From: an uncultured Bacteroidota bacterium | Lineage (GTDB): Bacteria; Bacteroidota; Bacteroidia; JABEUT01 | Length of the DNA stretch: 40,003 nucleotides | NCBI GenBank assembly: GCA_903916255.1 | Contig: CAIWVW010000040.1 | Coordinates: 1 to 40,003 of the forward strand | Direction of reading: 5' to 3' | Shown here: piece by piece, positions 1 through 40,003 of the stretch | Numbering within the stretch: position 1 is the stretch's first letter | Layout: each line of letters starts with the position of its first letter | Position numbers and translations under genes: made by a program | Notes under the pieces: model-generated | Told to the model about the DNA's origin: nothing | Databases searched by the model: none | What the model saw: only the letters and a program-made list of their open reading frames with translations

Positions 1-849
1 CACATTACCATTGTTCCGGAAATAGAAATGCCGGGGCATTCGGTAGCTGCATTGGCTGCATATCCTCAATATTCCTGCACAGGCGGGCCATTCGAACCGA
101 TGACTGTGTGGGGTGTTTCCGATGAAGTATATTGCGCAGGCAATGACAGCACATTTGCATTTTTAGAAAATATACTTACCGAAGTATGCGCACTTTTCCC
201 GGGAAAATATATCCATATTGGCGGTGACGAATGCCCTAAAGTGCGCTGGAAAACCTGCCCGAAATGCCAGGCCCGAATAAAAAATGAGCATCTTGCCAAT
301 GAAGAAGAATTGCAAAGCTATTTTATAAAACGGATTGTCAGTTTTCTTGGGACGAAAGGAAAAACAGTTATAGGTTGGGATGAAATACTGGAAGGCGGCC
401 TTGCGTCAGATGCTATGGTAATGAGTTGGCGCGGAACTGAAGGAGGAATAGCTGCGGCAAAACAAAATCATTATGTGGTGATGACTCCCGGCAATCCGTG
501 CTATTTCGACCATTACCAATCTAAAGATATAACCCGAGAACCTTTGGCTATTGGCGGATACAACCCGCTTAAAGCTGTTTATGATTATGACCCTACACCC
601 AAAAAATTAAGTGATTTATATAAGGCATATATTATGGGTGCGCAAGGGAATGTATGGACCGAATACATGCCCGATTTCGCCGAAGTGGAATATATGGCAG
701 TACCTCGTATGTGTGCATTGGCAGAGGTTTTATGGAGTAATCCGGAAGATAAAAATTATAAAAACTTTATTAAAAGGCTAAAAATGCAATCGAAATGGCT
801 GGATAGCCAAAATGTAAATTATGATAAAGAATTTCTTGGTAAAAAGTAA
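1..849 (+). CDS. GH20 beta-N-acetylhexosaminidase, 5'-truncated by window edge
   Basis: The open frame runs in from base 1 without a start, so this is the C-terminal part of a longer enzyme; the Met codon at 28 is internal. Glycoside hydrolase family 20 removes terminal beta-linked GlcNAc or GalNAc using substrate-assisted catalysis. The family core is visible: PEIEMPGH near the start, then HIGGDE, whose Asp-Glu pair (bases 226-231) is the polarising Asp and catalytic acid Glu. A conserved Trp in VIGWDEIL, the YFDHYQ segment and the closing EYMAVPRMCALAEVLW block follow. The catalytic barrel appears complete from the sheet preceding the active site to the C-terminus. Any signal peptide or N-terminal domain lies outside the window, so periplasmic or outer-membrane location is only expected from the family. 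Confidence 0.93.
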   Translation, partial: HITIVPEIEMPGHSVAALAAYPQYSCTGGPFEPMTVWGVSDEVYCAGNDSTFAFLENILTEVCALFPGKYIHIGGDECPKVRWKTCPKCQARIKNEHLANEEELQSYFIKRIVSFLGTKGKTVIGWDEILEGGLASDAMVMSWRGTEGGIAAAKQNHYVVMTPGNPCYFDHYQSKDITREPLAIGGYNPLKAVYDYDPTPKKLSDLYKAYIMGAQGNVWTEYMPDFAEVEYMAVPRMCALAEVLWSNPEDKNYKNFIKRLKMQSKWLDSQNVNYDKEFLGKK

Positions 850-855
850 TCTTCC

Positions 856-863
856 TACATTTG
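856..863 (+). promoter_or_regulatory. Bacteroidota -7 promoter element upstream of the Kir channel
   Basis: TACATTTG matches the Bacteroidota sigma-ABfr -7 consensus TAnnTTTG at all fixed positions and lies 31 bases before the channel start codon, just after the hexosaminidase stop. No convincing -33 TTTG was found. It suggests that the channel is transcribed separately from the hexosaminidase. Confidence 0.5.
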
Positions 864-894
864 TATTGAATACCCTATTCCGATTAATAAACAA

Positions 895-1893
895 ATGGCC
901 AATCACAGAAGAATAAATTCACTGTTAAAAGCGAATAACGATACCGGTTTCAGTAACAAATCCGATATTGCATCAAGCAGGTTTGTAAACAAAGACGGCA
1001 CCTTTAATTTACAAAAAACAGGCTTAGGAATTATTAACAGATTCAGCATTTTTCAATTCATGCTGACTATTCCACGCTGGCAATTTATGGGGGTTATACT
1101 CTCGTTTTATATTATTATTAATCTTTTATTTACTTCTGTTTACTTGCTGGTAGGAACTGACCAGTTACAAGGAATGATTAGTGCTGCGCCCTGGGTAAAA
1201 TTCAAAGAAGTATTTTATTTCAGCACACAGACATTTACCACGGTGGGCTATGGCAGAGTAAACCCGGTGGGGGATGCCGTAAATATCATCGCATCTATTG
1301 AATCGCTTTCCGGTTTATTATCGCTGGCTATTGCTACCGGTTTAATTTACGGGCGTTTTGCCCGGCCAAAAGCACACTTATTATTCAGCGAACATGCGCT
1401 CATAAGCCCCTTTAAAGGTAAAACAGCTTTAATGTTCCGTTTTGTAAATTACAAAAACAACCACTCGCTCACCAATGTGGAAATTAAGGTTAATGTAGGG
1501 ATGAAAGTTCTAACGGATGGAGAAGCAACCTATCAATATTATACTTTAACTCTTGAAAGAGACAGAGTAGAGAGTATGCCCATGAGTTGGACGGTGGTTC
1601 ATCCGATTGATGAAAACAGCCCGTTCAATGGATTTACACATGAAGATATGAAAACTGCGGATGTAGAACTTTTCGCCCAGATACGCGGGTATGATGATAT
1701 TTTTTCGGACATGGTTCAACAGCGAAGTTCCTATACGTATCATGAAATTCTTTTCAACCGCAAGTTCAGTAAAATGTTTCATGAAAGTGAAGACGGTCAG
1801 ACAACTATCCTTGAACTGGATAAGCTGAGCCATCATCAAGAGGCAAAAATACCGGTTGTTCAGCCTGAATTTTCTGCTGTTAGCGCATCATAA
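895..1893 (+). CDS. Inward-rectifier (Kir/IRK-type) potassium channel
   Basis: This 332-residue protein has the two-transmembrane Kir layout: a cytoplasmic N-terminus with a slide-helix-like stretch, TM1 at about residues 65-87, a pore helix, the selectivity filter TTVGYG at 115-120, TM2 at about 130-153, then a C-terminal cytoplasmic immunoglobulin-like domain of about 170 residues. The length is typical of bacterial KirBac channels. It should pass K+ across the inner membrane and may be gated by ligands or lipids at the C-terminal domain. A perfect -7 box precedes it. Its 3' end overlaps the convergent glycosyltransferase by 34 bases. The family call is firm; the physiological trigger cannot be inferred. 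Confidence 0.93.
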   Translation: MANHRRINSLLKANNDTGFSNKSDIASSRFVNKDGTFNLQKTGLGIINRFSIFQFMLTIPRWQFMGVILSFYIIINLLFTSVYLLVGTDQLQGMISAAPWVKFKEVFYFSTQTFTTVGYGRVNPVGDAVNIIASIESLSGLLSLAIATGLIYGRFARPKAHLLFSEHALISPFKGKTALMFRFVNYKNNHSLTNVEIKVNVGMKVLTDGEATYQYYTLTLERDRVESMPMSWTVVHPIDENSPFNGFTHEDMKTADVELFAQIRGYDDIFSDMVQQRSSYTYHEILFNRKFSKMFHESEDGQTTILELDKLSHHQEAKIPVVQPEFSAVSAS

Positions 1894-3011
1894 ATATGAA
1901 TCATATCAGCCAGGTTATTTTCCCAATTATATAGCTGTGCCACACGCTTCCGCCCTTCCCTGCCAAGTTTAAATCTTTTCTGTTCATCCTTCACTAAAAC
2001 CTCCAGTGCTTTGGCCAATTCGTCTGCATTTGCCGCAGGCACTATCAATCCGGTTACACCTCCCAGAACCACTTCCGGCAATCCGCCTATATCAGATACC
2101 ACAACTGCTTTTTCACAGGCCATAGCTTCTACGGCTGAGACGCCAAAACTTTCACTTTTATCTATGGAAGGATAGACTCCAATGGACAACATATTCTGGT
2201 AAAATGGAATTTCGGCAGGAGGTATAAACCCGGTGAAAACAACATCAGCTTCCAGCCCCAATTCTTTTATTTTGTGCTTTAACATAGCTTCCGAACTTCC
2301 TTTCCCGACAATTAATAATTTTAAGCAATAGCCCCTAGCGCGTTTTCGCAACAATGCAAAAGCATCCAGCAGGTACCCTATTCCATATTTTTCCTCCAAT
2401 GCCTTAACCGTGCCTATAACAATCGCATCGTCATTAAAAACGTGATGGGCATGGAAAGGCTTGTAAACATCCATATCTATGCCAAAAGGAATTACGGAAA
2501 TATCGTTGTTGGTATAATTCTTTATTTCCTCTTTCATAATGTGGCTCGTCGAACAAATTTTATCGGCCCTGCCCAAGCTAAATTTGAAAACCCATTTGTG
2601 TAGCGGACTGATTTTCGGAAAATTGAAAACATCGCTTCCCCAGGCAGAAATAATATATGGGTGAAACCCTGACAGGGCTCCTACAAATCCATAACTGGAA
2701 GCATAATGAGCATGGAGGATGTCAGGCTTAAATTCTTTTATTGCCCGTTTCAATTCAGGTAAAAGAAAGGGATAAATTGCTTTTGAGAATATTTTAGGAA
2801 TATCTTGCTCTGCAGGAGTGAAAAGAATTTTAATATTTTCCCTATCCTTTATCCAATCGATACCCAATTTGGTAAAACTGAATAACCCTATTTCAATTCC
2901 CTTTTCAGCCAATGCAAGGGCCCACTTTTGAATATGCGTGGAATTGATATCGGCGAGCAACAAAATCCGATTCGTATTATTTTTCAAATTAAATAGCTCC
3001 CGGGTGCTCAC
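1860..3011 (-). CDS. Glycosyltransferase family 4
   Basis: This 383-residue GT-B glycosyltransferase has an N-terminal acceptor-domain Rossmann fold (ILLLADINSTHIQKW) and a C-terminal nucleotide-sugar domain with the GT4 signature ESFGVSAVEAMA followed by a VVVSDIGGLPEVV loop. It probably transfers a hexose from a nucleotide sugar with retention of configuration, during synthesis of the surface glycan encoded next door. The start is GTG at 3011; no in-frame ATG lies close by, and the reading frame matches the family from the first residues. It is divergent from the plus-strand GT4 at 3103 and convergent with the channel gene, overlapping it by 34 bases. The sugar specificity is unknown. Confidence 0.88.
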   Translation of the reverse strand: MSTRELFNLKNNTNRILLLADINSTHIQKWALALAEKGIEIGLFSFTKLGIDWIKDRENIKILFTPAEQDIPKIFSKAIYPFLLPELKRAIKEFKPDILHAHYASSYGFVGALSGFHPYIISAWGSDVFNFPKISPLHKWVFKFSLGRADKICSTSHIMKEEIKNYTNNDISVIPFGIDMDVYKPFHAHHVFNDDAIVIGTVKALEEKYGIGYLLDAFALLRKRARGYCLKLLIVGKGSSEAMLKHKIKELGLEADVVFTGFIPPAEIPFYQNMLSIGVYPSIDKSESFGVSAVEAMACEKAVVVSDIGGLPEVVLGGVTGLIVPAANADELAKALEVLVKDEQKRFKLGREGRKRVAQLYNWENNLADMIHIYDALTAENSG

Positions 3012-3084
3012 TTTACATTATCAAGGATGGGTTCCAAAGGTAAGACTTTAATGCGTTTTTACCGACAGTTCGCAGTTATTATGC

Positions 3085-3092
3085 TATTTTTG
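3085..3092 (+). promoter_or_regulatory. Bacteroidota -7 promoter element upstream of plus-strand GT4
   Basis: TATTTTTG is a full match to TAnnTTTG and lies only 10 bases before the ATG at 3103, so any transcript would have a very short leader. It sits in the 91-base gap between two divergent glycosyltransferase genes. Confidence 0.45.
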
Positions 3093-3102
3093 TGGATATT
3101 AT

Positions 3103-4272
3103 ATGGCGGATAAAAGACTTAAAATAGCCTATTTAACATCTACCGACTCCCGCAACCGGCACGCCTGGTCGGGCACGCAGTTTTCCATTTGGAATGCCCT
3201 TCAAAAGCATGTCGGCGATGTAGAACTTATCCATTCGGTAAAACCTTTTTTTCCGTTATTAATTGGGAAAATTTTAACCGGGCTGGCCCAAAAAATTATT
3301 CGTAAAAGATATAATTACCGGCACAGCCAATTGCTTGCTAAAGGCTATGCCCGAATAGTAAATAAAAAACTAAGGAGAAGTAGTTATAACCTTATTGTAG
3401 TGCCCGATACTTCTACATTTATACCCTACCTTAAAACAGATTTGCCTATTGCATACGTCGGCGATTCTACCGTAAAAAGTTCCATGAATTACCATCCCGC
3501 ACTAAGTAACTTGCTTTCTTTTTCGGCGCACGAAACGATAGAAATAGAAAGCAAGGCATTTCAGAAAGCAGCATTTTTAATTTTTTCATCTGATTGGGCT
3601 GCCAACTCTGCGATTCATGATTTTCAAATAGATTCTAAAAAAGTATTTGTAGCTCCGTTCGGGCCGAATATGGAAACTTCCACATTACCTGCAAGAGAAC
3701 TTGCATTATCCAAACAAAAGACAAAAGAATGCAGGCTTTTTTTTATAGGAGTTAGCTGGAAAAATAAGGGCGGCTCTATTGCTTATGATGCCATGGTAGA
3801 ACTGAACAAAATGGGAATTGATACTCAACTTACAGTATGTGGGTGTGTTCCACCCGCAGAGTTCAATCATCCTAAATTAAAGGTTATTCCCTTCCTTGAT
3901 AAACACAATGAAGAACAGCGAAAGGAACTGGACGATATTTACCTTCACACCGATTTCCTTATTTTACCTACAAGATTTGAAGCTTTCGGAGTTGTTTTTT
4001 CAGAAGCATCGGCATTTGGGGTACCTTCCTTAGCAACAGATACAGGCGGGGTTCCATCTGCAATCACGGAGGGGAAAAATGGATTTTTACTTCCTTATAC
4101 GGCTACAGGCAAGGATTATGCTCAAGTAATTGCTTCTGTTTTTTCAGACGATGAAAAGTATTTTTCCATTGCTAAAGAAGCGCGAAATTTATTCGAAACC
4201 CTTTTAAATTGGGATAACTGGGCGGAAATTTTCAAGGAAGCATATCGCAAAAATGTATCAGGAACCAAATAG
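3103..4272 (+). CDS. Glycosyltransferase family 4, plus-strand gene within the polysaccharide locus
   Basis: This 389-residue protein starts with a GT-B fold (LKIAYLTSTDSRN, then a WSGTQFSIW segment reminiscent of the glycine-rich acceptor loop). It carries the C-terminal GT4 donor-site signature FEAFGVVFSEASAFG followed by LATDTGGVPSAI. The expected role is addition of one sugar to a cell-surface glycan on the cytoplasmic side. It is the only gene of the locus on the plus strand, with its own -7 box, and its 3' end overlaps the convergent GT2-GT4 fusion by 15 bases. It may be an independent insertion into the cluster. Donor and acceptor are unknown. Confidence 0.87.
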   Translation: MADKRLKIAYLTSTDSRNRHAWSGTQFSIWNALQKHVGDVELIHSVKPFFPLLIGKILTGLAQKIIRKRYNYRHSQLLAKGYARIVNKKLRRSSYNLIVVPDTSTFIPYLKTDLPIAYVGDSTVKSSMNYHPALSNLLSFSAHETIEIESKAFQKAAFLIFSSDWAANSAIHDFQIDSKKVFVAPFGPNMETSTLPARELALSKQKTKECRLFFIGVSWKNKGGSIAYDAMVELNKMGIDTQLTVCGCVPPAEFNHPKLKVIPFLDKHNEEQRKELDDIYLHTDFLILPTRFEAFGVVFSEASAFGVPSLATDTGGVPSAITEGKNGFLLPYTATGKDYAQVIASVFSDDEKYFSIAKEARNLFETLLNWDNWAEIFKEAYRKNVSGTK

Positions 4273-6246
4273 ATTTTGATACGCTCTGCAGAAATTATTT
4301 TTTGAAAAATTATTTTTTGCATGTATGTATGCATTTACTGACAAGGATTTCAGCAGATAGCGGTTTTCAGAAAGGTTTTTAATTATTGCCACCATTTCAG
4401 AAACCACTATTCCTGCATCGTTGCCGGAAGTTACATAGCCCGTTTGCTTATTTATAACGTGCAAAGGCACATCGCCTACATTGCTAGATATAGGAACCAC
4501 TCCATTTGCCATTGCTTCCATAATAGCCATTGGGAATCCTTCCGTGGTGGAAGTAATCAACAGAACATCTGCACCGCAATAAACTGCTTCCAATCTGTCT
4601 TCATCTGTTATTTCACCTGTAAAGTCAATATAAGGGTAAGTCGACTTATCGACTGCAGCGGAAACGTCACCCACCATTTTAAATTTGGCCGGAATATTTT
4701 GCTTTTTACATTCAGCAGCAATTTGTGCTACCAGATAAGCTCTCTTTTCAGGGGTCCCTCGCCCCACGTAAATCACATTTAATTTTTCTCCCGACTGCTT
4801 TTCAGGCATCTCAGCGCGAACATCGACAAAATTTGGAATATAAATTAACCTTTCCGAAAAATTTTTTGGGACATTATTTTCATGGTAAAAATGGATACAA
4901 TTTTCAATTGCCTTTTTGCTGATAAAAACCCGTTTTTCCAATTGCATAGCAGAAAACAGAAGAGCTTTTTCGGCTCCGTTATCAGGATAAATAAAGGAAT
5001 GCTTTAAGTCCATGCATTTGGTTTCCGGAGATAAAGATGGCAACAATTCATAATAAAAAACCGAATTACACCCCATTGTTTTACTGTCATTTTGACTATT
5101 AATATAATCAACAATCATTTTCTTTGCCTTCGCTGAGATAGTAAGATAGTTTAAAACCTCCGGAATATCGAATACCCTGGAACTCCTTTCAAACTTTGGT
5201 AGAAACAATTTATTATTGGAAAACCCGGTAATAAAAACAAGCGGATTTTTATCTTTTATACACTCCAATATATCCGAGTGGACCCGTTCAGCGCCGCCAA
5301 CATGGACATACGGGAAGAAAAAAATAAGATTATGGGAATGTGTATTAAGATAATTTTTCAGCCTCAAAAAATCAGCATATACTTTAAAAGGGTTCGTGGT
5401 TATAATCCGCTTTATTGCTCGTAGGAAATCGGGAATCACATATAGCTTCCAATACCTTGCCAATCCTCGCATCCATGAGTAAAGAACCTTGAAAAAGAAA
5501 CCGTTTATTTTCAGTTTAGATGCCTGAAATGTTAAAAATCTTTGCTTGCATTTATTTACCTTCTTCTGAGATGATTCCGGAGTATTTTTGTTCATGGTTA
5601 CAGAATCAAAATGGATTCTGTATTTCAATAATACTTCATTTATCTTTTCGATACGCAGCCCGTCAGCAGACATTCTGAGCCATAAATCCCAATCTTCCAC
5701 ATTTTTCTGCCCGCTTCTGTACAAATACTTTTCTGCTAAAGACTTTCGCATTACTACAGAAGGGTGCGCAATGCAATTCTCTTTAGGCAGCGTATCGTAA
5801 ATTTCGTTTGAAGAATTGGCATAAATATCACTATCCCAATTTCCCGTTTCTTCTCCGTCAGCATTCATTAACCTGACCCTTGCAGCCACCACACTAACAT
5901 TCGGGTTTGTATCCAAAAATTTAACTTGTTTGTCCAATCTTTCCGGAACACTGATATCATCGCAGTCCATGCGAGCTATATACTCGCCTTTTGCAAGTCG
6001 GATACCTATATTAAGGCTGCTTATTAATCCCAGATTCTTTTCATTATTCACAAGATTAATCCGCCCATCATTAAATGAATTAATAATGGAACTACTTTTA
6101 TCCGTGCTGCCGTCATTAATTATCAGGAACTCAAAATCAGTAAAAGTTTGTTTCAAAATACTGCTGATTGCATCAGCAAGGTATTTTTCGCCGTTATAAA
6201 CAGCCATCAGAACGGTAACCTTCGGACTAGTTATATTTTCTGCCAT
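4258..6246 (-). CDS. Bifunctional glycosyltransferase, GT2-GT4 fusion
   Basis: This 662-residue protein contains two complete glycosyltransferase modules. Residues about 8-240 are GT2 (GT-A fold): VTVLMAVYNGEKYL, the INDGSTD donor motif, and the metal-binding MDCDD at 93-97. Residues about 305-660 are GT4 (GT-B fold): VHVGGAERV near 312, NVIYVGRGTPEKRA, and the EGFPMAIMEAMA signature from about 569. Two consecutive transfers, one inverting and one retaining, could be made by one polypeptide. It is the last gene of the minus-strand operon; its 5' end overlaps the fucosyltransferase by 16 bases, indicating translational coupling. No transmembrane segment is evident, so it acts at the cytoplasmic face. 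Linkages formed are unknown. Confidence 0.88.
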   Translation of the reverse strand: MAENITSPKVTVLMAVYNGEKYLADAISSILKQTFTDFEFLIINDGSTDKSSSIINSFNDGRINLVNNEKNLGLISSLNIGIRLAKGEYIARMDCDDISVPERLDKQVKFLDTNPNVSVVAARVRLMNADGEETGNWDSDIYANSSNEIYDTLPKENCIAHPSVVMRKSLAEKYLYRSGQKNVEDWDLWLRMSADGLRIEKINEVLLKYRIHFDSVTMNKNTPESSQKKVNKCKQRFLTFQASKLKINGFFFKVLYSWMRGLARYWKLYVIPDFLRAIKRIITTNPFKVYADFLRLKNYLNTHSHNLIFFFPYVHVGGAERVHSDILECIKDKNPLVFITGFSNNKLFLPKFERSSRVFDIPEVLNYLTISAKAKKMIVDYINSQNDSKTMGCNSVFYYELLPSLSPETKCMDLKHSFIYPDNGAEKALLFSAMQLEKRVFISKKAIENCIHFYHENNVPKNFSERLIYIPNFVDVRAEMPEKQSGEKLNVIYVGRGTPEKRAYLVAQIAAECKKQNIPAKFKMVGDVSAAVDKSTYPYIDFTGEITDEDRLEAVYCGADVLLITSTTEGFPMAIMEAMANGVVPISSNVGDVPLHVINKQTGYVTSGNDAGIVVSEMVAIIKNLSENRYLLKSLSVNAYIHAKNNFSKNNFCRAYQNLFGS

Positions 6247-7112
6247 CCTTCGGGTATAATATCTTTTACACTAATTGCAGAATCATTAAACCATCTGGCA
6301 GGTGCAATAACCATCTTTTCCGGATTAGCATTCAACCACGCAGCCCACCAGCTAAAACTGCTGTTGGCAATTATATTATGTTTGCACAGGCTCATTAATT
6401 GCATATCTAAATAACTGTTGATGCCCGAGTTATTATCAATATAAGTTACAGGAACATCAAACTTCATATTTTCCTTTACCCAATGCAAATCATCCGAAAA
6501 AATATAAAGCCGAACATTCTCTATTTTATTTTTAATTTCTTCTATTGCCTTATAATAGTATTCGGGGCTGCAACTTCCATGGTACCGGTTTGTTTCCGGG
6601 TTATGCACATAATCGCCTCTGCGTATATGCACACCTACGGAATTACAGGCTTCCATGCTTTCAGCCAACCTATTATTTACGCCACTAAGAGGTGTTTTAA
6701 ATGTAAAATCCTTCCGGATGGTTTCTTGTATTGAAAGAAAATATTTTTCAGTTTGCCAAAACCCAATCAGTAAAGAGTTTTTGGGTGAATTTAAAATTTG
6801 CGAATTATATTCATTGGAAGGCTCGCCAATAGTGTAATATGGAAAGACGAATGGCAAAATTTGCCGGATACCTCTTTTTAATTTACTGTTTTGTAAGTCG
6901 TTAAATTTGGAAATATCTGTTTCCGATGCCACTGCAATATCAGAAGAAAAAACATTAAGTTCAAAGTTCCTGCTGGTGTGATTGAGGGCCGTATCGTTCA
7001 GAAATGAAACATCTACCTTAAGGGTGGTATTCCGCAGCAATGAAATCCTTCGTCCCAATGCATATTGAAACATTTGATTTCCGAGCCCGCCCATGAGTTT
7101 AACAATAATCAT
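6231..7112 (-). CDS. Alpha-1,2-fucosyltransferase, GT11 family
   Basis: This 293-residue protein begins with the GT11 hallmark VKLMGGLGNQMFQYALG and has the GDP-fucose-binding motif HIRRGDYV at residues 162-169 and the C-terminal NSSFSWWAAWLN block. The length is normal for bacterial FutC/WbsJ-like enzymes. It should move fucose from GDP-L-fucose to O-2 of a galactose-type acceptor. No GDP-fucose biosynthesis gene (gmd, fcl) lies in the window, so the donor must come from elsewhere. It sits in the middle of the operon, three bases after the GT4 gene and overlapping the fusion gene. Acceptor specificity is inferred from the family; some GT11 members use other acceptors. Confidence 0.9.
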   Translation of the reverse strand: MIIVKLMGGLGNQMFQYALGRRISLLRNTTLKVDVSFLNDTALNHTSRNFELNVFSSDIAVASETDISKFNDLQNSKLKRGIRQILPFVFPYYTIGEPSNEYNSQILNSPKNSLLIGFWQTEKYFLSIQETIRKDFTFKTPLSGVNNRLAESMEACNSVGVHIRRGDYVHNPETNRYHGSCSPEYYYKAIEEIKNKIENVRLYIFSDDLHWVKENMKFDVPVTYIDNNSGINSYLDMQLMSLCKHNIIANSSFSWWAAWLNANPEKMVIAPARWFNDSAISVKDIIPEGWQKI

Positions 7113-7115
7113 TTC

Positions 7116-8288
7116 TCAGTTTTCTTGCAGAAGTTTTTTATAGAGCTCCTCGAATCTTACCGTAATTATTTCCCAGGTAAATTTTTCCTCCCAGGCTTTA
7201 TGTCCGGCAGCGGCCAATTGCTCCCGTATTTCCTTATGGTTATAAATGTAGTCAAGAATCTTGCTTGAGGCTTTTATTTTTGCATGGCTAAATCCTTTGC
7301 TGTCAATGGAAGTAGGAAGAAGTTTTCCACCATTGCTCCAGTCAATTATTTCTTTTGAATTTCCGACATCTGTGGTTAAAAAAGGAATTTGTGCTGCCAT
7401 GCATTCAAACAAGACAATAGGTGAACATTCCACATTGGAAGGGAATAAAAACAAATCTGCCTCTTTATATGCCTCAACGGTTTCTTCGCGGTTAAGGTGA
7501 GTTACAATAACACGTCTTTTGGGAGGGAAATTAAACATCTTCCATACTTTGTACCGCCTGCTGCGGTTCATGTAGGCCACAAAATCTTTGTTATTATATC
7601 CTGTAAAAAGCAATACCCCGTCTTTTATTTTCGATTTCAAATATATCTTCAAAGCTTCCGCATGGCCTTTTATTCCGGTATATGAGCCCACATGCAATAT
7701 GAGGAATTCATCTTTAGAAATATTCAATTTTTTACGAATATTTATTTTCTGAGGAGCCATGAATTCATCTTTCGCAGCGCCATTAGGAATTACAAGCAGG
7801 TTTTTAATTCCATTTTCGCGGGCAAAATTTATGTCGCGATAATCATTGGATAAAAAAACATTCGCATTATAATTCTTCATCCAGCTTTTCATATTCTCGA
7901 AATACAAAGCATACTCTTTTTTATAAAACCCCGAGAAGCCTGTCGGAACCGATACTTTCTTTGCTTTAATTTTACCGAGCATTGGCAACGCTATATCTGT
8001 TGCCCATTGCTGCGCGGCAAAATTTGTCATAATATCAAAATCGGAATTCAACAAAAAGTTTTGATAGTTTTCTGTGTCTCCTTTTATTCCCAATGTAAAA
8101 TTCCCCGATATTTTAAATTCCCGTATCTGTACACCATTCAATGAATCAAATTTACGGTCTGGGTTAGCCGAAGTAGCTACTGTAACTTCATGCCCCATTG
8201 CAACAAGCCTTTCAGAAAGCTGCCGTACAACCTCCTGCATGCCGCCTATAGACGGTAAGTATGATTCGACAGTATGCAATATTTTCAT
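7116..8288 (-). CDS. Glycosyltransferase family 4
   Basis: This 390-residue GT-B enzyme opens with the acceptor-domain motif SYLPSIGGMQEVVRQLSERL, typical of GT4 proteins that handle lipid-linked or glycan acceptors. It ends with the donor signature NVECSPIVLFECMAAQIPFL and a TTDVGNSKEII loop. The usual EX7E motif is represented by Glu residues in VECSPIVLFE. It is translationally coupled to the upstream GT2 gene by a 4-base ATGA overlap and followed by the fucosyltransferase after 3 bases. It is probably an inner-leaflet enzyme of repeat-unit assembly. The donor sugar cannot be read from sequence. Confidence 0.87.
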   Translation of the reverse strand: MKILHTVESYLPSIGGMQEVVRQLSERLVAMGHEVTVATSANPDRKFDSLNGVQIREFKISGNFTLGIKGDTENYQNFLLNSDFDIMTNFAAQQWATDIALPMLGKIKAKKVSVPTGFSGFYKKEYALYFENMKSWMKNYNANVFLSNDYRDINFARENGIKNLLVIPNGAAKDEFMAPQKINIRKKLNISKDEFLILHVGSYTGIKGHAEALKIYLKSKIKDGVLLFTGYNNKDFVAYMNRSRRYKVWKMFNFPPKRRVIVTHLNREETVEAYKEADLFLFPSNVECSPIVLFECMAAQIPFLTTDVGNSKEIIDWSNGGKLLPTSIDSKGFSHAKIKASSKILDYIYNHKEIREQLAAAGHKAWEEKFTWEIITVRFEELYKKLLQEN

Positions 8289-9286
8289 GTCAGGGGCTGC
8301 ATTCTGATACTGATTCTATATAAAACCTTATACCAATACTTAAGTAAAATATTTTTCCCGGCTGCTTCTTGTTTAGCTGTATAATACCTGTATTTTAATG
8401 TTCTCACATGTTTTCCCATTTTTGGTTTTACGCTCGGAACATCATTCCCTGTTTGTTGAGCTACTTTACTCACCAGTTCATTCAAAACAGTTAGCATTTT
8501 ATCGAGCGAAGGGTTCCCATCATAAGAGCTATCGTCTCCATGATACAAACCGAATAATTGAGTAACAGCATAAGAGTCCCCGGCATAAAAAAAGTTAACA
8601 TTTTCAATGCTTTGGTCTATTACTTTATGCGAATAATTAACCGTAGTTTGTGAAATCCCACTGCTTACTTCCCTGTAACATACAAGCACTTCGGGCAAGT
8701 TAGCGATTTTTGTAACACGCGAAAATCTGGCCCAAAGGTCATAATCCTGAATCAGGGAATCCTTGGCTACATTATAATAACCAACCCTTTTAAGTATATC
8801 CCTGCGCATCATTACAGAACTATGTACAAAAGGATTGTTAAAGAATAAATCTATTTTCAATTGAGTATCCTCCGCCGGATGTTTATGAAATCTGCGCACA
8901 TCATTTTTAGCCGGAATAATTTCTGCCCATGTGCCCACCAATCCTGTATCGCTGTTTTTCACTAAAAAATCCACTTGTTTTTCAAACCTCTCAGGCAGCG
9001 ATATATCATCGGCATCCTGCCGGGCAATTAACGCACCATTTGCCAAATCTATTCCCCTGTTCAGCGTTTTTGCCATTCCGCAATTAGGCTGATAATAGTA
9101 TCGTATTCTTTTATCCTCGATTTTCCTGATAATTTCTTCCGAGTTATCTTTTGAACCATCATTAATTATTATCAGTTCAAAATTTCCGTATGTCTGTGCT
9201 AAAATACTCTTCACAGATTCCTCAATATATTCCCCTGCATTGTAAACAGGGAGTATTACACTTATTAATGGAGTTGTGGCAGGCAT
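8285..9286 (-). CDS. Glycosyltransferase family 2
   Basis: This 333-residue GT-A enzyme has the motifs ISVILPVYNAGEYI, IINDGSKDNS and the metal-binding RQDADD, followed by the family's ISLPERFEKQVDFL helix. HSSVMMRRDIL and the DYDLWARF acceptor-site segment are also present. An additional C-terminal region of about 90 residues has no recognisable motif. It probably transfers a hexose with inversion to the growing glycan. It lies in the operon 8 bases after the preceding GT2 gene and overlaps the next gene by 4 bases. It resembles the GT2 half of the fusion protein at 4258-6246, suggesting a common ancestor. Confidence 0.88.
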   Translation of the reverse strand: MPATTPLISVILPVYNAGEYIEESVKSILAQTYGNFELIIINDGSKDNSEEIIRKIEDKRIRYYYQPNCGMAKTLNRGIDLANGALIARQDADDISLPERFEKQVDFLVKNSDTGLVGTWAEIIPAKNDVRRFHKHPAEDTQLKIDLFFNNPFVHSSVMMRRDILKRVGYYNVAKDSLIQDYDLWARFSRVTKIANLPEVLVCYREVSSGISQTTVNYSHKVIDQSIENVNFFYAGDSYAVTQLFGLYHGDDSSYDGNPSLDKMLTVLNELVSKVAQQTGNDVPSVKPKMGKHVRTLKYRYYTAKQEAAGKNILLKYWYKVLYRISIRMQPLT

Positions 9287-9294
9287 AAGGTTTT

Positions 9295-10209
9295 CTATTT
9301 TTTCTTATTCCGTAAAGTTACACTTAGTTTATTTTTAAAAAGCTTCCAACGTCTTTTTAGTAATAAGCCATAGAAATATATATACGGTTTTGGAGGCACT
9401 CCTCCCTTTTTCCGAAAATCACTTAGAGAGCATATATCATATTGGTCAAACATGATTTTAAAATATTCTTTGAACCGGGGTTCGGGTAAAAAATCTTTTC
9501 TTAATTTATTATATAAGTAAGCGTACTCATACAATATAGTATCCTTGTTTATAGATGCAGCCGTTACTTGGTTCGCGTCTTCGCTGGTATTACATATCAG
9601 TAATTTTTCGGTATATTGAAAAATATTATTGCGGTTAAGAAGCCTGATATAGAAGTCAATATCCACCACATATTTAATATGAACATCATATTGCAAATTC
9701 ACGCTTTTTCGGTAAATAGTGGTGCTGGGGGCACCGATAAAATTTCCGAAAAAAAGGCTTTCAGGGTCGTTTTTAATTCGCTCCAATTTTGCATAATCAG
9801 GAGAATTGGAAGTGTACGTATTATTGCTGCTGTGAAATATGGAAGTAGCGCTGAATGCAAAATCCGATTCGGGATGCATATCCAATAACCTTACATATTC
9901 TTCCAAACTATACGGAAAATTAAACCAGTCATCGTGGTGCAAAATTTTAATATATTCTCCGGAGGCCTTACTCACGGTTTCGTTCCAGTTTGCGGGAGAA
10001 CCCAGATTTTTACTGTTTTTAAAATATTTTAATTTACCACCAAAATCAAATTGCGCAACCAATTCCTTAACCGAATCATTGGTGGAATCATCGGTAATTA
10101 TAATTTCATAATCTGAAAATGTTTGTATTTGCAAAGACTCTAACGCTCTTTTCAGGTGGGCAACCTGATTATATGCCGGAATACAAATGGAAACTTTAGG
10201 AGCTGTCAT
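9295..10209 (-). CDS. Glycosyltransferase family 2
   Basis: This 304-residue GT-A enzyme shows VSICIPAYNQVAHL at the N-terminus, the donor motif ITDDSTNDS, and HHDDW as its metal-binding cluster, followed by a segment with DIDFYIRLL. The HHDDW variant is common in GT2 enzymes of O-antigen loci. It probably adds one sugar to the surface polysaccharide. The gene follows the methyltransferase after 9 bases, within the same minus-strand operon. The basic C-terminal tail could favour membrane association. Substrate is unknown. Confidence 0.87.
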   Translation of the reverse strand: MTAPKVSICIPAYNQVAHLKRALESLQIQTFSDYEIIITDDSTNDSVKELVAQFDFGGKLKYFKNSKNLGSPANWNETVSKASGEYIKILHHDDWFNFPYSLEEYVRLLDMHPESDFAFSATSIFHSSNNTYTSNSPDYAKLERIKNDPESLFFGNFIGAPSTTIYRKSVNLQYDVHIKYVVDIDFYIRLLNRNNIFQYTEKLLICNTSEDANQVTAASINKDTILYEYAYLYNKLRKDFLPEPRFKEYFKIMFDQYDICSLSDFRKKGGVPPKPYIYFYGLLLKRRWKLFKNKLSVTLRNKKK

Positions 10210-10218
10210 TTTAAAATA

Positions 10219-11001
10219 TCAAGGCTTTATTATGAGTCCCTGGCAAGTGGGCAGCGAAAGGACTTTAACACCTTTCGAAGCGGCAAAGGCATCGTGTGCT
10301 AATTTTTGTTCTATGCATCCGGGGTAGCCATAATCATCGAGGATTATATATCCGCCGTGGACCATTTTATCCCAGAAAAATTCCAATGCCGCCACTTCCG
10401 GCTTCACCGAATTCATATCGATGGAAAGATAACAAACCTTTTGCGTTGGAACCTGTGCAAGCGTATCGGGAATTGGCCCTTTTATCAGTTCCACATTAAA
10501 TGGCGCAAAGGTCTTTTTCACTTTTTCATAGAGACTGCCGCTTTCTCCGTATTTCAGCTTTTTGCTTCGTTCCATTTCATACGGAGTGCTGTATCTTTCA
10601 TCCATTCCCGAGAAAGTATCGAGGAAATAATATTTTTTATTCAGCTTATTAAAATCTACATAATGAATAACTGCACGAGGGCAAAAGCCTGTATTTACGC
10701 CACAATCGACAAAATCGCCTTCCAAGTGCGCAGCCTGCGATGCGGCCCAACACAGTACATGAATTCTCCATTGAATATCGTAGTCCTTTAACAAATCGCC
10801 GCCAATTTCTTTACATAACCTATAGGCCTCAGCAAACCGGGGCTCTTTCATGAAATCGGCATTGTGGTATGTGTAAAGCAAATCATTGGCGTAAGTAATT
10901 TCTGATTTAGGCAACATGTAATAGTCATCTAAATTCATATTCCGATACCGGAATGCCTTTATCCACTTTTGCGGAAGTAATTTCTTTAACAGTTCTTTCA
11001 T
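10219..11001 (-). CDS. TylF-family (macrocin-type) O-methyltransferase
   Basis: This 260-residue protein belongs to the TylF/macrocin SAM-dependent O-methyltransferases. The SAM-binding block is GDFVDCGVNTG (residues about 95-105), followed by YYFLDTFSGMD and a metal-site segment LSIDMN plus GGYIILDDYG near the C-terminus. In polysaccharide loci these enzymes methylate sugar hydroxyls. Here the gene sits directly after the Wzt ATPase (4-base overlap) and before the glycosyltransferases, so the likely substrate is the nascent glycan, perhaps its non-reducing end. The family assignment is strong; the methylated position and whether it stops chain growth are inference. Confidence 0.87.
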   Translation of the reverse strand: MKELLKKLLPQKWIKAFRYRNMNLDDYYMLPKSEITYANDLLYTYHNADFMKEPRFAEAYRLCKEIGGDLLKDYDIQWRIHVLCWAASQAAHLEGDFVDCGVNTGFCPRAVIHYVDFNKLNKKYYFLDTFSGMDERYSTPYEMERSKKLKYGESGSLYEKVKKTFAPFNVELIKGPIPDTLAQVPTQKVCYLSIDMNSVKPEVAALEFFWDKMVHGGYIILDDYGYPGCIEQKLAHDAFAASKGVKVLSLPTCQGLIIKP

Positions 11002-12269
11002 TTCTTAATAGTTTGCCATTGTAATAATGGGCGCACAGCGCCCGGAAATCCCAGCACATAGTGGCCACGCGCTGAATCGCCGCGTATTTCATCCGTAACA
11101 TTAAAACTTACCACATCCATTTCGTGAAAATATATTTTGAAGGGTTCTATTTTTATAATTGCCACACCAACTATTACAATCCCTTCTGCCAGCATATTCC
11201 CTGGAATCCACATGGTGGTAGTATAAATCCCTTTTGAACGGGGTTTGTTCCGGATTTCAGAAACAGTATCATGCACATTAAAAATATTTATTCCCTGCTC
11301 ATTGAAAAAATTAAAACTGTGCGTAAAAACATCTCCGTCATTCAGTACTTCATAATCCATACTGATACCTACTGGACGCGTAATATCATATGTTTCCTCC
11401 GTTTTAAAATCTTTGTCATGAACACGCACTTCAAGCAGGTTCACAGTTTCATCGCCGGGTTTTTTCGCATCCGTAGCCCAACTTCTTCGCGCAGTGGTTC
11501 CAAAATCGGAACGCATATAGGTGTTGATTACATCTTCCGTATTTCCAACAGCCTGCACACTTCCGGCCTTTAATAAACCCGCCTTATTGCAAAGCCTGGT
11601 AACGGTTTCCATATTATGGCTCACAAACAAAACCGTTCTTCCGTGGCCTGAAACCTCTTCTATTTTACCTAAGCATTTTTTCTGAAAAGTGGCATCGCCA
11701 ACGGCAAGCACTTCATCGATAATCAATATATCAGGCTCCAGATGGGCTGCAATCGAGAAAGCGAGGCGCACATACATGCCGCTGCTGTAACGTTTTACAG
11801 GAGTATCCAAAAATCTTTCTATTTCTGCAAAAGCGACTATCTCATCAAACTTCGACTCTATTTCAGTCTTGCTCATTCCTAAAATAGCCCCATTCAGAAA
11901 TATATTTTCCCGTCCGGAAAGTTCAGGATGAAAACCGGTGCCAACCTCCAATAAACTGGCAATATTTCCATTTATGGTAATTTTCCCGGTAGTGGGTTCG
12001 GTAATTCGGCTAAGTATTTTTAAAAGCGTTGATTTACCTGCTCCGTTGCGGCCAATAATTCCTATTCTATCTCCTTTATGGATTTCAAAAGAAACATCTT
12101 TCAACGCCCAGAATTCTTCTGAAAGGTTTGTTGATTTGCCCTGCTGTTTGCCGAATATAGCCTTCATGCCATCGGAAATCATATCGCGCAAAGTCAAATA
12201 TTTATCCTTTGTATGGTGGCTAAGAAAATATTTCTTTCCTACGTTTTCTATTTTAATTACAGGCTCCAT
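10998..12269 (-). CDS. wzt: Polysaccharide ABC exporter ATPase, Wzt-like with C-terminal domain
   Basis: The ABC ATPase has Walker A GRNGAGKST at residues 73-81, signature YSSGM at 161-165 and Walker B ILIIDE at 181-186. A C-terminal extension from about residue 255 to 423 matches the Wzt carbohydrate-binding type. I chose ATG at 12269 (423 residues): the family homology begins at MEPVIKIENV, and this codon overlaps the permease stop by one base (TGATG). A longer frame to 12341 would overlap the permease gene by 73 bases. With the permease it should export an undecaprenyl-linked glycan across the inner membrane. The C-terminal domain suggests selection of a modified chain end, as in O-antigen systems of that architecture. 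Confidence 0.92.
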   Translation of the reverse strand: MEPVIKIENVGKKYFLSHHTKDKYLTLRDMISDGMKAIFGKQQGKSTNLSEEFWALKDVSFEIHKGDRIGIIGRNGAGKSTLLKILSRITEPTTGKITINGNIASLLEVGTGFHPELSGRENIFLNGAILGMSKTEIESKFDEIVAFAEIERFLDTPVKRYSSGMYVRLAFSIAAHLEPDILIIDEVLAVGDATFQKKCLGKIEEVSGHGRTVLFVSHNMETVTRLCNKAGLLKAGSVQAVGNTEDVINTYMRSDFGTTARRSWATDAKKPGDETVNLLEVRVHDKDFKTEETYDITRPVGISMDYEVLNDGDVFTHSFNFFNEQGINIFNVHDTVSEIRNKPRSKGIYTTTMWIPGNMLAEGIVIVGVAIIKIEPFKIYFHEMDVVSFNVTDEIRGDSARGHYVLGFPGAVRPLLQWQTIKK

Positions 12270-13108
12270 CAAATTACATCGGCAAATGACTTTTCCACTT
12301 TCCTGAAATACCATATTCCAAGAATTAAAGACAAAATACATACTACAATGGACAGTAAAAATCCGGGTAAATACAAATTAGTTTTGCCGCCCAAAATACA
12401 CCAACGGAAGCCATCAATAACGCCAACCATAGGGTTTAGGGAATAGATGTACTTTACTGCTTCCGGAATTTTTACGCTTTGGTAAACATAATCGCTGCTG
12501 AATGCAACAGGAGAAATATACAACCCGAATTGCACAATGAATGGTACAAGGAATTTAAAGTCGCGGTACTTAACATTTAAAGCTGCTATGTAAATTCCGG
12601 CACCCATAGAAATCATGGTTGCCTGCAATAGGAAAACAGGAAGCAGAATAAGGTTCCATCCGGGCATGTACCGATAGTAAATCATAAACAGGAACAGAAT
12701 ACCCAGTGAAGTAAGGAAATCTATCAGGGAAACGATAATTGTGCTGGCAGGAACAATTAACCTTGGGAAATACACCTTGGTAAGCAAATTGGAATTAGCG
12801 AGCAGCGAATTGCTTGATTCGCTGAAAGCAGTAGAAAAAAACTGCCATGGCAATATAGCGGTGCAAACAAGTATGGCTCTTGGAACACCCGGCGGCGTAG
12901 CTGTATGCAACAACTTACCCAACACTATAAATATGATTATGGTAAGAAGCGGCTTAACTACACTCCAGGCAATGCCAATAACAGCTTGTTTGTAACGGAC
13001 TATCACATCGCGCCAGGCCAGGAAATAAAAAAGCCCGCGAAAATTCCACAAATCCCACCAATAATTTTTCCGTTTAGCTCCCGGCTCTATAATTATTCTG
13101 TTCTCCAT
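12269..13108 (-). CDS. wzm: Polysaccharide ABC exporter permease, Wzm-like (ABC-2)
   Basis: This 279-residue ABC-2 type permease starts with a cytoplasmic segment containing DLWNFRGLFYFLAWRD, the amphipathic gate helix typical of Wzm/TagG. About six hydrophobic membrane segments follow, and the ending is RWCILGGKTNLYLPG plus a last helix. It forms the channel for the glycan exported by the Wzt ATPase encoded immediately downstream with a one-base overlap. It is the first gene of the eight-gene operon. In the 167 bases upstream I see only a partial -7 match (TAATTTTA on the minus strand at 13177-13184), so the promoter is not settled. Confidence 0.92.
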   Translation of the reverse strand: MENRIIIEPGAKRKNYWWDLWNFRGLFYFLAWRDVIVRYKQAVIGIAWSVVKPLLTIIIFIVLGKLLHTATPPGVPRAILVCTAILPWQFFSTAFSESSNSLLANSNLLTKVYFPRLIVPASTIIVSLIDFLTSLGILFLFMIYYRYMPGWNLILLPVFLLQATMISMGAGIYIAALNVKYRDFKFLVPFIVQFGLYISPVAFSSDYVYQSVKIPEAVKYIYSLNPMVGVIDGFRWCILGGKTNLYLPGFLLSIVVCILSLILGIWYFRKVEKSFADVI

Positions 13109-13244
13109 CCCTCAAACTAACGGTATTTAATTGAAAATGTACATGATACCATCTTATTAATAGAAATTGTAAAAGCTAAAATTACTCAAATTTCACCAAT
13201 TAGAAGGCATACTGGTACTTAGATGGCTTTTTGATTTGTTTTAT

Positions 13245-13252
13245 TATCTTCG
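13245..13252 (+). promoter_or_regulatory. Probable -7 promoter element for the DUF2252 gene
   Basis: TATCTTCG matches TAnnTTTG at all but one fixed position and lies 23 bases before the ATG at 13276. No -33 element at the usual distance is convincing. The match supports the downstream ATG as the true start, because the longer reading frame would begin upstream of the promoter. Confidence 0.35.
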
Positions 13253-13275
13253 CAAAAACAACATTTTCCATTTGC

Positions 13276-14484
13276 ATGGCTACCGATATAAATGAAAAAA
13301 TAAAGGCATTTAACAAGGGTCGCTTTCCGGAAACCCTTGAACTTAAATATCGATTGATGAGGGAAGATAAATTCCGGTATCTGAGGGCCACAACGCATTT
13401 ATTTTATGAAGATATTCCTGCGGGCTCATTTTTATACAACTCTCCCTACGCCTGGATTTGCGGTGATTTGCACCTTGAAAACCTGGGCAGCTATAAAGCC
13501 GATAACCGGATTGCATACTTTAATGTGAATGACTTTGATGAGTGCCTGCTTGCACCTTGCTTGTTAGATACATACAGGCTTATTATAAGCGTAATTGTTT
13601 CCTCTTCAAACTTAGAATTAAGTGGCGCAGATACGAATTCACTTTGCAGCCTCTATATTGATAAATACCTTGATACTTTGCAGCAAGGTTATATAAGAAC
13701 CCTTGAGAAACAAACCGCAAGAGGCGTTATTAAAAAATTCCTGAAGAATGTTGCCAGACGAGAAAGGAAAGATTTTTTAAAAGCCCACACCTTTAAGAAA
13801 AATGAGAATTATCGACTAATTATAGCCCAGCCCCATACGTTGGCATTATCCGATTCGAAAAAAGAAGAAGTATCGGCACAAATTGCAAAATGGGCCAAAC
13901 AAAAACAGGATTCCGACTTTTATAAGGTTCATGATGTTGCATTCCGTGTAGCAGGAACATCCAGTTTAGGAATGGAACGCTATGTAATATTGGTTGAAGG
14001 CAGGGGTGCGCCTAATGGAGCATTTCTTCTCGATTTAAAGGAAACAGCTCCATCCTGCGCTGCTAAACATGTTCCATCTAAACAACCGGCATGGAAGGAC
14101 GAAGCAGAAAGGCTCATAGAAGTTCAAAAGCGTATGCTTTCCGCGCCGCCCGCCCTTTTGGCAGACATCCGTATTGGCAAAAAAGCATTTATTCTTAAGG
14201 AACTCCAACCTTCTGCCGATAGAATTGACTACACCATGTTTAAAGGAAATACTAAAAAACTGAAAAATATGCTGGAGGATATGGCTTCTATTGCCGCTTG
14301 GGATAACCTTAGAACAGGGGGCCGACAGGGTTCTGCTATAGCAGATGAGTTTATTTATTTTGCTAAAGACAGCCAAAAACTCAAGAAAAATTTACTTGCG
14401 AATGCTTTTAAGTATGCCGACACACTTGATATCAATTACAAGGCATATTGCAAGGCATACGATAAAGGATTCTTTAAGTTATAA
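13276..14484 (+). CDS. DUF2252 family protein (kinase-fold-like, function unknown)
   Basis: This 402-residue protein matches the DUF2252 family. Its signatures are ICGDLHLENLG at residues 61-71 and NVNDFDE at 83-89, which resemble the catalytic and metal-binding loops of aminoglycoside phosphotransferase-like kinases. A later ILKELQPSADRIDY block is also typical of the family. I start it at ATG 13276, MATDINEKIK, rather than the in-frame ATG at 13231, because the upstream 15 residues are hydrophobic, not family-like, and include the probable promoter. It has no signal peptide and is probably cytosolic. The biochemical role of DUF2252 is not established. It stands alone, divergent from the polysaccharide operon, and shares a hairpin terminator with the small gene behind it. 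Confidence 0.85.
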   Translation: MATDINEKIKAFNKGRFPETLELKYRLMREDKFRYLRATTHLFYEDIPAGSFLYNSPYAWICGDLHLENLGSYKADNRIAYFNVNDFDECLLAPCLLDTYRLIISVIVSSSNLELSGADTNSLCSLYIDKYLDTLQQGYIRTLEKQTARGVIKKFLKNVARRERKDFLKAHTFKKNENYRLIIAQPHTLALSDSKKEEVSAQIAKWAKQKQDSDFYKVHDVAFRVAGTSSLGMERYVILVEGRGAPNGAFLLDLKETAPSCAAKHVPSKQPAWKDEAERLIEVQKRMLSAPPALLADIRIGKKAFILKELQPSADRIDYTMFKGNTKKLKNMLEDMASIAAWDNLRTGGRQGSAIADEFIYFAKDSQKLKKNLLANAFKYADTLDINYKAYCKAYDKGFFKL

Positions 14485-14490
14485 AATACA

Positions 14491-14520
14491 AAAGCCTTGA
14501 CTATAAATAGCCAAGGCTTT
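14491..14520. terminator. Bidirectional hairpin terminator between DUF2252 and a lysine-rich gene
   Basis: AAAGCCTTG at 14491-14499 pairs perfectly with CAAGGCTTT at 14512-14520 across a 12-base loop. T-rich or A-rich flanks lie on both sides. It sits between two convergent genes and can serve either strand. Confidence 0.75.
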
Positions 14521-14537
14521 AAATAAGAAAAATGGAA

Positions 14538-14741
14538 TTACTTAGCAGCTTTCTTGGTGCCTTTCTTGGAACCGGCGTTAGCAGCTTTATTGGTACCTTT
14601 CTTGGAACCTTCTTTTTTACCTGCTTTCTTATCAGTTTTGGCTGAAGCAGCCTTTGCCGGAGCAGCAGCTGGAGCAGTTTGTGCGAAAGAAACACCTGCA
14701 ACTAAGAGAACACCTGCGAGAACTAAACTTAACTTTTTCAT
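14538..14741 (-). CDS. Small lysine/alanine-rich exported protein, copy A
   Basis: This 67-residue protein has a clear signal peptide, MKKLSLVLAGVLLVAGVSFA, with cleavage expected after FA or FAQ. The mature part of about 46 residues consists mostly of Lys, Ala, Gly and Thr with GSKKGTKK-like repeats, and is predicted to be disordered and very basic. No Cys and no enzymatic motif is visible. Two paralogues occur at 14893-15123 and 17721-17912 with almost the same signal peptide and related promoters. In composition it recalls the periplasmic acid-shock protein Asr of enterobacteria, but that is analogy, not shown homology. Its upstream 71 bases are 69/71 identical to those of copy B. A hairpin terminator follows the stop. 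Confidence 0.82.
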   Translation of the reverse strand: MKKLSLVLAGVLLVAGVSFAQTAPAAAPAKAASAKTDKKAGKKEGSKKGTNKAANAGSKKGTKKAAK

Positions 14742-14812
14742 TTGGATTTGAATATTTAATTGTTAAAAATCTGAAAGCAAAATTACAGTTGCAACATGAA
14801 GGGGGTATGAAG
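14742..14812 (-). repeat. 71-bp upstream repeat, copy A (leader, -7 box, tandem half-sites)
   Basis: The 71 bases before the start codon differ from 15124-15194 at only two positions, and similarity stops abruptly beyond the distal half-site. The block comprises the untranslated leader, the -7 box and two CTTCAT half-sites, so the repeat covers exactly the putative control region. Confidence 0.9.
14778..14812 (-). promoter_or_regulatory. Promoter of copy A with tandem CTTCAT half-sites
   Basis: On the minus strand the order is CTTCAT (14807-14812), 5 bases, CTTCAT (14796-14801), 10 bases, then the -7 box TAATTTTG (14778-14785, full match to TAnnTTTG). The half-sites repeat directly every 11 bp and occupy the -35 region, the layout expected of a PhoB/OmpR-type activator site. 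The same spacing is found at the two paralogous genes. Confidence 0.6.
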
Positions 14813-14843
14813 GGGTATATAATTCTCTATTTTATAGAATACA

Positions 14844-14871
14844 AAAACCCTGACTTTTAAATCAAGGTTTT
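14844..14871 (-). terminator. Hairpin terminator behind lysine-rich gene copy B
   Basis: AAAACC, one mismatch and TGA (14844-14853) pair with TCA, one mismatch and GGTTTT (14862-14871) across an 8-base loop. It lies 21 bases downstream of the copy B stop codon, with a T-rich run following on the minus strand. Confidence 0.5.
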
Positions 14872-14892
14872 ATGTATTATGAATTACATTAA

Positions 14893-15123
14893 TTACTTTT
14901 TAGCGTTCATTTCAGCTTTTTGAGCTTTGGCAGCTTTTTTGTCAGATTTAGCTGCTCGTTTGTCAGACTTGGCAGTCTTTTTGTCTGCTTTGGCAACCTT
15001 CTTCTCTTGGTTAGCAGATTTTTTTTCTGTTTTTGGTGTTGTTACCTGAGATGGGGCACTCTGAGCGAAAGCAATTCCACTTACTAAAAGAACACCGGCA
15101 ATAACTAAACTTAACTTTTTCAT
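14893..15123 (-). CDS. Small lysine-rich exported protein, copy B
   Basis: This 76-residue protein has the signal peptide MKKLSLVIAGVLLVSGIAFA and then a mature region dominated by Lys, Ala, Ser, Asp and Gln. That region contains imperfect repeats of the type AKSDKKAAK, likely disordered or weakly helical. No Cys or catalytic motif is visible. It is the tandem neighbour of copy A, 151 bases away, in the same direction, with a near-identical upstream region but a clearly different mature sequence. Export to the periplasm is supported by the signal peptide. A polycationic role such as envelope-polymer binding, pH buffering or a chaperone-like role is speculative. Each copy has its own promoter and terminator, so they are not one operon. 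Confidence 0.82.
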   Translation of the reverse strand: MKKLSLVIAGVLLVSGIAFAQSAPSQVTTPKTEKKSANQEKKVAKADKKTAKSDKRAAKSDKKAAKAQKAEMNAKK

Positions 15124-15194
15124 TTGGATTTGAATATTTAATGGTTAAAAATCTGAAAGTAAAATTACAGTTGCAACATGAAGGGGGTATGAAG
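15124..15194 (-). repeat. 71-bp upstream repeat, copy B
   Basis: This block is 69/71 identical to 14742-14812. One of the two differences changes the last base of the -7 box, from G to A on the minus strand, so this promoter may be weaker. Confidence 0.9.
15160..15194 (-). promoter_or_regulatory. Promoter of copy B with tandem CTTCAT half-sites
   Basis: On the minus strand, CTTCAT (15189-15194), 5 bases, CTTCAT (15178-15183), 10 bases and then TAATTTTA (15160-15167, one mismatch to TAnnTTTG). Spacing is identical to copies A and C. Confidence 0.55.
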
Positions 15195-15239
15195 AGTTGG
15201 TATTATTTACAAAAATAAAACACCGTAAAATATCCGGCT

Positions 15240-16004
15240 TTACTTTAAAGCACATTGCATTACCCCGGTAATATTCATATTTTCGGCATTTTGCAGAAAG
15301 CAAATTAATTTACTTTCCGACAAATTTACATGAGGTGCATCTATTTCGATTTTTCCTGATTCCGAGTTTAGTTTTATGCTTTTAAATACCCGCGCAACGT
15401 TTTCATGTGTAAGGGTTTTATGCGAATTCTCACCTTTTTTTACATAGGTAGTAAGATTTGATTCCACCACTGCAAAATTCAGGGTGCAGCCTGCAATATT
15501 ACCCGATATATTATATTCAATTTCAATTTTCGAATTACCTGTTTTGTGTGTTTTACAATCAATTCTTACGGAAGAACCTGTTTGTAATTCTGTCGCTATG
15601 GCACTATTAATTTGGTCTGCATCGCTACCCACCATTTCGGTTTTACCATTTATTATAGCCTGCGGAGTATAAATTGAATTTAACTTTAAAAAATCCCTAT
15701 AGTTTTGTTGCCTTTGCGAATATTCCGGCATAGCAAAAGTATCTTTCCAGCCGAGGTAATCCCAATAATCCACATGAAATTCTATTACATAAACGGGCAA
15801 TGATTGCGCATTTGCTTTTTGAATCAATTTATGCATAAGGGCCTCTGCGGGCGGGCAACTGGAGCAGCCTTCCGAAGAAAATAACTCTATTACCGCAAAT
15901 CCTTTTGAACTTACAGGAACCGGTTTGCTTTTATTTCCAAATGCCAAACAAGCGCAGATACTTGCAGTGCCCGCTAAAGTTAAAATTATTCCCCTTTTCA
16001 TCAT
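15240..16004 (-). CDS. DUF1223 family exported thioredoxin-like protein
   Basis: This 254-residue protein matches DUF1223, a thioredoxin-fold family. After an N-terminal signal-like segment (the Cys residues near 17-19 could also make it a lipoprotein), it has the family hallmark VIELFSSEGCSSCPPAE with the CxxC pair Cys47-Cys50. FHVDYWDYLGW and a YTPQAIINGK segment equivalent to the cis-Pro loop follow. The C-terminal half is a beta-rich domain. It should act outside the cytoplasm in a thiol redox reaction, but no substrate is established for the family. It lies 55 bases after the molybdoenzyme gene, same strand, and a partial -7 match (TATCTTTC) upstream could give it its own promoter. A functional link to the molybdoenzyme is inference. 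Confidence 0.87.
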   Translation of the reverse strand: MMKRGIILTLAGTASICACLAFGNKSKPVPVSSKGFAVIELFSSEGCSSCPPAEALMHKLIQKANAQSLPVYVIEFHVDYWDYLGWKDTFAMPEYSQRQQNYRDFLKLNSIYTPQAIINGKTEMVGSDADQINSAIATELQTGSSVRIDCKTHKTGNSKIEIEYNISGNIAGCTLNFAVVESNLTTYVKKGENSHKTLTHENVARVFKSIKLNSESGKIEIDAPHVNLSESKLICFLQNAENMNITGVMQCALK

Positions 16005-16059
16005 TTGTTTTTGAAAGATACGGAATACCTCTCCGCTATGGTTTGTTAAAGAAACTTAA

Positions 16060-16869
16060 CTACAAAGCTGCATCATAATCATACCCCCGCTCAAACCAAT
16101 AATCTTTCGGTCGGGTGTCTGAAAAATACATATAAGCAATGCGCTTAATATGCTTAACTCCATACTTAATAGGAATAATGAGCCGCAGAGGATATCCATG
16201 CTCCATAGGCAGGATAGAGTCATTCATTTCGTATGCTAAAATGGTTTGCGGGTGCATAATGCTTTTCATATCAACACCTACATAATAGGCGCTATCGGGC
16301 GTCATTAAGCCTACATATTTATACATATCCTCCGGATGATTGGGGTCAGGTGCTTTCCCGCTATGGGTGCCCAAATGGTAGTGAATTAAAAAATCGGAAA
16401 ACCTCACTCCGGCCCAGTTTGTTATCTGGCTCCAGCCTTCAATGCATTTAAAATCGAATGTTATTTCAGTCCTCGGCAGCGCTTCTATTTCTTCTATTTT
16501 TAAATATAATACCGAATCTGGAGATGTGCTTTCCGGATGGCGGGTTACGGTAAGTTTCCATCTGGATGCATCGAAATAATCGCCCATGCCGATATCGCCA
16601 TTTGCCCGAACATGCTTCACAGCTTTATCTTTCGGATATTCTTTCACTAAATGATTGGAACTGAAAAATACATTATTCACTTTTTCATTTACATCCAAAA
16701 CTTTCCGGAGAGGGCCTAAGGCCCCGTTATCGGTATCGCGTGTATTAAGCCAGTGCCAGCCAATAATTAACGTTCCAATAAAAACAAAAAAAACGGCAAA
16801 GGAAATTATCATCCTCCTGCGGATATATTTACCTGATTTCTCTTCTTCTTCCAATTCCTTTTTTTTCAT
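16060..16869 (-). CDS. Membrane-anchored molybdopterin oxidoreductase, YedY/MsrP-like fold
   Basis: This 269-residue protein carries the oxidoreductase molybdopterin-binding (SUOX/YedY) domain. The segment FKCIEGWSQITNWAGVRFSDFL, at about 140-161, contains the predicted molybdenum-ligating Cys142. A closing GYPLRLIIPIKYGVKHIK block typical of the family follows. The N-terminus has a charged stretch, three arginines (17-19) and one hydrophobic helix at about 20-40, compatible with an uncleaved Tat-type signal anchor. The active domain would face the periplasm. The start codon overlaps the cytochrome gene's stop by 4 bases, so the two proteins probably form one complex receiving electrons from or giving them to the membrane. 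The substrate is not predictable; methionine sulfoxide repair as for MsrPQ is only one possibility. Confidence 0.87.
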   Translation of the reverse strand: MKKKELEEEEKSGKYIRRRMIISFAVFFVFIGTLIIGWHWLNTRDTDNGALGPLRKVLDVNEKVNNVFFSSNHLVKEYPKDKAVKHVRANGDIGMGDYFDASRWKLTVTRHPESTSPDSVLYLKIEEIEALPRTEITFDFKCIEGWSQITNWAGVRFSDFLIHYHLGTHSGKAPDPNHPEDMYKYVGLMTPDSAYYVGVDMKSIMHPQTILAYEMNDSILPMEHGYPLRLIIPIKYGVKHIKRIAYMYFSDTRPKDYWFERGYDYDAAL

Positions 16870-17594
16870 GCTTGTGTTGTTGCCGGTTTTTCTTCCACAG
16901 GTGCAGGTTCTTCCATAGGTATAGGTTTCGCTTTTTTTATTTCAAAGCCTGTAACCATTGCCTGAAAATTGTTCCAGCCGGTAATAATCACCTGTATTAT
17001 ATGAATAAGGAAGAAAACCACATACCCGATGGTAAGCGCAAAATGTTCTACCCTCGCCCATTCATAGCCGCCCAAAATGGCACATAACCACCCAAATTGA
17101 GTGGGTTTGTATATGGATAAACCAGTAATTAACGAACCAAAACCCATTACAATAATAGCGCTATAAGCAATCCGTTGTGCCGCATTATATTTTATATGGG
17201 GTGGTTCATATTTCCGGATGTGCAAATCATGCAACAATACCTGCCATGCCTCTTTAAACGACTTGCGGTTTGGAAGCAGCAATCTCCATTCGCCGGAAAT
17301 AATAGTGTATAGTACATATATGAAGCCGTTCACGAAAAACAGCCACATGAAGAAAAAATGCAGGGCCATTCCATCCGAAAGGCGGCCATCGAGGTTAAGT
17401 GCACTGTAAAAAGAATCTGGGAAAAATTTCAACACTGTTTTATCGCCCCAGCCTATGCGGTAAATATCGTTTGCCCAATAAATCATTATCCCGCTGTAAA
17501 TCATAACCCCCAATACAGGGAAATTGACCCAGTGCGCCCATCTGATAACTAAGGGATGCTTTTTTATTATTTTTCTCTTTCCGGGGGAAACCAT
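16866..17594 (-). CDS. Cytochrome b561/Ni-hydrogenase-type b subunit, partner of the molybdoenzyme
   Basis: This 242-residue protein has four transmembrane helices and the His pattern of bacterial b-type cytochromes: HPLVIRWAHWVNF (His21) in helix 1, ALHFFFMW (His79) in helix 2, and RVEHFALTIGYVVFFLIH (His184, His198) in helix 4. These are candidate ligands for one or two haems. A Pro/Glu-rich tail of about 25 residues follows. It should shuttle electrons between the quinone pool and the molybdoenzyme encoded directly downstream with a 4-base overlap. It is not homologous-looking to MsrQ/YedZ, so the pair is a variant. A weak -7-like box (TATATTTA, minus strand, 17609-17616) lies just upstream. 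Confidence 0.85.
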   Translation of the reverse strand: MVSPGKRKIIKKHPLVIRWAHWVNFPVLGVMIYSGIMIYWANDIYRIGWGDKTVLKFFPDSFYSALNLDGRLSDGMALHFFFMWLFFVNGFIYVLYTIISGEWRLLLPNRKSFKEAWQVLLHDLHIRKYEPPHIKYNAAQRIAYSAIIVMGFGSLITGLSIYKPTQFGWLCAILGGYEWARVEHFALTIGYVVFFLIHIIQVIITGWNNFQAMVTGFEIKKAKPIPMEEPAPVEEKPATTQA

Positions 17595-17672
17595 TAAACT
17601 TGAAAAGTTAAATATATGGAATGTTTTGAAACTCCATTATTTCACAGGCCTATGAAAGTTGATGCAAAACAA

Positions 17673-17697
17673 AAAGCCCCGCAAATTGCGAGGCTCT
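17673..17697 (-). terminator. Hairpin terminator behind lysine-rich gene copy C
   Basis: AGCCCCGC at 17675-17682 pairs with GCGAGGCT at 17688-17695 around a 5-base loop, with one G-U pair. On the minus strand it is followed by a T run, a standard intrinsic terminator 24 bases after the stop. Confidence 0.8.
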
Positions 17698-17720
17698 TTG
17701 TGTGCTTAAAAAGCGCTAAA

Positions 17721-17912
17721 TTATTTCTTGTCAGCAGCTTTCTTGTCCATCTTCTTGTCAGACTTCTTGTCCATCTTGGTAGATTTCTTGTCGGTCTTGG
17801 TGGTGGTGGTCTTCTTGTCGGTCTTGGTAGTGGTGGTGGTGGTTTTGTCTTGTGCAAAAGAAACACCTGCTACGAAAAGAACGCTTGCGAGAACTAAACT
17901 TAACTTTTTCAT
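17721..17912 (-). CDS. Small lysine/threonine-rich exported protein, copy C
   Basis: This 63-residue protein has the signal peptide MKKLSLVLASVLFVAGVSFA and a mature part built almost only of Lys, Thr, Asp, Ser and Met, in repeats such as KTDKKTTTT and KKSDKKMDKK. It contains no Cys, no aromatic residues and no motif. It is a third paralogue of the two genes at 14538-15123. The signal peptide and leader are conserved, while the mature repeat differs from Ala-rich to Thr/Asp-rich. It has its own promoter with the tandem CTTCAT half-sites and its own terminator. Predicted to be periplasmic and disordered. The repetitive DNA also opens spurious frames on both strands, which I do not call. Confidence 0.8.
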   Translation of the reverse strand: MKKLSLVLASVLFVAGVSFAQDKTTTTTTKTDKKTTTTKTDKKSTKMDKKSDKKMDKKAADKK

Positions 17913-17946
17913 TTGGATTTATTTGTTTAATGGTTAATTAATGGTG

Positions 17947-17981
17947 CGAAACTATTCTTACTAGATGAAGATATTATGAAG
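17947..17981 (-). promoter_or_regulatory. Promoter of copy C with tandem CTTCAT half-sites
   Basis: On the minus strand, CTTCAT (17976-17981), 5 bases, CTTCAT (17965-17970), 10 bases, then TAGTTTCG (17947-17954, one mismatch to TAnnTTTG). The surrounding bases differ from copies A and B, so conservation of the half-sites and of exact spacing is informative. Confidence 0.6.
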
Positions 17982-18020
17982 AAACCTTCATAATTCCCTT
18001 TTAATCCAATTTTAATCCGC

Positions 18021-18053
18021 ATAAAAGTGCTGTTTTTGTTACGGCACTTTTAT
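18021..18053 (-). terminator. Hairpin terminator of malate dehydrogenase
   Basis: ATAAAAGTGC at 18021-18030 pairs perfectly with GCACTTTTAT at 18044-18053 across a 13-base loop. It begins 21 bases beyond the mdh stop codon, and the stem's T-rich 3' side on the minus strand serves as the release tract. Confidence 0.7.
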
Positions 18054-18074
18054 AGGTAATATATTAATTTACAA

Positions 18075-19022
18075 TTACTTGGTTGATGCAGCAGCCAATT
18101 GCTTGTCCAAAACATCCATTACTCCACGAACTGCTTTAGCAGAGGCGTTGAGCAGTTCCATTTCACCTTCATTAAGTTTTAACTCAATAATTTGTTCAAT
18201 ACCATTCTTGCCCAATTTAACAGGAACACCCAAATAAATATCTTTCATGCCATATTGTCCGTTTAGTAAAGCACAGCAAGGGAATATACGGTTTTCATTC
18301 TTCACGATGGATTCTACCATTTGAGCAGCGGCAGCACCGGGTGCATACCAGGCAGAAGTACCTAAAAGGTTTACAATCTCCCCTCCTCCATTCTTGGCGC
18401 GGTCAATAATAGCGTTCAACCTGTCGGCAGGAATTAATTCGGTAACAGGAATACCAGAAACAGTGGTGTAACGTGGCAATGGAACCATTGTATCGCCATG
18501 GCCTCCGAGCAGCATCGCCTGAATATCTCTTGGCGAAATATTTAATTCGCTGGCAATAAAAGCTCTATACCGTGCTGTATCTAAAACGCCTGCCATACCA
18601 AATACCCTGTTTGAATCAACCTTGGCGGTAAGGTATGCGCAATAGGTCATCACGTCAAGTGGATTCGATACCACTATAATTTTTGCATCCGGTGAATATT
18701 TAATCACCTGTTCGGTAACCGAACGAACAATACCTGCATTGGTTGCGATTAAATCATCACGGCTCATACCCGGTTTACGAGGCAAGCCTGAAGTAATAAC
18801 AACAACTTCCGAATTTTTTGTCTGGGTATAATCATTGGTGTAGCCATTTACACGGGTGCTATATTCATTAATTGGCGCAGTTTCCCAAATATCAAGAGCT
18901 TTTCCTTCAGCAACACCTTCTTTAATGTCGAGAAGAACCACTTTGTTTACGAAATCCTTTTCTGCAATCACATTGGCGCAGGTTGCTCCAACATTGCCTG
19001 CTCCTATTACTGTTACTTTCAT
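18075..19022 (-). CDS. mdh: Malate dehydrogenase
   Basis: This 315-residue NAD-dependent malate dehydrogenase of the lactate-dehydrogenase-like type oxidises malate to oxaloacetate in the citric-acid cycle. Visible are the Rossmann motif IGAGNVGA (6-13) and Asp32 for NAD preference. The substrate arginines Arg82 and Arg88 in SGLPRKPGMSRDD, Arg151, and catalytic His175 in LLGGHGDTMV are also present. Arg82 where lactate dehydrogenases carry Gln supports malate over lactate. Length and ending are normal. It is monocistronic: a full -7 box lies upstream and a hairpin terminator downstream. Confidence 0.96.
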   Translation of the reverse strand: MKVTVIGAGNVGATCANVIAEKDFVNKVVLLDIKEGVAEGKALDIWETAPINEYSTRVNGYTNDYTQTKNSEVVVITSGLPRKPGMSRDDLIATNAGIVRSVTEQVIKYSPDAKIIVVSNPLDVMTYCAYLTAKVDSNRVFGMAGVLDTARYRAFIASELNISPRDIQAMLLGGHGDTMVPLPRYTTVSGIPVTELIPADRLNAIIDRAKNGGGEIVNLLGTSAWYAPGAAAAQMVESIVKNENRIFPCCALLNGQYGMKDIYLGVPVKLGKNGIEQIIELKLNEGEMELLNASAKAVRGVMDVLDKQLAAASTK

Positions 19023-19046
19023 AGTATCTTATTTAAAATTGTGGCG

Positions 19047-19054
19047 CAAAATTA
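19047..19054 (-). promoter_or_regulatory. Bacteroidota -7 promoter element of mdh
   Basis: TAATTTTG on the minus strand is a full TAnnTTTG match, 24 bases before the mdh start codon. A TTTTCG stretch 21 bases further upstream might serve as a poor -33 element. Confidence 0.5.
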
Positions 19055-19156
19055 GTAAAGAAACTATATTCCGCTCGAAAATTTATCAACATATAAAATG
19101 CTGATTATTTGCCGTTAATGGTTAATTAACAGGATTACATAGTTTCTTAAATCATT

Positions 19157-19900
19157 CTAAAGCGTGGAATTGAGCAACTTTCCGGAAGCCAACACTTTGT
19201 GCATATACTTTTCGGTAAGGACCTGTCTTACAACTTCCAAATGCCCCATATGATGGCAATCTGTGCCCAAAAAACTTATCATATCATGGTCTATAAGCCA
19301 TTCTGCTGCTTTTTTTGTGGGGCCTCCGTATTGGCCGGCAATGGAATTTATATTCAACTGCAATAATGTTCCGCGGCTTGCCAAGTCTTCATAAACACTG
19401 TAATCGTTATGCCAAAAGGGGTATCGTTCCACATGTGCCAATACAGGTTTGTAACCACTCATCAGCATTTCAAAAATAACTTCGTTAATATTATCCGGCT
19501 TATTCATAAACGACATCTCCCACAAGATATAATTATTACCAAAAGTTAATTTATTTTTTTGAGGAATACTTTTTTCAAAATCATAATCGAAATAATATTC
19601 GGCAGCAGCTTCCACCGCTATATCTATTCCCGCTTCAGCAACACGTTTCTTCAGCCTTTCCAGCCCTTTCATTATAATTTCAGGAGTATTCCGGTAACCA
19701 TCACTCATAATGTGAGGGGTGGTAATTACCTTCTTATATCCCAAATTTTTCATTTCTTCCAGCATTTCCAGTGATTCGTCGGTGTTTTTTGCACCATCAT
19801 CTATTCCGGGAATGAAATGGGAATGCATATCTACCTTAAGTACTGATAAATCAGCGGGAGGCAGGGAAGGTTTTTTATTAAAAAGGCCGAAAAATGCCAT
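19157..19900 (-). CDS. CpsB/CapC-type metal-dependent tyrosine-protein phosphatase
   Basis: This 247-residue PHP-fold protein resembles CpsB/YwqE, manganese-dependent phosphatases that reverse tyrosine phosphorylation of polysaccharide co-polymerase kinases. The metal-binding motifs are visible: VDMHSHFIPGIDDGAK (His26, His28, Asp34 region), ITTPHIM, EAAAEYYFD, LAHVERYPF, and the C-terminal SFLGTDCHHMG. Length is typical. It follows the UDP-sugar epimerase by 63 bases on the same strand, consistent with a role in surface polysaccharide control. No matching tyrosine kinase (Wzc-like) is encoded in the window. Bacteroidota also use this family in gliding or exopolysaccharide loci, so the exact target is open. 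Confidence 0.87.
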   Translation of the reverse strand: MAFFGLFNKKPSLPPADLSVLKVDMHSHFIPGIDDGAKNTDESLEMLEEMKNLGYKKVITTPHIMSDGYRNTPEIIMKGLERLKKRVAEAGIDIAVEAAAEYYFDYDFEKSIPQKNKLTFGNNYILWEMSFMNKPDNINEVIFEMLMSGYKPVLAHVERYPFWHNDYSVYEDLASRGTLLQLNINSIAGQYGGPTKKAAEWLIDHDMISFLGTDCHHMGHLEVVRQVLTEKYMHKVLASGKLLNSTL

Positions 19901-19963
19901 ACTTCAGTTTATACAGGTAAAATTTTGTAAAGTTTATAAAGGAATATATTCATACTTTCTACT

Positions 19964-20962
19964 TTATGAACTTTTAACTTTATAAACTGTTTTATACCAG
20001 TTCCAGGTAGTTTCTATTCCTTTATTAAAATTTACTTCAGGGGTATATCCTAACAATAATTTTGCTTTGCTGATATCGGCAATGGAATCTTTCACATCGC
20101 CTGTTCGGTATGGTTTGTATTCAGGCATCAAAGAAGAACCGGCGCTTTCAGCCAGCATTTTAAATAGTTGATTGATGGTGGTTTGTTCGCCGCAGGCAAT
20201 ATTAAATACATTGCCATTAGCTTCTTCGGGAGCAAAGAGGGCTTTGATATTAGCCTGAACTACATTCTCTACAAAAGTAAAATCACGGGTTTGTTCGCCA
20301 TCTCCAAAAATAACAGGTGAACGTTTTTCAAGCAAAGCCGATACAAACAGCGGTATAGCGGCAGCATAAGGCCCACCGGGGCTTTGACGGGGACCAAAAA
20401 TATTAAAATAGCGCAATCCGATTAGGTTCATTCCATAATTGCGGGCAAAAACGGATGCGTATAATTCATTGGTATATTTTGAAACAGCATAAGGGGAAAG
20501 CGGAGATACCGGATTGGTCTCGCTTTTGGGTAATATTTTGCTATCGCCATAAACAGATGAAGAACTGGCATACACCATTCTTTTAACCCCATTTTTCTTG
20601 GCTGCCATCAGCACATTAAGAAATCCGGAAACATTTACATCGTTTGTCGCAACAGGGTTTGCAAGCGAACGTGGAACAGAGCACAATGCCGCCTGGTGCA
20701 TTACAAAATCAACACCATGCAGGGCTTTTTCACAAGCATTTACATCGCAAATACTTCCTTCCACAAATTGAAACCCTTTATAGCCTTCCGCTTGTTTCAG
20801 GTTTTCTTTCGAGCCTGAAGAAAGGTCATCAAGCACCACTATCCTGCCGGCATTATGCGAAAGCAAATATTCCAACAAGTGGGAACCGATAAAACCAGCG
20901 CCACCAGTAACAGCAAATGCATATTGGCTTAAATCGCCCGAATGAAATTTCTTATTGCACAC
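19964..20962 (-). CDS. UDP-N-acetylglucosamine 4-epimerase-like SDR (WbpP/TviC type)
   Basis: This 332-residue extended short-chain dehydrogenase has the NAD motif TGGAGFIGSH (19-28), the catalytic Ser triplet at 133-136 and Tyr158/Lys162 in SPYAVSKY. The segment HQAALCSVPRSLANPVATND and the GLRYFNIFGPRQ and DFTFVENVVQAN blocks resemble WbpP-type 4-epimerases more than GalE. The expected reaction is interconversion of UDP-GlcNAc and UDP-GalNAc, or their uronic acids, supplying a precursor to surface glycans. It follows the conserved gene at 20970 by 7 bases and precedes the phosphatase. UDP-glucose 4-epimerase activity cannot be ruled out. Confidence 0.88.
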   Translation of the reverse strand: MCNKKFHSGDLSQYAFAVTGGAGFIGSHLLEYLLSHNAGRIVVLDDLSSGSKENLKQAEGYKGFQFVEGSICDVNACEKALHGVDFVMHQAALCSVPRSLANPVATNDVNVSGFLNVLMAAKKNGVKRMVYASSSSVYGDSKILPKSETNPVSPLSPYAVSKYTNELYASVFARNYGMNLIGLRYFNIFGPRQSPGGPYAAAIPLFVSALLEKRSPVIFGDGEQTRDFTFVENVVQANIKALFAPEEANGNVFNIACGEQTTINQLFKMLAESAGSSLMPEYKPYRTGDVKDSIADISKAKLLLGYTPEVNFNKGIETTWNWYKTVYKVKSS

Positions 20963-20969
20963 TTACCTC

Positions 20970-21461
20970 TTATTGATTTTGCATAATATACGAACGGTGC
21001 CAGCTTTTAGACAGCGGCACTGTCCAGCTCTTATCGAATTCTTCTTTAGTTGAAACCAGGTTATTAAAAACTTCGGTGTCGGGGCTTATTTCACCTTCTT
21101 CGATTCGTTGCCCAAGTTCGTCTAATGTACATGCTTCCACCCTACCATCTTTAATGTATGCCACCCTGCTCCTGTTTAAAAGCGAAAGGGTATACTTTTT
21201 TTCCAGTTCTTTTACAAACCTTACCGAAGCATCAATAGCACGGCCACACATATTATCACCCTGTTCATCGGCAAAAAACACAATGAAACGGTTATGCAGC
21301 AATTTATACTGTGCTTTTAATAACGAGCCGTGACTAAGCCAATTTTCAACAAACTGAAGAAGTTCATCGGAGATAGCATCGTTTTCGGCATTCGATAATT
21401 CCCTGTCAGCCTGAAAAATCCAGACTCTTGAACCGGGAGCCAATGTGTTATAATCTGTCAT
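20970..21461 (-). CDS. Conserved Bacteroidota protein of unknown function
   Basis: This 163-residue protein has no signal peptide or membrane helix. It looks like a compact cytosolic alpha/beta protein: GSRVWIFQADRELS, then AQYKLLHNRFIVFFADE, a DASVRFVKELEKKY helix, and an acidic C-terminal region ending near SWHRSYIMQNQ. I recognise it as a type of small protein frequent in Bacteroidota, sometimes labelled 'ABC transporter ATPase' in databases. No Walker motif is present here, so that label is not supported. It lies between folK and the epimerase on the same strand, 58 bases after folK and 7 bases before the epimerase. Function unknown. Confidence 0.8.
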   Translation of the reverse strand: MTDYNTLAPGSRVWIFQADRELSNAENDAISDELLQFVENWLSHGSLLKAQYKLLHNRFIVFFADEQGDNMCGRAIDASVRFVKELEKKYTLSLLNRSRVAYIKDGRVEACTLDELGQRIEEGEISPDTEVFNNLVSTKEEFDKSWTVPLSKSWHRSYIMQNQ

Positions 21462-21519
21462 AATATAAAGTTTGGCGCCCGCCTGAATGACATTAGTCGG
21501 GCAGGGACGAAATTAAGCA

Positions 21520-22011
21520 TTATTTGGAAACAGATTTCCGTATGGTACTTTTATCTTCGCATTCCAGCAACAATTGCCTGCTGGTTTTTTTAAAAAGCGG
21601 ATGTATAAATTCAGGTGCAATTTCATTTAAAGGTTCCAAAACAAACCTGCGCTCCTGTATTAACGGATGGGGAATAGTGAGGCGGTTGTTATTAATAATT
21701 TGTTCGTTGAAAAAGAGAATATCTATATCTATGGTCCGGGGCTCATATCCCTTAGCACTCCTCACTCTGCCCATAATTAATTCTATTTGAATTATTATAT
21801 CTATTAATTCTTCCGCATCCTTTTTTGTTTCGAGGAGTAAAACCTGGTTCATAAAATTTGTTGCATCGGTCATTTTCCAGGGCGGGGTTTCAAACTGCGA
21901 AGAAATCCGGATAATATCACCTACCCACTCCGATAATAGCTTAATTGCTTTTTCAAGGTTCGCGGTCCTATCGCCCCTGTTGCTTCCGAGTGACAGATAT
22001 GCTTTATTCAT
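21520..22011 (-). CDS. folK: 2-amino-4-hydroxy-6-hydroxymethyldihydropteridine pyrophosphokinase
   Basis: This 163-residue HPPK transfers pyrophosphate from ATP to 6-hydroxymethyl-dihydropterin in folate synthesis. The family motifs are present: AYLSLGSNRGDR at the start, the pterin/ATP loop FETPPWKMTDATNFMNQV, the magnesium-binding RTIDIDILFF (two Asp), and IPHPLIQERRFVLEPLNEIAPEF at the C-terminus. Length is normal for a stand-alone enzyme. The gene overlaps the upstream CorC-like gene by 8 bases, so the two are translated from one message. Confidence 0.95.
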   Translation of the reverse strand: MNKAYLSLGSNRGDRTANLEKAIKLLSEWVGDIIRISSQFETPPWKMTDATNFMNQVLLLETKKDAEELIDIIIQIELIMGRVRSAKGYEPRTIDIDILFFNEQIINNNRLTIPHPLIQERRFVLEPLNEIAPEFIHPLFKKTSRQLLLECEDKSTIRKSVSK

Positions 22012-23272
22012 TTTCTTTTTTCTCGCGGGTTAAATAAACCTGCTCAATTCGGGTGGGTGTTGAAGACAGAATTTTGATGCTGAAATTATGGATGACTATC
22101 ACTTCGCGGGCCTTGGGAATAGAGCCTGTGTGGTTTAATATAAATCCGCCCAGTGTCATATAGTCATTTGAAACAGGAATATCAAGGTTGTAATTACTGT
22201 TAATTTCATCAATCTTCAGTCGAGCTGAAAAAATAAATTCATTTTCCGAAATCTGCTTCTCTGTCAGTTCATCACGGTCGTGTTCATCTTCTATTTCTCC
22301 GAATATTTCCTCCAATATATCTTCGGTGGTAATAATGCCCGATGTCATTCCAAATTCATCTACCACTACGGAAAGGTTTTTATGCTGCTGCATTAAAATA
22401 CGCAAGGCATCTTTAGCCGGCATAGATTCGGGTACAAGGGGAGCGGCAATTACTATTTGCTGAATATCATCCACCTTTTTAAACATGGCGTGGAAATGGA
22501 CATATCCAATTATATTGTCGATACTGTCTTTGTAGACGGCTACCCGTGACAGTTCTGTTTTTTCAAATACCTTTTTCAATTTTTCAAATCCTTCGCTTAT
22601 TTCAACCGCAGCAATATCCATCCGTGGTATCATACAGTCGCGCACTTTCACATCAGGAAATGTAAGCGCATTGCGGAAAATTTGCACTTCATGTTCCACT
22701 TCGCCGGGGTTTTCATCATCTGTTTGGGCATGGTCATCAATATAGCTGAACAAATCGGTTTTCGTGAAAGTGCTTTTAAAGCGAACCAGCGCTACCCGGA
22801 ATATTTTCCGCATTAAAAAATTAACAAGAGCCAGAACAGCCAATGTAAAAGGCAGCAATACATAGTAGGCTATTATACATGGCAACGTAAATATTTTAAG
22901 CACCCTGTTGGGGTTTGCACGGAATAAATTTTTCGGAATAAAATCGGCGATTACCAATACTATAAATGTGGTAATTATAGATTGGATAGCCAGCACACTT
23001 AATCCGCTGAAATGAAAACTCCGGAGCATCTCTTCCAGCACCGCTGAAGAAAAAACACCAAACAAAACAAGCGCCAGTGTATTACCCAACAATAATGTAG
23101 CAAGAAAACGCACAGGGCTGTTGGTGATACGTGAAAACAAGCGGCCGGTAAGGCTTATTTTGCGGCTCTCGACATGCATTTGCAATTTATTGGCCGATAC
23201 ATAAGCAATCTCCAATCCTGAAAAGAAAAAGGAAAGCAACAACGATAGTATGATAATAACTGTGGTAAGCAT
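22004..23272 (-). CDS. CNNM/CorC-family membrane protein (DUF21, CBS pair, CorC_HlyC)
   Basis: This 422-residue protein has the three-part architecture of the family. An N-terminal DUF21 membrane domain of three to four helices spans residues 1-150 ([15 protein letters not shown] is the conserved opening). A CBS-domain pair runs from about 205 to 330 ([15 protein letters not shown], then [20 protein letters not shown]), and a C-terminal CorC_HlyC domain from about 340 to 415. Members are implicated in magnesium or other divalent cation transport; older names include hemolysin and, for some Bacteroidota members, GldE. It overlaps folK by 8 bases and the lptC stop by one base (TAATG). Gliding involvement cannot be judged here. 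Confidence 0.88.
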
Positions 23273-23862
23273 TATTTTTTTGCTTTGTCATTATCGTCAG
23301 GTGGGCTATCGAGCTGAATGGTTCCCCTGATATTGGTTATTTTGTATTGCGTAAAATCTTCGTTGGAAACCAATCCGTCGCCATAAATAATTTGCTTGGC
23401 GGTTTGAATGGTTACATACTTGGTGGTATAAATCTTATGATGAGCCTCATCCCATAATAACTGTTCTGTATTCAGCTTTTCGCCTTTGCGGTTTACAACA
23501 CGCACGTTGTTGTCCGCTTCCATAATTTTAGTGTTATCGTGCCGGATTGCATATTCTGCATCCAGTTGCCCGTTTACATGCGCGGAATCATCATAAAAAT
23601 CGATATGTATGCCTTTCGGAAAAATAATGTGCGGGTCATCCTGGCCTCCATAATCCTCAATGCGTTTAGCCGTAAGATGAAATTTGGTTTTAGCCGAATC
23701 ATTATAAAAAATAGAGGCGTTGTCTTCCACTTCCTGCGGGGTTTTATCTTTAGAAGTAATTAAGGTAACGGTATTCAAATTGTTTTCGCAGGATGAGAGG
23801 TAAAACACAGCCACCATGAAAATTAAACTCTGTAAAAAATATTTACCCATTCGTATGAACAT
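23272..23862 (-). CDS. lptC: LPS export protein LptC-like lipoprotein
   Basis: The protein resembles LptC, the bitopic periplasmic component that passes lipopolysaccharide from LptBFG to LptA. A hydrophobic N-terminus ends in a lipobox-like LSSC, and a beta-jellyroll follows with repeated strands (KTKFHLTAKRIE, PKGIHIDFYDDSAHV, KIMEADNNVRVVN). I chose ATG 23862 (196 residues). The frame can extend to a GTG at 23880, but that codon is the end of a perfect -7 box, and ATG 23850 is an alternative. Predicted lipidation at Cys25, typical of Bacteroidota LptC, would anchor it in a membrane. It is the first gene of the run lptC, CorC-like, folK. Confidence 0.87.
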   Translation of the reverse strand: MFIRMGKYFLQSLIFMVAVFYLSSCENNLNTVTLITSKDKTPQEVEDNASIFYNDSAKTKFHLTAKRIEDYGGQDDPHIIFPKGIHIDFYDDSAHVNGQLDAEYAIRHDNTKIMEADNNVRVVNRKGEKLNTEQLLWDEAHHKIYTTKYVTIQTAKQIIYGDGLVSNEDFTQYKITNIRGTIQLDSPPDDNDKAKK

Positions 23863-23879
23863 AGCCGACTTTACAAACA

Positions 23880-23887
23880 CAAAGGTA
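23880..23887 (-). promoter_or_regulatory. Bacteroidota -7 promoter element of the lptC operon
   Basis: TACCTTTG on the minus strand fully matches TAnnTTTG. It ends at the first base of the GTG codon that would begin the longest lptC frame and lies 17 bases before the ATG at 23862. This is why the shorter start is preferred. Confidence 0.5.
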
Positions 23888-23937
23888 TAAAATTCGCGGG
23901 GGTGTTGTCAGATTTACAAATATAGCTGCAAATAAAA

Positions 23938-23964
23938 AAACACTTATGGGTACCATAAGTGTTT
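23938..23964 (-). terminator. Intrinsic terminator behind tRNA-Phe
   Basis: AAACACTTATGG (23938-23949) and CCATAAGTGTTT (23953-23964) form a perfect 12-bp stem with a 3-base loop. On the minus strand the stem is followed by a run of seven T, 12 bases after the tRNA 3' end. Confidence 0.88.
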
Positions 23965-23975
23965 GATTTTATTAG

Positions 23976-24048
23976 TGGTGCCAGCTGGAATTGAACCAGC
24001 GACGCAAGGATTTTCAGTCCTTCGCTCTACCAGCTGAGCTATGGCACC
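23976..24048 (-). tRNA. tRNA-Phe (GAA)
   Basis: The minus strand folds into a full 73-base cloverleaf. The acceptor GGTGCCA pairs with TGGCACC, and the D arm carries AGCTCAGCTGGTAGAGC. The anticodon stem AAGGA/TCCTT encloses loop CTGAAAA with anticodon GAA (plus-strand 24013-24015), and the T arm contains GGTTCAATTCC. The CCA end is not encoded. It stands alone between lptC and coaX and is followed by a strong terminator. Confidence 0.96.
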
Positions 24049-24145
24049 TTTTTAAACAGGGGCGCAAAAATAAGAAATAAATTATATTACAACAGCACGG
24101 AATAAAGACTTTACTAAGAATACTCCAAATAAGGCTTCATTTACT

Positions 24146-24153
24146 TAGCTTTG
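24146..24153 (+). promoter_or_regulatory. Bacteroidota -7 promoter element of coaX
   Basis: TAGCTTTG is a full TAnnTTTG match 14 bases before the coaX ATG, implying a leader of well under 15 bases. No -33 element was identified. Confidence 0.5.
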
Positions 24154-24167
24154 AGCCAATTTTATAT

Positions 24168-24926
24168 ATGAATCTGGTTATAGACATAGGTAACTCGCGG
24201 GTTAAAACAGGGCTTTTCCGGAAAGGTAAACTACTGAAAAACAACACCTATGATTCATTTAAATTAACCGATTTAAAAATCCTTTTCAAGGAAAATCCGG
24301 AAATTGAGCATACTATATTATGCAGCGTAAAAAAATATCCGCTTGAAATTAAACGGTATTTGTCGGCCCATTCCCATTTTGTTGAACTATCATCCCAAAC
24401 CTCTGTTCCGGTTAAAATAGCCTATAAAACCCCAAAAACACTTGGCATGGACCGCGTTGCTGTTGTTTGCGGAGCCTATTCTTTACATAAAAGAGGCAGT
24501 ATCCTTGTAATAAATGCAGGCACCTGTATTACATACGATTTGCTCGATAATAAAAGAACTTACCTTGGAGGAAGCATATCGCCGGGCCTTGAAATGCGCT
24601 ACAAAGCCCTGCATTCTTTTACAGGTGGATTGCCGCTGATACAGCCTGATAGTAACTTTAAAAAACTGACAGGCGAAACAACCGAAGAAGCTATACGGTC
24701 AGGAGTTCAGCAGGGCATGCTAAAAGAAATAGAAGGAATTATCGGGGAATATCAGTCAAAGTACAAGGATTTAAGTGTTATTGTCACCGGAGGCTCTATG
24801 GATTGGTTGTTAAAAAGTCTTAAAATCAAAATAAAAGGAGAACCTTTCTTGGTGCTTACAGGACTTAATGTAATTTTGTCGCCTTTTGAAAACCAAAGCA
24901 CCTTTGCACCGGCTAACAGATTTTAG
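24168..24926 (+). CDS. coaX: Type III pantothenate kinase
   Basis: This 252-residue ASKHA-fold kinase phosphorylates pantothenate in the first step of coenzyme A synthesis. The family motifs are clear: the N-terminal phosphate loop NLVIDIGNSRVKTGLF, the pantothenate-site GMDRVAVVCGAY, INAGTCITYDLLD with its metal-binding Asp, YLGGSISPGLEMRYKALHSFTGGLP, and a TEEAIRSGVQQGM helix. Length is normal. It starts a two-gene operon with the outer-membrane protein behind it. CoaX, an outer-membrane protein and lptC commonly lie close together in Bacteroidota; here lptC is on the opposite strand beyond tRNA-Phe. Confidence 0.95.
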   Translation: MNLVIDIGNSRVKTGLFRKGKLLKNNTYDSFKLTDLKILFKENPEIEHTILCSVKKYPLEIKRYLSAHSHFVELSSQTSVPVKIAYKTPKTLGMDRVAVVCGAYSLHKRGSILVINAGTCITYDLLDNKRTYLGGSISPGLEMRYKALHSFTGGLPLIQPDSNFKKLTGETTEEAIRSGVQQGMLKEIEGIIGEYQSKYKDLSVIVTGGSMDWLLKSLKIKIKGEPFLVLTGLNVILSPFENQSTFAPANRF

Positions 24927-24933
24927 TAAAATA

Positions 24934-26316
24934 ATGAACAGAGCTTTTAATTCGTTCCCCGTTTTAGTATTCTTAGTATCCTTATTCGGCGCAGGATTTG
25001 CTTCAGCTCAATCCAGCGATATCTCCCCTTATTCCAGATATGGAATTGGCGACCTTCAGGACCAGAGCAGTGTTTTTAATAGCTCCATGGGCGGAACAGG
25101 CATAGCTTATCATAATGATGAAAGCACCCCTTTTGTAATAAACCTTAAAAATCCGGCATCTTATGCCTATGGCTTTATGCCCATACAAGACAGCGCCGGA
25201 ACAGGCGGTTTGAAAATGTCGGCTTTTGAAGCCGGTGTGGTAGATAATATTTTAAGTCTTAGCACACAAGGCCAAACAGCTAACAGCAACAATGCGTTTC
25301 TTTCTTATATCGCAATAAACATACCGGTAAACAGGCATTTCGGAATTGGCTTGGGAATAGCCCCGGTAAGTACTGAAGGTTATAACATTACAACGAATGG
25401 TTATATTCATAATACAACCCCGGGACAAGCGGATACTACCCCACTTCAAACCCAGTATCAGGGTTTAGGCGGCATTAATAAGGTTTTTTTAGGGCTAGCC
25501 TATGCGCCATGTAAAAACTTTTCCATTGGCGCGAATTTGAATTACCTGTTTGGGAACCTGACTAACGAAGAAGATATTTATCTTTATCCGAATGCAGCCG
25601 GACTTAATTCCTTAAAAATAGAAAACGTAGGCATACATGCTTTCGATGCTGACTTTGGCATGATGTATAATATCACGCTGAAGAAGTACAAGGACCATCC
25701 TGAAAAAAACTGGTATGCTACAATAGGCGCTACAATTGCACCTTCGGTAAATTTGGCTGCCGGATATAATTTATTCTCTTCTTCTCAATATTCCAACGGT
25801 ACCAGTAATTATACTATAGATACCATACAGGATAGCAGCGCTAACGGAAAAATACGTATACCATTGGTTTATGGGGTTGGAATTACTATTAAAAAAGGAG
25901 ACCGTTTAACCATTTCTATTGACAGAAGCGGCCAGAACTGGAGCCAGTATAATTATTTCGGGCAAACAGAAAACCTTACTAACAGCTACCAATGGGGTGT
26001 GGGTATTCAGTATGTTCCCAATAAAGATTTCCCAAAATCATATTTCCAGCGGTTGCAATACCGCATAGGTGCTTCATATGGGCAAAGCAGTTTAGATTTA
26101 TATAATACGCCTCTTGTAAACGAATATATTTCCTTAGGCGTGGGTGTACCTATCGGGTTGCTGAATCCGCTTGGGCATCCGGCTATGATAAACTTAGGAT
26201 TGCAAATAGGAAAATTAGGAACCACTTCCAATAACCTTATTCAGCAAAACTATGTAAAACTGCTGGCTTCGTTTACCTTCGACGACCATTGGTTCGACAA
26301 GCGTAAATTCCAATAA
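24934..26316 (+). CDS. Conserved Bacteroidota outer-membrane beta-barrel protein
   Basis: This 460-residue protein has a signal peptide (NSFPVLVFLVSLFGAGFASAQ) and the SSDISPYSRYGIGDLQDQ opening seen in a conserved Bacteroidota outer-membrane protein family. Many alternating beta strands follow, such as NIPVNRHFGIGLGIAPVS and FQRLQYRIGASYGQSSL, as in FadL-like or porin-like barrels. I start it at ATG 24934, 7 bases after the coaX stop, because the signal peptide begins there; the frame extends back to 24886 inside coaX. It probably spans the outer membrane. Cargo is unknown; a link to LPS or lipid traffic is suggested only by neighbouring lptC. Confidence 0.82.
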   Translation: MNRAFNSFPVLVFLVSLFGAGFASAQSSDISPYSRYGIGDLQDQSSVFNSSMGGTGIAYHNDESTPFVINLKNPASYAYGFMPIQDSAGTGGLKMSAFEAGVVDNILSLSTQGQTANSNNAFLSYIAINIPVNRHFGIGLGIAPVSTEGYNITTNGYIHNTTPGQADTTPLQTQYQGLGGINKVFLGLAYAPCKNFSIGANLNYLFGNLTNEEDIYLYPNAAGLNSLKIENVGIHAFDADFGMMYNITLKKYKDHPEKNWYATIGATIAPSVNLAAGYNLFSSSQYSNGTSNYTIDTIQDSSANGKIRIPLVYGVGITIKKGDRLTISIDRSGQNWSQYNYFGQTENLTNSYQWGVGIQYVPNKDFPKSYFQRLQYRIGASYGQSSLDLYNTPLVNEYISLGVGVPIGLLNPLGHPAMINLGLQIGKLGTTSNNLIQQNYVKLLASFTFDDHWFDKRKFQ

Positions 26317-26321
26317 AAATA

Positions 26322-27104
26322 TTAAGGAACCTTTATCGCTTTGTAGCGGGAAGTGTGCGCGCTGAAATAGCCCAGCGCATTATTAGTTATATTTGAAATA
26401 GGATTATACGGCGTTACATTCGTATTGCCGGAAGCTTCCCGTAATGTGCTGAAGTATTGATACGCGCCCTGGTCAATACATTGCATTTCCACTTTTACAC
26501 TGTCGCCAATTGCCAAAGCAGTATCCGACCGCAGCGTATATTGGATATAACGGCCATTGGTATATTGGTCATCGGTAATAAATATTCGGGTAACCACCGA
26601 ATCATTGCGGGTTTCAACAAAACGGTAATAATTAGTAACCGCAGCAGGGTCTAAAAAAATGGCTTGCGGATAAAGGTTTGTATCGCGGAAACCCATTTGC
26701 TCATAGGTAACAAGCGTATCGAAAGTAACCGCTTGAGGCATGGTGCTGGACGAGGTATAGGTTTGACCGTTGGCAACAACTGTCAGGTTATATGTCCTTC
26801 CGGCGACACCCATAATTTTTTTAGTATGATACGTACCCGGAATAGTTTCAACCAAGGTATCAATATTCCCCGCGTTATCAGCTATGGAAACAAATGCCCC
26901 GCTTACGGGAGGAAAACTGTTCGGGTCGCTGAAATTAACTGTCTGGCTAAGTGAAACGGTATATGGCCCCGGTTGGTCGTTCACATTTCCAACAATTACA
27001 ATAGCAGGCGAAGCAGAGTTCAAATCAATATTAATAACCTTTTGGCAGGAAGCCAGCAGTGCTATCAACCCTACTACAAATATATACACTCTGTATTTTT
27101 TCAC
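26322..27104 (-). CDS. DUF4249 family lipoprotein, partner of the TonB-dependent receptor
   Basis: This 260-residue protein has a lipoprotein signal with lipobox LLASC and Cys20 as the lipidation site. An N-terminal immunoglobulin-like region follows (VINIDLNSASPAIVIVGNVND, then a YTVSLSQTVNFSDPN segment), typical of DUF4249. These lipoproteins are encoded next to TonB-dependent receptors with carboxypeptidase-like N-terminal domains in Bacteroidota and may cap or assist the receptor at the surface. Here the gene starts 4 bases after the receptor's stop, the expected order. Somewhat shorter than many family members. Its substrate is unknown. It converges on the outer-membrane protein gene with only 5 bases between the stops. 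Confidence 0.85.
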   Translation of the reverse strand: MKKYRVYIFVVGLIALLASCQKVINIDLNSASPAIVIVGNVNDQPGPYTVSLSQTVNFSDPNSFPPVSGAFVSIADNAGNIDTLVETIPGTYHTKKIMGVAGRTYNLTVVANGQTYTSSSTMPQAVTFDTLVTYEQMGFRDTNLYPQAIFLDPAAVTNYYRFVETRNDSVVTRIFITDDQYTNGRYIQYTLRSDTALAIGDSVKVEMQCIDQGAYQYFSTLREASGNTNVTPYNPISNITNNALGYFSAHTSRYKAIKVP

Positions 27105-27108
27105 TTCT

Positions 27109-29436
27109 TTAAAACTTGAAATTATAAGACACCGACGGAATTATCCCGAAAAGAGAAGTAAGCACTGCCTGCGTCTCTTGCGAATTATTAGGGTTCTGCT
27201 GAAACGTAATAGTATAAGCGTTCCACCTGTCATATACATTATATATCGAAAAGGACCATTCAGCCTGGTAGTGCGGGTGCTTTTTGCAATGGTATGTTGC
27301 CCCTACATCCATTCTGTCGTATGCAGGCATCCGATACCCATTGCGGGATGTATAGTAATACACTATGTTATCATCCACCGTATATTTACCGCTGGGGAAC
27401 GTAACAGGATAGCCTGTATTATATATCCACGTAGAGGAAAAGGACCACTTTTCGTTCAAGTCATAAATCACCACAACATCCACATCATTGGTAATGTCCT
27501 GCCTTGCAGGATACCAATTGCCATTATTAATTCCGGGTATTTGCAATTCCGTTTTGGAAAGCGTATAGGCAAGCCACCCCGTCAACTTTCCATATTTCCT
27601 CTTCACAAAAAATTCAGCACCATACGATTGGCCTTTACCAAATAATAATTGACTCTCTACATTTTCATTCAAGTTCAGTTGTGCGCCATTTTTATAATCA
27701 ATCTGGTTTTGCATGGTTTTGTAATAGGTCTCCACCGAAAACTCATATTTATTATTTAAAAAGTTGCGATAATATCCAATAGAGAACTGGTCGGCAATTT
27801 CAGGTTTTACGTTATTGCTGCTCGGAATCCATAAGTCGGTGGGATTAGACGAAGTGGAATTGGAAAGCAAATGCAAATTCTGCACATTTCTGTCGTATGA
27901 TATTTTTACCGACGAAACCTCATTCAGCAAATAAGTTGCATTGAAACGGGGTTCGGGATTAATATATGTTTTCACAAATTGCCCGCTGGAATATTTGGAC
28001 GAATCAATGGGGTTGCTGTTTGCATCATAGGTATAAAAGGTTCCGGGCCCAAGCAAGCTAAATGAGGTTACGCGGATACCGGCGACAAATTTCAGGCGCG
28101 TACTTACCTTAAATTCATCCGATGCAAATACTGCGCTTTCGAGCGCGTAGCGCGATTGTATATGGGTGCTGTTTACATTGGAATCATTCGATACGATGTT
28201 GCCGGGGACAATAGTATGGTGAATGACATTGAAGCCGAAAATAATTTTATTCCGAGAGTTCGGATAGTATTGAAATTCTTCCTTCAGGTTCCAATCCTGA
28301 ATGGTAGATTGAATGCCGATATTGAGGCTGGCGGTTGTAATATCTATATTATAGTTGTAATTGCTGTAAATTAATGAAGTGTTGGAAAACAACTTTGCCC
28401 CGAAAATGTGGTTCCAGCGAAATGTGCCTGTTGCATTGCCCCAATTAATGCCAAACTGATTATCGGCGCCAAGGACATCCTTGCCTAAATAGCCCGATAA
28501 AAATATGCGGTCATTTTGCCCCAGTGTGTAATTGCCTTTAATATTAAAATCGTAAAAATAAAGGCTGCTGTTGCGCAGTACGCTGTTATTGGATAGTTTC
28601 AAAAACAAATCGGCGTAAGTCCTTCTGCCGGAAATTAAAAATGAGCCTTTGCCTTTTTTAATCGGGCCCTCAAAATTTAATCGGGATGATATTAACCCAA
28701 TTCCCCCGCTCAAATGATACGACTGGTCATTACCGTCATTCATGCGTATATCTTCCACAGATGCCAAACGCCCGCCATATTGCACAGGCATTCCGCTTTT
28801 ATATAACGTAACGTCTTTAATAGCATCGGAATTAAATACCGAGAAAAAACCCAATAAGTGGTAGGCATTATAAACAGGAGCTTCGTCCAGCAGAACAAGA
28901 TTTTGGTCCGCGGCCCCGCCACGCACAAAAAAACCGCTTCCGCCATCTCCGGCTGATATTACACCCGGCAGTAACTGCATCGTTTTCAGCACATCTTTTT
29001 CACCGAAAAACACAGGTATTTTAGCTATCTCTTTTACATTGAGCTGTATCATACCTGTTTGCGCACTGGTTACATTTTCATTCGATTTAGATGCCTGCAC
29101 ACTTACTTCATGCAATGTGGAACCTTCCACTGTTAAGAATATATTTTGCTTTACATTCTGGTGGAGCGAAACCTTTACCGAATCCATTTTATAGCCCAGA
29201 TAGTTATACAGAATGGTGTATTTACCTTCCGGCAGTGTGAGTGAATAAAACCCATATTTATTAGTGCTCTCGGCTTGAGTGGGGAACTCCTTGGCTGCCA
29301 CTATCACACCTATTAACTCTTCGCCAGAAGCAGAATCCTTCAGCGTGCCACTGATAGTAAATTTTTGCGGAGCTTGTGCAACTAGTATAGTGCTTCCTAC
29401 TAAAGCTACGAAAAGAAAAAGATTCTTAATTGACAT
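27109..29436 (-). CDS. TonB-dependent outer-membrane receptor
   Basis: This 775-residue receptor has a signal peptide and a carboxypeptidase-regulatory-like beta-sandwich (KFTISGTLKDSASGEELIGV and YTILYNYLGYKMDSVKVSL). A plug domain follows (LQLLPGVISAGDGGSGFFVRGG, LLDEAPVYNAYHLLGFFSVF), then a large 22-strand-type barrel ending in an aromatic residue, Phe. It imports an unknown substrate using TonB energy. It is not a SusC protein with SusD partner; a DUF4249 lipoprotein follows instead. I start at ATG 29436 rather than the frame's TTG at 29445, because the TTG falls inside a perfect -7 promoter box. Confidence 0.92.
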   Translation of the reverse strand: MSIKNLFLFVALVGSTILVAQAPQKFTISGTLKDSASGEELIGVIVAAKEFPTQAESTNKYGFYSLTLPEGKYTILYNYLGYKMDSVKVSLHQNVKQNIFLTVEGSTLHEVSVQASKSNENVTSAQTGMIQLNVKEIAKIPVFFGEKDVLKTMQLLPGVISAGDGGSGFFVRGGAADQNLVLLDEAPVYNAYHLLGFFSVFNSDAIKDVTLYKSGMPVQYGGRLASVEDIRMNDGNDQSYHLSGGIGLISSRLNFEGPIKKGKGSFLISGRRTYADLFLKLSNNSVLRNSSLYFYDFNIKGNYTLGQNDRIFLSGYLGKDVLGADNQFGINWGNATGTFRWNHIFGAKLFSNTSLIYSNYNYNIDITTASLNIGIQSTIQDWNLKEEFQYYPNSRNKIIFGFNVIHHTIVPGNIVSNDSNVNSTHIQSRYALESAVFASDEFKVSTRLKFVAGIRVTSFSLLGPGTFYTYDANSNPIDSSKYSSGQFVKTYINPEPRFNATYLLNEVSSVKISYDRNVQNLHLLSNSTSSNPTDLWIPSSNNVKPEIADQFSIGYYRNFLNNKYEFSVETYYKTMQNQIDYKNGAQLNLNENVESQLLFGKGQSYGAEFFVKRKYGKLTGWLAYTLSKTELQIPGINNGNWYPARQDITNDVDVVVIYDLNEKWSFSSTWIYNTGYPVTFPSGKYTVDDNIVYYYTSRNGYRMPAYDRMDVGATYHCKKHPHYQAEWSFSIYNVYDRWNAYTITFQQNPNNSQETQAVLTSLFGIIPSVSYNFKF

Positions 29437-29442
29437 AAAGCG

Positions 29443-29450
29443 CAAATGTA
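29443..29450 (-). promoter_or_regulatory. Bacteroidota -7 promoter element of the TonB receptor gene
   Basis: TACATTTG on the minus strand is a full TAnnTTTG match, only 6 bases before the ATG at 29436. If it is used, the transcript would be nearly leaderless. Confidence 0.4.
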
Positions 29451-29547
29451 ATCATCTTTAAGCAAGTTATGCTTTTGTACTTACATAGACGATGACACCA
29501 ACCGGGAAGTTGTGTCCTGGAAATAATAACCCTATTTTCAGAAACCC

Positions 29548-31077
29548 CTATTTTATCGCGCTTTGGTAGAACTTCATTGCATCCGCTTTCAGTTTGGCAT
29601 CATCCGGATTAGTAACATACATCATGTGCCCTGCATTGTAATAATTCAGGATAATATTATTCCTTACATCCGCACGAAGGCCCATGTGGTTAACGGCATA
29701 TTCCGCATTGTAAAAAGGAGTTGCCAAATCATAATAGCCGCAACAAACCATCACTTTTAAGGAAGGGTTTTGCGTCATAGCTCCACGGAGCGTTTCCGTA
29801 ACATCAAGGTAGTTGCCTTCCGGTAATTTCCAGGGCCAAACATTTGTAAGCGCTTCATAAGGCAAGTCACTTTTATAGTTTAAATCTTTGCGCATATATT
29901 CATTCAACACCCCATTGAAAAGCCCGCTGACAGCAGAATAGCTGGGGTCATAAGAAGGGCCGTCGCCTACATCATCAATATCTTCACCCATATAACGGGA
30001 ATCATATCTGCCTACTGTTTTACCTTCATCACGCAATAACTCTTTAAAAAACCGCCAGTCATTAATGCGTTCATTCGAGTTCTTGATATAGTTTTTAGAT
30101 AATCCTGTGAAATAACTTAAGGTATCAATCACCCTATTGGTAAGCTCCGGAGAGGCTTGGTCGCCTTTCATTAAAAAGTAAGTATATGTTCCCGAAGCAA
30201 ATGCTTCCACCCTTTTTGCGAAATCCGCGACATTCATACTTTCCAATTCCGCTGAAAGTTTTTTATGATATTGTGCTGTGGTAGCATATGTAGGAAGGAA
30301 CAATGCAAAAGGCAAATCATTCCCTTTTGCAAAATCAATGTATTGGAAATTCAATACCGAGGAAACAAGGGTAATTCCATTCAGATACATTCCATAAGTA
30401 TTTTGAAGATACCCTGAAAGGCCTGATGCACGGGTGGTTCCATAACTTTCTCCTGCTAAAAATTTAGGGCTGCCCCAGCGTTCGTTACGGGTTGTATACA
30501 TCCGTATAAAATCACCAACCGATGCAATATCCTCGCTGTAACCATGAAACTTGGCGGGCTCAACCCCTTTAGCGGTACGGCTGAAACCGGTAGATACAGG
30601 GTCAATGAAAACTAAATCGGTAAAAGAAATCCAGGAATTTTCGTTGTCGCCATAGGTATAAGGAGGGGCAGGCGCCATGCCTTTATCATCGGCAAAATGA
30701 ACCCGAACAGGGCTGATGGCGCCCATGTGCAACCAAATGGAAGAAGAACCCGGGCCACCATTAAACACAAATGTTACCGGGCGTTTACCGGTAGGTTCTC
30801 CATCGGCGGTATAAGCAATATAAAATATCTTCGCCCTTACAGATTCATCTTTATCCTTGCTGGGCATATAGCCTGCAGTAGCAGTATAGTTAATGGTTTT
30901 ACCATCAATAGTAATATGGTGGTGTGTAACAACCGGAGGAGGAAGACTGTCATTCTTTCCGCCCGCAAGGCTATCATGATGGACAGGGTGTTGAGGCATT
31001 TCATGCTTTTGTGCATTCGATAATTGCAATCCTGCAAATGCAATGAAAGCTATAGAGAGAAAAATATTCTTTTTCAT
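29548..31077 (-). CDS. Secreted serine carboxypeptidase, peptidase family S10
   Basis: This 509-residue protein has a signal peptide (FLSIAFIAFAGLQLSNAQ) and the S10 alpha/beta-hydrolase fold. The oxyanion and substrate-carboxylate motif NGGPGSSS is at 106-113, nucleophile Ser211 in LAGESYGTTRASGL, Asp450 in CCGYYDLATPF and His484 in YNAGHMMY, so the full catalytic triad is visible. It should remove C-terminal amino acids from peptides outside the cytoplasm. A His/Pro-rich stretch follows the signal peptide. It is transcribed alone, 102 bases upstream of the TonB receptor. A role in peptide scavenging is plausible but not shown. Confidence 0.92.
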   Translation of the reverse strand: MKKNIFLSIAFIAFAGLQLSNAQKHEMPQHPVHHDSLAGGKNDSLPPPVVTHHHITIDGKTINYTATAGYMPSKDKDESVRAKIFYIAYTADGEPTGKRPVTFVFNGGPGSSSIWLHMGAISPVRVHFADDKGMAPAPPYTYGDNENSWISFTDLVFIDPVSTGFSRTAKGVEPAKFHGYSEDIASVGDFIRMYTTRNERWGSPKFLAGESYGTTRASGLSGYLQNTYGMYLNGITLVSSVLNFQYIDFAKGNDLPFALFLPTYATTAQYHKKLSAELESMNVADFAKRVEAFASGTYTYFLMKGDQASPELTNRVIDTLSYFTGLSKNYIKNSNERINDWRFFKELLRDEGKTVGRYDSRYMGEDIDDVGDGPSYDPSYSAVSGLFNGVLNEYMRKDLNYKSDLPYEALTNVWPWKLPEGNYLDVTETLRGAMTQNPSLKVMVCCGYYDLATPFYNAEYAVNHMGLRADVRNNIILNYYNAGHMMYVTNPDDAKLKADAMKFYQSAIK

Positions 31078-31121
31078 ATTGTAATCTGTATTAAAAACCT
31101 AAAACTACTATTTTTTCTTCA

Positions 31122-32180
31122 CTAGATTGTCCATGGGATTGTTGGTATGGTGCCACGAACTATTATTCCGCCGCGATTGCCAATTTCAATAGTACCGAAA
31201 CGGGTTGCAAATATGCCGGGCAGGGGCCTGTCACCCGGAATAGCGAGCCACAATCGTAAAAGGTGGCGCTTCCTTTCCGGTTCGTCCCAATCCTGAAAAC
31301 CTGTGCGGTCATGCAGCAGCCCATGATTATAAACAAACTGCATATCGCCAGGTTCAAGTTCCATAGAAAGGCAAAGCTTGGGGTCATTGGCAAGTGCATC
31401 AAACATATTCAAGGCCTCTACGTGTAATGCTGTTAGTCTTGGGGCATCTGGAAACCGTTGTGCAGAATCTATATATTGCCGTTGATAAAAAACAGTTAGG
31501 AATCCTCCATAGAAACTAAATACAGGAATCAGCAAATAAGGTAATTGACCTTCGGGAATCTCGCCTCTTCTGTCTGTTGCGATGGGCTCTAATAATAGTT
31601 GCAGCAAGTCCGGACGATGTTTGCGCATTTCATTATAGATAGTTGATGCGCTGACCAGTAATGACGCACCACCCACTTTCGCTGTTCTTAAACACAATAA
31701 TCCTACCACATCACAGGAATCAGTGTGGAATGTTTGCCGTTCATTTGTCTGATAAATGCGTGTATTTGGGTCGCTGCTTTTCATGCCTAAATCGCGTACA
31801 TGCCCTAGTGTATGGCCCATTGCATTTTGTGAGCGCGGTGAACCTAGATGGCAACCTAATCCATAAAAAATAGTACCTGCTTCCTGTTCATTATATTTCC
31901 CTATTGGTAAACCTCGTAGTAATGCAAATCCACGCCCGTGTATCAATTCTTCGCGCAGACCTTTAAGTTTAGCACCTAAAACCGGTAATGGGAAATCCGC
32001 ATCTGTTAGGGAAGCAATATTTTGTTGGGAAGCCAGTAATGGTTCAGCGGCTTTTTCCAGTTCTGCTATTTCAGCAGCAGATAATTGCAAAAGCCACTCG
32101 CTAGTGCGTTGAGCCATATCCGGCCCATACCAGGTGGATGCAATATGAAATTCGGGTGGCAGTGTATTTGTGTTTCCCAT
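31122..32180 (-). CDS. TauD/TfdA-like Fe(II)/2-oxoglutarate dioxygenase
   Basis: This 352-residue protein of the TauD/clavaminate-synthase superfamily has the iron ligands His152-Thr-Asp154 in TFHTDSCDVVG, the distal His290 in FVYNHGLLHDRTGF, and a 2-oxoglutarate-binding Arg in RKRHLLRLWLA. It lacks a signal peptide and should be cytosolic. It probably hydroxylates a small molecule, possibly an amino acid or its derivative. The gene looks GC-richer than its neighbours and its protein reads more like proteobacterial members, so transfer is possible. It is divergent from the TetR gene, with a full -7 box 26 bases before its start. Whether the TetR protein controls it is open. Confidence 0.85.
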   Translation of the reverse strand: MGNTNTLPPEFHIASTWYGPDMAQRTSEWLLQLSAAEIAELEKAAEPLLASQQNIASLTDADFPLPVLGAKLKGLREELIHGRGFALLRGLPIGKYNEQEAGTIFYGLGCHLGSPRSQNAMGHTLGHVRDLGMKSSDPNTRIYQTNERQTFHTDSCDVVGLLCLRTAKVGGASLLVSASTIYNEMRKHRPDLLQLLLEPIATDRRGEIPEGQLPYLLIPVFSFYGGFLTVFYQRQYIDSAQRFPDAPRLTALHVEALNMFDALANDPKLCLSMELEPGDMQFVYNHGLLHDRTGFQDWDEPERKRHLLRLWLAIPGDRPLPGIFATRFGTIEIGNRGGIIVRGTIPTIPWTI

Positions 32181-32206
32181 GGATTAAATTATAAAGAATC
32201 GGCAAC

Positions 32207-32214
32207 CAAATTTA
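32207..32214 (-). promoter_or_regulatory. Bacteroidota -7 promoter element of the dioxygenase gene
   Basis: TAAATTTG on the minus strand is a full TAnnTTTG match 26 bases before the start codon. It lies in the 148-base intergenic region shared with the TetR promoter, 65 bases from the facing -7 box. Confidence 0.45.
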
Positions 32215-32279
32215 GCTTAATTTCCATATCCGTAAATTCAGTTGTATGGAAATATAATCCTTTGTTATAAATTAATTTC

Positions 32280-32287
32280 TATATTTG
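32280..32287 (+). promoter_or_regulatory. Bacteroidota -7 promoter element of the TetR-transporter operon
   Basis: TATATTTG fully matches TAnnTTTG. A TTTG at 32261-32264 lies 15 bases upstream, somewhat closer than the usual -33 spacing. The start codon is 41 bases downstream, with a palindromic operator in between. Confidence 0.55.
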
Positions 32288-32290
32288 CAG

Positions 32291-32304
32291 ACCGAACGGT
32301 CGGT
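32291..32304 (+). promoter_or_regulatory. Probable TetR-family operator
   Basis: ACCGA, four central bases and TCGGT form an inverted repeat (ACCGAACGGTCGGT) just 3 bases beyond the -7 box, at the expected transcription start. This motif class is common for TetR/AcrR regulators, and the position would block transcription initiation. The sequence stands out as GC-rich in an AT-rich region. Confidence 0.65.
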
Positions 32305-32328
32305 TTTTTTTACAGCTAAGAATAAAAT

Positions 32329-32946
32329 ATGCCAAAGGCCTCTTTAACTACAAGGGTTGATATATTGAAAATTGCATTGCAATTATTTCTGAAAAAGGGA
32401 TATAAAGACGTTTCTTATCAGGATTTGATAAAAGAGACCGGCTTATCGAAGGGAGCTATTTACCATCATTTTAAATCAAAAGAAGATTTGTTGATATCTA
32501 CATTCGAGTTCCTTCTTGAGTCAAGCCGGCAGCAAGGACTTGAAAAACAGGGGCATATTATCCAAGATAAAGAGTCCTTCAGGGAAGTATTTATCGGCAT
32601 TAAAATGGAGCAGATTAAAGGCATCAAAAAGCTATTGGGAAGTAAATCAATAAAATTCAATAAGCTACTGTTCTTTTTTGAAGCAATAAATGAAAATGAG
32701 CGATTAAAAAATAGCATTATGGAGCTATTGAAGGAGGAAATGAAATTTCTTGAAAAGTGTTTTATCAGTTTAAAAAAACATAATAAAATTCCGAAAGGGA
32801 AAGACCCTGTAGTAATTGCAGAGAGCCTTTTTTGGATGCTCCAGGGGGCGGAAATGCTTATGTTTTTTGTAAAAGATAATGACAGCGAGAAAGATTTCAT
32901 AAAAATATATAACAAGACCATTGATGACTTTTTTAAAATAATTTAA
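32329..32946 (+). CDS. TetR/AcrR-family transcriptional repressor
   Basis: This 205-residue protein has an N-terminal TetR helix-turn-helix domain: TRVDILKIALQLFLKKGY, then VSYQDLIKETGLSKGAIYHHF with the recognition helix at about 32-46 and a KEDLL continuation. The C-terminal all-alpha ligand domain is specific to the subgroup and gives no ligand clue, though it contains many Phe and Leu residues suited to a hydrophobic effector. It is the first gene of the transporter operon (one base before the LolA-like start) and has a palindromic operator in its own promoter, so autoregulation together with the transporter genes is likely. Confidence 0.92.
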   Translation: MPKASLTTRVDILKIALQLFLKKGYKDVSYQDLIKETGLSKGAIYHHFKSKEDLLISTFEFLLESSRQQGLEKQGHIIQDKESFREVFIGIKMEQIKGIKKLLGSKSIKFNKLLFFFEAINENERLKNSIMELLKEEMKFLEKCFISLKKHNKIPKGKDPVVIAESLFWMLQGAEMLMFFVKDNDSEKDFIKIYNKTIDDFFKII

Positions 32947-32947
32947 A

Positions 32948-33703
32948 ATGAAAAAAATATTTATTCTTGTCCTATTGGCGATAAGTTTCATTATGGTTTC
33001 ATTTACAGAGAATGACCCGACCGCAAAAGAAATAGTTACAAAAGCGGAAAACAATGTAAGGGGTTTATCATCGGTAATCGAAATGACCATACAGATAATA
33101 CGCCCTTCATGGACGCGTTCCATGAGTGTTAAAGCCTGGTCGAAAGGGGAAGATTATTCTATGATGGTGGTTACGGCTCCCGCAAAGGATGCCGGGACTG
33201 TATTTCTGAAACGTATCCGTGAAATATGGAATTGGATGCCTAGCATTGAAAGGGTTGTAAAGCTGCCTCCTTCTATGATGGCGCAAAGTTGGATGGGAAC
33301 TGATTTCACCAATGATGATTTGGTAAAAGCTTCTTCGCGCATCGATGATTATACCCACAAAATAGTTGGCGACAGTGTCATTGAAGGGCGCAAATGCTGG
33401 AAGATTGAGATGATTCCTTTACCCGCAGCAGCTGTGGTGTGGAGCAAAGTTACTATGTGGATTGACCAAAAAGATTATTTGGAATTACGCCTCGAGTTTT
33501 TTGATGAGGACAATAAACTGGTAAGTATTCTGCAAAGCTCGGACATTAAAACTATGGGGGGAAGAATTATTCCTTGCAGAATGGAAATGATACCCGCAGA
33601 AAAAAAGGGACAGAAAACGGTGATAGTATATACCAGCGCAGCTTTCAACCAACCCATCAGCGAGGATTTCTTCACTACCCAAAACATGAAAAAAGCGAAA
33701 TAA
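32948..33703 (+). CDS. LolA-like periplasmic carrier (outer-membrane lipoprotein-sorting protein family)
   Basis: This 251-residue protein has a signal peptide (KKIFILVLLAISFIMVSF) and a half-barrel lipid-binding fold of the LolA/LppX-like family COG2834. Strand-rich segments such as VKAWSKGEDYSMMVVTAP and REIWNWMPSIERVVKLPP are followed by the subgroup motif QSWMGTDFTNDDLV (113-126). This subgroup differs from the housekeeping LolA and occurs with exporters. It should bind a lipid or acyl group in the periplasm and pass it onward. The gene starts one base after the TetR stop and overlaps the next start by one base (TAATG). Confidence 0.87.
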   Translation: MKKIFILVLLAISFIMVSFTENDPTAKEIVTKAENNVRGLSSVIEMTIQIIRPSWTRSMSVKAWSKGEDYSMMVVTAPAKDAGTVFLKRIREIWNWMPSIERVVKLPPSMMAQSWMGTDFTNDDLVKASSRIDDYTHKIVGDSVIEGRKCWKIEMIPLPAAAVVWSKVTMWIDQKDYLELRLEFFDEDNKLVSILQSSDIKTMGGRIIPCRMEMIPAEKKGQKTVIVYTSAAFNQPISEDFFTTQNMKKAK

Positions 33704-34920
33704 TGTACTTCAAACTGGCATGGAGAAATATGTGGCGCAGCAGGCGGAGAACGCTTATAACAATCTCGTCTATATTTTTTGCTGTAATATTTGCCATACT
33801 TATGCGCGTTATGGTTATTGGTGTGTTCGATAAAATGATTTCGGACACGGTCAGCATGTCCTGCGGGTACATTCAGATTCATCATACCGGATACTGGGAT
33901 AATAAGTCTATCGACAGCACCTTTGAAGAGAATCCTAAACTTACAACCATATTAAACAATGAAAAAGATATTTCGGCATGGGCTCCGCATTTGGAGTCTT
34001 TTTCGCTGGCGTCGTCGGGCGAGCAAACAAGAGGCGTATTGCTTACCGGTATTAATCCGACAAAAGAGAACGAAGTTTCCAACCTCTCCAAAAAATTAAT
34101 AGCGGGAACCTATTTAGCCGACGGTGACAAAAGTATTTTGCTGGCAGAAGGGCTTGCACACTATTTAAAATTGAAGTTGAGTGATACGGTAATATTGATT
34201 GGACAAGGATATGAAGGCAATATGGCCGCAGGAAAATATCCGATTAAAGGAATTGTGCGCCTTGGTGTCCCCGAAATGAATAAAGGCATGGCATGGCTAC
34301 CGCTTGCCTGTTGCCGCGATTTTTTGAGCACAGGCAAGAGATACACATCCATTGCCATTATGGTAAATAACCGTAATGAAGCGGGTCCATTAAAGGATAG
34401 AATTGTAAAACAAACCACAGGTATGTGTTACGATGTTATGACGTGGGAAGAAATGATTCCGGAAATAAACCAGTTTTTCCAGCTTAAAATGGGGCAAAAT
34501 GTAATTATGTCGGGAATACTTTACCTGGTTATAGCCTTCGGAATCTTTGGCACGATATTAATGATGCTGAATGAACGTATGCATGAATTTGGAATTCTTA
34601 TCGCTATAGGAATGCGGAAAGGAATATTAGCTACAATAGTGGTAATGGAAATGGTAATGATGTCGATAGTTGGAACCCTATTTGGCATTATAGGGGCATT
34701 TCCTATTGTCCTATATTTCCGTTTGCACCCTATTCACCTGGGCGGAGATTATGCAAAAGTGAGTGAGCAATTTAATTTCGAGCCCATCATACAACCCAAC
34801 ATCGATTTTTCAAATTTCATTATACAGGGATATGTGGTGTTGGTTATTGCTATTGTGTTATCACTGTATGCCATTTTCAAAATTCATAAGATTAAAGCAA
34901 TTGCAGCCATAAACAGTTAA
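33703..34920 (+). CDS. FtsX/MacB-type ABC transporter permease, first copy
   Basis: This 405-residue permease of the LolC/E-MacB-FtsX group has one N-terminal helix after the conserved LAWRNMWRSRRRTLIT motif and a large periplasmic domain of about 230 residues. Three C-terminal helices follow, with the FGIFGTILMMLNERMHEFGILIAIGM coupling region split around the conserved ER/E motif. I start it at ATG 33703, which overlaps the carrier gene's stop by one base; the frame extends back to 33574 inside the carrier gene. With the second permease and the ATPase it should form a mechanotransmission-type transporter rather than a pore. Substrate unknown; lipid or lipoprotein handling is the family theme. 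Confidence 0.88.
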   Translation: MYFKLAWRNMWRSRRRTLITISSIFFAVIFAILMRVMVIGVFDKMISDTVSMSCGYIQIHHTGYWDNKSIDSTFEENPKLTTILNNEKDISAWAPHLESFSLASSGEQTRGVLLTGINPTKENEVSNLSKKLIAGTYLADGDKSILLAEGLAHYLKLKLSDTVILIGQGYEGNMAAGKYPIKGIVRLGVPEMNKGMAWLPLACCRDFLSTGKRYTSIAIMVNNRNEAGPLKDRIVKQTTGMCYDVMTWEEMIPEINQFFQLKMGQNVIMSGILYLVIAFGIFGTILMMLNERMHEFGILIAIGMRKGILATIVVMEMVMMSIVGTLFGIIGAFPIVLYFRLHPIHLGGDYAKVSEQFNFEPIIQPNIDFSNFIIQGYVVLVIAIVLSLYAIFKIHKIKAIAAINS

Positions 34921-34922
34921 GT

Positions 34923-36134
34923 ATGCTTTTTAAAGTAGCCTGGAGAAATATTTGGAGAAATAAAATGCGCAGCATTGTTGTCATATCATCAGTGGCTGTC
35001 GGCTTATTTGCAGGCATGTTTCTGATGGCATTTTTCTGGGGGCTTGCAAAACAGGAAGTCGATATTGCAGTTGAAACGCAGCTTTCACATATTCAAATTC
35101 ACAATCCTGCGTTTCCCGACGATAAAGGGGTAAATGACACTATTCAGAATTCAGCGGTTCTTGCTGAACAATTGAAAAAGGACAGCGCAATTAAAGCCGT
35201 TTCGGCAAGAATAGTTACCACCGGAATGATTTCTTCTTCCACTACCGCAGCAGGTGTGGAAATACATGGCATTATTCCCGCTGAAGAAACAACCATCAGC
35301 AGCATTTCTAGTGATATTACAGAAGGTTCTTACTTTTCCGGAAAGCCGAACGAAATAGTGATAGGGAAAAAGCTGGTTGAGAAGTTAGGTGTAAAACTGC
35401 ACAGTAAAATTGTACTCACCTTCCAATCGAAAAGCGGAGATTTAACGGCCGGCTCTTTCCGCATTGCGGGAATTTTCCGCTCAAGGAATTCCGGTTTCGA
35501 TGAAATCACGGTGTTCACCAATTCCAACGAAATGGGTCAATTGCTGGGCACCGGAAGCGCAGTGCACGAAATTGCCATAATGCTGAAAGACGGTAAAAAA
35601 GCAGATACTATAAAAGCATTTTATAAAAAAGAATATCCCGGTTTATTAGTGCAAACCTGGTCCGAACTTTCACCGGAAATGGCTATGTTAAATGGCCTCT
35701 TCGACCAAATAATGTATATTATAATCGGCATAATTCTGCTCGCGCTTATGTTTGGCATTATTAATACCATGCTTATGGCTGTGTTAGAACGGCAGCGTGA
35801 GTTTGGCATGCTGATGGCAATCGGTATGAACAAACCCCGCGTATTTATTATGGTTGTGCTGGAATCATTTATGCTAACCTGTATTGGCATTCCGGCAGGA
35901 ATATTGCTTACACTTCTATCCGTACATTTACTTTCCAAACACGGAATAGATTTATCCGCCTTCTCGCAGGCATTATCCTCTTTTGGTTTCAGTAATATTA
36001 TTTATCCCGAATTACAAACCTCCATGTTCTTGCCTATTAGCCTGATGACTGCGTTTACAGCTATTCTTTCGGGCATATACCCTGCCATAAAAGCATTACA
36101 ATTTAAACCCGCCGAAGCCATCCATAAAATTTAA
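34923..36134 (+). CDS. FtsX/MacB-type ABC transporter permease, second copy
   Basis: This 403-residue permease has the same plan as the preceding gene: VAWRNIWRNKMRSIVV before helix 1, a periplasmic domain, and three C-terminal helices with MLMAVLERQREFGMLMAIGM as the coupling segment. The two proteins look like diverged duplicates and would form the heterodimeric core, as LolC and LolE do. The gene follows the first permease after two bases and the ATPase gene begins 5 bases later, so a single complex is likely. Confidence 0.9.
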   Translation: MLFKVAWRNIWRNKMRSIVVISSVAVGLFAGMFLMAFFWGLAKQEVDIAVETQLSHIQIHNPAFPDDKGVNDTIQNSAVLAEQLKKDSAIKAVSARIVTTGMISSSTTAAGVEIHGIIPAEETTISSISSDITEGSYFSGKPNEIVIGKKLVEKLGVKLHSKIVLTFQSKSGDLTAGSFRIAGIFRSRNSGFDEITVFTNSNEMGQLLGTGSAVHEIAIMLKDGKKADTIKAFYKKEYPGLLVQTWSELSPEMAMLNGLFDQIMYIIIGIILLALMFGIINTMLMAVLERQREFGMLMAIGMNKPRVFIMVVLESFMLTCIGIPAGILLTLLSVHLLSKHGIDLSAFSQALSSFGFSNIIYPELQTSMFLPISLMTAFTAILSGIYPAIKALQFKPAEAIHKI

Positions 36135-36139
36135 CCGCT

Positions 36140-36826
36140 ATGAATAACATCATTGAAACACATAACCTTTCAAAAATATATAATCCGGATACGGTTCCGG
36201 TGAATGCTGTTAATGGCGTGGACCTGCATATTGAAGAAGGGGAATTTACAGCCCTTGTAGGGCCTTCAGGTTCAGGCAAAACAACCCTGCTAAACCTTAT
36301 TGGAGGCTTGGACTATCCAACTACCGGTGATGTAAAAATTGACGGAGTGGATATAACCAAAATGAGCGAAAATAAATTAATAGATTTCAGGCTGCATAAT
36401 ATCGGTTTTGTTTTCCAGGCTTACAATCTCATCCCCGTACTTACAGCTGCCGAGAATATTGAATTTGTTATGATGATGTTGAAAAAAACCAAACAGGAAA
36501 GAGACCTGCGTGTAAGAGAACTTTTGGCAGAAGTTGGGCTTACAGATAAAAGTAAAAACCGACCTACGGAACTTTCCGGCGGACAACAGCAGCGGGTGGC
36601 AGTGGCGCGTGCGCTTGCATCCAAACCCCGTTTCATTCTGGCTGATGAGCCTACGGCAAACCTTGATTCTAAATCGACCGCAAATTTATTGGATATAATG
36701 GCCAAGCTGAATATAGAAGACAAAATGACTTTTATCTTTTCGACCCACGACCAGCGTGTAATCGATAAAGCCCGCCGGATAGTTACATTGGTAGATGGCA
36801 AAATTGTATCGGATACAAAACAATGA
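36140..36826 (+). CDS. ABC transporter ATPase, LolD/MacB-type
   Basis: This 228-residue ATPase has Walker A GPSGSGKT at 41-48, Q-loop Gln93, signature LSGGQ at 145-149, Walker B FILADE at 165-170, a PTANLDSKST D-loop and a switch His in STHDQRVID. Length and the LDYPTTGDVKIDG motif fit the LolD/FtsE/MacB group, matching the two FtsX-type permeases in front. It would power the complex from the cytoplasmic side. Its stop overlaps the start of the outer-membrane protein gene by 4 bases (ATGA), tying the barrel to the transporter. Confidence 0.95.
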   Translation: MNNIIETHNLSKIYNPDTVPVNAVNGVDLHIEEGEFTALVGPSGSGKTTLLNLIGGLDYPTTGDVKIDGVDITKMSENKLIDFRLHNIGFVFQAYNLIPVLTAAENIEFVMMMLKKTKQERDLRVRELLAEVGLTDKSKNRPTELSGGQQQRVAVARALASKPRFILADEPTANLDSKSTANLLDIMAKLNIEDKMTFIFSTHDQRVIDKARRIVTLVDGKIVSDTKQ

Positions 36827-38022
36827 GAGTTTCTAAATTTCATAAGGTTTCTACAACAATAAAGTTCCTTCTATTTTACTTTATTAACTTTATACTTTGC
36901 AATCATTTGTTTGCGCAAAATGATTCTACAAAACATCCTCACAAGTTTACGGTAAATGGCTATATAAAATATTTAGAAGAGGTAAGCTTTGCTGGCAGCG
37001 CAACTGATTTGGAAACAGTGGACCTTTTTCATAATCGGCTTAATTTTCGCTACCAACCCAGTTCCAGTTTTAATTTCAGGGTAGAGGTTCGCAACAGAAT
37101 ATATTATGGAGAACTGGTACAAAATTATCCGGGCTTTGCATCACTTGTTACAGGCAACACCGAAACAATTGATTTGTCTAAAAACTGGGTGAACCAGAAT
37201 TCTGTTTTGGTAAACAGTACTATCGACCGTGCAAGTGCAGAGTATCTTCATGGTAAATGGGATATTATTATAGGCAGGCAGCGCATCAATTGGGGAATCA
37301 GCACGGTATGGACGCCCAACGACATATTCAATACATTTAACTATTTTGATTTCGATTATGAAGAACGCCCCGGCACTGATGCCGCACGTATCCAATATGC
37401 TTTAACAAGTTCCTCTTCGCTGGAACTTGGTGTAAGCCCGGGTAGAATACCGCAACAAAATATAGGCGCATTAATGTATCATTTCAATAAATGGAATTAC
37501 GACTTCCAACTATTTTCAGGTATTTATCATGAAGATTATACTGCCGGATTGGGCTGGGCCGGAAATATTAAAAATGCCGGATTCAAAGGAGAAATATCCT
37601 ACTTCACACCCTACCGGCATTTTTCAGACAGCAATGTGATTGCCGCAACTTTATCTTTCGACTATGGATTTAAAAATGGAATTTATGTGCTTGTTTCAGC
37701 TTTGTACAATAACGTAGGTAACGACAGCATATTAAATATAGCTGCCTTAACAACAGAATCGCTTTCCGCAAAAAATATTTTTCCTTTTAAATATACCCTG
37801 TTTGCGGAAATTTCATATTCCTTCACACCCATCCTGAAAGCTTCCTTGGGCGCAATGTATTCGCCAACAGGAAATTCAATTATTATTCTGCCCACAGTCA
37901 CTTATTCCATTGCAGATAACTGGGTGCTCGATTTAATCAGTCAGTCATTCTTTTCACAACAGGGTGCAACTTATCGTCCGCTCGGCAATGGTATTTACCT
38001 CCGTCTAAAATGGGGCTTTTAA
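36823..38022 (+). CDS. Outer-membrane beta-barrel protein of the ABC operon
   Basis: This 399-residue protein has an N-terminal hydrophobic signal ending near HLFAQ and a barrel of alternating strands to a terminal Phe (YLRLKWGF), as expected for outer-membrane insertion. The segment IIIGRQRINWGISTVWTPND, followed by IFNTFNYFDFDYEERPGTD, resembles DUF1302-like porins that accompany RND exporters and LolA-like proteins in other bacteria. That resemblance is from motif memory and is not confirmed by search. Translational coupling to the ATPase by a 4-base overlap suggests it completes a trans-envelope path. Substrate unknown. Confidence 0.82.
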   Translation: MRVSKFHKVSTTIKFLLFYFINFILCNHLFAQNDSTKHPHKFTVNGYIKYLEEVSFAGSATDLETVDLFHNRLNFRYQPSSSFNFRVEVRNRIYYGELVQNYPGFASLVTGNTETIDLSKNWVNQNSVLVNSTIDRASAEYLHGKWDIIIGRQRINWGISTVWTPNDIFNTFNYFDFDYEERPGTDAARIQYALTSSSSLELGVSPGRIPQQNIGALMYHFNKWNYDFQLFSGIYHEDYTAGLGWAGNIKNAGFKGEISYFTPYRHFSDSNVIAATLSFDYGFKNGIYVLVSALYNNVGNDSILNIAALTTESLSAKNIFPFKYTLFAEISYSFTPILKASLGAMYSPTGNSIIILPTVTYSIADNWVLDLISQSFFSQQGATYRPLGNGIYLRLKWGF

Positions 38023-38076
38023 GCTTTTTTAAGAATCTGATAGTAGAATAACCTGATTTCTTAATCTATATTAAGC

Positions 38077-38084
38077 TACCTTTG
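38077..38084 (+). promoter_or_regulatory. Bacteroidota -7 promoter element of the yceI gene
   Basis: TACCTTTG is a full TAnnTTTG match 43 bases before the YceI start and 54 bases after the barrel gene's stop. It suggests that YceI is not only read from the upstream TetR-controlled operon. Confidence 0.45.
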
Positions 38085-38127
38085 GTAATTCTTCCGCACT
38101 TTTGCAAAAACATTTAAAACTTAAAAC

Positions 38128-38661
38128 ATGAAAAGAATATTTTTCCCAATGGCCATTGCAGCAACCATGTTGTTTTCTGCATTCACAACTTTCTCATCCA
38201 TGAACTGGAAAATAGCAAGCGGCTATTCCGTAAAGTTTACCAGCCCCGACCCTTCCGGCGCATTTACTTCGGTGAAAGGCGACATTTCATTTGATGAAAA
38301 AGACCTCGCTTCTGCTAAGTTTAATATCACTATTGATGTTAATTCTATTGCTACAGGCAACGGCATGAAAAATATGAAGGCAAAAAACGAAACATGGTTT
38401 AATGCCGATAAATACCCGACCATTACATTCGTTTCGAGCAAAGTTACCAAGACCGCCAGCGGTTATGAAACAGCAGGAGCGCTGACTATGCACGGAGTAA
38501 CTAAGCAAATTACCATACCGTTTACATTTGCCAACAACACCTTCACCGGTAGTTTCAGTGTTAACCGTATGGACTATGGCGTTGGAAACGATGAAGGCAT
38601 GAATGCACACGCATCCAACGATTTGAAAATTGATGTTTCCGTTCCGGTTACCAAAGGATAA
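38128..38661 (+). CDS. YceI family periplasmic lipid-binding protein
   Basis: This 177-residue protein has a signal peptide ending near FSAFTTFSS and the YceI lipocalin-like barrel. Conserved segments are WKIASGYSVKFTS, VKGDISFDEKDLASAKFNITID, NMKAKNETWFNADKYPTITF, GALTMHGVTKQITIPF and a closing NRMDYGVG. YceI proteins bind polyisoprenoids or other amphiphiles in an elongated pocket. It should be periplasmic. It follows the exporter operon but has its own -7 box, and is 6 bases from the small membrane protein gene behind it. A link to the exporter is inference. Confidence 0.92.
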   Translation: MKRIFFPMAIAATMLFSAFTTFSSMNWKIASGYSVKFTSPDPSGAFTSVKGDISFDEKDLASAKFNITIDVNSIATGNGMKNMKAKNETWFNADKYPTITFVSSKVTKTASGYETAGALTMHGVTKQITIPFTFANNTFTGSFSVNRMDYGVGNDEGMNAHASNDLKIDVSVPVTKG

Positions 38662-38667
38662 TCATCA

Positions 38668-39060
38668 ATGAAAAAAGCATTTTTTCACGGAATTAGTGCA
38701 GGTATATTGGCTGCAATAGCAGGTGTTTTATATTTCAAAATATACCAAACCGCCGAAGGAACCGAGTTTGATAAAATCATCAACCTCGGTTCCATTTCCG
38801 GTGCGTCCATATTCGGGTGCATGTTAATGGCAATAGCCTATTGGGCAATTGAAAGGTTCAACAAAGAAAACTGGAAAGGCATTCTTAATATAGTAATTGC
38901 CTCGCTATCTTTTGCAAGCATCATAAGCCCTATAAGCATGACGCTGCCATTGGATATTAAAAATCCTGAATTATTTCCCGGCTTGGTAATACCCATGCAC
39001 TTTTTCCCCGCACTGGCGTTTTTCTGTTTGGTACCGTTTTTTAAGGGGAAGGCAGATTAG
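38668..39060 (+). CDS. Small integral membrane protein of unknown function
   Basis: This 130-residue protein has four predicted membrane helices (GISAGILAAIAGVLYFKIY, SISGASIFGCMLMAIAYW, ILNIVIASLSFASIISPISM and LVIPMHFFPALAFFCLVPFF) and ends FKGKAD. No family motif is recognised beyond the four-helix plan. It starts 6 bases after the YceI stop and so is probably co-transcribed with it, as several YceI genes are with small membrane proteins. Possible roles, such as haem or lipid handling, are not supported by visible motifs. Confidence 0.78.
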   Translation: MKKAFFHGISAGILAAIAGVLYFKIYQTAEGTEFDKIINLGSISGASIFGCMLMAIAYWAIERFNKENWKGILNIVIASLSFASIISPISMTLPLDIKNPELFPGLVIPMHFFPALAFFCLVPFFKGKAD

Positions 39061-39069
39061 AAATTATGT

Positions 39070-39127
39070 ATTAAATTGCACATCGTAATTTAATTTTTGG
39101 AAAGAGCGGGTGATAAATCCGTTCTTT
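39070..39127 (+). other. Two consecutive hairpins ahead of the sigma-factor gene
   Basis: ATTAAATT (39070-39077) pairs with AATTTAAT (39087-39094), followed by four T, and could be a weak terminator of the YceI pair. A second stem, AAAGAGCGG (39101-39109) with CCGTTCTTT (39119-39127), has one G-T position and a 9-base loop. It ends 40 bases before the sigma-factor ATG. Either may be a terminator or a leader structure; the evidence is only the pairing. Confidence 0.35.
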
Positions 39128-39167
39128 GGGTATTAAGGAATATATAACCCACCATAAAGCCCCCTGT

Positions 39168-39716
39168 ATGAATGATGCAAAAGCCTTAAACGACCAGCAA
39201 ACCCTTGCAGGCCTTAAGAATAAAGACAGTGAATCCTATTCTATCCTCTACCGTTTCTACTATCCTGCAGTTGAACAATTTGTATTAAAAAATAGTGGCA
39301 GCGTGCACGATGCCGAAGATATTTTCCAGGAAACAGTGATTGTTTTGCTGGAGAAAGTTCCGTTGGATGATTTCAAACTTACGTCCTCATTAAAAACCTA
39401 CATTTATTCCATTAGCAGCAACCTTTGGCTTAAGCGCTTGCGCGAAGCAAAGCGGATTACCAATATAGAGGTAAAAGAAGTTTTTGATGAACTGCATGGA
39501 GTTGGAGATGCCAAACAACATGCACAGGAAAAGAAAGTGAATTCGTTAATGGCTAAAATATCGGCGCATTGCCAGCGGCTGCTGAACATGATGTTTTTCC
39601 GCAACAAGAAAATAGATGAAATAGTGGAAGAACAAGGCTATGCCAATGCACATACGGCCCAAAACCAAAAATACAAGTGTATACAGCAACTGAAAAAAGA
39701 GGCTGAAAAAAAATAA
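39168..39716 (+). CDS. ECF-type RNA polymerase sigma factor
   Basis: This 182-residue protein has region 2 (YSILYRFYYPAVEQFVL, then HDAEDIFQETVIVLLEK with the core-binding and -10 melting helices) and a region 4 helix-turn-helix (NMMFFRNKKIDEIVEEQGYANAHTAQNQK). It would redirect transcription to a small set of genes. I use ATG 39168; the frame also has a TTG at 39126, but that lies inside a hairpin and the extra residues are not family-like. No anti-sigma factor gene is visible downstream before the exported protein gene; one could lie outside the window. The signal is unknown. Confidence 0.87.
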   Translation: MNDAKALNDQQTLAGLKNKDSESYSILYRFYYPAVEQFVLKNSGSVHDAEDIFQETVIVLLEKVPLDDFKLTSSLKTYIYSISSNLWLKRLREAKRITNIEVKEVFDELHGVGDAKQHAQEKKVNSLMAKISAHCQRLLNMMFFRNKKIDEIVEEQGYANAHTAQNQKYKCIQQLKKEAEKK

Positions 39717-39780
39717 TTTTCGGGTTGGGTGATTTTTAGCCCTCTTCAAGTATTAATAATAAACAAACAAAATAAACACT

Positions 39781-40003
39781 ATGAAAAAGTTAATGATTCT
39801 CTCCGCATTTCTTGGTTGTATGGCTACAGCAGCATTTGCTCAAACCAGCACCGGAACAACCACAACAGCCAAAACAACCAAAAGCGAGGCCAAGTACATT
39901 TGCCCGAAATGCAATGCCAGCATGGATAAGCCCGGAACCTGCGCCAAATGCAATGCTAAATTGGTGAAAGAAGGCGATTATTACTGCACCGGATGCGGCG
40001 CTA
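39781..40003 (+). CDS. Exported Cys-rich zinc-ribbon-like protein, 3'-truncated by window edge
   Basis: The first 74 residues are visible. A signal peptide (MKKLMILSAFLGCMATAAFA) is followed by a Thr/Lys-rich linker of about 17 residues, then CPKCNASMDKPGTCAKCNAK and CTGCGA. These give three CxxC pairs that look like a zinc or other metal-binding ribbon. The stop lies beyond the window. An exported protein with zinc-ribbon spacing is unusual, since most such motifs are cytosolic. The signal peptide plus Thr/Lys linker resembles the small lysine-rich proteins at 14538-17912, but the tandem CTTCAT promoter is absent. It begins 64 bases after the sigma-factor stop and may be its target or partner. 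Confidence 0.75.
   Translation, partial: MKKLMILSAFLGCMATAAFAQTSTGTTTTAKTTKSEAKYICPKCNASMDKPGTCAKCNAKLVKEGDYYCTGCGA

Follow-up and report, generated by a model that had tools for sequence, protein, structure and literature searches.

A putative CTTCAT direct-repeat operator upstream of secreted lysine-rich proteins in Bacteroidota, and its probable PmrA-like regulator

Three lysine-rich genes in a 40,003-nucleotide stretch of DNA from an uncultured Bacteroidota bacterium (the whole of which we call the window) share a promoter arrangement of two CTTCAT repeats and a TAnnTTTG box. The arrangement raises the question of whether the repeats form an operator and, if so, which regulator reads it. 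To our knowledge, few response-regulator operators are known in Bacteroidota. Here we computed the design of the site, its genome-wide recurrence, the class of its target genes, the linkage of regulators to it in other genera and the PmrA contacts that those regulators keep.

Results

The full pattern, CTTCAT-N5-CTTCAT-N10-TAnnTTTG, is present on the minus strand at 14778-14812, 15160-15194 and 17947-17981, where an earlier note on this DNA had placed it, and each copy has a 10-base spacer between half-site and box. The first site, CTTCATACCCCCTTCATGTTGCAACTGTAATTTTG, matches the pattern exactly: its upstream and downstream half-sites (14807-14812 and 14796-14801) are both intact CTTCAT, its -7 box TAATTTTG (14778-14785) follows 10 bases after the downstream half-site, and the start codon of gene 1 stands 37 bases past the box. 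The second site is like the first except for its box, TAATTTTA (15160-15167), which has one mismatch, with exact half-sites at 15178-15194. The third, CTTCATAATATCTTCATCTAGTAAGAATAGTTTCG, again has exact half-sites (17965-17981) and a single mismatch, located in its -7 box TAGTTTCG (17947-17954). Upstream, copies 1 and 2 are nearly identical and, judged by sequence, their promoters are a recent duplication; the flanks of copy 3 are unrelated to them, as the same note had observed.

Downstream of each site lies a protein of 63-76 amino acids whose predicted signal peptide is followed by a lysine-rich remainder, all encoded on the minus strand: gene 1 (14538-14741; 67 amino acids) is Lys/Ala-rich after its signal peptide (MKKLSLVLAGVLLVAGVSFAQ...), gene 2 (14893-15123; 76 amino acids) is Lys-rich and gene 3 (17721-17912; 63 amino acids) is Lys/Thr-rich. 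The peptides have no convincing match among Pfam families. Against the NCBIfam model of the acid-shock protein Asr (NF033636) the three score 14.9, 19.9 and 20.5 bits, below its cut-off of 50, and this similarity may reflect composition alone. Between the Lys-rich genes, at 16060-17594 on the minus strand, a gene with a molybdopterin oxidoreductase domain adjoins a cytochrome b561-type gene, and a DUF1223 protein with thioredoxin-like similarity is encoded at 15240-16004 (minus strand), downstream of the gene 3 group.

The repeats recur well beyond these three places. With up to two mismatches, the window holds 12 matches to the two half-sites, compared with 4.3 +/- 2.1 in shuffled sequence, and that number was reached in 0 of 100 shuffles. 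Pattern searches of the window's own genome (3.74 Mb in 149 contigs) returned 20 matches to the full pattern at up to two mismatches and one match to the reversed pattern. At up to one mismatch, the pattern is present in 11/11 genomes of the genus and its reverse in none. When the spacer was left free (N{0,28}), 32 of the 34 exact sites still had a spacer of 10 bases and the other two had one of 11. Across 86 distinct sites in the genus, half-sites and -7 box hardly vary, a constancy partly made by a search that allowed at most one mismatch, while the inner five bases are almost free and the flanks vary. The proposal in the earlier note that spacing and half-sites are conserved beyond simple duplication is upheld, and the genome-wide scan that it called for yields many targets of one kind.

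A further claim of that note, that the promoters lack a -33 element, also stands: TTG occupies the -33 position in 2/86 genus sites, no more than the 4/86 in a same-sized upstream window. In other genera TTG is present at that position in 41/132 sites. A third upstream half-site, as in a longer tandem array, was looked for and none was found. Direct half-sites with an 11-bp period, held at a fixed distance from a -10 type box and overlapping the -35/-33 region, are the arrangement of an OmpR/PhoB-type operator.

The genes behind the sites form a coherent class. Using a simple home-made hydrophobicity rule for signal peptides, we predicted a secreted open reading frame within about 170 bases downstream of 79/86 genus sites, and 62/86 precede a frame of at most 150 amino acids in which Lys+Arg+His make up at least 20% of the part beyond the signal. 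The same rule gave 231 secreted and 43 small basic frames for 1,850 random positions, and 75 (20%) and 8 (2%), respectively, for 371 TAnnTTTG boxes without CTTCA. The targets in the genus comprise Lys-rich peptides (MKKLSLILA...), a group beginning MKLTNVIATG..., His-rich peptides, a group of 105-122 amino acids beginning MKTNK..., and DUF6600 proteins, which repeatedly bear the same promoter design (G000:C1:7162-8608 and G000:C6:3303-4502, with relatives such as L080, L082 and L302). Depending on the genome, one to three of the peptide genes lie between deoxyhypusine synthase-like and ABC-F-like genes, names that were read from the translations; this tandem array of site-bearing Lys-rich genes (L040, G000:C81:1910-3054; L245, L246 and L259) occupies the same place in relatives. 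Lipid A modification genes were absent from the pattern hits.

Outside the genus, an exact-pattern scan of named genomes found at least 117 loci, mostly in Flavobacterium, Pontibacter and Rufibacter, and the matches listed extend to Adhaeribacter, Chitinophaga, Botryobacter, Sabulibacter and several metagenome-assembled genomes. Among these listed matches the downstream genes again encode secreted Lys/Ala-rich proteins, of 58-75 amino acids in Flavobacterium and mostly 240-350 in Pontibacter and Rufibacter. The same arrangement is found in Flavobacterium johnsoniae (strain CI04, L185). In an even sample of the class the exact pattern matches 7/396 genomes and 2/203 genera, so the exact half-site is patchy in its distribution; relatives may use drifted boxes.

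These loci also point to a regulator. The window's own genome encodes seven OmpR-type regulators, one of which is here called C74. Among the matches listed, exact sites in other genera are accompanied by about 79 regulator genes, and 74 of these encode proteins closest to C74, its orthologues at 51-65% identity. The C74 gene (G000:C74:56160-56837) and that of its kinase (C74:56852-58162) both lie outside the window. In Flavobacterium the order is site, peptide, regulator, kinase, site, peptide, all in one direction, and in two loci (L148 and L167) a site stands directly upstream of the regulator gene. In a phylogenetic tree C74 groups with the site-linked regulators (100/99) and C6, another regulator of the genome, groups with C86. 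An OmpR-type regulator is linked to CTTCAT sites in other genera. C74 orthologues (78-91% identity) are encoded in 10/11 genus genomes, the exception being a genome that is 52% complete. A second paralogue of the C74 regulator, 39-45% identical, exists in six genus genomes (G001:C30, G002:C1, G005:C11, G007:C86, G009:C22 and G010:C69; L225-L230). For the kinase of C74 (L043) the best-scoring family is PorY, known from the regulation of type IX secretion; at 243.6 bits against a cut-off of 350 we did not count the kinase as a member, and its partner is OmpR-type rather than PorX.

Among NCBIfam models, C74 scores best with PmrA (NF007928), at 197.7 bits, below the cut-off of 330. In the PmrA-DNA structure, the base readers are Asn188 and Asn196 in the recognition helix and Arg210 in the wing, and Thr187, Val192 and His195 make hydrophobic contacts (PMC4660055). 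The site-linked regulators, among the matches listed, carry a near-invariant helix, SN[YF][IV]DVH[IV][KR]N[LI]RKK, and mostly a TVRxxGY wing. Mapped by eye from the numbering in the papers, these motifs imply that Asn188, Val192, His193, Asn196 and Arg210 are kept and that His195 is replaced by Lys or Arg; C74 itself has all three base readers on this mapping. PmrA boxes consist of CTTAAG and XTTAAT half-sites with five bases between them (PMC3973317), and CTTCAT differs from the PmrA half-site (YTTAAT/CTTAAG) by one base per half-site.

Discussion

From these observations it seems that a C74-type, PmrA-like response regulator binds the CTTCAT box and switches on the regulon, a reading to which we assign a probability of roughly 0.7. 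The earlier note had foreseen an activator-dependent regulon, and the OmpR/PhoB-type site, the missing -33 element, the many targets of like kind and the linked OmpR-type regulator agree with it. Its choice of regulator held in part: the geometry of the OmpR/PhoB family, direct half-sites with an 11-bp period that end 10 bases short of the -7 box, stood, and PhoB itself did not.

Were the repeats degenerate pho boxes, as that note had suggested, the genes behind them would be phosphate-starvation genes. Pho boxes do share the 11-bp direct repeat and its place about 10 bases ahead of a -10 type box, and the genome does encode a PhoB-like regulator, C22, which adjoins a PhoR-like kinase, a PhoU-like/PiT pair, a porin and PstS. 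The genome's own PiT and porin promoters, however, carry TTAACA-N5-TTAACA rather than CTTCAT (L042, G000:C22; about 10595-10640 before the PhoU-like/PiT genes and 12475-12520 before the porin, in contig coordinates), a repeat that is likely this genome's pho box. A Riemerella regulator named PhoP is reported to have a TTTAACA motif by DAP-seq (PMC9603813). No phosphate gene is found among the CTTCAT hits, and the roughly 79 site-linked regulators of other genera include, among the matches listed, neither a PhoB orthologue nor any closest to C22. We therefore reject PhoB on the genome's own pho-type boxes and on linkage, and regard the pho-box reading as extremely improbable; the 11-bp geometry that they have in common belongs to the OmpR/PhoB class as a whole and does not single out PhoB. 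Scarcely better placed, and very improbable in our judgement, is an account in which the promoters resemble one another through duplication of a gene family with its upstream DNA and involve no specific activator. Genes 1 and 2 were plainly duplicated together with their promoters, and relatives carry between one and three copies in the peptide array, yet half-sites and box hold near-constant where inner spacer and flanks vary, and the same design, with its spacing held at 10 bases, occurs in other orders and before unrelated proteins such as DUF6600.

The rival that deserves most attention is C6, a CusR/CopR-like regulator of the heavy-metal family, which would bind the site and make the peptides part of a metal response. 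A C6-type regulator is the next gene after a site-bearing Lys-rich peptide gene in six genus genomes (G000, G003, G004, G005, G008 and G010), C6 stands ahead of a TolC/MFP/RND efflux set, and the C74 operon in the window's own genus has neither a site nor a direct link to one. In the own genome the order is site-bearing Lys-rich gene, terminator-like hairpin, CusR-like regulator, kinase, and TolC, MFP and RND genes (L038; G000:C6:56000-62749). In the sequences that were inspected, the peptide gene is followed by a hairpin with a T run, and a further -7-like box stands ahead of the regulator gene, so that the two are probably transcribed separately. C6 differs from the site-linked regulators of other genera also in its DNA-binding surface, having TNLIDVYINYLRTK and TVIGRGY and lacking two of the three PmrA-type base readers (Asn196 and Arg210). 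Among the matches listed, a clear C6 orthologue accounts for one of about 79 linked regulators, and that one comes from a genome of the window's own genus. We consider control by C6 unlikely.

Under the preferred reading, with C74 as activator, the CTTCAT repeats would be the operator of a response-regulator regulon, on which the two DNA-binding domains of the OmpR-family, PmrA-like protein would sit head-to-tail. The bound regulator would take the place of the absent -33 contact and bring sigma-A RNA polymerase to the TAnnTTTG box, which lies 10 bases further downstream. Activation would depend on phosphorylation, and the signal may be a stress on the envelope or its charge, for example from low pH, metals or cationic peptides. 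The output would be secreted, mostly small, Lys/His-rich proteins of the periplasm or surface, together with DUF6600 envelope proteins.

The closest parallel is PmrA/BasR of enterobacteria, which responds to iron, aluminium, low pH or polymyxin. The two systems share an OmpR-family regulator, tandem half-sites separated by five bases, a position in the -35 region and kept base-contact residues; they differ in the half-site (CTTAAT there, CTTCAT here) and in the regulator, which here falls under the PmrA cut-off. They also differ in output: enterobacterial PmrA modifies lipid A, whereas the targets seen here are secreted polycationic proteins. A second parallel is Asr, a disordered periplasmic chaperone that is strongly acid-induced (PMC10746267). 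The peptides resemble it in being small, secreted, Lys-rich, probably disordered and, by our prediction, under a two-component system, and differ in their weak, sub-threshold sequence similarity. The Lys/His-rich proteins of the regulon in general are probably disordered, and by analogy such polycations could possibly be protective, neutralising envelope charge, or serving as buffers or chaperones during acid, metal or cationic stress. More tentatively, and as a possibility that we hold to be doubtful, a PmrA-like two-component system may operate across several Bacteroidota orders as an envelope charge-stress response in which disordered polycations shield or buffer the envelope, with no lipid A modification.

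The open-access literature searched held nothing relevant on a CTTCAT box, a Flavobacterium Lys-rich regulon or a Bacteroidota PmrA, and no such motif appears in the main text of a paper on F. psychrophilum transcription starts. The regulatory system is real, coherent, linked to a regulator and absent from the open-access literature searched; the identity of its activator is probable, as judged from sequence. An operator, its promoter geometry, a likely regulator and kinase, and a coherent set of small secreted targets have been obtained from sequence alone. The shared promoter design gives DUF6600, a family of unknown function, a regulatory context. F. johnsoniae is genetically tractable, so that the regulator, the signal and the function of the peptides would be directly testable there.
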